Positions 1 through 33,043 of a stretch of DNA of 33,043 nt are shown piece after piece. Position numbers and translations under genes: made by a program. The DNA is from a virus, in the IMG/VR virus record IMGVR_UViG_3300024346_000282, positions 1 to 33,043 of that record; one strand, given 5' to 3'. How positions within the stretch are numbered: the stretch's first letter is position 1; each line of letters begins with the position of its first letter. A model generated the notes under the pieces. It was given only the letters and a program-made list of their open reading frames with translations, did no database searches and was not told the origin of the DNA.

Positions 1-2538
1 CAATCTTGGGTTTGCATTTACGCCTTTGGTCAATACAATCTCACCGCCTTCGGCTTCTCCGTAGTGTTGACCGTTGCCGTACATTTGGATTCCTCCTTCA
101 GCGTGAGAAGCACCTTGTAAAACCCCACCCCTTGCGAATTGTGGTGCGGCTGGTGGTTTCTGTGATGCAATAAACCCAATTTGAACCGCGCCAAATGCTG
201 CGGCAATTGCTGCCATTGCTGGACCTAGTGCAACACCTGCAATTGGTACGGCTGCACCTGAACTGTAAGCCGCAATAGCTGCTTGTGCCGTCCCGATAAT
301 GGCATTAGTAATTTGTAGACCTTGACTTAAATTAAAGTTTTTTAATTCAAGTTGATACTTTTCCATCGCGGCTTTCTTTTCGATAGCCTTGATTTTTTCA
401 GCTTTCTTTTCTTCCGATAATGTGCTGTTTTGAATAGCATTTATTTCGGCATTTGCTAGTCTATCAACGCCATCTATTCGCTGTTGATTGGCTTGCATAG
501 CTATTTGAAGAACTCCCGTAATGGTACTTGCCATAGCTTCAGCCACTCCTATTGCTGCTTCCAAGTCATCATCAGTAATTCCTAACGCTTCCGCAAGTGA
601 CGGTACATAATCACCCCCCTCACCAAGACCCTTTGTAATCTTCGCTATTGCATTCTCAACTAACTTGAGATTCTTGAGTTCTTCATCGGTTATGATTCCG
701 TCAGCACCTGCAATGCTAGTCATCAAAGCCAACTTAGTTTGAAGATACTTCAGACTAATCTTTGCCTTTGCATCAGCTAACTCTTGCTCGTTGTCAATTG
801 ACAATTCAGCCGCATCAATTTCTAGCTGCTCATTAATGCTGATTGCCGCTATTTTATCGGTGAACTCTTTAGCAAGTGCCGCCCTATCCATTTCCGCAAT
901 TTTAGCCTGGAACGCTGCCCGTTGCGCTAATTGCTTTGCGTACTTTTCTTCATCAACAGAACCAACCATATCAGCCGATGCGGTGTAAGCGGCTGTCTCA
1001 TCGTCAATGTTAGCTATCTTTTGAAGTAGTGATTCACGCTCAATGAACGCTATCTTTTCTGCTCGTTCTTCCGCGTTCTCAATGCTTATGATTGCGTTGT
1101 TTTTTTCAACCTCTGAAAGTTCATCTATCAACTTGCGCTCATCCTCATAACCTTTAATTACAGCCGCGTTTGCTTTCTCTTGCGCTTTAATTTCGTCCTC
1201 CTTTGCTTTTATTGCCGCCTTTGAGTTCTTCAATTGTTCAGCCGCTTCTTGTTTTGTGATGCTGTTCTCTTTGGCTTTTAAAGTCCGTAGCTTCTTGATG
1301 TTTGCGGCTTCGATGTCTCCAAGTTTCGCTCTTTCTTCGGCTAACTTTTGCTCGTCCTCTTCCATATTTTCACCCAATTTAAGCTGCGCTTCTGTAATCC
1401 TAACTCGCTCCTTTTGTAGTGCAAGTTGTTTCTCCATTAGACCCTCCTGGATTGCGTTAGCCTTCTTAATAGACTCAAGCCTAACCGCGTTGCTTTTGGT
1501 TTCGTCCTCCGCTATCAATTGTAAACTAGCGACCTCCGCTTTTCTCTTGGATGTTTCAACTAGCAAATCACGCTCACTATCTCGCAACTTTTGCATCTGC
1601 TTTTCCAGTCCTGCGGCTGCCTTAGTTTCTCTAACTATTTCGTCTGCAATTCCTGAGAATGCGCCCTTTGCGGTTTCCGCTGCCTTTGAAAATTCACCGC
1701 TAAAGACTTGCGTTAATGCTTCGCCAAGCATTGACATTCTATCTGTTAAAACAGAAACGGTTGCGCCAATACCTGCTAGCCCTTGTGATAATAATTCAGA
1801 ACCGCGTTTTGTTTGGGTTAAGAATGTAACAAGTGAACCAAGAGCAATAACTAACGCACCTATGCCCGTTCCAATGATAGCTAATTTAAGGACTTGTAAA
1901 GCACCACTAAATCCACCCGTTGCTACTGCGCTCGCTTTGGTTGCTGTTGCTTGTGCAACAATGCCATTTTTGAACGTTTGAACCTTCGTAATGACACTAC
2001 CAACGTTTACACCGAATATGTTTATTTGACCAGCTGCGCCTTTCAAAGCATCTTCGTAATTACCTACATTCCTACGGTTATCACCTACGGCTTTCTCGTT
2101 TGCTTTGAGTTTGTCAGTAATAGCTTTGATGGTTGCCTCCATCCGTTTGCCCTCTTTCGAGTTCTCGCGCTGTCCTTTGCTTAACCCGTTGTATTCCTTT
2201 GTCAGAATAGATAGCCGCGCCCGTAGTTGCTCGTTTGAACCCTTCGCAGCATCTACTACCGTTTTGTTATTGGCGTACTCTTTATTGGATGCAGCAAGTG
2301 CTTTGGATGTCTCAGTCATTTTTAGCTTTAGACCTGCTTGTCTTGCGGCTAACTCTGTTGCGCTAATTGTTCCGTCCTTTGCCGCTTGGCTGTTGGCTTT
2401 CTGCTCCTCTTTTAACTTGTTCAATTCAAGCGTAAGCAATGCAGCCGACTTAGCAGAACTAGCCATTGAATCGTTCGCCTTCTTAATGTCCTCCGAGTTG
2501 ATTTCAATATCAACGAGTATCTTCTTTTCTTCTGCCAT
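1..2538 (-). CDS. Tail tape measure protein (3' end beyond window)
   Basis: Open for 846 codons from ATG at 2538 with no stop before the window edge, so the C-terminus is missing. The product is long, Ala/Lys/Glu-rich and largely alpha-helical. Long coiled-coil stretches (many KAEE, KEDEIKAQEK and AAEQLKNSK-like segments) alternate with two hydrophobic segments, one near residues 190-220 (IIGTGIGALVIALGSLV) and one about 100 codons before the left edge (Ala/Gly-rich, ending GFIASQ). This architecture is that of tape measure proteins, which set tail length and travel through the tail tube during infection. Just before the edge comes a Gly-rich segment (ARGGVLQGASHAEGGIQ), often seen towards the C-terminus of such proteins in Bacteroidota phages. 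It follows the 719-aa gene by 2 nt and is the last visible gene of the tail operon. Assignment is by architecture and context, not by a specific motif. Confidence 0.85.
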   Translation of the reverse strand, partial: MAEEKKILVDIEINSEDIKKANDSMASSAKSAALLTLELNKLKEEQKANSQAAKDGTISATELAARQAGLKLKMTETSKALAASNKEYANNKTVVDAAKGSNEQLRARLSILTKEYNGLSKGQRENSKEGKRMEATIKAITDKLKANEKAVGDNRRNVGNYEDALKGAAGQINIFGVNVGSVITKVQTFKNGIVAQATATKASAVATGGFSGALQVLKLAIIGTGIGALVIALGSLVTFLTQTKRGSELLSQGLAGIGATVSVLTDRMSMLGEALTQVFSGEFSKAAETAKGAFSGIADEIVRETKAAAGLEKQMQKLRDSERDLLVETSKRKAEVASLQLIAEDETKSNAVRLESIKKANAIQEGLMEKQLALQKERVRITEAQLKLGENMEEDEQKLAEERAKLGDIEAANIKKLRTLKAKENSITKQEAAEQLKNSKAAIKAKEDEIKAQEKANAAVIKGYEDERKLIDELSEVEKNNAIISIENAEERAEKIAFIERESLLQKIANIDDETAAYTASADMVGSVDEEKYAKQLAQRAAFQAKIAEMDRAALAKEFTDKIAAISINEQLEIDAAELSIDNEQELADAKAKISLKYLQTKLALMTSIAGADGIITDEELKNLKLVENAIAKITKGLGEGGDYVPSLAEALGITDDDLEAAIGVAEAMASTITGVLQIAMQANQQRIDGVDRLANAEINAIQNSTLSEEKKAEKIKAIEKKAAMEKYQLELKNFNLSQGLQITNAIIGTAQAAIAAYSSGAAVPIAGVALGPAMAAIAAAFGAVQIGFIASQKPPAAPQFARGGVLQGASHAEGGIQMYGNGQHYGEAEGGEIVLTKGVNANPRL

Positions 2539-2540
2539 TA

Positions 2541-4700
2541 TTACGGTAATCTAATTAGTTCTACTTCTGTTGAATCTACTTGGTTCACTTTGTATTGGTT
2601 AATGTAGCTGAGATAAAAATAGCAGTTAAATCGGTCTATCCATTTGGGTTTGGTAAAGTCGATTTGATTAATGTCCGAAGCTGATAACCTCATCAACATC
2701 TCAACCATTTGAGGACGTTGGATTATAGCTGTGAGCGTTTCCCAATAAGTCTCTACTAAGTTTGACCAAAGTATCTCATCAAAATAAACCTCACTTGCGC
2801 TTGTCACGGTTGTTGCTCCGATTAGCTGAATTGGTACTGGGCTATCAGTTACAACCTTGTGAACTCCTATACGTGGCTTTCTAGTATTCAACTCATAATA
2901 TTGACCAATGTTGATAGCGCGACCCGTTGTTGCTAATGGTGTTCCGCTACACCCTGGTTTTACGGTTACCGTGTTGCTGGTTGGTCTATCAATTACCATT
3001 ACAATCTGACCGTTAATTGTAGTGCCTCCTATTGTTTGGCTGCCATTACAATCAGCGTATAAAAGTTCATCTCCCACCGCAAACTCAGTATTGGCTGCAA
3101 AGGTTACTGTTGTACCGCTTATTCCGCTTATTACTTCCTCCCTTGATTCCGATGTGTTCAAATCAATGAACGCTTTTGTCATTGTTTCTTGCATAGTAAA
3201 GATTCGGTTGCATAGTCCTAACGGTGCTTTGTAAATCTTCTTTTCACCTTCAGGCTTGTACTCACTTACAATCGTGTGCTTTCCTAAATCCTTTGATTCG
3301 GTTAGTGACGAATCACCCGTATCAATGCTGTATTCAAGAATGTTGTTTTGTTTGTAGCTTCCGTAGTTTGGTGTAATTTCTTCCGTTTCCGTTATGTCTA
3401 CTTTATCGCTCCAATCTTCGCTTGTGTTGCTTGGTATGTCATCAAAGTAAACAAACTCAATGCTATTATTTGTCATATCAGGAATGACAATCAAAGAGAA
3501 CGAATTGACCATGTATTTAATTAGGTCTAACTGCTTGAATTTGGAAGGTAGATTCTTTGAGAAGTTCCAAACAGAACCCCGAATGTAAACATCGTCAGGT
3601 ACATTAGTAAATACAGCCGAATCAATCGTAACACCTACAAATCTTGAGCTTACTTCAATTGTTTCAAATAGTTCTGTGTTCGTTCGTGCCTTGATTGTTG
3701 CCGTGAAAGTTCCGTTTCCGAGCGCGTCAGAATGTGCGTAGTTCTTATTAAATTCAAGAAGCCCAACGTTGACAAATGTCATAACTAGAATACTTGTTCC
3801 GTTTAGCCAATTGGTAACAGTAAACTCAATAACAGCCGTGAATGTTTGGTCAACTGGCTCATTTGGCTGATAACCTGGGAATGGTACTTGAGGAGATGTT
3901 AGGTCATCCCAATTACCAAGTGATATTTGGTTATCGTTGTCAAAGAAGCCGCCTGTGCTATCGTTGTCGATTCCTGCGTACCAAAGAGTACTACCTGCTG
4001 CAACGTTGATTGTATGTGATGATACATTGCACCTAAATCCTTTTGATAATGTCCAAGCGTCTGAATGTAGAATTTCATCATTGACAAACGGCAACACCAT
4101 CTGTTGATACAACGGAACTGAATCAAGTACGTTGGTTACCGTTAGCCCTATCTCGGAAAAAGACCTATCCACAAGGGTTTTCATAAACACGGAAGGAAAC
4201 AACATTGAATGAGATATTGAACCGTTTAGATTCTTGACCATTCCGTAATCAATGTCAGGATAAACGTAGTGGCTTGTGTAATCGTTAAAACGGTTTGCGG
4301 TTACGTTTGCTAAGTTCTGAATGTGGTCTAAATCTGAAAGGTCTAAATCGGTCAACTCTTTGCCGCTTAGTAAATCAATCCAATCAGCGTTACCACCTTT
4401 AACCACTACGCTCAAACTATCCTTAATACTTTGCAATTCAGCAAAGCCGAATACTTGATAGATTCCATCAGTTATGATGTAGCACTCCAAACGTTCCCAG
4501 CGTGTTGTATCGGTTGAATTAAGTTCATTGGGTAATCCGAACACATCTAAGTTATTAGCTGTTCTTGGTAGCTTGAAAGTATTGGAGTAATACCCTTGTC
4601 GGCTTTCAATGTCCGTCAATCGGTTTACTCCGTAACTCATTACGATGACCTCTTTCTTTTCAAGGTCGCAAAGTTTACCGTCTATCCATAGTTCGGTCAT
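2541..4700 (-). CDS. Large tail-associated structural protein
   Basis: This 719-aa protein is not recognised by a catalytic motif. It begins MTELWIDGKLCDLE, reads as mostly beta-structured, and contains a compact Gly/Thr/Val-rich insert around residues 530-610 (ISGTTVTFAANTEFAVGD onward) that looks like a small beta domain. It sits directly before the tape measure gene and is coupled by an ATGA overlap to the preceding 29-codon gene. Proteins of this size and look are common in tail modules of Bacteroidota phages, where they are candidates for distal-tail, hub or baseplate components. Here it comes before the tape measure gene rather than after it, so a tail-tip role is inference only. No cysteine clusters, signal peptide or membrane segment are seen. 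Confidence 0.6.
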   Translation of the reverse strand: MTELWIDGKLCDLEKKEVIVMSYGVNRLTDIESRQGYYSNTFKLPRTANNLDVFGLPNELNSTDTTRWERLECYIITDGIYQVFGFAELQSIKDSLSVVVKGGNADWIDLLSGKELTDLDLSDLDHIQNLANVTANRFNDYTSHYVYPDIDYGMVKNLNGSISHSMLFPSVFMKTLVDRSFSEIGLTVTNVLDSVPLYQQMVLPFVNDEILHSDAWTLSKGFRCNVSSHTINVAAGSTLWYAGIDNDSTGGFFDNDNQISLGNWDDLTSPQVPFPGYQPNEPVDQTFTAVIEFTVTNWLNGTSILVMTFVNVGLLEFNKNYAHSDALGNGTFTATIKARTNTELFETIEVSSRFVGVTIDSAVFTNVPDDVYIRGSVWNFSKNLPSKFKQLDLIKYMVNSFSLIVIPDMTNNSIEFVYFDDIPSNTSEDWSDKVDITETEEITPNYGSYKQNNILEYSIDTGDSSLTESKDLGKHTIVSEYKPEGEKKIYKAPLGLCNRIFTMQETMTKAFIDLNTSESREEVISGISGTTVTFAANTEFAVGDELLYADCNGSQTIGGTTINGQIVMVIDRPTSNTVTVKPGCSGTPLATTGRAINIGQYYELNTRKPRIGVHKVVTDSPVPIQLIGATTVTSASEVYFDEILWSNLVETYWETLTAIIQRPQMVEMLMRLSASDINQIDFTKPKWIDRFNCYFYLSYINQYKVNQVDSTEVELIRLP

Positions 4701-4786
4701 AGCAATAGGCTAATTATTGATGATACTATTAACACTACTATAATCCACGCTAAAATTTCGCTAGGGTCTTTTAAATGTTTGTTCAT
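4697..4786 (-). CDS. 29-aa hydrophobic peptide coupled at both ends
   Basis: A very short gene. The ATG at 4786 overlaps the TGA of the upstream gene as ATGA (4783-4786), and its own TGA overlaps the ATG of the 719-aa gene as ATGA (4697-4700). The product is MNKHLKDPSEI followed by an uninterrupted hydrophobic segment (residues 12-29, LAWIIVVLIVSSIISLLL), so a single-span membrane peptide with a short charged N-terminus. Exact double ATGA junctions, matching those of the rest of the operon, argue that it is translated and not a gap. Function is unknown. Possibilities are a membrane-active peptide (holin-like or superinfection exclusion), or a gene kept mainly to couple translation of its neighbours. 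Confidence 0.6.
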   Translation of the reverse strand: MNKHLKDPSEILAWIIVVLIVSSIISLLL

Positions 4787-5469
4787 TGTGTTTGGATTAC
4801 GTCCTCAATAGCATACATAAAACCGAACTCATATTCAGCAAATGACTCACCACTACGAACCTTTCGGAATGTCTGCCTATCAATTAGAATTGGAACAAAC
4901 CCAGCATCATCCCAAAGATACGCTTGTATTGCTTTGAACGCATCAGCCACAAAATCAGCCGACATTGGAGAAACCTTTCCCGTTGTAACGATTAAACCTT
5001 GATGTACCTCCTCAATCCTCGAATAACGCTTTTCTCCATCGCTATTTATGAATGACGAATCCGAACCTTTGCCCTGCTCAGTTTGCGCTTTACCGTTGAA
5101 GGTGTAACTCTCCCAACCTCCCGAAGGGTCTAACCAAACTAAGTTAGCGTTCTGACAATGTGGCAAATCTAAAGGGGTTGCAGCTATATCACTAACGTTG
5201 ATTGTTATCGTACCTGTTAAAGTACTTGAATCGGAAAGTCTTGTTTGAGTCACTCCAAAAGTGTAAGTTCCTAAAGTTCCTTCAGGTATGTCAATCTCAA
5301 ACTGTGGGAAATTATACGCTCCAAATGGAGATGGTAAAGGTTCAGCCGTTACCCAACTTGGAACAGTTCCAGTAAATGAGTAAAAGTATTGAGTGATGCT
5401 TTGCTCGAATTGGTCACCAAAGGTAGCCATTTCGAAAAGGTCGTAAGTTCTGTCTAGGTAAATTGCCAT
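4783..5469 (-). CDS. Tail or baseplate structural protein, unknown family
   Basis: The 228-aa product begins MAIYLDRTYDLFEMATFGDQ. Residues 30-95 look like an immunoglobulin-like or putative-Ig fold (FSFTGTVPSWVTAE, FPQFEIDIPEGTLGTYTFGV, TLTGTITINV), a type often used as a decoration or carbohydrate-binding module on phage tails. The C-terminal half has one conserved-looking Cys and mixed alpha/beta sequence. It starts at 5469 by sharing one nucleotide with the stop of the 251-aa gene and ends in the ATGA junction with the 29-aa peptide, so it belongs to the tail operon. I do not recognise the family. The structural role rests on context and Ig-like composition. Confidence 0.55.
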   Translation of the reverse strand: MAIYLDRTYDLFEMATFGDQFEQSITQYFYSFTGTVPSWVTAEPLPSPFGAYNFPQFEIDIPEGTLGTYTFGVTQTRLSDSSTLTGTITINVSDIAATPLDLPHCQNANLVWLDPSGGWESYTFNGKAQTEQGKGSDSSFINSDGEKRYSRIEEVHQGLIVTTGKVSPMSADFVADAFKAIQAYLWDDAGFVPILIDRQTFRKVRSGESFAEYEFGFMYAIEDVIQTQ

Positions 5470-6224
5470 TATTGAATAGTAAATGTTGTGCCTATTTCTA
5501 AAAATCCAATTCCTCCCACATTGCCCGTTCCGGGTGTGGCGGCTATGTTGACAATATGCTCACCAAACTCAGCCGTATCTTGCCAAATCATTGAATAGAT
5601 TGTTTTCCCGTTCTGAAAGTGGATTGGCTCACGTGCGTTTAGAATCTTACCAGCCGCATCATAAGCGGCTAGGTCATCTTGCTTGAACGTTCCGTTTAGT
5701 GCGTATCTAGTTGTATGTGATTCAAGTCCAACAAATAGAGCAAAGGGTATTGACATTTGGAAGTCGCGCCCTATTCGGGGTGCTTTGATTTCCTTAAATA
5801 CGCTCTTTAAGAAACCACTTACATCTACCTTACAATTTCCATCTGCTCCACGAATAGCCGTGATACTTGCGACCAATCCATAAGGATAATCTGTAAATCC
5901 AGGGTGAGCAGCATCATAACCAGCGTATAGGTTAACAGGAACACGGGTTGAGATAACCGTACCGCCTGCTCCTGCGGTGTAAGTAGTATCTAACAAAAGA
6001 GCATTTCCCGATATTGAAAGCACCTTGTGAGTTCCTGCGTAGATTCCGCTTGGTATTATCGCGTTAGTCCCCACAATGAAGTTGTCAACGTTTGAAAGTG
6101 GCGAAATGATTAGTTGAAGATTACCTAAATAATTACCAGCCGCAACAAAAGTATATTCAGGAGCAAATGTGTAAATGATTGGTCTGTGAACTGAGTTCCA
6201 AAGGTTAGGTAGTGTAATTGCCAT
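5469..6224 (-). CDS. Tail-module structural protein, unknown family
   Basis: The 251-aa product begins MAITLPNLWNSVHRPIIYTF. It has a beta-rich N-terminal half with a Gly/Thr segment (residues about 45-85, ISPLSNVDNFIVGTNAIIPSG onward) resembling the small beta insert of the 719-aa protein. The C-terminal half carries KSVFKEIKAPRIGRDFQ and ends in a Gly-rich strand segment (GTGNVGGIGFLEIGTTFTI). The ATG at 6224 shares one nucleotide with the stop of the upstream gene. It lies between the gp10-like neck gene and the Ig-like protein gene. No enzyme motif is seen. It is likely a virion protein of the neck or tail, inferred from operon position. Confidence 0.55.
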   Translation of the reverse strand: MAITLPNLWNSVHRPIIYTFAPEYTFVAAGNYLGNLQLIISPLSNVDNFIVGTNAIIPSGIYAGTHKVLSISGNALLLDTTYTAGAGGTVISTRVPVNLYAGYDAAHPGFTDYPYGLVASITAIRGADGNCKVDVSGFLKSVFKEIKAPRIGRDFQMSIPFALFVGLESHTTRYALNGTFKQDDLAAYDAAGKILNAREPIHFQNGKTIYSMIWQDTAEFGEHIVNIAATPGTGNVGGIGFLEIGTTFTIQ

Positions 6225-6712
6225 TATGCTTTTATGTCAAATGCTGTTACTATATTATCTGTTAATCCTTCAACCGCTTTCGATGCTATTAACTGAACAA
6301 ACGCATCAAATTTATCTTGCTTCAATGCGTCCTCCAATAACCCTGAGTTCTGACCTTTGTGAGTTCTCCAAACCATGTTTCCCTCCTTTTGCATTTTGGT
6401 AGCTATTGCATAGGCTAGTGATTTAATCGGCTTATCAGTTGAAATTGGTTTTTCTTTAATCCAACTCTCTATTGGAGATATGGGTGGAAAAGAACCAGGT
6501 CTTCTTCCCCATATTAAAGTGTTAATGTAACCGTTAGCCAATATCTTAAACCCGTTATCCGTGTAGATTATCTCAACAGAATCGTGCAACCGCCCCGAAC
6601 TATTGACTGCACCAAATTTGGTAATCCGCTTGGTTTTGATAGCGTTCTGAATGTCAGCCTTCGTCTGCTCTGCGAAGTTTCGCAATAGTATTTCCTCGTT
6701 AGGACTTAGCAC
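6224..6712 (-). CDS. HK97 gp10-like neck/tail-completion protein
   Basis: The 162-aa product has the pattern of the HK97 gp10-like head-tail joining family: an N-terminal helix (LRNFAEQTKADIQNAI), a small central beta region (SGRLHDSVEIIYTDNGFKILANG), the segment WGRRPGSFPPISPIESWIKEK, then SLAYAIATKMQKEGNMVWRTH. The W-x-G-R plus P-PI-x-x-I-x-x-W-I and xLAYxIxxKIxxEG arrangement is what I recognise. Such proteins sit at the connector or tail-completion interface. It overlaps the next upstream gene (138 aa) by 7 nt and abuts the next downstream gene by a 1-nt stop/start overlap. The family call is moderate and the exact neck position is inference. Confidence 0.6.
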   Translation of the reverse strand: MLSPNEEILLRNFAEQTKADIQNAIKTKRITKFGAVNSSGRLHDSVEIIYTDNGFKILANGYINTLIWGRRPGSFPPISPIESWIKEKPISTDKPIKSLAYAIATKMQKEGNMVWRTHKGQNSGLLEDALKQDKFDAFVQLIASKAVEGLTDNIVTAFDIKA

Positions 6713-7122
6713 TCAACTTGGCTTTTAATCGTCACGCTCAAAGTGTAACCGCTTACACCTTCCAATATTTGGTACTGTGGTTCTGAGCGAATTGAAGTAA
6801 ACTCAATGTCAGAATCATAATCATCTTCTAACCTATCCAAGAAGTCTTGGCATAACAAATCCATTCGGCTAATGATACCCTCCCTCAATGCTTCATCTTG
6901 CAGCCCTTCATCCTTCTCAACGAATGAGAACAACAAAGGCGTAGTTCGTTTAAACGTGTCCTTTGGGTCGCGTTCTTGCGTGAATGGATATAGATGTATT
7001 CTTGGGTATGGTAACGCCTGAGAGTTAGCCGCATCGCTATTACGACCGTGAATAAATGTTCCCGTAGTATTCACAGCTTTAGCCGTGTCTCGAACCATAT
7101 CTAGTAGCTGTTGGTAGGTCAT
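6706..7122 (-). CDS. Putative tail terminator / neck protein
   Basis: The 138-aa product begins MTYQQLLDMVRDTAKAVN. Size, N-terminal helix, a central strand pair (YPRIHLYPF, PLLFSFVEKDEG), a middle helix (LREGIISRMDLLCQDFLDRLEDD) and C-terminal strands (GYTLSVTIKSQVEC) match the alpha/beta layout of small tail-terminator (gpU-like) or head-tail stopper proteins. Position directly before the gp10-like gene supports a neck role, since these two proteins are usually neighbours. Its ATG overlaps the SEC-C gene stop as ATGA (7119-7122). No strong sequence motif is available, so the call rests on size, predicted secondary structure by eye and synteny. Confidence 0.45.
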   Translation of the reverse strand: MTYQQLLDMVRDTAKAVNTTGTFIHGRNSDAANSQALPYPRIHLYPFTQERDPKDTFKRTTPLLFSFVEKDEGLQDEALREGIISRMDLLCQDFLDRLEDDYDSDIEFTSIRSEPQYQILEGVSGYTLSVTIKSQVEC

Positions 7123-7259
7123 TTTCGTTTATACGTTCGTGTGCAATTGGCTCGTTTTCCCTGTTCCTTTAAACAGCAATGTTTGAACTTTAGACTTGAG
7201 CCGCAAGCGCATTTATCATTTCTATGGATGACGTAATTAAATTTAATAGTGTCGTTCAT
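7119..7259 (-). CDS. 46-aa SEC-C zinc-binding mini-protein
   Basis: A very short gene joined by ATGA overlaps to both neighbours (7256-7259 and 7119-7122). The product contains KCACGSSLKFKHCC (residues 16-29), a clear SEC-C motif: C-x-C-G-S-x-x-x-[FY]-K-x-C-C. SEC-C motifs bind one zinc ion and in SecA mediate contacts with SecB and ribosomes. Here the protein is almost nothing but the motif plus a basic tail (KRANCTRTYKRK). It lies between the frameshifted gene and the neck genes of a virion operon. Zinc binding is expected from the family; its role in the phage is unknown. It could be an assembly cofactor, a small chaperone-like factor, or a host-interaction protein. Confidence 0.7.
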   Translation of the reverse strand: MNDTIKFNYVIHRNDKCACGSSLKFKHCCLKEQGKRANCTRTYKRK

Positions 7260-7968
7260 TCTATCGGTTTGTCAGTCTTTGAATTGAAGTATTGGAGATT
7301 CTCACTATACTCCCGTTCCGTCTTTTCAAGTAGTAGGGTTGTGTAGATGTCAATTGCTTTCTTCTCAAGGATTGGGTCGTATTTGAGAACGTCACCTTTC
7401 GCAAGCGCGTGTAAAGTGGCGAACCATCCGAACTGTTGTATCTTTTCAATCCCTGCGGCAATCTCATTGTCGTTTGGTTTGTCTGTGTACATATCTTCCC
7501 ACCTCTTTTGCCATTTCTCAAACTGCAAAAAAAAAACGCCCAATAGCCTAACGCTTCAGGAACTCGCAACCCTTTAATATCAACGCCCGTATACGTCTTA
7601 ATAATCAATTGAGATGCTGCAATCTCAGGAAGTTCTAACTCATTCACGCGCTTAAATTCGGCTTCTGAATTAATCAACTGCAACCATGTACCCTGCTCAA
7701 TAGATAGTTCTTTTACTTCGTCAGGTACTTCAATATATTCGGGTTTCTCGTTCCAAAAAAAGCCGCAAGAATTGAAGATAAAGGATTGAGACTCTAAACT
7801 CATTTCGTTAAAATCCTTCGTGCTTATTCCTGTAAGTGCTTCAATCGCTTCTGTAGTGTCATCGGTGCAAAGAGCGTTCACGTAGTCAATCCATTGCAGG
7901 TCATCAAACGACTGAGGTATCTTCTTGTCCTCAATCCCTCTTTCGGTTATGACTTTAATGCTTACCAT
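7256..7968 (-). CDS. Frameshifted tail-assembly-chaperone-like protein (237 aa if -1 shift)
   Basis: From ATG 7968 the first 147 codons read as a normal acidic protein (MVSIKVITERGIEDKKIPQS onward). At a run of ten T on the coding strand (7536-7527) the reading changes. Continuing in the same frame gives 88 residues with almost no acidic residues, ending at 7261. A -1 shift gives a normal charged, helical protein (FLQFEKWQKRWEDMYTDKP to SKTDKPIE) ending at 7256, whose TGA forms an ATGA overlap with the next gene like other junctions in this operon. The -1 product is therefore the genuine C-terminus. Either the ribosome or polymerase slips on the T tract, giving two products as in phage tail-assembly chaperones, or the tract has one T too few through mutation or sequencing. 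The gene sits just after the large terminase and about 5 kb from the tape measure gene, an unusual place for a tail chaperone. Identity beyond this is inferred. Confidence 0.6.
7527..7536 (-). other. T10 slippery homopolymer (-1 frameshift site)
   Basis: The coding strand reads GCG followed by ten T then GC. In the zero frame the codons are TTT TTT TTT TGC; after a -1 shift they are TTT TTT TTT TTG CAG. The run satisfies the X XXY YYZ heptamer for -1 slippage and is also long enough for RNA polymerase slippage or replication slippage. Both frames stay open for about 270 nt downstream and stop within 5 nt of each other. Confidence 0.7.
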
Positions 7969-7997
7969 TTAATTTACCAAAGATAACGTTTTCATAA

Positions 7998-9209
7998 TTA
8001 ACCGAATGTACGAACTCTCATCTTACCTTTCTTGTTTAGTTTCAACTCCATCTCCAAATAACGAGCAGCATCAATTGCGTGATTCCAGGCATCAATAGGC
8101 TTGTTAATCTCCATACCGTCCCTATCCTTTGCCCAGCAATAATTTTGTAGTTCCTTTCTTAAATTGGTGCTTCGCTTAGTAATTTGAAATGGTTGTTCTT
8201 GCATTAGTCCAACCCCGTACATAATCGAATCCGCACCTTTGGTTACTGGCTTCAAGGTGAAACCATAACGGTTAATATCTGCAATACTTTTCGGGTCTGC
8301 ACTATCAGCGTAACCAATCATTTGTTTGGTAATGTCGTTCTCTTTCAATAGGTCTGCAATGTCTGAATTAAGTAACCCCGTCCGATACACCACCTCATTG
8401 TATATTCTAACCCCGTTATATTCATAACCCATTATTACAGATGTCGGGTCATTACTGTAGCCGAAATCAATAGAGTAGCCTACAAACTTCGCATCCTGGG
8501 GCAAGCTGTCAATCTCTGACCAATTGGAAAACACAACGCCTCGCAGACTCCCAATATTACCCATACCGTAGACATTCCAAAGATTAGCCCAATATTCGCT
8601 AACTAGTTCGGGCGGCTGTTGACCTTCAACGTAATCAACTCCATAAGCCAACCTGTAATAGTTTAGAATCTCATTGCGTTCGTTATCGTCTAACATCTCA
8701 TTATCTTGAAAAGTTAGCTGAATGAAGTCACAATCATCTCTACCTATCACCTCTTTGTCAATGAAGAAAGGAGCATCAGGATTGTAATCCGAATAGACCT
8801 TTTTAGCCCTAGATGCCACTTGTCTGTAGCTTTCTGAATCGCATTTGTTCACCTCATTGAAGTATGCAATGTCGGAGCGTAGACCCTTACCAACATCTGA
8901 CTTGTCCAACCCTATAAACTTGATGAATGAACCGTTAGGAAACCGATACAAAGTACCTGCTAAGAACTTAGATTCAACGTATAGACCTGATAGCTTCATT
9001 ATCTTAACAAAGTCCTTAATGACCGTTAGCCGCATCTTGGTTAACTCTGAAGATATAATCAATATCTCTTTGTTCGGTTGGCTTGATGCGTGATTGATTA
9101 GCAGTATCAGTATAGATATTGTCTTACCGCTACCCTGACCACCTCGAATTACTTTAACGCGCTTCTTTAGACCTGCTATCTTACGGAGTGCCGTGGTCTG
9201 CGCTATCAT
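7998..9209 (-). CDS. terL: Terminase large subunit
   Basis: The 403-aa ATPase-nuclease drives DNA packaging into the prohead. The N-terminal ATPase has Walker A GGQGSGKT at residues 23-30 and Walker B IAYFNEVN at 114-121 (with the catalytic Glu). The C-terminal RNase H-like nuclease has SIDFGYSNDPTS (Asp 248), IGYADSADPKSI (Asp 302) and DAWNHAIDAARY (373-384). Length and motif spacing match Terminase_3-type large subunits, full length. The ATG at 9209 lies 29 nt inside the small-subunit gene. There is no later in-frame Met before Walker A, so this start is accepted. The next gene starts 29 nt downstream of the stop. Unusually, portal and capsid genes are about 18 kb away in another operon. 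Confidence 0.93.
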   Translation of the reverse strand: MIAQTTALRKIAGLKKRVKVIRGGQGSGKTISILILLINHASSQPNKEILIISSELTKMRLTVIKDFVKIMKLSGLYVESKFLAGTLYRFPNGSFIKFIGLDKSDVGKGLRSDIAYFNEVNKCDSESYRQVASRAKKVYSDYNPDAPFFIDKEVIGRDDCDFIQLTFQDNEMLDDNERNEILNYYRLAYGVDYVEGQQPPELVSEYWANLWNVYGMGNIGSLRGVVFSNWSEIDSLPQDAKFVGYSIDFGYSNDPTSVIMGYEYNGVRIYNEVVYRTGLLNSDIADLLKENDITKQMIGYADSADPKSIADINRYGFTLKPVTKGADSIMYGVGLMQEQPFQITKRSTNLRKELQNYCWAKDRDGMEINKPIDAWNHAIDAARYLEMELKLNKKGKMRVRTFG

Positions 9210-9642
9210 CTAACGGGTCTATGTTTAGTATGCTAACGTTTGCGTTTACATTTGTCTCGTTCTTCTCAGCTAGTCCAGCAATCCTATTACCCATACTCGC
9301 ATTGAAGAAACCTAATAGCGTTCCTGTCTTAATGTTGTCGTTCCTTTCTGCCTTTATACGCGTAAGGATGCCCCCAAAGTCATCGTAATAACCATTGTCA
9401 TTATCAAAGTAATGATGGATATGTCTATTGTATTTATCGTAATACCAAACAAAGAAACCATCAATATCATAAGGCATTGGAGGGTTATCTGTTACTCGTT
9501 CGCCATCCTTACCAACGTATTGAACTTTCGCCCATTTAGTAGCCTGACTATCAACATAGCTTTTGTAGTCGTTCCAAGCACTTAACAACTCATCAGGCGT
9601 TTTAAATATCCTTGTAGGGTGTATGTTTCCGTTCTTTGCCAT
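9181..9642 (-). CDS. terS: Terminase small subunit
   Basis: The 153-aa product begins MAKNGNIHPTRIFKTPDELL. Immediately upstream of and overlapping terL, it has the pattern of the GP3_package-type small terminase found in Bacteroidota phages: RIFKTPDELLSAWNDYKSYV, a PPMPYDIDGFFVWYYDKY segment where the substrate DNA-binding domain lies, then an oligomerisation helix (GGILTRIKAERNDNIKTG) and an acidic, disordered tail (NIDPLDDSADHGTP). Small terminases recognise the packaging start and regulate the large subunit. The tail ends inside the terL start region. The family call comes from sequence look plus position. Confidence 0.75.
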   Translation of the reverse strand: MAKNGNIHPTRIFKTPDELLSAWNDYKSYVDSQATKWAKVQYVGKDGERVTDNPPMPYDIDGFFVWYYDKYNRHIHHYFDNDNGYYDDFGGILTRIKAERNDNIKTGTLLGFFNASMGNRIAGLAEKNETNVNANVSILNIDPLDDSADHGTP

Positions 9643-9659
9643 ATTACAAAGGTAATCAA

Positions 9660-10736
9660 TTACATAAGATGATGCGTTAGCCTAGCCACCTGACCGTTAC
9701 TGAACGAATGAACAAAACCCTCAATAGCTTTCTTTGCTCCAACATATCCATTTCTGTGATGCCAGGAGTCTGATGGGCTGGGTGTTCTTAGGTATTCAGC
9801 TGTAACCCCTATGAAGTCTTTGCCGCTCATAAATTTGTGAGTTTGCTTGTGATGTAGGTGGTGCAGGTAGATGTATCTGTAAGGGCAATCAGCAAACATT
9901 TGTGGTGCTTCCGTTGCCATCAACAAGGGCGTGTCGGCTAACTTCGCCCCATCCCCGTGACTTGTAGCAATCATATTGACCCCGTACTTCGTGTACTTCC
10001 TATGGCAGATACTAACGTCAAAAGTTACGTTCTTTGAGTGTCTGAAATAAGCCTCAATAGTTTGGGCTAACATAAACCCACTCATATAATCGTGGTTGGA
10101 AGGATTGAAGATTATCTCAACATCTGAATAAGGTAGTATGCGCTCAATAGCCCTAACGTACATTTCTTTGGCGGCTATAAACGCTTCGTGCCACATTCCG
10201 CTAGTGTCTTGCGGTGTTCCGCTTGTGGTCGTTCGTTTAGGCGTGTCAATGTGAAGGCAATCGTTGCCTATTACAAAGATGACTTTATCAATGTCAAACC
10301 CTTGCGCTTTAGATAGTATTCCGCTAATGCCTTCATCAACTTGGTTTACTGATTTCTCAATATCGTAATTGCTCCCCGTTTCAGATTTGGTTGCCAACTT
10401 GCCAACGTGAATATCCGCTGGGTCTAGCACTAAGCAATGAGGGTCTGATACTTTTACCCTCTTTATCTTCTTGAACTTTGGCGAATAGCTTTGTAAATCC
10501 TTTAGTATCGGCTCAAATGTTTGCTCTAACGTTTGCCCTTCATTTTTTGCGAAGATTGAGAACTTCTCAGACTTGTGCCAGTAGTGCTTAACGTCTTTGA
10601 TGTCAATGCCTGATGCCTTGCATTGCTCTAGAAGTTCGGGTAAATGACCGTGTTCCCTCCATACATCAATGAACGTTTTTTCTTCGCTTGTTAGTCTGTA
10701 TCTATTACCTTTTCCCGAACCAGCTTTGTAGCGCAT
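9660..10736 (-). CDS. Calcineurin-like metallophosphoesterase
   Basis: The 358-aa protein carries the two-metal phosphoesterase motifs in order: D-x-H in LDPADIHVG (Asp 108, His 110), GND in VIGNDCLHID (157-159), N-HD in NPSNHD (214-216), H in TSHGDG (260) and the final H-x-H-like LHHLHHKQTH (291-300). The fold is that of Mre11/SbcD-type nucleases and phosphodiesterases. The N-terminal about 90 residues (RLTSEEKTFIDVWREHGHLPELLEQCK onward in pieces) look like a helical DNA-binding region. It lies directly before the terminase genes in the same operon, so a DNA-processing nuclease in replication or packaging is a reasonable inference. Substrate is not determined. Spacing to neighbours is 3 and 17 nt. 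Confidence 0.85.
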   Translation of the reverse strand: MRYKAGSGKGNRYRLTSEEKTFIDVWREHGHLPELLEQCKASGIDIKDVKHYWHKSEKFSIFAKNEGQTLEQTFEPILKDLQSYSPKFKKIKRVKVSDPHCLVLDPADIHVGKLATKSETGSNYDIEKSVNQVDEGISGILSKAQGFDIDKVIFVIGNDCLHIDTPKRTTTSGTPQDTSGMWHEAFIAAKEMYVRAIERILPYSDVEIIFNPSNHDYMSGFMLAQTIEAYFRHSKNVTFDVSICHRKYTKYGVNMIATSHGDGAKLADTPLLMATEAPQMFADCPYRYIYLHHLHHKQTHKFMSGKDFIGVTAEYLRTPSPSDSWHHRNGYVGAKKAIEGFVHSFSNGQVARLTHHLM

Positions 10737-10739
10737 TAT

Positions 10740-10940
10740 TTAATCTTGGTGTTTAATAACCTCCCAAAAATCAGGGTCGTGTTTTGCTATCTTTTCACTT
10801 GCATACTTCCAATAAGCCTTTGAGAAATCAATTGCTTCTTTGTCTGATTCCAAACCTAAGTCACATTGTATGCTTCGGTTGACACTTAGTAAAGAGTCTA
10901 TTGCTTCTTTGGTTTCCTCGTTTTCTTGATATCTGCTCAT
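10740..10940 (-). CDS. Small hypothetical protein
   Basis: The 66-aa product begins MSRYQENEETKEAIDSLLSV. It is mostly helical and acidic, with one Cys (residue 26) and aromatic residues clustered at the C-terminus (KAYWKYASEKIAKHDPDFWEV). It starts 13 nt after the stop of the small membrane-type protein gene and ends 3 nt before the metallophosphoesterase gene, so it is co-transcribed. I do not recognise it. No membrane segment or nucleic-acid-binding motif is evident. Confidence 0.55.
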   Translation of the reverse strand: MSRYQENEETKEAIDSLLSVNRSIQCDLGLESDKEAIDFSKAYWKYASEKIAKHDPDFWEVIKHQD

Positions 10941-10953
10941 TCCGCTAATTTAA

Positions 10954-11130
10954 TCAATAAGTGCTTAACATCATTTCCGCATCGTTCCACATCAACGCAT
11001 CACGCCAACCGCAATCACAAAGATAACTAGGTTTTGTTTGCGCTTCAATCTTTTTCTGTTCCACTTTGTCAATGTTGCCTAGTGGAGACAATAGACAAGC
11101 TAGTGTAAATAGTCGGAGTATGTTCATCAT
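10954..11130 (-). CDS. Small exported or membrane-anchored protein
   Basis: A 58-aa protein whose ATG (11130) overlaps the TGA of the DnaA-like gene as ATGA. A second ATG follows directly. The N-terminus MMNILRLFTLACLLSPLG (1-18) is a short hydrophobic signal-like segment with a Cys at 12 in FTLAC, an imperfect lipobox (Thr rather than Leu/Val at -3). The rest has two further close cysteines (LCDCGW, 38-42). It may be a small lipoprotein or signal-anchored protein, a class often used by phages for superinfection exclusion. This is inference. The exact ATGA junction is the main argument that it is translated. Confidence 0.5.
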   Translation of the reverse strand: MMNILRLFTLACLLSPLGNIDKVEQKKIEAQTKPSYLCDCGWRDALMWNDAEMMLSTY

Positions 11131-11573
11131 AATAGTTCAGGGTGATAGTTCTCTTTTCCTTCCTTGACAACCTTATAGCCTAGCATCTGCATAATATCGT
11201 CAACTGGATGTTTGAACGAATTATCCCATTCGTACCACTCATTGAACTTCTTTATGGAGTGAATGATGGTTGCGTGGTTTAGCCCTGCATACTCAGCAAT
11301 CTTGGTAAATGTCAATACGTTGCTGCGTTGCTTTCTAGTTAGCCAAAACAGAATTGACCTAGCTAAGATGTACTCTCGTTGCCGTGTCTTAGATGAAAGC
11401 ATTGTGTTGTAATCAATCCCGAAGTAATCGGCTATTATTTGCGCGTGACCTTTGAAGTCAACCTCTTGCACTTTGAACCCCGTTCTAGGTTCTGAACTGC
11501 AAACCATTGCTTTCAGTTTTATACGGTACTCAGCTACCATTTTTTCAATTAGTAAATCTTCTTGTTCAGTCAT
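11127..11573 (-). CDS. DnaA domain IV-like DNA-binding protein
   Basis: The 148-aa product lacks any AAA+ domain. Residues 48-105 match the DnaA C-terminal helix-turn-helix domain: FGIDYNTMLSSKTRQREYIL, ARSILFWLTRK, LTFTKIAEYAGLNHATIIHS, IKKF. The GLNHATIIHSIKK part is the DnaA signature that reads DnaA boxes. A stand-alone domain IV could bind DnaA boxes in phage or host DNA, either to recruit replication proteins or to compete with host DnaA. It follows the PP-loop gene and a tiny hydrophobic peptide gene, overlapping the latter by 8 nt, and is ATGA-linked to the next gene. The helicase-loader gene of the same operon (12931) fits an initiation role. Confidence 0.8.
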   Translation of the reverse strand: MTEQEDLLIEKMVAEYRIKLKAMVCSSEPRTGFKVQEVDFKGHAQIIADYFGIDYNTMLSSKTRQREYILARSILFWLTRKQRSNVLTFTKIAEYAGLNHATIIHSIKKFNEWYEWDNSFKHPVDDIMQMLGYKVVKEGKENYHPELL

Positions 11574-11655
11574 TGTATTTTTGTTTTATCGTTTCTATTA
11601 TCGCCCTTACTCCGCAAAGAATGAAGAAACAGTAAATGCGTAGGGTTGTTATCAT
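11566..11655 (-). CDS. 29-aa hydrophobic peptide
   Basis: A very short gene starting at ATG 11655, which overlaps the TGA of the PP-loop gene as ATGA and runs 8 nt into the DnaA-like gene. The product is MITTLRIYCFFILCGVRAII with a polar tail ETIKQKYND, so it is a possible single membrane span. A second peptide of similar look, also starting MIT, occurs at 12761. Both follow an ATGA junction. Function is unknown. It may act mostly to carry ribosomes to the next start. Confidence 0.4.
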   Translation of the reverse strand: MITTLRIYCFFILCGVRAIIETIKQKYND

Positions 11656-11708
11656 TGGAATAGTTCTGTTTGCGTTGTGTCTTTCTTTCGAATAATACCC
11701 AAAGCCGT
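11650..11708 (-). repeat. Copy A of 59-bp repeat encoding the QTELF tail
   Basis: This segment is about 86% identical (8 mismatches by my count) to 13570-13628. Both encode TALGIIRKKDT-x-QTELF, the stop codon and the ATGA start of the next gene. Most of the mismatches are at third codon positions and leave the peptide unchanged. Confidence 0.8.
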
Positions 11709-12107
11709 AACGTACTTTTCCCCTTTAAAATACTCCTTTGCGTATTTGTGAATCGGCTTATCTTTTAATTCCCTTGTGCAATGTCTCCATAATTTAGACG
11801 GAAGTCCATACTTCTTGATTACATCTTCAAACGGTTCACCTTTACGGCTTGCGTTTTCATAGCTTACTATTCTGTAATCTGTACCGTTTCCTTTACCATC
11901 CTTTACCCACGCCTCAAGCCATTCAATGTCAATGTCAAATTCCGTTGAGCACTTATTAATAAAGTCAAGCGTTTCTGGTAATTCCTTTCCCGTGTTAGCA
12001 AACAGAAATAGTTTGTTGTAGTCTTTGTATTGTGGCAACTCGTTAATTAAAGTAGCCATAAAAGCGGAGGTTCTACCACCTGAGAATGTTATTAGTATAT
12101 TCTTCAT
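11652..12107 (-). CDS. PP-loop PAPS-reductase-like protein, N-terminal half with grafted C-terminal tag
   Basis: The 151-aa product has the PP-loop ATP-pyrophosphatase motif ITFSGGRTSAFM (residues 6-17), FANTGKELPETLDFI (37-50) and the RHCTRELKDKPIH segment (108-120). These belong to the PAPS reductase / adenine nucleotide alpha-hydrolase superfamily, which includes sulfate-activating and DNA-phosphorothioation (DndC) enzymes. Phage members usually run to over 200 residues. Here the protein stops right after KYVTALGI, where family members continue IRADE, and ends instead with RKKDTTQTELFQ, nearly identical to the C-terminus of the methyltransferase-like protein. ATG 12107 is chosen because it is directly before the PP-loop domain; an upstream non-ATG start would add only a basic stretch. 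A separate C-terminal half lies upstream at 12119-12649. Confidence 0.75.
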   Translation of the reverse strand: MKNILITFSGGRTSAFMATLINELPQYKDYNKLFLFANTGKELPETLDFINKCSTEFDIDIEWLEAWVKDGKGNGTDYRIVSYENASRKGEPFEDVIKKYGLPSKLWRHCTRELKDKPIHKYAKEYFKGEKYVTALGIIRKKDTTQTELFQ

Positions 12108-12118
12108 TTTCTTTTTTT

Positions 12119-12649
12119 TTATAGACCGCAATGTCCTGAGTCGCATTCGTTAAAATCATCATCAAACAACTCACCTTGCGGATTCCATTTCTTAATCTGC
12201 TCATAAGCAACATCACTTCGGAAAGTTCCTTTGCTTCCGTTTTCAATATCTGTAAACCATTGCATCTTTCGTCCCTCCTTGTCAAACATCTTTCTCAATA
12301 ACAACGGGCTTCTCCAATGGCAACCCACGCAGTTATTCATATAAGCAAAACGAACATCTTTATCCTTCCAAAATTCCTCAATAGTGTCTTTGTAAATATT
12401 GCCATCTATCAACGGAAACTCAGGCTTACAATAGTCGACTTCTTTCCATTTGTTTCTTCCGTCTTTGTGCTTTTCAAAGGTTGCCTTTACCCTTGTGAAT
12501 CCGTTTACCGTTTTCTCAAGCATACGCTCTGCTCGTCCCGTTTCATTTGCTCGATAACCAAAGCGCATTTCAACTGGTTCTTTTAGGTTCTCATAAATCC
12601 AATGTAGAATCGGCATCGTTTTTAAGTCCGTTGTGCAGTATCTAGCCAT
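12119..12649 (-). CDS. PAPS-reductase-like protein, C-terminal half
   Basis: The 176-aa product from ATG 12649 begins MARYCTTDLKTMPI, equivalent to the RHCTRELKDKPI segment in the middle of PAPS-reductase-like phage proteins, and continues RFGYRANETGR (29-39), a DT-x-EEFW segment (88-93) and a Cys pair NNCVGC (105-110), all features of the C-terminal half of that family. There is no PP-loop. Reading upstream in frame gives further family-like sequence (QVIKNHGGYLPNK) before a stop at 12698-12700, so the gene looks 5'-truncated. It contains QGELF (158-162) near a Cys-rich C-terminus (ECDSGHCGL). It may form a heterodimer with the N-terminal half encoded just downstream, or be a decaying remnant. 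The intact reading frame favours function. Confidence 0.65.
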   Translation of the reverse strand: MARYCTTDLKTMPILHWIYENLKEPVEMRFGYRANETGRAERMLEKTVNGFTRVKATFEKHKDGRNKWKEVDYCKPEFPLIDGNIYKDTIEEFWKDKDVRFAYMNNCVGCHWRSPLLLRKMFDKEGRKMQWFTDIENGSKGTFRSDVAYEQIKKWNPQGELFDDDFNECDSGHCGL

Positions 12650-12653
12650 CTTG

Positions 12654-12761
12654 TTAGGCAAGTACCCACCGTGATTCTTTATGACTTGCCTGGAGCATTA
12701 TGATATGCCATAGGCTTCCTATTATGCTATAAATGAAAATAGCTTGCAATAACGTTATCAT
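12654..12761 (-). CDS. 35-aa hydrophobic peptide
   Basis: A short gene with ATG 12761 overlapping the preceding TGA as ATGA. The product begins MITLLQAIFIYSIIGSLWHI and ends in a polar tail (ASHKESRWVLA). Its stop (12654-12656) lies 5 nt before the ATG of the C-half PAPS-like gene. It occupies, in another frame, DNA that still encodes PAPS-like sequence (residues QVIKNHGG), so it may be a by-product of the truncation rather than a selected gene. Function is unknown. Confidence 0.35.
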   Translation of the reverse strand: MITLLQAIFIYSIIGSLWHIIMLQASHKESRWVLA

Positions 12762-12934
12762 TGTTCGTCTACTATTTCTTCAAATCTAACGCTGTGTTGC
12801 GCTTCTGTTACATCTAAGTTAGCATCTTCAAAATATGTAATTGCTTCATATCTGGTTGTTGCTATACATACTGCTATCAACTCTTCTTTAATATTGTAAT
12901 AGCTCCATTTAATTTTACAAATTCCGTTTTTCAT
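12758..12934 (-). CDS. Small hypothetical protein
   Basis: The 58-aa product begins MKNGICKIKWSYYNIKEELI and ends FEEIVDEQ. It is linked by ATGA overlaps to both the DnaC-like gene upstream (12931-12934) and the 35-aa peptide gene downstream. It is a mix of beta and helical sequence with an acidic second half. I do not recognise it. Both exact junctions and normal codon-like composition support translation. It replaces the place where the N-terminal half of the PAPS-like gene would be expected. Confidence 0.5.
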   Translation of the reverse strand: MKNGICKIKWSYYNIKEELIAVCIATTRYEAITYFEDANLDVTEAQHSVRFEEIVDEQ

Positions 12935-13575
12935 TTTTCTACGTCTTTTCCAGTTACTCCAATTATATTAAACATCTCGTGCATTCTTGACTCGATTCTC
13001 TTGCCGTATTTCTTAGCCATCATCTCAGCGTTAAGGTTACTCGTGGCAAACGTTAGGTAGCCTTTGTTAGTGTATAGCTGGTGGCGTTGGGTAAGCGTAT
13101 CAATACCTACGTTTATTTCTGTTCCGTATCTCTTTATGGAAGAATGCTCTTCTCCTAAGTCATCTATTCCGAACATCTTGCTTTGTAAGGCAGACTCTAA
13201 AGGATAAACGTCCGAGTGGTTCGAGTCTAATTGGTAAAGTCGTTCCATCTCAAAGCCCGTGAAGATGTTGAATTTAAACTTGTTAGTGTAGCCCATCATT
13301 AAACTAAGTGCCTTCAAGTAAACGGTCTTTCCTACTCCCGTGTTTCCCATCAAAATAATGCCTTTGGAAAGGTCGCCTTTGAACTGCTCAGATTGAACGC
13401 AATACCTGACAAGTTGGTCAGTAGTTGCTGGGCTTACGTCTCTCCAGTTCGGAACGATAGACTTGCAGCATTCAATAAAAGCTAATCTTGCACCGTTAAA
13501 TTTCTCTTCTCCGTATGGCTTTAGTTTGTAAACTGTTGAGCCGTTGTTCAGGTGGTTTAAATAGTCTTGTATCAT
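12931..13575 (-). CDS. DnaC/IstB-like AAA+ ATPase (helicase loader)
   Basis: The 214-aa AAA+ protein has Walker A GNTGVGKT (77-84), Walker B MFGIDDLGE (134-142), a sensor-1-like TFATSN motif and a C-terminal Arg-finger region RIESRM. Size and motif layout fit DnaC/DnaI-type replicative helicase loaders. No replicative DnaB-type helicase is seen in the window, so it may load the host helicase or a helicase encoded outside. It starts with ATGA overlap at the methyltransferase-like gene stop and ends with ATGA into the 58-aa gene. The nearby DnaA domain IV protein suggests that the two act together at an origin. Confidence 0.82.
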   Translation of the reverse strand: MIQDYLNHLNNGSTVYKLKPYGEEKFNGARLAFIECCKSIVPNWRDVSPATTDQLVRYCVQSEQFKGDLSKGIILMGNTGVGKTVYLKALSLMMGYTNKFKFNIFTGFEMERLYQLDSNHSDVYPLESALQSKMFGIDDLGEEHSSIKRYGTEINVGIDTLTQRHQLYTNKGYLTFATSNLNAEMMAKKYGKRIESRMHEMFNIIGVTGKDVEK

Positions 13576-13628
13576 TTGAATAGTTCTGTTTGCGCTGTGT
13601 CTTTCTTGCGTATTATTCCAAGAGCCGT
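13570..13628 (-). repeat. Copy B of 59-bp repeat encoding the QTELF tail
   Basis: Partner of 11650-11708, same orientation, at the 3' end of the methyltransferase-like gene. The two enzymes are otherwise unrelated, so the shared end points to recombination or tag exchange. Confidence 0.8.
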
Positions 13629-14291
13629 TTCAAATATAGTTCTACCAGCTTCGTAATCTACCAAGTTACGGGCAATCTTCACATTGCTTTGATTTCCTTT
13701 ATACTTTTTAAAATCATAATCGTGAAACTTTGATAGTTCTACAACTTCGTTTTTTGCGTGTCCTAATTCGGGGTTTTTTCTATCGGTCAAGACATTTGGA
13801 AAGTTAAAGTTTGTCCAATACAAATGCCGCCCTCGTTTCTTTGCTGCTATTAATGGTTCATAATACGGAACTACATTTTCAATAACAAATTTACCTTTGA
13901 ATCTAGCGTCCTTACCATTAGCAACATTATTCATCATAATAATTTCTTGGTAAAGTTTCATATCTGGGTATAGTGTTTTATATTTTGGATTGTATGCTCT
14001 TGCTATGCTATGTGTTGGGCAAGGTGGAGAACTCCAAATAAAGCCAAACTCTTGGTAATGGTCTAACAAATACTGATGAGCATCTGCCACAATAACCGTG
14101 TCATTTGGAAAACGCTCTTGATACATTCTCGCAAGTTCGGGGTCTAACTCCACCGCAGTTACTTCTAATTCAATACCAGCCTCTTCAGCCACTTCGTCCC
14201 ACTTGAATCTGTTGCCACCAAGACAGGCGTAAAGGTTCAGCACTTTCAAGGTCTTGAACGCAGAACTACCGTTATTTTTCACTTCGTGCAT
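13572..14291 (-). CDS. C5-cytosine methyltransferase-like protein with QTELF C-terminus
   Basis: The 239-aa protein shows C5-methyltransferase motifs: SAM-binding LNLYACLGG (18-26), VELDP (47-51), catalytic SSPPCPTHS (87-95, PC with nucleophile Cys 91) and ENV (138-140). At 239 residues it is shorter than standalone bacterial enzymes, with little room for a target-recognition domain, so specificity may be minimal or it may modify bases in another way. It ends TALGIIRKKDTAQTELFK, shared with the PP-loop protein. ATG 14291 is chosen because a farther upstream TTG at 14309 lies inside the promoter -7 box (14307-14314). With the start at 14291 the leader is about 10 nt. It is the first gene of the long operon that ends in the tail genes. 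Likely role: phage DNA modification against restriction. Confidence 0.78.
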   Translation of the reverse strand: MHEVKNNGSSAFKTLKVLNLYACLGGNRFKWDEVAEEAGIELEVTAVELDPELARMYQERFPNDTVIVADAHQYLLDHYQEFGFIWSSPPCPTHSIARAYNPKYKTLYPDMKLYQEIIMMNNVANGKDARFKGKFVIENVVPYYEPLIAAKKRGRHLYWTNFNFPNVLTDRKNPELGHAKNEVVELSKFHDYDFKKYKGNQSNVKIARNLVDYEAGRTIFETALGIIRKKDTAQTELFK

Positions 14292-14306
14292 CTCGTTAAT
14301 TTTGAC

Positions 14307-14356
14307 CAAATGTAATTATATTACCTTAACTTGCAACTATATTTTAAAAATAATTT
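14307..14356 (-). promoter_or_regulatory. Promoter of the modification/packaging/tail operon with conserved upstream element
   Basis: On the minus strand TTG (14336-14334), 19 bp, then TACATTTG (14314-14307) match the Bacteroidota TTG/TAnnTTTG promoter. Five bp upstream of TTG lies AAATTATTTTTAAAA (14356-14342). The same element at the same 5-bp spacing occurs at 20874-20888 (one mismatch) and 32768-32754. The element ends at the stop codon of the preceding gene. Confidence 0.75.
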
Positions 14357-14358
14357 CA

Positions 14359-14619
14359 TTAGTCAACTATTACTACATCATTCTCAATAACCTGCTCAAT
14401 AGCATTCTGGCAAGCCTCGGTTAACTCTATCAGATTCCTATCGGTGCTGCCATTCTTGTAGACGTTATCAAGGAATAAATCTAATTCCTTCTCAAGCCCT
14501 CGCATCCTACGAAATAGGCTTTTCTTTTGCTTACTGTTGCCTCCGAAATCATCTAGTAAGTCTGACGTAAATTGCAATGCTACAATTAATTTGAATGCTT
14601 TCTTTTCTTGTTCTTTCAT
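14359..14619 (-). CDS. Small helical protein
   Basis: The 86-aa product begins MKEQEKKAFKLIVALQFTSD. It is almost entirely helical and highly charged, with a basic middle (SKQKKSLFRRMRGLEKEL) and an acidic end (ENDVVIVD). It is the last gene of the primase operon, 3 nt after the VRR-NUC gene. The stop codon touches the upstream element of the next promoter. I do not recognise it. A nucleic-acid or replication-protein-binding role is possible from its charge and neighbours only. Confidence 0.55.
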   Translation of the reverse strand: MKEQEKKAFKLIVALQFTSDLLDDFGGNSKQKKSLFRRMRGLEKELDLFLDNVYKNGSTDRNLIELTEACQNAIEQVIENDVVIVD

Positions 14620-14622
14620 TGT

Positions 14623-14895
14623 TTAGTTATTTAGGTAATTCTTTAAATCTTCATAGTCTTTCGGCTCTGACACGAATACGATAAAACCGTCCGCGCGCAG
14701 CTTCTTAATTTGATACTGTTGCACTTTGCTCAACACCCCACCCGTATCTTTCACCTCAATAAACAAAGGCGGTCTATCGGGTTTAAATGCCATTAGGTCA
14801 GGCAATCCGTTTACTGTTGCACGTAGTATTTTAATAACAGTCCAGCCGTTAGCTTCTGCGAACTTCTTTATTTTGGTTTGATACTTTGCTTCCAT
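14623..14895 (-). CDS. VRR-NUC domain nuclease
   Basis: The 90-aa single-domain protein matches VRR-NUC nucleases of the PD-(D/E)XK superfamily: GLPDLMAFKP (29-38, catalytic D), PLFIEVKDTGG (43-53, the E-x-K) and KVQQYQIKKLRADGF with the conserved Gln, then FVFVSEP-like strand. Phage VRR-NUC proteins act on branched or Holliday-junction-like DNA and are commonly encoded beside a SNF2-type helicase, as here, where the genes overlap by 28 nt. It probably works with that helicase in recombination-dependent replication or resolution. Confidence 0.88.
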   Translation of the reverse strand: MEAKYQTKIKKFAEANGWTVIKILRATVNGLPDLMAFKPDRPPLFIEVKDTGGVLSKVQQYQIKKLRADGFIVFVSEPKDYEDLKNYLNN

Positions 14896-16103
14896 TGTTC
14901 AAAGTGTTTTTGCGTGAAACTTTCTTTTAATTTGACCTTCTTATAAATCTGTAACTCAATACCATTTTCTGCCATTATGAACCACACTTCAGGCGGTGTT
15001 TCTCTATCCTTTGATGTGGCTCTATCCCTTCCTTGTAGGTAGCTTAAGGCACTAAACTCAATATTGTAATAAACTAAGCAATCAGCACTAGATAAATTAA
15101 CGCCCTCTCGGCTGCTTCTAATCTGACCAACGTATGTAGCCTCAGAATCTAAATTAAACGCTTCAGGGTTATCCGTACAGTTTGGAATCATTGCCTTAAT
15201 CATTGCAGCTTCTTCCTGGTAGACCGTGAAGATGGCTATTTTACGACCTTCAAACTTTCGGATGATAGCTTTGACTTTCGTGTTATCAACTTGCCTTGTT
15301 TCGTTCTCGCAGATTACAGTACCTCCACAAAGTTGGTGAACCTTTGACTGCATTTTTACGCCAGTATCCGCTAGTATTACATCCTCTTTACCCTCATAAA
15401 TCCCATCGTTTGAGATGGCTTTAATCATCTTGTAAGTTGATGGTCGCATTGGAACGGTCAAAACGTTCTCAATTATTGTTTGCGTGAACCCAGCTTGTTT
15501 CTGCGTGTACGATAGCATCAAAGGTCTAACGTAAGGCTCTATCTGATTCCATCTAGCATTAGAATAGTCATTGACTGCCTGACCAGTACCCACGTATGTT
15601 TTACCAATAGTCACGAAGTCTTTTGCCCAGGCGTAGAAATTACGGTACTTAGCGAAAGGGCTAAACGGATGCAGTTGGAACTGATGGAATAGCTGAGAAA
15701 ATCCTTCAGGACTTGGTGTACCTGATAAAAGAATTACGTAGCTGTTTTGGTCAATCATTGCCTTCAATTGCTTATAACGCTTTGACGGCTTCGGAAACGT
15801 TCCGCAACAATGCGCCTCATCAATAACAAAGTATTTAAACTTCTCAGTTACCTTGTGAAGGCTCTCGTAGTTGGTTACTACGGCATCAAAACCGATTAGT
15901 TTAGCATCCTCCTCAATTGACTTAATAGCTTTCTTTTTCGTTACGAATAGGCATCTATCAGCACCTATCTTTTGAAGCGTGGCTAATGCGGTTAGGGTTT
16001 TCCCAGTTCTCACTTCCATTGACAAGTAAACGAGTCGTCTTTTAGTTAAGACGTTAGACGCTTGGTCGGATAGTGTTTCTTGGTAATCTCTAAGTTTAAT
16101 CAT
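14868..16103 (-). CDS. SNF2/DEAD-like SF2 helicase
   Basis: The 411-aa protein starts MIKLRDYQETLSDQA (Q-motif-like RDYQ) and carries Walker A EVRTGKT (30-36), DEAH box VIDEAHC (93-99), motif III LLSGTPSPEG, and in the second RecA domain the motif V/VI region SREGVNLSSADCLV and LQGRDRATSKDR. The compact size is normal for phage SNF2-like helicases. It overlaps the primase-helicase gene by 4 nt (ATGA) and the VRR-NUC gene by 28 nt, forming a conserved phage pair. Role: DNA translocation or strand remodelling during replication or recombination. Confidence 0.88.
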   Translation of the reverse strand: MIKLRDYQETLSDQASNVLTKRRLVYLSMEVRTGKTLTALATLQKIGADRCLFVTKKKAIKSIEEDAKLIGFDAVVTNYESLHKVTEKFKYFVIDEAHCCGTFPKPSKRYKQLKAMIDQNSYVILLSGTPSPEGFSQLFHQFQLHPFSPFAKYRNFYAWAKDFVTIGKTYVGTGQAVNDYSNARWNQIEPYVRPLMLSYTQKQAGFTQTIIENVLTVPMRPSTYKMIKAISNDGIYEGKEDVILADTGVKMQSKVHQLCGGTVICENETRQVDNTKVKAIIRKFEGRKIAIFTVYQEEAAMIKAMIPNCTDNPEAFNLDSEATYVGQIRSSREGVNLSSADCLVYYNIEFSALSYLQGRDRATSKDRETPPEVWFIMAENGIELQIYKKVKLKESFTQKHFEQWKQSIKPK

Positions 16104-18499
16104 ATCTCAAAAGGGTCTGAATAGTCAATATCATCTATGTTTTCCATTTCCGTTTGGTTATCTCCATCCTCAAACTTTATCCATCTGAAATGGCTTTTTC
16201 CTTGTGATACTTTTAAGCCTTTGAAACTTCCGTATGATTCCAGCCAACCTGTGAATTTTCGTTGTGATAGCTTTCGGTCAAAATCTTTATACTCTAAAAC
16301 AAACTCGCCAAACTTCAATGCTTTATCTAGCCTTTCATTAATAGGTAGATTTTCATCACACCACTCAACAAACTCTGAAGACGTTTCTTTGATGAACTTT
16401 CTTTGCTCCAAGTTGACAGATTCGTGCGCTACTAAACCGTTAGCTAAATAGTATTGAACGCATCCAATCATAAAGTCATCAAACCGCTTCCATTCAGCCG
16501 CATCCCAATCATCAAACAGCATCTTGCCAAACTCATCAAATGGAGTATGGTGTGAACCAAAGTAGCTGCTAAATTCAATCTCGAACTTTCTACGCTCAAA
16601 CGAACCACCAACGCCTCCAATGGTGTAGTTAGTAGTTATGACCACTTTAGGCGAACGGCTAACAGGTACGTGAATAGCATCCTTGTTTTTTTTCTCTAAA
16701 GTTATGCCTTCAGTAATCAAACTAAATAACTGCTCAAAGGCGAAGTTCTTTTTCACATCGTCAAAGACCAGCACCTGGGTATCTGCTCCAACCGTTTGAT
16801 ATGGAAATGATTTATCGAAACTGAATTGCTTACCGTCCAAAGTAGCTACTCTTTTCATATGGTTGATGGCGTTGCAGAACATACCCTTTCCACTTCCACC
16901 GTTGGGGTTGTCGCTTATCAATTCATCATTCATTATGATAGCCCTATTTTGTCCTGAAGTCTTGCAAGAATGGAGCAAGTAACCGATAACTGAACGAAAG
17001 GAATTAAAACGCTGTTCATCGTTTGCGGTAACCAACCTTAAAAATTTCTCATACATCCCACTAATTGAACGCTCTGCCGTATATTCCCTATCAATTACGT
17101 GCTTTTTCCAAACAAACCCATCAAGGTCAATGTAGTCTATTGGTTTCACTTCATTCTTTGTAATCTCTAAAGCGCAGTTATTAAAATATAAGTAGCAAGT
17201 AGTATCTGTGTCCTTCTTTAGATTTACTTCCGCGGTTTGAAGCATTGACAAATAATCCTCTTTAAATAGCCGCGTTTGGTTAGCCATAAAATCGTATGGA
17301 GCATAGCCGATATCAGTTCTTTCGGACAAGTAATCTAGAACAAAATCCTTTATAAAAGTTGGCGCAGTATCTTCTAGCAAATTACTATCAATTTTTACGA
17401 ATAGATAAGACATAGCACCCTCAGGAAAGAACTTGCAGAACTGGTTTTGCTCCAGAAAGAACTTGTATTTGTGTGGGCTTAGTTGAACCTTTCCTTTGTC
17501 AGTATAGCCCCAAAAATCGGTGACGGCTAGTGTATCTTTAACAGACTCAAGAGCGGATTCTAAATCTTTTATTTCAGGAAGAACTTTTGCTATTTCAGAT
17601 TGCTTCTTTCCTGACCTTATCAGCTTTTCAACCTTCGCTTTTGCGTGGTCATCTTCAAAGAATCTTGTCCCGTGTCTTTCGGTGCTTCTATAAGCAGACT
17701 TAACAACTCTACTTATTTCAGTTTCGGTAAATGGCTCATCACCACCTTGAGCGTATTGGTGCAGGTGCCTTTCAGCTTCGTTTTGGTTAATGCCGAAAGA
17801 GTTTAAAGCATTGGCAAACTTATACATATTTTGGTTTCTGCTTCCTTTAGTATTACCATACTTCTTTTCCCACCAAGTAGTTAAGTTAGAAATAATACGG
17901 TTCTCGCTTTGGACTGGAATAAAGCATTCATCCATATTTTTACCAACGCTTTGCTCGTCAGGCTCTGCAATCTCAACCCAGGTTAAAGCATCCACGTTTA
18001 GATAAAGTTCGGGGTCATAACTTTCGTAGCAAACTCTACTAATATCACTAACACTTTTATCAAAATATTCACAGTCCCAAACTAGTGCAATCGAATCAAA
18101 GTAAGCTTTGTGTTTAGACGGGTCAGGTGGTATTCTCACTAGTACCTTTAATCCGTTACCGCTGGGGCTAGTAAAAACTGAATAGGTGTATTCCCAAGCC
18201 TCTAAAGTGTCGCGGTAAGATTGGAGCATATCAGCATCGGGGAATTTGTCAAAGTCTAAGCATATTAAACCGCTTGGTTGTTTTAATCCTGATATTGAAC
18301 GATTCGTAAACGTTCCGCTGAAACAAATAGAAGGAAGCCACTTCTTTAATTCATCACGCTTTCCCTTGTCCGATTCTAATCTAATACGGCTCAGTAGTTC
18401 TTTGCTGTTGCCGTTCTTTATGCGACTTAGCGCAAAGTCAACAGACCTATTAAACCCAGCGGCTGTTGCTAGAATGTTTTTGAATATGGTTATTGTCAT
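16100..18499 (-). CDS. Primase (VirE_N/BT4734-type) fused to SF3 helicase
   Basis: The 799-aa protein from ATG 18499 begins MTITIFKNILATAAGFNRSV, as in BT4734-type proteins. Residues 1-175 form a VirE_N-type primase-like domain with LICLDFDKF (78-86, metal-binding D-x-D) and SPSGNGLKVLV (111-121). A small helical domain follows (220-275, KGSRNQNMYKFA). The C-terminal half is an SF3-type ATPase: Walker A NGGSGKG (533-539), Walker B VLVFDDV (576-582), sensor ITTN (621-624) and an Arg-finger region SFERRKF. The enzyme likely primes and unwinds phage DNA. Alternative starts upstream (ATG 18535, TTG 18541) would place the start inside a strong RNA structure, so 18499 is preferred. The gene has its own promoter and a structured 150-nt leader. 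Confidence 0.88.
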   Translation of the reverse strand: MTITIFKNILATAAGFNRSVDFALSRIKNGNSKELLSRIRLESDKGKRDELKKWLPSICFSGTFTNRSISGLKQPSGLICLDFDKFPDADMLQSYRDTLEAWEYTYSVFTSPSGNGLKVLVRIPPDPSKHKAYFDSIALVWDCEYFDKSVSDISRVCYESYDPELYLNVDALTWVEIAEPDEQSVGKNMDECFIPVQSENRIISNLTTWWEKKYGNTKGSRNQNMYKFANALNSFGINQNEAERHLHQYAQGGDEPFTETEISRVVKSAYRSTERHGTRFFEDDHAKAKVEKLIRSGKKQSEIAKVLPEIKDLESALESVKDTLAVTDFWGYTDKGKVQLSPHKYKFFLEQNQFCKFFPEGAMSYLFVKIDSNLLEDTAPTFIKDFVLDYLSERTDIGYAPYDFMANQTRLFKEDYLSMLQTAEVNLKKDTDTTCYLYFNNCALEITKNEVKPIDYIDLDGFVWKKHVIDREYTAERSISGMYEKFLRLVTANDEQRFNSFRSVIGYLLHSCKTSGQNRAIIMNDELISDNPNGGSGKGMFCNAINHMKRVATLDGKQFSFDKSFPYQTVGADTQVLVFDDVKKNFAFEQLFSLITEGITLEKKNKDAIHVPVSRSPKVVITTNYTIGGVGGSFERRKFEIEFSSYFGSHHTPFDEFGKMLFDDWDAAEWKRFDDFMIGCVQYYLANGLVAHESVNLEQRKFIKETSSEFVEWCDENLPINERLDKALKFGEFVLEYKDFDRKLSQRKFTGWLESYGSFKGLKVSQGKSHFRWIKFEDGDNQTEMENIDDIDYSDPFEI

Positions 18500-18509
18500 T
18501 TTAAATAAC

Positions 18510-18585
18510 CCTAAAGGAGCAGTATGTGCCAACATACCCAAATGCGCTACCGACCAGGTAGGAACGCATAAGTTGCCCCTTTAGG
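18510..18585 (-). promoter_or_regulatory. Three-way-junction RNA in the primase leader
   Basis: On the minus-strand RNA, CCUAAAGGGGCA (18585-18574) pairs with UGCUCCUUUAGG (18521-18510) as 12 bp with one G-U. Enclosed are hairpin P2 (UGCG plus CUACC closing on GGUAG plus CGCA, loop UGGUC, UUC bulge) and hairpin P3 (GUAUGU/ACAUAC, loop UGGC). The structure ends 10 nt before the primase ATG. An upstream leader segment GACCAGGU (18620-18613) is complementary to ACCUGGUC (18559-18552) in P2, so an alternative fold is possible. No known riboswitch or ribozyme signature was recognised. A DNA cruciform role near the possible origin is the alternative. Confidence 0.6.
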
Positions 18586-18655
18586 AATTTCTTTTTAGTA
18601 CGTTTTTCTGTAACCTGGTCATTCTAAAGAATCCGCTTTTGGCTTGCGAACAATG

Positions 18656-18684
18656 CAAATGTAAATAATAATTCAATACCACAA
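18656..18684 (-). promoter_or_regulatory. Promoter of the primase operon
   Basis: Minus strand TTG (18684-18682), within GTTGTGG, 18 bp spacer, TACATTTG (18663-18656), fitting TAnnTTTG. Transcription would start near 18650, giving a leader of about 150 nt. It lacks the 15-bp upstream element of the three other strong promoters, so it may belong to a different timing class. Confidence 0.6.
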
Positions 18685-18726
18685 CACATTTATTTTCTTT
18701 TTTAAAAAAGCACTAGTGTACACAAA

Positions 18727-18898
18727 TTACGCCACATCGAAAAACCACTAAGGCGTTAGAGTATCAATGAGTTACGCCATTTACGCCCTATCTTTATCTT
18801 TTTTCAGATTTTCAAAATAAAAAAAATAGCCCGATTCGTCAAAGTAAAAAAGAATAGAGAGTAGGGAATTAGTGTATAAGTCGTAGATAGGGCGTAAA
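18727..18898. repeat. TTACGCC repeats and 14-bp inverted repeat (candidate origin or operator)
   Basis: TTACGCC occurs at 18727-18733, 18772-18778 and 18781-18787, and inverted at 18891-18897, with a near copy inverted at 18752-18758 (GGCGTTA). TTTACGCCCTATCT (18780-18793) is perfectly inverted at 18885-18898. The cluster is next to an AT-rich tract and upstream of the primase-helicase gene, the layout of an iteron origin; operators for a repressor are the alternative. Confidence 0.5.
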
Positions 18899-18924
18899 AA
18901 AACCCCCACCGATATGGCAGGGGC
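18896..18924 (-). terminator. Rho-independent terminator after the SSB operon
   Basis: On the minus strand CCCC-TG-CC, loop ATATC, GG-T-GGGGG is followed by seven T, 25 nt after the SSB-like gene stop. The T run overlaps one arm of the 14-bp inverted repeat. Confidence 0.75.
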
Positions 18925-18948
18925 TTGGTTAAGGGGTTGGATTAGATT

Positions 18949-19308
18949 TTAAAAGGGCAGAATCTCAATTTCTTCATATTCAATCGGTTGTGGCGTTTGC
19001 GCGGCTTGCTCAACTCGTTCGCCTGCCATTACTTTCCACGCCTGGAGACTTGTGTAGTACTTGCCTTTCCACTCGTTTGTCCGTATGTTAAAGCTAACCT
19101 CAACTTCTTGCCCTAGCTTGTTGTACTTGATGAAATTATCGACTTTTTCCGTGCCGAATATTTCAAATGCAAAGATTTGTTCAGCCCCTTCGTAGCCGTT
19201 ATTATTGGCAATTACGAAATTGAGTTTTTTCCATTCTTTGCCGTTTTGCGAAGTACCTGACTCAACTGGTAGCACATTCTTGATTGTTCCTTTTTCTTTG
19301 TATTCCAT
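18949..19308 (-). CDS. DUF3127 SSB-like single-stranded DNA-binding protein
   Basis: The 119-aa product has the OB-fold pattern of DUF3127: KGTIKNVLPVESGTSQNGKEW, KLNFVIANNN, IFAFEIFG, then LGQEVEVSFNIRTNEWKGKY followed by YTSLQAWKVM. The C-terminus is acidic and ends EEIEILPF, like the SSB tip (DDIPF) that recruits replication and repair proteins. It is the last gene of the ERF operon and is followed by a terminator. Role: coats ssDNA during replication and annealing by the ERF protein. Family and role are fairly secure; partner binding is inferred. Confidence 0.82.
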   Translation of the reverse strand: MEYKEKGTIKNVLPVESGTSQNGKEWKKLNFVIANNNGYEGAEQIFAFEIFGTEKVDNFIKYNKLGQEVEVSFNIRTNEWKGKYYTSLQAWKVMAGERVEQAAQTPQPIEYEEIEILPF

Positions 19309-19336
19309 TTTTATTATTGATTATTTGATTACTTAA

Positions 19337-19831
19337 TTACTTAATTTGCAAGTTGTATCTAGTCTCAATCTCGAATCCTTCAACCGTTTCGCCTTCCTTG
19401 ATAGCCTTTTTGATAGCTGTTAGATTGGGCTTTGAGGTCTCAGGTACTACGGTAACAAACTCATCGTCTAGTTTGACTTCATCCATTGTACAGATAACGC
19501 CCTCTGATTTGCGAAAGTTGATTTTCAGCGTTTCGGTTTTGATTTCGTTGATGCCGTACAAGTCCATTGCAATGTGAATGTTTTGCTTTAACCTGGTAGA
19601 CTTGTTTTGTTCCGTCTTTTTAAGCCCTTGTAACCGCTTAATTTCAGCATCAATAGCAGTAATAGTATCATCAGCTTCTTTGATTATGTAGGCATACGCT
19701 ACGGCTTTCCCTTGCAGTTGTGATTCGTTTATCGCTAGAGCAGTTTCCAGTTCGGGAGTCAGTTCCCCATCCTCCAATTGGTTGGTTATTTCCAAGTATT
19801 CTGCTTCGATGTTGTAAAGTGATTTCTTCAT
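19337..19831 (-). CDS. Siphovirus Gp157-like protein
   Basis: The 164-aa product begins MKKSLYNIEAEYLEITNQLE with an N-terminal coiled coil, then AYAYIIKEADDTITAIDAEI, a second helix (KRLQGLKKTEQNKSTRLKQN), and a C-terminal beta part (KTETLKINFRKSEGV, VPETSKPNLTAIKKAIKEGE, GFEIETRYNLQIK). This is the full layout of the Sipho_Gp157 family, often found beside ERF or RecT-type recombination genes and in some phages linked to resistance or recombination; the molecular function is not settled. It follows the ERF gene after 36 nt and precedes the SSB-like gene. Confidence 0.82.
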   Translation of the reverse strand: MKKSLYNIEAEYLEITNQLEDGELTPELETALAINESQLQGKAVAYAYIIKEADDTITAIDAEIKRLQGLKKTEQNKSTRLKQNIHIAMDLYGINEIKTETLKINFRKSEGVICTMDEVKLDDEFVTVVPETSKPNLTAIKKAIKEGETVEGFEIETRYNLQIK

Positions 19832-19867
19832 TTTCTTGTTCTCTTAATTGGTTAAAAATTTCTTTGC

Positions 19868-20413
19868 TCATTTTAAAACGTCATCCATTAACGCGGTTTT
19901 GTTTACTTCCGTTAAGGCATATTTCCCTTCGATTGCTGAAATTAACCCTCCATCAACTAGGTACTGAACAGCCTTGCTCCATTCGGTAGATTTTGGTTTT
20001 AACTCAGGCTTTGCTGCTTGTCGTTTAGGTGGTGCGCTTGCCTTTTGACCATCGTCATCCTCATCAATGTTTAATGATAAGATTGCGCCCAAAGCGTACC
20101 GTCTAGCATAAGTAATTGCGCTCCCTAGTTTCTGTGGGTCTGTAGCATCCTTAACAGGCGTGGAAGAAACCGAACTAATCCATTCTCCTGACTCGTGCAA
20201 AAGAAGCGTTGTAAGCCCTTCAATGCTCGGCAACTGTAAAACACTAAGCCCGTTGTCATTTAGTGGCTTTGTGACCGCTTCAATAATGTTTGAAAGACTT
20301 GCGTACTTATTTTTGAAGAATGGGTTTTTGGCATCCTTAGAAACCTTCCCCACTACCGAATGAAACTTTACCATTGCTTTGGCTAGTTCCGTTATTGATT
20401 CTGACTTGTTCAT
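19868..20413 (-). CDS. erf: ERF-family single-strand annealing protein
   Basis: The 181-aa product from ATG 20413 (MNKSESITELAKAMVKFHSV) has the ERF core: KNPFFKNKYASLSNIIEAVT, LNDNGLSVLQLP, TLLLHESGEWI, and QKLGSAITYARRYALGAILS, then an acidic DEDDDG. ERF proteins anneal complementary single strands for recombination and genome circularisation. The C-terminal third (after a Pro/Lys-rich linker at about 125-140) is a small extra domain. A farther upstream in-frame ATG (20461) would run into the preceding gene, so 20413 is preferred, 11 nt after that gene's stop. Partners likely are the SSB-like and Gp157 proteins encoded next. Confidence 0.87.
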   Translation of the reverse strand: MNKSESITELAKAMVKFHSVVGKVSKDAKNPFFKNKYASLSNIIEAVTKPLNDNGLSVLQLPSIEGLTTLLLHESGEWISSVSSTPVKDATDPQKLGSAITYARRYALGAILSLNIDEDDDGQKASAPPKRQAAKPELKPKSTEWSKAVQYLVDGGLISAIEGKYALTEVNKTALMDDVLK

Positions 20414-20424
20414 TGTTCTAGTTT

Positions 20425-20601
20425 TTAAATGGTTGTTAATGCTTGTTTGAATTGATGCCACTCTTTTACTAACGGGTCTTTTTCAAGCCCAGCTAGTTTG
20501 GCGTATTTCATTGAGTTGCCTAATTGCTCTTTGCATCGGCTTTTAATGATGTTTGTAATTACCCTAGACCTCAAAGGACATTCGCTTAGTTCCACTTTCA
20601 T
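20425..20601 (-). CDS. Small hypothetical protein
   Basis: The 58-aa basic product begins MKVELSECPLRSRVITNIIK and ends KEWHQFKQALTTI. Its ATG (20601) overlaps the TGA of the HTH gene as ATGA, and it stops 11 nt before the ERF start, so it is the second gene of the operon. It is helical with two Cys. I do not recognise it. Confidence 0.55.
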   Translation of the reverse strand: MKVELSECPLRSRVITNIIKSRCKEQLGNSMKYAKLAGLEKDPLVKEWHQFKQALTTI

Positions 20602-20813
20602 TGCTCAATTAGTTTAATACCGTTAATAGTTAACCACTTCTCAGCCCGTTTCAACACCTTACTATGTTTAGGTGTGAAGCGTTTGAAGTTTCCGTTCATT
20701 ACGCGGTAAGCAAAGGAGTAATTGACCTTTAGAATGTCCGCGATTTCTTTTAGCGCGCCTGAAGGTAGAGCCTTGCCGACCTTTCTGCACTTGTCTTGAT
20801 TTTGTTCTTTCAT
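20598..20813 (-). CDS. Small HTH protein (Cro/XRE-like)
   Basis: The 71-aa product begins MKEQNQDKCRKVGKALPSGA and contains a helix-turn-helix pattern GALKEIADILKVNYSFAYRV followed by MNGNFKRFTP. It is the first gene of the leftward recombination operon and faces the divergent rightward operon, the classic place for a Cro- or Cox-type regulator. It could control the shared promoter region at 20873-20921. No larger C-terminal domain is present, so it is not a CI-type repressor. The regulator role is inference from the HTH and position. Confidence 0.65.
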   Translation of the reverse strand: MKEQNQDKCRKVGKALPSGALKEIADILKVNYSFAYRVMNGNFKRFTPKHSKVLKRAEKWLTINGIKLIEQ

Positions 20814-20872
20814 TACTTAAATAATTAGTTCGGTGCGAATCTACGGATTAGTTTTGGATTAAAAAAATATTT

Positions 20873-20899
20873 CAAATTATTTTCAAAACATAGTTGCAA
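20873..20899 (-). promoter_or_regulatory. Possible leftward promoter of the ERF operon
   Basis: Minus strand TTG (20899-20897), 17 bp, TAATTTG (20879-20873), one base short of TAnnTTTG. The -33 TTG overlaps the rightward -33 TTG in the palindrome TTGCAA (20894-20899), so the two promoters would compete. Leader to ATG 20813 about 55 nt. Confidence 0.4.
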
Positions 20900-20921
20900 T
20901 TAAAAGTAATAGTTATATTTG
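20874..20921 (+). promoter_or_regulatory. Strong rightward promoter with conserved upstream element
   Basis: TTG (20894-20896), 17 bp, TATATTTG (20914-20921). AAATTATTTTCAAAA (20874-20888) lies 5 bp upstream of TTG, as in the promoters at 14307 and 32719. Expected start near 20927, so the mRNA would begin close to the TTAATAACAGA motif. Confidence 0.75.
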
Positions 20922-20945
20922 TCAAACATTTAATAACAGAACGAG

Positions 20946-21230
20946 ATGAAAAATTTAGAAGTATCAAAAAAGTGGAACAGCTTAGACAACTCAGAGAAGT
21001 TGGAAGTTATAGAGCAAGGAATTGATTGCTTTTCCGTATCAGAAGGTAGCCTTTTCATAAGAGCATTCAGAGATGGTAGCGTTTGCGCTTACATTCAAAA
21101 AAAAGCCGATAACCACCTAATGGCTGAGGCTGTTAGTCAAGACACATTGGCAACTCTATTTGATGCTGACCACGAATTTGAGGAAGAAGATGCTGAAGTA
21201 ATTTTAACCTGGATGAACGAGCAGCTATAA
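20946..21230 (+). CDS. Acidic early protein, unknown
   Basis: The 94-aa product begins MKNLEVSKKWNSLDNSEKLE. It has roughly 20 acidic against 8 basic residues by my count, with a strongly acidic C-terminal half (DADHEFEEEDAEVILTWMNE). First gene behind the strong rightward promoter, with the TTAATAACAGA motif 5 nt before the ATG. Not recognised. Small acidic proteins made first after infection are often host-takeover or anti-restriction factors; that is inference only. Confidence 0.65.
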   Translation: MKNLEVSKKWNSLDNSEKLEVIEQGIDCFSVSEGSLFIRAFRDGSVCAYIQKKADNHLMAEAVSQDTLATLFDADHEFEEEDAEVILTWMNEQL

Positions 21231-21264
21231 ATAATAATTGAAAACAACTTAATAACAGACTAAT

Positions 21265-21543
21265 ATGGAATTTGAATTTGAAACAACGATAGAGTTAGCA
21301 GACGTTACAATTAGATTTGACTACTCTCCCGAAGAAGCTATGGTTATGTATTACTCCGATGGTAGTGGTTATCCTGGATGCTCGGCATCCATTGATAATT
21401 ACGATGTAAACTTTGAAACCAAAAAGTTTAACTCAATCACTCACAGATGGGAAGTATTTCAGCAAGACATCACAGACTTCGTTGAAGATATGGGTGTAGA
21501 TATTGAAGAACTTTGCTTTGAACACATTAATAATTTAGGATAA
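21265..21543 (+). CDS. Highly acidic early protein, unknown
   Basis: The 92-aa product begins MEFEFETTIELADVTIRFDY. It is very acidic (about 21 Asp/Glu against 4 Lys/Arg by my count), beta-rich in its first half (TIELADVTIRFDY, GCSASIDNYDVNFETKK) and helical and acidic at the end (DITDFVEDMGVDIEELCFEH). It starts 5 nt after the second TTAATAACAGA motif. Its TAA shares one nucleotide with the next ATG. Charge and size would suit a DNA mimic such as an anti-restriction protein, but there is no homology evidence. Confidence 0.6.
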   Translation: MEFEFETTIELADVTIRFDYSPEEAMVMYYSDGSGYPGCSASIDNYDVNFETKKFNSITHRWEVFQQDITDFVEDMGVDIEELCFEHINNLG

Positions 21544-21683
21544 TGAAATACAAAATCACAAACAACTTTGACGAATCGTGCGTTTTCACATCGTCAACAG
21601 GTCAGGATTTAAAGGATGAAATCAGATTCTTAGCGAGGAAGCTAGGTAAGTTAATAACAGACTTTAAAATTGAAAAACTATGA
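21543..21683 (+). CDS. 46-aa early protein, unknown
   Basis: A short gene whose ATG shares its A with the preceding TAA, and whose TGA overlaps the next ATG as ATGA (21680-21683). The product begins MKYKITNNFDESCVFTSSTG, then a basic helix DLKDEIRFLARKLGKLITDF. Both precise junctions support translation. Not recognised. The third TTAATAACAGA motif lies inside its 3' end. Confidence 0.5.
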   Translation: MKYKITNNFDESCVFTSSTGQDLKDEIRFLARKLGKLITDFKIEKL

Positions 21684-21946
21684 ACATCTATTACAACCAA
21701 ACTCAAGATGCAGCCGTGCTGGATTATTTTAATCGTTACGATAATTTAGGCGCAACGCCTGAGAGAGTTCTACGCCACTTTAGGATAATGGAGAAGCTAT
21801 CGGAACGAAGATGGCACAACACGCCCGTTGGTAGCATACGAAGGTCTTTCAGCAACCTAAAGAACAAGGGCTTAATCCATAAATCAGAAGTTAAGATAAC
21901 TGGAGATTACGGTAAGCCCGTTACGGTTTGGCATTTGACCGAATAA
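21680..21946 (+). CDS. Small winged-helix-like protein
   Basis: The 88-aa product begins MNIYYNQTQDAAVLDYFNRY. The pattern AAVLDYFNRYDNLGATPERV, LRHFRIMEKLSERRWHNTPVG, SIRRSFSNLKNKGLIHKSEV, and a hairpin ITGDYGKPVTVWHL reads as a winged helix-turn-helix (recognition helix SIRRSFSNLKNKG, wing after it). Such phage proteins often regulate replication or early genes. Last of the four rightward genes. It ends 68 bp before the convergent lysis-end gene. Confidence 0.6.
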   Translation: MNIYYNQTQDAAVLDYFNRYDNLGATPERVLRHFRIMEKLSERRWHNTPVGSIRRSFSNLKNKGLIHKSEVKITGDYGKPVTVWHLTE

Positions 21947-21986
21947 TTATACAAATGAAGTAATCGACTGTGTTATTTGTATGGTA

Positions 21987-22013
21987 ACAACATTGTGATT
22001 CACAACATTGTGA
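21987..22013. repeat. 12-bp direct repeat with dyad between convergent genes
   Basis: ACAACATTGTGA occurs at 21987-21998 and 22002-22013 (15-bp period). Between them TTGTGATTCACAA forms a dyad, and GTAAC/GTTAC plus GAAGTAA/TTACTTC arms flank the set. It lies between two convergent stops (21946 and 22015). A bidirectional terminator hairpin without a clear T run, or a protein-binding site, are both possible. Confidence 0.45.
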
Positions 22014-22014
22014 G

Positions 22015-22653
22015 TTACTTCTTTAACCGAATGACCTGCCCAGCGCGAAGGGTTACAAAGTGACTTGAGCCTGCCATATATCCAACAGAAAAGTAAGTTC
22101 CTGATTTGAACTTTAGACCGATGTCTGCACCAACGTAGAAACTATTGAATTGATTAGCGTAAGTCATTCCCAAACCACTTTGGAAGGATGCGATTAGTTG
22201 GAACTTGTCAGGCTTGTAGGTGTTGATTGTAACGGGTCGGAGTACCTTGTAACTAAAGCCACGCCCCACTACCTTATTTCTAAAGATAGTGTCTTGAATA
22301 ACGGCTTGTAAGGAACTATCTCTAATAGTGTCGATATACGTAACCGCTTGCGTTAGATAGTGGCTTAAAATGGCTGTGGTGTCTATTGGTTGGTCGTTGT
22401 AGATGTAAACCGTTGACCCGTTAAGATAGATAGTATCTTGAATGGTTGCGCTAGGTAGCCATCTTACCACTTCCTTTTCAACTATAATCGTATCAGGCAA
22501 TGGCAAACGCGATTTAATCACGCGCTCAATTGAATCGTAGTTTATTTCGGTACGGTCGGGTTGTAGTGTAGTGTCTCCACAACCGCGCGTTAGTATCAGC
22601 GCAACTATAACGGCTGCAAGTACAGCTATTATAATCAGATTCGATTTGTTCAT
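22015..22653 (-). CDS. Membrane-anchored protein, possible spanin-like lysis protein
   Basis: The 212-aa product begins MNKSNLIIIAVLAAVIVALIL: a single N-terminal membrane anchor (6-22), then a periplasmic part with repeated short strands (IQDTIYLNGSTVYIYN, YIDTIRDSSLQAVIQDTIF) and a C-terminal beta-rich, Gly/aromatic region (FQSGLGMTYANQFNSFYVGA, then GYMAGSSHFVTLRAG). It is ATGA-linked to the DUF5675 gene and is the last gene of the structural/lysis unit. An inner-membrane anchor joined to an outer-membrane-like beta region would suit a spanin. This role is inferred. Family resembles uncharacterised proteins of Bacteroidota phages. Confidence 0.55.
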   Translation of the reverse strand: MNKSNLIIIAVLAAVIVALILTRGCGDTTLQPDRTEINYDSIERVIKSRLPLPDTIIVEKEVVRWLPSATIQDTIYLNGSTVYIYNDQPIDTTAILSHYLTQAVTYIDTIRDSSLQAVIQDTIFRNKVVGRGFSYKVLRPVTINTYKPDKFQLIASFQSGLGMTYANQFNSFYVGADIGLKFKSGTYFSVGYMAGSSHFVTLRAGQVIRLKK

Positions 22654-23084
22654 TGGGTTACTTCCAAAACAAACCCGTCAGGAGCAACTTCTAATAGCTT
22701 GTTTAACGTTGATTTGCTGGAAGTAATATCTGCCAAACCATCACCATCTAAATCAACAAAAGCCTTGCCGACTAAGATACAACCGCGAATATCTGACTTG
22801 CCGCTTTTCGGGTTTAATGACCCTGCGTAGTTGCCTTGATGGATTAGGATGAACGAACGACCAGGAACATCATTAACAATAAAGTGTTTAGGGTATTTTG
22901 CTGAAGTCCGAAAGTCCACATCATAATAACCTTCAGGTATGCAACTCACGTTCCTTTGGTTGTCTAACCACGGCAACTCCAAAGTGCGACATTTGAAAAC
23001 TTCATCTCCCGTTTCTTCGTCCGTTAGCGTTAAAGTTCCGTGTGTTTGTTTAGGGTAATATTCGCGGCAAAGTGTAGCTATCAT
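22650..23084 (-). CDS. DUF5675 family protein (lysis-associated?)
   Basis: The 144-aa product carries DUF5675 hallmarks: GTLTL, FKCRTLELPWLDNQRNVSCI followed by PEGYYDV, YPKHFIVNDVPGRSFILIHQ, GNYAGSLNPKSGKSDIRGCI, LVGKAF. The IxIHxGNYxGD-x-x-GC layout with His and Cys resembles the L,D-transpeptidase-type active site, so a role in peptidoglycan processing is plausible, though DUF5675 has no established function that I can cite. It sits between a small protein gene and the membrane-anchored protein gene, both by ATGA overlap. No other endolysin is visible in the window. Confidence 0.75.
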   Translation of the reverse strand: MIATLCREYYPKQTHGTLTLTDEETGDEVFKCRTLELPWLDNQRNVSCIPEGYYDVDFRTSAKYPKHFIVNDVPGRSFILIHQGNYAGSLNPKSGKSDIRGCILVGKAFVDLDGDGLADITSSKSTLNKLLEVAPDGFVLEVTQ

Positions 23085-23299
23085 AACACTAAGTTTCCTT
23101 GTTCGTCAATTTCTGGAATGATGCCATATTCTAGCAGTCTCGCAATCCAAACTGATTCTTCTATTGTTGTTTCCCAAACTTGAATAGTATCGGTGCGCTG
23201 ATTTGGGTCTGTCCATCCGTAACCTAATACAGATTCTTTGTCTTCGCCATCAAAGGTTATCCAATACGTTCTAACTGATGGGTTTATAATACTGTTCAT
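23081..23299 (-). CDS. Small acidic hypothetical protein
   Basis: The 72-aa product begins MNSIINPSVRTYWITFDGED. It has strand-rich first half (TYWITFDGE, VLGYGWTDPN), then an acidic helix-like end (ESVWIARLLEYGIIPEIDEQ). It lies between the adhesin-like gene (10 nt after) and the DUF5675 gene (ATGA overlap). Not recognised. It might be a small virion or chaperone protein for the preceding fibre. Confidence 0.55.
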   Translation of the reverse strand: MNSIINPSVRTYWITFDGEDKESVLGYGWTDPNQRTDTIQVWETTIEESVWIARLLEYGIIPEIDEQGNLVL

Positions 23300-23309
23300 T
23301 TTCTAAATT

Positions 23310-24269
23310 TTAAATTCCACCGCCATCAGTAATTGTCCAACCATAAGTTGAGATAAGGCTTGTTCTTGCTGTTTCGGCAGCCGAACCAAGTGTATATGTT
23401 GATGTTCCAAAATGAAAGGCAACCGCATTAGTTGGTGCTTGTGCCTCCCACGCAACGAGCGTAGCATCATAATTTGCAGTTGAAAGTGTGCAATTGGCGA
23501 ATGTGTTTCCTCCTCCTGTAATCGCTCCTATTGTCCAAGTGTCAACGCCTAAACCTTCGAATAAAGGATTTATGTTAAATACTCCGTTTAAATTTCCTTG
23601 CGGAATCCAACCGCTAACATCCGCCAAAGCACCTAATGCGCAACTTCTTAAACCATCGTTCCAATTCGTAACTCCGCTAACATCCCACGTTGAAAGGTCT
23701 TGGTTGCCTAGTGGTGTATTCAAAAAGGCTTGTCTTATATTAGTAACTCCACTATGGATTATTCCTTCAACATTTCCGATAAACGAAGTACATGAGTTAA
23801 GGAATAGATTAAAGTTTGTACATAATGAAAAATCCCACAATGAGAAGTTTACACTCGTTAGACTACTGCAATTGGAAAACATTGCTTTAGCAGCATTTGC
23901 GTGTGATATAACAGGAATGTCTGTCGCTGAAACATCAAGATTAGAACACCCGTGAAAAACCCTTATGCCTGCAAAATCAAAAGTTCCCCAATTACTCACA
24001 TCTGAAATCTTTGCTTTATCGCCACCGTTAAAAAAAGCAAATGTGTTAATCGTTCCCGAAATGGTAATAGTCTTAATACCTGCAACTGCGTATGTGTGGG
24101 TGTTTGAAGTGTTCACCGTTCCATCACCCCAATCAACAGTAGCTATTCCTGATGTCATTGGTAACACAATAGTATCTGATGCCGAACCCGCTTGCGTAGT
24201 GTCCCAAATAGATATGAAGTTCGGGTTGACTGAAGAAAAGCTATTGAAATATGTAAACCGCCTAGACAT
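23310..24269 (-). CDS. PKD plus BspA-repeat adhesin-like tail fibre protein
   Basis: The 319-aa product has a PKD-like module (about 35-70; GIATVDWGDGTVNTSNTHTY, AVAGIKTITISG), with the typical VDWGDG and THTY-x-x-xGxxTI signature. The following 200 residues are BspA-type (DUF285) leucine-rich-like repeats: FHGCSNLDVSATDIP, MFSNCSSLTSVNFSLWD, NLFLNSCTSFIG, AFLNTPLGNQDLSTWDVSG. BspA repeats are surface-binding modules of Bacteroidota hosts. The protein is a good candidate receptor-binding or fibre component, probably adapted from host surface proteins. It overlaps the upstream 294-aa gene by 8 nt. Confidence 0.75.
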   Translation of the reverse strand: MSRRFTYFNSFSSVNPNFISIWDTTQAGSASDTIVLPMTSGIATVDWGDGTVNTSNTHTYAVAGIKTITISGTINTFAFFNGGDKAKISDVSNWGTFDFAGIRVFHGCSNLDVSATDIPVISHANAAKAMFSNCSSLTSVNFSLWDFSLCTNFNLFLNSCTSFIGNVEGIIHSGVTNIRQAFLNTPLGNQDLSTWDVSGVTNWNDGLRSCALGALADVSGWIPQGNLNGVFNINPLFEGLGVDTWTIGAITGGGNTFANCTLSTANYDATLVAWEAQAPTNAVAFHFGTSTYTLGSAAETARTSLISTYGWTITDGGGI

Positions 24270-25146
24270 ACGTTCCTGTTATTTTAGCGAATCCAGCACC
24301 CGTTGTAATCGTTCTTTTGGCTGCAATGGTATCTCCAATTGATAACGCTGTTGGATTAACGAACGCGGCAAACCCCCCACCGTTTACATTGTAGGTAATA
24401 TCTCCACTACTTCCATCGTCTGAAGTGCTTGTGAATGTTCCTGCGTTGTCTGAATCAATGGTTAGTGTTCCCGTTTCATCGTTTGTCGCTTCAAATCCAA
24501 ACTTGATGAACAGGCTTTTAACTTGTGGTGTACACGTAAGATTTTGAACACTTGGAACACTTGAAGTAGTACCATCAGAATCTGTGAATGTAATATCAGG
24601 CAGAACTAAACTACCTTCAGCCGCAACCGTAGCCGAATAACTAGCATCTGAATTAGCAACCGTTGCATCGTCAACCCTCCAATATTGCCCTTGTTTACTA
24701 CCTACTAATGTTGCGCCCGTTTCTTGTCTTACTTCGATGTTTTCCGTGTCTCCCGAAGGTATGTTTTCCATAAAAACACCGTTAATGTTAACGGTTGCAT
24801 CTGCACAGGCTGCGCTAGTAACTTCCCAAGAATCACCATCCCAAGAACCTGAAGGTGAGCCGTCAAGGTTTACGACCAAATTAACAGAACCTTCAGCGAC
24901 AACCGAACCAGTTGCCCCTAAACTATCACCGTTTACCGTAACTGTAGAATCTCCAATAACAGATGGATTTGCTTCAGTTCCGATTGGATTAGCCGCGCTA
25001 TCTTGAATGACTTGGTTATTCGTTCCACCACTTACAATAGTCCCAATTGTTACCCCGTTGATTTGCTCGGTAACGTCAGCACCGTCTATAACTGTTACTG
25101 AATTAGTTGATGCGGTAATTGTTGTTTTGCTCTTTACGCTGGTCAT
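24262..25146 (-). CDS. Fibre- or spike-like structural protein with internal repeats
   Basis: The 294-aa product is Thr/Ser/Gly/Asp-rich with almost no Lys/Arg in long stretches: GDSTVTVNGDSLGATGSVVA, NGVFMENIPSGDTENIEVRQ and SDASYSATVAAEGSLVLPDI. Repeated blocks (a GDSTVTVN type and a SGDTENIEVRQ type) recur in many Bacteroidota phage virion proteins. The C-terminal third is a Gly-rich beta region (TLTIDSDNAGTFTSTSDDGS). It is ATGA-linked to the 127-aa gene and overlaps the adhesin gene by 8 nt, so the two likely form one fibre or spike complex. The specific role is inferred. Confidence 0.6.
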   Translation of the reverse strand: MTSVKSKTTITASTNSVTVIDGADVTEQINGVTIGTIVSGGTNNQVIQDSAANPIGTEANPSVIGDSTVTVNGDSLGATGSVVAEGSVNLVVNLDGSPSGSWDGDSWEVTSAACADATVNINGVFMENIPSGDTENIEVRQETGATLVGSKQGQYWRVDDATVANSDASYSATVAAEGSLVLPDITFTDSDGTTSSVPSVQNLTCTPQVKSLFIKFGFEATNDETGTLTIDSDNAGTFTSTSDDGSSGDITYNVNGGGFAAFVNPTALSIGDTIAAKRTITTGAGFAKITGTYV

Positions 25147-25526
25147 TGCTTAGAGTAGTTTGATTTGATTACATCGTACAAATAGACTTCGCCCATTGTT
25201 TTGTACCCATCAGTCAATACTGCATCGTCAATATTTATGTACCATTCTAAATAGACCTTCCCAGCGTTCCAAGTTTTTGAATCTGATTCGAGTATCTGAA
25301 TAGCGTATTGACCTTGAATAGTTGCTGAAGGCGTTGCAACTCCCCAACCTGTTGGCGCATTCTCTTTGAACTTTAGTAGCGTGTTGCCGCTATTATCTTT
25401 GATAATGTAACGAACGTCATTGATAGCCGCAAAAGGAATAGCTACGCCTGCGGAATCCGTGTGGTCTATTTCGACCAAATCACTCTCTCCCGTGTAAAGT
25501 GTTTTAAGTGCTGTTGGTGTTGCCAT
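25143..25526 (-). CDS. Small beta-rich structural protein (baseplate-type N-domain look)
   Basis: The 127-aa product begins MATPTALKTLYTGESDLVEI. The pattern (ESDLVEIDHTDSAGVAIPFA, VRYIIKDNSGNTLLKFKENA, YAIQILESDSKTWNAGKVYL, EWYINIDDAVLTDG) resembles small Ig-like N-terminal domains of BppU-type upper baseplate proteins. It shares one nucleotide with the coiled-coil gene stop and is ATGA-linked to the 294-aa gene. The likely role is virion attachment of the fibre. The family match is by look only. Confidence 0.5.
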   Translation of the reverse strand: MATPTALKTLYTGESDLVEIDHTDSAGVAIPFAAINDVRYIIKDNSGNTLLKFKENAPTGWGVATPSATIQGQYAIQILESDSKTWNAGKVYLEWYINIDDAVLTDGYKTMGEVYLYDVIKSNYSKQ

Positions 25527-25858
25527 TACTTGTTTTTGTTCAATGGTTTTTCTTTGCCTTTTGGCGTTCCTATTATATTGTGAATAGCCATCGTCAACTC
25601 ATTTACCTCAAGTTTCAAAGAGTTAATAACGTCAGCCATTGCACTATTTTCTTCCGCGCAATCTTTTCGTTCTTGTCGGCTAATCGTCAACTCGTTTTTT
25701 GTGAACTCAGCGAACTCTTTATATTCGGTTTTCAAAACCTGCAACTCCTTCACAGCTTCAGATTTGGCGGCTTGTTTTTGTGCAAAATAACCCACAACTA
25801 CACCTCCCGTTCCTCCACCTAATACCTTCATAGCTGCGGCTAATAATGCGTTATCCAT
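25526..25858 (-). CDS. Coiled-coil protein with hydrophobic N-terminus
   Basis: The 110-aa product begins MDNALLAAAMKVLGGGTGGV followed by VVGYFAQKQAAKSEA, a Gly-rich hydrophobic helix (5-25), then a long charged coiled coil (KELQVLKTEYKEFAEFTKNE, ENSAMADVINSLKLEVNELT) and a basic tail (GTPKGKEKPLNKNK). One hydrophobic segment plus coiled coil could be a spanin/holin-type lysis protein or a small virion linker. It lies among virion genes, so both remain open. Not recognised. Confidence 0.5.
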   Translation of the reverse strand: MDNALLAAAMKVLGGGTGGVVVGYFAQKQAAKSEAVKELQVLKTEYKEFAEFTKNELTISRQERKDCAEENSAMADVINSLKLEVNELTMAIHNIIGTPKGKEKPLNKNK

Positions 25859-25862
25859 TTGA

Positions 25863-26243
25863 TTAAGATGATTTGACGTAAAATTTAACTTTACAAATAT
25901 AACTCATTGCCGTGTCAGTATAAAAGTTTGTGGTTGCAGATGATTCAACATTACTACTTATTCCCGTTAGAACCGCGTAACAAGTAACCGTGTTTGAAGT
26001 GTCAAATTCAGCGGTTACCAAGTCAGAAACTTGTTGGTTAATCCCGATTGTTCCATTTGCAATTATTGCCAGTAAAGTAGTTGACGGGTCGGCATTTTCA
26101 ACAGTTGATTTCAAAACGCTCAAAGTTCGTTCTGTTGATACATATTCGTAATCTGCGAATGAAGAAACAGAAACAGCCGTGAAGTCTGATGGTATTCGTG
26201 AAGATGGTAATTCAACTAATGTACCTGCGTTGGTAAGTGCCAT
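25863..26243 (-). CDS. Small structural protein, unknown family
   Basis: The 126-aa product begins MALTNAGTLVELPSSRIPSD. It is Ser/Thr/Val-rich and beta-structured, with two Cys (about 105 and 115), e.g. DTSNTVTCYAVLTGISSN and DTAMSYICKVKFYV. It lies 2 nt after the 167-aa gene and 4 nt before the coiled-coil gene. Its composition resembles small decoration or head-fibre proteins. Family not recognised. Confidence 0.5.
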   Translation of the reverse strand: MALTNAGTLVELPSSRIPSDFTAVSVSSFADYEYVSTERTLSVLKSTVENADPSTTLLAIIANGTIGINQQVSDLVTAEFDTSNTVTCYAVLTGISSNVESSATTNFYTDTAMSYICKVKFYVKSS

Positions 26244-26245
26244 AG

Positions 26246-26749
26246 TTAGATTTCAATTAATCGGTAAGTAACGTAGATTGTAATGTCACTATCTCCAGCC
26301 GTTGGGTCTCCACTTGCAACCTTTACATTTAGCGCGGCATTATCAACTAACTGCGTTGCCGTTGCAGACGATAAAGTAGTGGCATCCGCAAACCGTCTAA
26401 TCGTTGATGCTGAGTTCTTAATAACCGTTGATGCTTGGTTATCTGTTGCTCCAGCGGTTATCAATTCAAGGCTTGTATTGGTCGCGTAGGTAGCCGAATT
26501 GTAAACCATCTTCATTGAAGCACTCAAAACCTCAATAGCAAACCCTGCTCCAGGGGCGGCTACTATTTCTATTGGTGTTGTGTTCAAATGTAAAACGTCA
26601 GCCGTTGCAATAGTTAGTGATGCCGACTTAACGCAAACGCATTCAGCGTTACTATTCATCGTGTCAATTAAAGCCGTAAAATGCTCTTGCTTTGGCGTTT
26701 TACCTCGCTCAAAATAACTCTTTAGTACCGTCTTTGTAAAAATTGCCAT
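26246..26749 (-). CDS. Structural protein, unknown family
   Basis: The 167-aa product begins MAIFTKTVLKSYFERGKTPK followed by QEHFTALIDTM, an N-terminal segment (helix with FERGKTPKQEHF) typical of fibre and head-decoration proteins in Bacteroidota phages. The rest is a beta-rich domain with ATADVLHLNTTPIEIVAAPG and a C-terminal strand ITIYVTYRLIEI. It shares one nucleotide with the adaptor gene stop and is followed after 2 nt by the 126-aa gene. A virion surface or fibre role is inferred. Confidence 0.5.
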   Translation of the reverse strand: MAIFTKTVLKSYFERGKTPKQEHFTALIDTMNSNAECVCVKSASLTIATADVLHLNTTPIEIVAAPGAGFAIEVLSASMKMVYNSATYATNTSLELITAGATDNQASTVIKNSASTIRRFADATTLSSATATQLVDNAALNVKVASGDPTAGDSDITIYVTYRLIEI

Positions 26750-27441
26750 TATCCTGTGTATATTATTTTACCGTTCTCATTAGTTAGGTAGATTCGTTCT
26801 CCCAATTTGTTTCCTATTCCTTTGCCAATCCCTCTAATTTGAAACCTAGACCTTTTTTGTACGTGGTCAACTTCGCTATAAACAACGCCATCTAGTACGT
26901 TATCTTGCTCATCCAAATAGTTAAGCATCGCTCTTCTTTTTAAGTCGCGTTGATTCTTCCAATAGTTCAGGAATGCCTGTAAATTATTGCCCGATACTGG
27001 TTGAGCCGTTTCGTTTGAAATCTGTTGTAATCCTTGGTGTGATACGTTCACACCTGCGTTAACTGAATAGCCGTAAAACGTAGCGTGTGCTAGATATGGT
27101 TGCACGTAATTGACAAAGAACGTTCCATGCTCTAATTCCTCCCAATCGGTTGTGTTATCCGTAGTTGGTTTTGAATCGCTGTTCGTTGTCACCGATTTCC
27201 ACATCTTGAGAATACCAACTTCAGTCTCGTTTACCTTGTCATCTTCAACGTAACTATTCGTAACGCTCCACGCTTTCACATCTTCGGCTGCAAGTGTGTC
27301 AAGTACCGTGTAAAGGGCTGAAGGTAGCGTTGCGCGTAGTTGCTCCAAAGGTGGATAGATATACGGTAAAACCTTGTCATCTGAAACGTTGACGTTAATG
27401 GGTATTACTTTCGATTCAACCAAATATAGTTTGTCAATCAT
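26749..27441 (-). CDS. Head-tail adaptor (DUF6712-like)
   Basis: The 230-aa product begins MIDKLYLVESKVIPINVNVS. It has the pattern DDKVLPYIYPPLEQLRATLP, then YVQPYLAHATFYGYSVNAGV and an ISNETAQPVSGNNLQAFLNY segment with a helix (WKNQRDLKRRAMLNYL). This look, directly after the portal gene, fits DUF6712-type adaptor proteins that bind the portal ring. An extra insert (about 60-95) rich in Asn/Thr is present. ATGA overlap with the portal gene couples their translation. Confidence rests on family look plus position. Confidence 0.65.
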   Translation of the reverse strand: MIDKLYLVESKVIPINVNVSDDKVLPYIYPPLEQLRATLPSALYTVLDTLAAEDVKAWSVTNSYVEDDKVNETEVGILKMWKSVTTNSDSKPTTDNTTDWEELEHGTFFVNYVQPYLAHATFYGYSVNAGVNVSHQGLQQISNETAQPVSGNNLQAFLNYWKNQRDLKRRAMLNYLDEQDNVLDGVVYSEVDHVQKRSRFQIRGIGKGIGNKLGERIYLTNENGKIIYTG

Positions 27442-28811
27442 ATCTCAGTTTGTTCTTTTGGTAAATAACCTTCCATTGATAAGCCAATTAATCCTCTGAT
27501 TTCTTCATCACTCATTTTTTCGAGAACTTTTGTGGCAACTAATGGACTTAACGCGCTTAATGCATCAGATGTAGATGTTCCGCTTTCGCCATCTTCACTA
27601 GCTATTGGCGCATATCCTCCAAGTTCTCTAATTTCATCGGCTGTTAATTTATCAACTAGCCAATCGGGGACTATATCAATCAATTCTAGAGGGTCAATAC
27701 TCCAATCGTATTGAGGAAAAACTATTTCCAAAGATTGACTAACCAACTTTTGATAATCCAATGCGGTTAACGAAAACAACTTAATAGTGTTAATTAATTC
27801 GTCATTGTTGCCTAACTGACTTGACCGCGCAAAGCCAGGAACAAGGATAGTTGGTACTTCCATCCCCCTGCATACCCTTCGCCCGATACGGTCAACCGCT
27901 TCTGTTGTTGAATTGAGTAGTTTCTCAGAACTAAACACCGTTAACTCAGGTGCTTCTTCCTTCTTGTCAACTTGAATGTGTAGAATCGGGTCGGCATCCT
28001 CACCGCAAAACCCTTCTACAGATTTATCAAAATAATCTTGCTCAGTTCGTCCGCTTTCGTCCTCCGTTACGTCATCAATTTCGCCAATGGTTGTAAGAAT
28101 GGCATCGGGTCGAAATCCTTTCTTTACGTTGCGCCAATCCAAACGACCTAAAGCCGCATCAGATTCGATTTCTTCCATCGCAGCCCACGCTACAGGTTTC
28201 GGATAAATCTTTTGCCCTGCCTTCTGCTCATAATGGTAGACAATATCACCTACCTGGTAGCCGTATTCTTTTATTTGTTCTGCAACTCTTCTATTTCTGC
28301 TTTCGGGTGATTCGTGAGAATCGAAAACATCCATAAAAACACGGTCTTTTTTCAAGTCCTTGCCGTTGGCTAACTCATCGTTCACATAGTAACCGCCTTC
28401 ATCAGTAGCCCTAACGTTCTCAAATTCTAAAGCGTACACTCTAAACGGTTCGCCTTTGATGTTGTAAACTACTTTCAAAGCAATGCCACGGAATAACCCT
28501 GCAAAGTCGGCTAATTCAGCCGCTAACTGGTTAGTAGTTTGACGAGCGTTAATCTTCATTGAAGAAACACCCGTATCTGCAAACCCTTTTCCCTTAATAA
28601 AGGTAGATTTCGTCTCCCGACAACTTGAAGCCGTTACGCTAGATTCTATCGCTAACAACAACTCGTTAGGCAATAGGTTATTTTTGCCGTAATCGTAACG
28701 ATTCGCACTTTTATTGTGCTTAATCTCAGCAACTCGGTTCTGACCAACAACAGCCTTTTTGCTGAAGTTAGTTTTAACCTGTTTTGCTCTATTCTTTCCT
28801 TTGATAGCCAC
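27438..28811 (-). CDS. Portal protein
   Basis: The 457-aa product has the Bacteroidota-phage portal pattern: RYDYGKNNLLPNELLLAIES, SSVTASSCRETKSTFIKGKG, RQTTNQLAAELADFAGLFRG, IALKVVYNIKGEPFRVYALE, then the helical stem region and a C-terminal acidic, Glu-rich tail (GESGTSTSDALSALSPLVAT). The portal forms the dodecameric DNA gate at the capsid vertex. It lies downstream of the capsid gene, with the tail-tube-like and a small gene between, a reversed order compared with most siphophages, in which portal comes before the capsid gene. It ends in an ATGA overlap with the adaptor gene. Confidence 0.85.
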   Translation of the reverse strand: MAIKGKNRAKQVKTNFSKKAVVGQNRVAEIKHNKSANRYDYGKNNLLPNELLLAIESSVTASSCRETKSTFIKGKGFADTGVSSMKINARQTTNQLAAELADFAGLFRGIALKVVYNIKGEPFRVYALEFENVRATDEGGYYVNDELANGKDLKKDRVFMDVFDSHESPESRNRRVAEQIKEYGYQVGDIVYHYEQKAGQKIYPKPVAWAAMEEIESDAALGRLDWRNVKKGFRPDAILTTIGEIDDVTEDESGRTEQDYFDKSVEGFCGEDADPILHIQVDKKEEAPELTVFSSEKLLNSTTEAVDRIGRRVCRGMEVPTILVPGFARSSQLGNNDELINTIKLFSLTALDYQKLVSQSLEIVFPQYDWSIDPLELIDIVPDWLVDKLTADEIRELGGYAPIASEDGESGTSTSDALSALSPLVATKVLEKMSDEEIRGLIGLSMEGYLPKEQTEI

Positions 28812-28814
28812 CGC

Positions 28815-28997
28815 TTAATCCTTTGGAGTTGCTTTCTTTTTTGCCTTTTCGACCAACACAATCACATCATCATACAACCCTCTACTCAATAGCTTCTTTG
28901 CAATGGCATCGGTCAGCGTGTCAGCCGTTACAATGCCTATTCCTTTGACCATTAAGCGGTCATTTTTGTGCTTTGTACTAAATCTATATTTGCTCAT
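28815..28997 (-). CDS. Small basic protein of the head module
   Basis: The 60-aa product from ATG 28997 begins MSKYRFSTKHKNDRLMVKGI, then IVTADTLTDAIAKKLLSRGL and a Lys-rich end (VEKAKKKATPKD). An alternative longer frame extends upstream to 29198 and overlaps the tail-tube-like gene by 29 nt; its extra 67 residues (with LHWEVFSLSYCVTC) look unlike a folded virion protein, so the short form is preferred. This leaves a 172-bp stretch (28998-29169) in which I see no firm signal. Similar small proteins occur at this point in Bacteroidota phages. Function unknown. Confidence 0.55.
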   Translation of the reverse strand: MSKYRFSTKHKNDRLMVKGIGIVTADTLTDAIAKKLLSRGLYDDVIVLVEKAKKKATPKD

Positions 28998-29169
28998 TTT
29001 CTTGGGTCTAATTAACCGCGTTAATTCAATGTAAGCTAGTATCTGTTCACTTCTGCAAGTTACGCAATAACTTAAACTAAAAACCTCCCAATGTAATGAC
29101 ATCAGAAGGCTTTTATTTACTTTTTCAAACGGTTGATTTATGACATCAACTATTCGCGCCTTAAAATCA

Positions 29170-29751
29170 TTAGACAACTTGACCATCCAACACCGCAAGA
29201 TTAACCGCTAGTGTTTCGCTCTCGTCATAAATCAAAGCAGCGTTAGGCATATCTCCCGTGAACGTCATAGTTACGCTGGTATCATCGTTGATAAGAACTC
29301 CGTGCTTCCACTCTCCTGCACTTGGAGACATTCCGTAGTTGTCAAATTTACCATCTGCATCATTAGCAATACCGAACACTTCAAGCGTTCCAGCGTTGCT
29401 TTCTGCAATGATAAAGACATCAACAGCATCGGCTAATACTTCGAGAGAATAACGCTCTGCACCCGACTTAGCGTAAAGAACAGCGTTGAAATTCTGCTTT
29501 CTCATATTCACGACATCACCAACTTCTAAAGTAGTGTTTGCTCCGTGCTTCAAGCGTTTGCCTGTAACTTTTTTGAACCCTGTCCCAGCAGCGAATGTAA
29601 AGGCTGTTACCTCATTCACCCCAGCGGTAATAGTTGCCCCGTCCAAATCGGCAATATTGCCAATGTAAAACGTTTTGTCGAAACCACCTTTCTTTTTTAT
29701 TGCTTCGCAGCTCGGGTCTAGCGTTGCGAGCGCATTTGAACATCCTGACAT
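29170..29751 (-). CDS. Putative major tail (tube) protein
   Basis: The 193-aa product begins MSGCSNALATLDPSCEAIKK, with two Cys near the N-terminus and KKGGFDKTFYIGNIADLDGA, the type of start seen in major tail/tube proteins of Bacteroidota siphophages. A beta-rich core follows (VTAFTFAAGTGFKKVTGKRL, then AESNAGTLEVFGI, TSVTMTFTGDMPNAAL). It lies just after the capsid gene and far from the rest of the tail genes. An alternative is a head decoration protein. The tail-tube call is by look. Confidence 0.55.
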   Translation of the reverse strand: MSGCSNALATLDPSCEAIKKKGGFDKTFYIGNIADLDGATITAGVNEVTAFTFAAGTGFKKVTGKRLKHGANTTLEVGDVVNMRKQNFNAVLYAKSGAERYSLEVLADAVDVFIIAESNAGTLEVFGIANDADGKFDNYGMSPSAGEWKHGVLINDDTSVTMTFTGDMPNAALIYDESETLAVNLAVLDGQVV

Positions 29752-29773
29752 TTGATTATCTTTTTTTAAAGTT

Positions 29774-29797
29774 AGGGGTTGACATTTGCCAACCCCT
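29774..29797 (-). terminator. Stem-loop between capsid and tail-tube-like genes
   Basis: AGGGGTTG (29774-29781) pairs perfectly with CAACCCCT (29790-29797), loop of 8. On the leftward transcript it is followed by AACTTT rather than a long T run, so partial termination or mRNA processing/stabilisation after the capsid gene is more likely than full stop. Confidence 0.5.
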
Positions 29798-29807
29798 TAA
29801 ATATTTA

Positions 29808-30851
29808 CTATCCTCCGTAAAGAGTGATGTATTTTTGTCCGACCATCCAACAAGCCATTGTCTGAACGTTCTTGATGTATCGTTGCATTGCACCGTTAGC
29901 AACCTCTCCAATTTTCAAGGTAGAAACATCTGAAGATAAATCAACCAATACTTTCAAGTAACTTGGAATTGCGAAAATTCTGAATCCTACCAATGGCACA
30001 AAGTTTATCTTGTGACCGTTGTATGAGATAACCTCGCTATCTCCTGAACCTTCAACCAAGAAGTTGATTTGTTGAGCCGCGCCTACAGCGTTGTTAGCAA
30101 TTTTAATCAATTGCTTGTCTCCAAGTGGAGCGTAAATCTCAGCAGGTTCTGAAGAGTGGTTAACAGCTTTTGAAGGTGCTGCTCCGTACATCTTAGCATA
30201 CTCAGCCGCAATAGTTGCGCTAGTTACAGTTGCAATAGAAAGTACTTTTCTGTAATCTCCTAGACCTGCTCCTGGCGTGTCTTTTGCGTTTGATGCGTTA
30301 TGCAATAGAACGGCTGGTAAAGAGTTCACCAAGTTAGTAGGCATTGCAGCGGCTAACGTTTGCGCTCCTGCGCTGATTGAACCTTGTGCGGCTCCTGGAG
30401 TAAGTCCAGCAATCAACGCTTTTTGAGCCGTAGTTGCTCCGTCCCATATCATATTCTCAACAGCCTCACCAATTGCTGGTGCTACTTGAATTAATACTTT
30501 TTGGTCAAACTCATCTGACATAATCTCGAATGCTCCTGCCTTCATTGAACGCTCAAATCTTGTTCCTTTCAAAGAGTTCTCATCAATGAAATCTTCGTAT
30601 TGGAATGAAGTTAAAGCAACGCCTGTTTTGTTTACGTTAGCATCAATGTCACCTGTTGCTGTAACCGCTCCCGTGCTGAAAGCCGATACCGCTACGGTTG
30701 CGCTTGATTCGTAAACATCCGCGCCTGATTTGTGACCTTCTTGGATGTCGATTAGACCATCTCTGAAAGTGTTAGATTCTGCGTAGAGTTCCTGTTGGAT
30801 TTGCTCTAACTCTGTTTGGTTGGTAGTACCACCCGTGTAATTTACTGCCAT
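29808..30851 (-). CDS. Major capsid protein
   Basis: The 347-aa product begins MAVNYTGGTTNQTELEQIQQ. It is Ala-rich, with a helical N-arm (ELEQIQQELYAESNTFRDGL), FIDENSLKGTRFERSMKAGA, EFDQKVLIQVAPAIGEAVEN (spine-helix-like) and a beta-rich C-terminal part (GHKINFVPLVGFRIFAIPSY). Length and layout fit HK97-fold capsid proteins. It follows the protease-scaffold gene with one small gene between. It is the most abundant virion protein expected, and the stem-loop after it may raise its mRNA level. Confidence 0.8.
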   Translation of the reverse strand: MAVNYTGGTTNQTELEQIQQELYAESNTFRDGLIDIQEGHKSGADVYESSATVAVSAFSTGAVTATGDIDANVNKTGVALTSFQYEDFIDENSLKGTRFERSMKAGAFEIMSDEFDQKVLIQVAPAIGEAVENMIWDGATTAQKALIAGLTPGAAQGSISAGAQTLAAAMPTNLVNSLPAVLLHNASNAKDTPGAGLGDYRKVLSIATVTSATIAAEYAKMYGAAPSKAVNHSSEPAEIYAPLGDKQLIKIANNAVGAAQQINFLVEGSGDSEVISYNGHKINFVPLVGFRIFAIPSYLKVLVDLSSDVSTLKIGEVANGAMQRYIKNVQTMACWMVGQKYITLYGG

Positions 30852-30853
30852 AA

Positions 30854-31048
30854 TTATTTATTTTTAAATATTTTTATTTCGGTTTCTAACCACTCCAATT
30901 GTTCGGGAGTGCATTTATTTTTTAATACTTCGCTTGCCGTTTTCCCGTCAGGTAATGACTTTAAAAAGTCGGCATAAGAAACACCACTATCAAACGGGTT
31001 TAACACCTCGGTTAATGGTTGGCTTTTTATGCTTCTTTTTCTTGCCAT
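30854..31048 (-). CDS. Small head-module protein
   Basis: The 64-aa product begins MARKRSIKSQPLTEVLNPFD, then GVSYADFLKSLPDGKTASEV and a helical end (TPEQLEWLETEIKIFKNK). The basic N-terminus followed by acidic helix is seen in small scaffold-associated proteins. It shares one nucleotide with the protease gene stop and ends 2 nt before the capsid gene. Not recognised. Confidence 0.55.
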   Translation of the reverse strand: MARKRSIKSQPLTEVLNPFDSGVSYADFLKSLPDGKTASEVLKNKCTPEQLEWLETEIKIFKNK

Positions 31049-32250
31049 TATTTCCCTCTGTTGAAATCCATTTTCTGCTTGTTCGTCATTTCTGCGTAAA
31101 CAGTTGGAACTTCTCTTTTTGGTGCTTTGCCTTTGTCATTATCACCAACAACTAGATTAGACATTGAACCAAGCAACTTAGTTACCTTATTTAAGGCTTC
31201 AGTTGTTTTTTCCTGGTTCTCAATGATGGTTGCATTTGATGCTTCCAAAGATGCAACCTTGTCTTTCAACTCGGACACTTCTTTGTTTTCTTCATCAACT
31301 TCTTCCTCATCATCTTCAGAACTTGCAGCCATTACTTCAGAAACTAATCCTTCAGCTACAACAACCGAACGACCATCTGCAAGTGCATACTCGCCATCTG
31401 CGCTAGGTGTTTCCATTGACTCATCTGAGAATACAGCCGTACCTTCAGATAGTTCTCCGTTAAAATAAACAGAACCACCTTCAGCCAATTCAGCCGAAGC
31501 GTTTACAGTTTCATTTTCCGTTGGTACTTCTTCAGTTTCGTTCTTTGTTTTGAACGCTGTTGTGATGTTGTTGATAGTGTTTAACACATTATCAAGTACC
31601 GATTTTTCTTCTTTAACCATTTCTTTTTTCTTATTGTGCATTGCGGCTGCAAACATCTTGTTTGTGTAAACAACCGACCGATTACTATTTTCTACTTTTT
31701 CAGCTACTCCTAACTTACCCGTTGCGAACCCTAAACGAATAGATTCGTCACACGTTAGGTTAGTGGTTTGAGCCATCAACTGAGTCACCTCTACACGGTT
31801 ATCCTCTCCAATAACGCTGCAATAGATGTCTATCAACTTCACCTGCTCCTTCTCAATCTCATTGGCAAACAGCCTCAAGTCTTCCGCTTCTAATTGCCAG
31901 GGCAAACCGAAAGCATCAACCCAAACTGGGTGAATGATTGAATCTGAATTTTGTGAAATAAGTCTTTGTTCACCAGCAAGGAAAAGAATCATTGCGGATG
32001 AGTTAACTTTGTAGCCGTGAGTAGTGATTGTTTTACCACAACCTTTGAGCATATCGTAAATTATACGCGCTTCGGAAGTAGAACCACCATCAGAACGAAC
32101 TTCGAGAATAATCTCTGTTGCATCCTGGTGAGCATCTAGAAAGTCTCTAACGGTTACGGAAGAAAAGACGGGTTGAGATTCGTCAAACATCTCATCAAAA
32201 GAATCGTTTGGCGCAATGTCTCTGTCACAGATTAACTTCGGAATTTCCAC
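31048..32250 (-). CDS. ClpP-like prohead protease with C-terminal scaffold
   Basis: The 400-aa product has a ClpP-type protease domain: EIILEVRSDGGSTSEARIIY (46-65, oxyanion region), YKVNSSAMILFLAGEQRL (80-97, nucleophile Ser 84 or 85), DSIIHPVW (103-110, His 107). After about residue 200 it becomes acidic and low-complexity, then a coiled coil (ENKEVSELKDKVASLEASNA, ENQEKTTEALNKVTKLLG), a scaffold-like region as in other phage protease-scaffold fusions. It first cleaves itself and scaffold in the prohead. The start is GTG (32250); a TAATTTTG box only 4 nt upstream would make it a near-leaderless mRNA, and the next in-frame Met is residue 21, so the start is uncertain. Confidence 0.8.
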   Translation of the reverse strand: MEIPKLICDRDIAPNDSFDEMFDESQPVFSSVTVRDFLDAHQDATEIILEVRSDGGSTSEARIIYDMLKGCGKTITTHGYKVNSSAMILFLAGEQRLISQNSDSIIHPVWVDAFGLPWQLEAEDLRLFANEIEKEQVKLIDIYCSVIGEDNRVEVTQLMAQTTNLTCDESIRLGFATGKLGVAEKVENSNRSVVYTNKMFAAAMHNKKKEMVKEEKSVLDNVLNTINNITTAFKTKNETEEVPTENETVNASAELAEGGSVYFNGELSEGTAVFSDESMETPSADGEYALADGRSVVVAEGLVSEVMAASSEDDEEEVDEENKEVSELKDKVASLEASNATIIENQEKTTEALNKVTKLLGSMSNLVVGDNDKGKAPKREVPTVYAEMTNKQKMDFNRGK

Positions 32251-32254
32251 CTTA

Positions 32255-32283
32255 CAAAATTAACGCGGAGTTTCCTACCTTTG
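32255..32283. promoter_or_regulatory. Possible divergent promoters for head operon and RHH gene
   Basis: TACCTTTG (32276-32283, rightward) and TAATTTTG (32262-32255, leftward) both match TAnnTTTG. Neither has a good TTG at the normal spacing, so these may need an activator. They lie between the protease gene start and the RHH gene start. Confidence 0.35.
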
Positions 32284-32300
32284 ACAAAAACCAACCGTTA

Positions 32301-32471
32301 ATGATATCACAAAAGAAAGACGATAACCCGAACCTAGTTAAGAATTGGTTAATCAGGGGGGCAAGAATAGACCCCGACACAGATAGACAATTTCAAAATA
32401 AGCTGAAGGAAACGGGGGATTCCCAAAGTGCTGTTATCCGCAAGGGTATTCGGAACTACATTAATTCTTAA
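32301..32471 (+). CDS. Ribbon-helix-helix regulator
   Basis: The 56-aa product from ATG 32301 begins MISQKKDDNPNLVKNWLIRG and contains ARIDPDTDRQFQNKLKETGD followed by SQSAVIRKGIRNYI, the strand-helix-helix pattern of RHH repressors (Arc/CopG type). The start is placed behind the TACCTTTG box; an earlier in-frame ATG at 32208 would overlap the protease gene antisense. It faces the head operon and is followed by a terminator, so it could control the late head promoter and itself. DNA target is inferred. Confidence 0.65.
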   Translation: MISQKKDDNPNLVKNWLIRGARIDPDTDRQFQNKLKETGDSQSAVIRKGIRNYINS

Positions 32472-32474
32472 ACG

Positions 32475-32503
32475 CAAAAAAGCCGCGCTATTAAGCAACG
32501 GCT
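32475..32503 (-). terminator. Terminator of the leftward small-gene unit
   Basis: On the minus strand AGCCG...CGGCT (32503-32499 with 32485-32481), extended by inner GC pairs, followed by six T. It ends transcripts coming from 32684. Confidence 0.65.
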
Positions 32504-32518
32504 GATTGGGTTGATTTA

Positions 32519-32544
32519 GGGCGTTCTTATGGTTGCCCCTTTTT
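32519..32544 (+). terminator. Terminator of the RHH gene
   Basis: GGGC (32519-32522) pairs with GCCC (32535-32538), then C and five T. It lies 48 bp after the RHH stop. Confidence 0.5.
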
Positions 32545-32546
32545 GT

Positions 32547-32684
32547 TTAGTTAAACGCTTTGCTTATAGCGTTGGCGTATGCCTCAGTTACTTTCTTTTC
32601 GTAGAATGCAATTAGTTCGTTATTGCTTTCTAGTTTTTCAGCTTTCAACTGGTTGATGATTCGGATTGTTGTTTGGATTGTCAT
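32547..32684 (-). CDS. 45-aa helical protein
   Basis: The product from ATG 32684 begins MTIQTTIRIINQLKAEKLES followed by NNELIAFYEKKVTEAYANAI, helical and amphipathic. ATG 32684 is preferred to the ATG at 32729 because that one lies too close to the promoter (32719-32726). Not recognised. It lies alone behind a strong promoter with the 15-bp element, so it may be expressed highly. Confidence 0.5.
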   Translation of the reverse strand: MTIQTTIRIINQLKAEKLESNNELIAFYEKKVTEAYANAISKAFN

Positions 32685-32718
32685 AGTTTCTTTGTTTTTC
32701 TGTTGCTGTATTGCCTGA

Positions 32719-32768
32719 CAAATATACACCTAAGTTTTAAACCTGCAACATTCTTTTAAAAATAATTT
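32719..32768 (-). promoter_or_regulatory. Promoter with conserved upstream element
   Basis: Minus strand TTG (32748-32746), 19 bp, TATATTTG (32726-32719), with AAATTATTTTTAAAA (32768-32754) 5 bp upstream. TTTTAAAAATAATTTCATT is identical over 19 bp to 14342-14360. Confidence 0.75.
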
Positions 32769-32790
32769 CATTTTTCTTATTGACAAGAAC

Positions 32791-32813
32791 AAAGCCCCCT
32801 AATTGGAGGCTTT
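32791..32813 (-). terminator. Stem-loop overlapping a stop codon
   Basis: On the leftward transcript AAAGCCTCC, loop AATTA, GGGGGCTTT, a 9-bp stem with one G-T. The TAG of the 60-aa gene is in its loop. There is no strong T run, so it may be a weak terminator or processing site. Confidence 0.5.
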
Positions 32814-32981
32814 CAACATCTCTTTTGCTTTCACAATTCCGCTCAATGTATAAACGTCTATTTTATACAACTCTGCTAATTGAAAAACCTTGTGGAGCTG
32901 GTCAGAGTAGAACCAAACGACCTCGCCACTTCGCAAAGTGTGAGACTCGTACAACTGACCTCTTTCGTCTACTTTTCCCAT
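32799..32981 (-). CDS. Small hypothetical protein
   Basis: The 60-aa product begins MGKVDERGQLYESHTLRSGE, then VVWFYSDQLHKVFQLAELYK and KIDVYTLSGIVKAKEML. It overlaps the 3' end of the partial gene at the window edge by 13 nt. Not recognised. Aromatic and strand-rich first half with helical end. Confidence 0.5.
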   Translation of the reverse strand: MGKVDERGQLYESHTLRSGEVVWFYSDQLHKVFQLAELYKIDVYTLSGIVKAKEMLKASN

Positions 32982-33043
32982 TGTACACCGTTCCAGTTGT
33001 AAGTGAAAGACTTTGCAAGAACTCCGTTCACAAACTGTTGAAC
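32969..33043 (-). CDS. Partial gene at window edge (3' end only)
   Basis: 24 codons and a TAG are open to the edge. The end reads QQFVNGVLAKSFTYNWNGVQ followed by WEK. Asn/Trp-rich end typical of many beta proteins; function not determinable. It is the last part of a gene read from the right. Confidence 0.45.
   Translation of the reverse strand, partial: VQQFVNGVLAKSFTYNWNGVQWEK

Follow-up and report, generated by a model that had tools for sequence, protein, structure and literature searches.

What is the structured RNA that precedes the gene for a phage primase-helicase, and what might it do there? The question is raised by a 33-kb virus record of IMG/VR (IMGVR_UViG_3300024346_000282), the whole of which (33,043 nucleotides) is called the window below. 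Upstream of the primase-helicase gene lie the genes for SSB (DUF3127), Gp157 and Erf, which indicate a Bacteroidota host for the phage. No homologue of the primase was confirmed in GTDB genomes. The window also encodes, at 11652-12146 on the minus strand, a phosphoadenosine phosphosulfate reductase-like protein, whose gene is a known auxiliary gene of phages. We read and folded the minus-strand stretch 18650-18490 (161 nt) and compared it with 200 dinucleotide shuffles. The features of the locus are as follows:

16100-18499, minus strand: gene of the VirE-type primase-helicase, 799 aa, with a BT4734-like N-terminal domain, PriCT-1 and DUF5906; the A of its ATG is at 18499
18503-18510, minus strand: GGUUAUUU, just before the start codon, paired with GAAUGACC in the free-energy minimum
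18510-18521, minus strand: 3' arm of the closing stem, UGCUCCUUUAGG, read and folded
18522-18537, minus strand: hairpin P3, GUAUGU/ACAUAC with the loop UGGC, from folding
about 18542-18569, minus strand: hairpin P2, with segment B in its tip, from folding
18552-18559, minus strand: segment B, ACCUGGUC, the exact reverse complement of A
18574-18585, minus strand: 5' arm of the closing stem, CCUAAAGGGGCA, read and folded
18613-18620, minus strand: segment A, GACCAGGU, complementary to B, the pair being conserved in relatives
18656-18663, minus strand: Bacteroidota-type -7 promoter element TACATTTG, read directly

The established -7 consensus of Bacteroidota is of the TAnnTTTG type. The window element (18663-18656), which has a -33-like GTTG 18 nt upstream of it (18685-18682), fits this consensus, in line with a Bacteroidota host, and it places the predicted start of transcription near 18650, 5' of segment A. 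Just upstream of this promoter, at 18727-18897, are GGCGTAA repeats, three on the minus and one on the plus strand; the motif occurs 7 times in the window against 2.7 expected, and such repeats are also found upstream of the leader in the relatives L003, L004, L007, L010 and L011. They are possibly iterons or operators.

The architecture of the leader proved to be as the original prediction had it: a closing stem of 12 bp (CCUAAAGGGGCA/UGCUCCUUUAGG, with one G-U) encloses P2 and P3, both of which form, and its 3' arm stops exactly 10 nt ahead of the primase ATG, with no U-tract after it. The 76-nt core reaches -33.3 kcal/mol (z = -4.8), a stability equalled by none of the 200 dinucleotide shuffles, so that the fold withstood the shuffled-sequence control proposed for it; for the whole 161-nt stretch z is -2.5, with 3 of 200 shuffles as good. 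The 8-nt complementarity between A and B, likewise pointed out earlier, is exact. The octamer has only two copies in 33 kb (0.45 expected), and the code GACCAGGT/ACCTGGTC is the sole GACCAGGT pair in the window. To leave both segments unpaired and available to one another, the fold gives up about 5 kcal/mol (-38.6 versus -43.5), while the A:B duplex gives back -13.0 kcal/mol, which makes the alternative pairing energetically credible. The further claim that this pairing breaks P2, rendering the leader bistable, stands for the 4-bp tip of P2, which opens, and falls for the remainder, since the lower stem of P2, P3 and the closing stem all stay. In the window, B is thus a hairpin tip and A lies outside any clear hairpin; A has two possible partners, B and the stretch right before the AUG, the latter being reached by GAAUGACC, which consists of A and its 5' flank. 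Among the relatives inspected, the pairing of GAAUGACC with GGUUAUUU occurs in the window member only.

Relatives of the primase were gathered from viral contigs. Many are of a marine type (44-46% primase identity), with CGACAT repeats and no structured leader, and hence the primase does not need the leader. In a second set, a structured leader is combined with a TAnnTTTG element located 99-200 nt upstream of the ATG (TATATTTG/TATCTTTG in most leader-bearing relatives). The letters of this leader are wholly unlike those of the window, while its plan is identical: behind the promoter comes A, in a 5' segment or a hairpin; an AU-rich linker leads on to a stable hairpin that contains B, the reverse complement of A, and a U-rich stretch then precedes the ATG. 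Segment A is here usually a hairpin loop of 6-9 nt, and the AU-rich linker between A and B measures 10-40 nt. The plan is at its plainest in L168, where AGAAT[GATGCAG]ATTCT and GG[CTGCATC]CC present two fully complementary loops of exactly 7 nt each. Against its code of GATGCAG/CTGCATC stand AGTGGTAG/CTACCACT in L137, CTGGAAG/CTTCCAG in L135, GATACAG/CTGTATC in L179, CTCACTAC/GTAGTGAG in L202, CTCTCTGA/TCAGAGAG in L138, AACCGACCAA/TTGGTCGGTT in L017, GTGCGA/TCGCAC in L003, GTAGCAG/CTGCTAC in L007 and TAGCGG/CCGCTA in L010. There are departures from the plan: A lies outside a clear hairpin in L017 as it does in the window, L005 has weak pairing (6 bp), and the U-tract is missing in both of these and in the window member. 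The three-way junction of the original prediction is present in the window as a local variant, P3 not being common to most relatives.

These comparisons bear on the nature of the leader. It had been taken for a riboswitch or a protein-controlled switch with two exclusive folds, and it does look regulated: it stands before a start codon, and in the window A pairs with either B or the pre-AUG stretch. No primary sequence conserved across the groups was found, though, and therefore none that could form a pocket, which makes a metabolite riboswitch unlikely; protein control is conceivable. The best 7- and 8-mers in the linker did no better than those of shuffled sequence. Two exclusive folds also do not hold as a general principle, because A and B are in most relatives loops able to kiss with their hairpins intact. 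Since the two hairpins stay in place, kissing between their loops is the more natural reading, and it does not require exclusive folds. We accordingly regard a leader with two exclusive folds, whether as a riboswitch or as a site bound by a protein of phage or host (such as the primase or SSB), as highly improbable. Judged by the sequences, the conserved object is the complementary loop pair behind the promoter.

Could such pairs arise by chance? We assembled 18 non-redundant primase leaders, defined by promoter and primase start and with the hairpin found by folding, complementarity playing no part in the choice. The complementarity of their own A and B amounts to 8.8 kcal/mol, whereas swapped pairs give 3.6; in none of 20,000 permutations was the value of the own pairs reached. 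In an alignment of ten leaders (A5), every cell of the A:B helix (100%) is paired, with three of seven pairs changed on both sides and none broken. The compensatory changes that the earlier reading had called for are thus present in the primase leaders of relatives. For the whole structure of A5, none of 500 shuffles reached its covariation score or its share of cells paired, and the signal collapses on sliding. A descriptor requiring hairpin A, an enclosing stem and a B complementary to A was then applied to all the fetched DNA, which has 4,390 distinct promoter-like sites: it matched 59 real sites against 8 shuffled at dG <= -28, and 71 against 14 at -25. About 14% of the hits at the best threshold would accordingly be expected from shuffles, and the matches in L255 and L280 look like tRNAs; relaxing the threshold to -21 and asking for a good -7 element gives 86 sites and 61 codes, some of the sites surely due to chance. 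The window leader itself is absent from the strict matches because its A lacks a clear hairpin. Of 45 elements, 62% show five or more U within 8 nt behind the stem, as against 6% of linker windows; with a GC-containing stem such elements would resemble an intrinsic terminator, and the window member is not among them. The descriptor counts, the permutations and the covariation in A5 together reject chance. An element acting as DNA, such as a replication-origin hairpin, would fit the adjoining replication genes and GGCGTAA repeats; the leader, however, always lies in the sense orientation between promoter and gene, often with a U-tract. We consider it very improbable that a DNA-level element or chance accounts for the family.

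The leader most likely limits the amount of DNA-copying machinery made. As for the means, we give an even chance to its being a promoter-proximal kissing-loop attenuator of the phage replication operon that acts in cis. Transcription would start just 5' of A, A and B would pair within one RNA molecule, and the B hairpin would lower the expression of the downstream gene. In most members the B hairpin and the U-tract may form an intrinsic terminator, and the U-tract in these argues for attenuation of transcription. In the window member, which has none, the block would come from the hairpin standing 10 nt before the AUG; here, and in L005 and L017, which are likewise devoid of a U-tract, translation is the likelier level. 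The A:B kiss would then set the strength or timing of the block, so that the output of primase-helicase is limited or delayed; the effect might run in either direction, the kiss being the off or the on state. The short linker favours pairing in cis. Speaking against an attenuator are the missing U-tract in the window, L017 and L005, the unclear A hairpin in the window and L017, and the leaderless marine group. A plainer alternative is that a stable 5' fold protects the transcript from decay or stops upstream read-through, with no switching at all. Stable 5' hairpins directly behind promoters and before various genes would suit such a role, but the complementarity kept between the loops of unrelated leaders would go unexplained, and we find it improbable.

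A different kind of evidence comes from genomes with several leaders and from cultured phages. When the whole contigs of 16 relatives were scanned, four leaders with the codes CTGGTAG, GGTCAG, GTCGTCG and GTGGTCG were found in G009, and G003, G005, G010 and G011 each had one more before another gene. The genes behind the extra leaders include small ORFs preceding the primase and HNH-type ORFs (named by eye). At the descriptor stringency used the window has one leader only, and none of its other promoters has a comparable leader at dG <= -28. The genes behind the leader are in most cases replication genes, in cultured phages too. In Flavobacterium phage elemoF (NC_055853), the leader with the code GTGGAGG/CCTCCAC is followed by a small ORF and by the genes for a replication initiation protein and the primase. 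Polaribacter phage Leef_1 (NC_062750, 24538, plus strand) has the code TGCAACAT/ATGTTGCA, and A recurs in its start-codon region as ATGCAACAT. Such a copy, at or within 5 nt of the start codon, occurs in three cases (L127 at 4709, L163 at 2404 and L298, which is Leef_1, at 24538), before two HNH-type ORFs and one Leef_1 gene, and B could there pair with the start site. A third copy of A as a general feature was rejected, with 9 matches of at least 7 nt against 3.1 expected and none in the window.

The 68 elemo records, all from one host, have three leader types. The sister phages elemoA 7-9A and elemoA 13-1A, which infect Flavobacterium sp. BAL314, are 98.6-99.8% identical over long aligned blocks (30 kb compared), while their leaders are only 70-83% identical, the leader and the adjoining tRNA stretch being among the few divergent spots. 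The 28-nt linker and the foot of the terminator are kept, and A and B differ together, being TGAGAGC/GCTCTCA in 7-9A and GTGAGATG/CATCTCAC in 13-1A. Since the two genomes are also unlike in the sequence that precedes the promoter, exchange by recombination may be involved. Beside the leader one of these near-identical phages has a tRNA-Ala and the other a tRNA-Met (L299 438-513, L300 53-126), another hot spot of exchange.

In these sister phages the leader outpaces its flanks in divergence, which a purely cis-acting device would not need. The main rival to the cis attenuator is a specificity RNA acting in trans, by analogy with the CI RNA of phage P4: terminated short leader RNAs would accumulate and pair through their B loop with A in freshly transcribed leaders, or through A with the B loop of these. 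The replication operon of a phage of the same type would thereby be switched off, as a form of copy-number control or superinfection exclusion. The order of parts, with the complement upstream of the RNA and replication genes downstream, resembles that in P4 (PMC4825925). A trans-acting RNA would also explain why close relatives differ in code, as the elemoA pair does in A and B together within one host, and it is consistent with the second A copy at three start codons and with the four differently coded leaders of G009. On the other hand, with A and B on one molecule and a linker of 10-40 nt, pairing in cis should win; the start-codon copy is not general, the window proteins that were scanned include no integrase, and other groups keep the code while the stems change (L179-L200, a case on account of which fast loop evolution as a universal rule was rejected). 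We hold action in trans to be a tentative possibility. The stronger proposal of a widespread identity system made of RNA only, in which every phage type would have its own matched loop codes and the terminated leader RNA would recognise nascent leaders of the same code and curb the replication of its own kind, is slightly more doubtful still. If it were true, it would serve copy control or superinfection exclusion, from which related phages with other codes escape.

How does the family, with the cis attenuator as its preferred reading, relate to known systems? That the leader belongs to no known class was borne out in Rfam, which at its curated thresholds had nothing for the window and only tRNAs in the loci of 29 relatives; in the window there was also no meaningful weak match up to E 5. 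The window leader showed no DNA similarity in GenBank phages, and the open literature searched on phage structured RNAs, P4, the HK022 put RNA and kissing leaders does not describe the family, an earlier mention elsewhere being possible. C4 antisense RNA of P1, P7 and relatives, which is in Rfam, is likewise a phage leader RNA with short complementary stretches on the same strand; our leader has no Rfam match and a different architecture. Transcription attenuators share the sequence of promoter, leader hairpin with U-tract and gene, but most members of the family have no antiterminator stem, and the terminator loop is instead complementary to the 5' loop. As in kissing loops, the loops of the family are complementary over 6-8 nt with compensatory changes, the A hairpin of the window being unclear. 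In P4 immunity, the CI RNA acts with seqA and seqC, a complement lies in the untranslated leader of the replication operon, and premature termination is affected (PMC4825925). Both systems have complementary segments on the same strand with the complement upstream of a structured RNA (PMC4825925), and a seqA-like upstream complement of the RNA's loop within the same leader is present in the family. Unlike in P4, the two halves are usually hairpin loops of 6-9 nt, the second hairpin has the look of a terminator, one genome may contain several codes, and the seqC-like downstream complement is absent in the window and not general in the family. In ColIb-P9 (IncI-alpha), translation of the replication protein RepZ needs a leader pseudoknot upstream of the ribosome site (PMC8383071). 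There the antisense RNA comes from the opposite strand, whereas a scan of the plus strand at 15266-20308 found no antisense -7 element of the TAnnTTYG type near the window leader; moreover, B of the family sits in a second hairpin. By analogy, the working principle would be closest to P4 CI immunity and the ColIb repZ pseudoknot, and membership in either fails on the features tested. What appears to be new is a leader outside Rfam in which kissing loops on the same strand have codes that vary and yet match.

The family, placed on the replication operon, is common among phages with hosts of Bacteroidota type; its members come from aquatic samples and, as cultured phages, from Flavobacterium and Polaribacter. 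The matched loop pairs that vary between near-identical phages amount to a library of orthogonal kissing pairs provided by nature, and through them control or recognition by RNA in phages of Bacteroidota can be tested directly in cultured phage-host pairs. Another type of primase leader is seen in L147, L148, L160, L170 and L183, where a GGGG/CCCC stem with a U-tract encloses a hairpin whose loop (e.g. TTCACTGTT) is the complement of AACAGTGAA, which lies 3' of the terminator; this is a different pseudoknot. In L156 (about 7401-7600), a leader hairpin with the code ACCGCCAAG is followed directly by a tRNA-like gene instead of an ORF.
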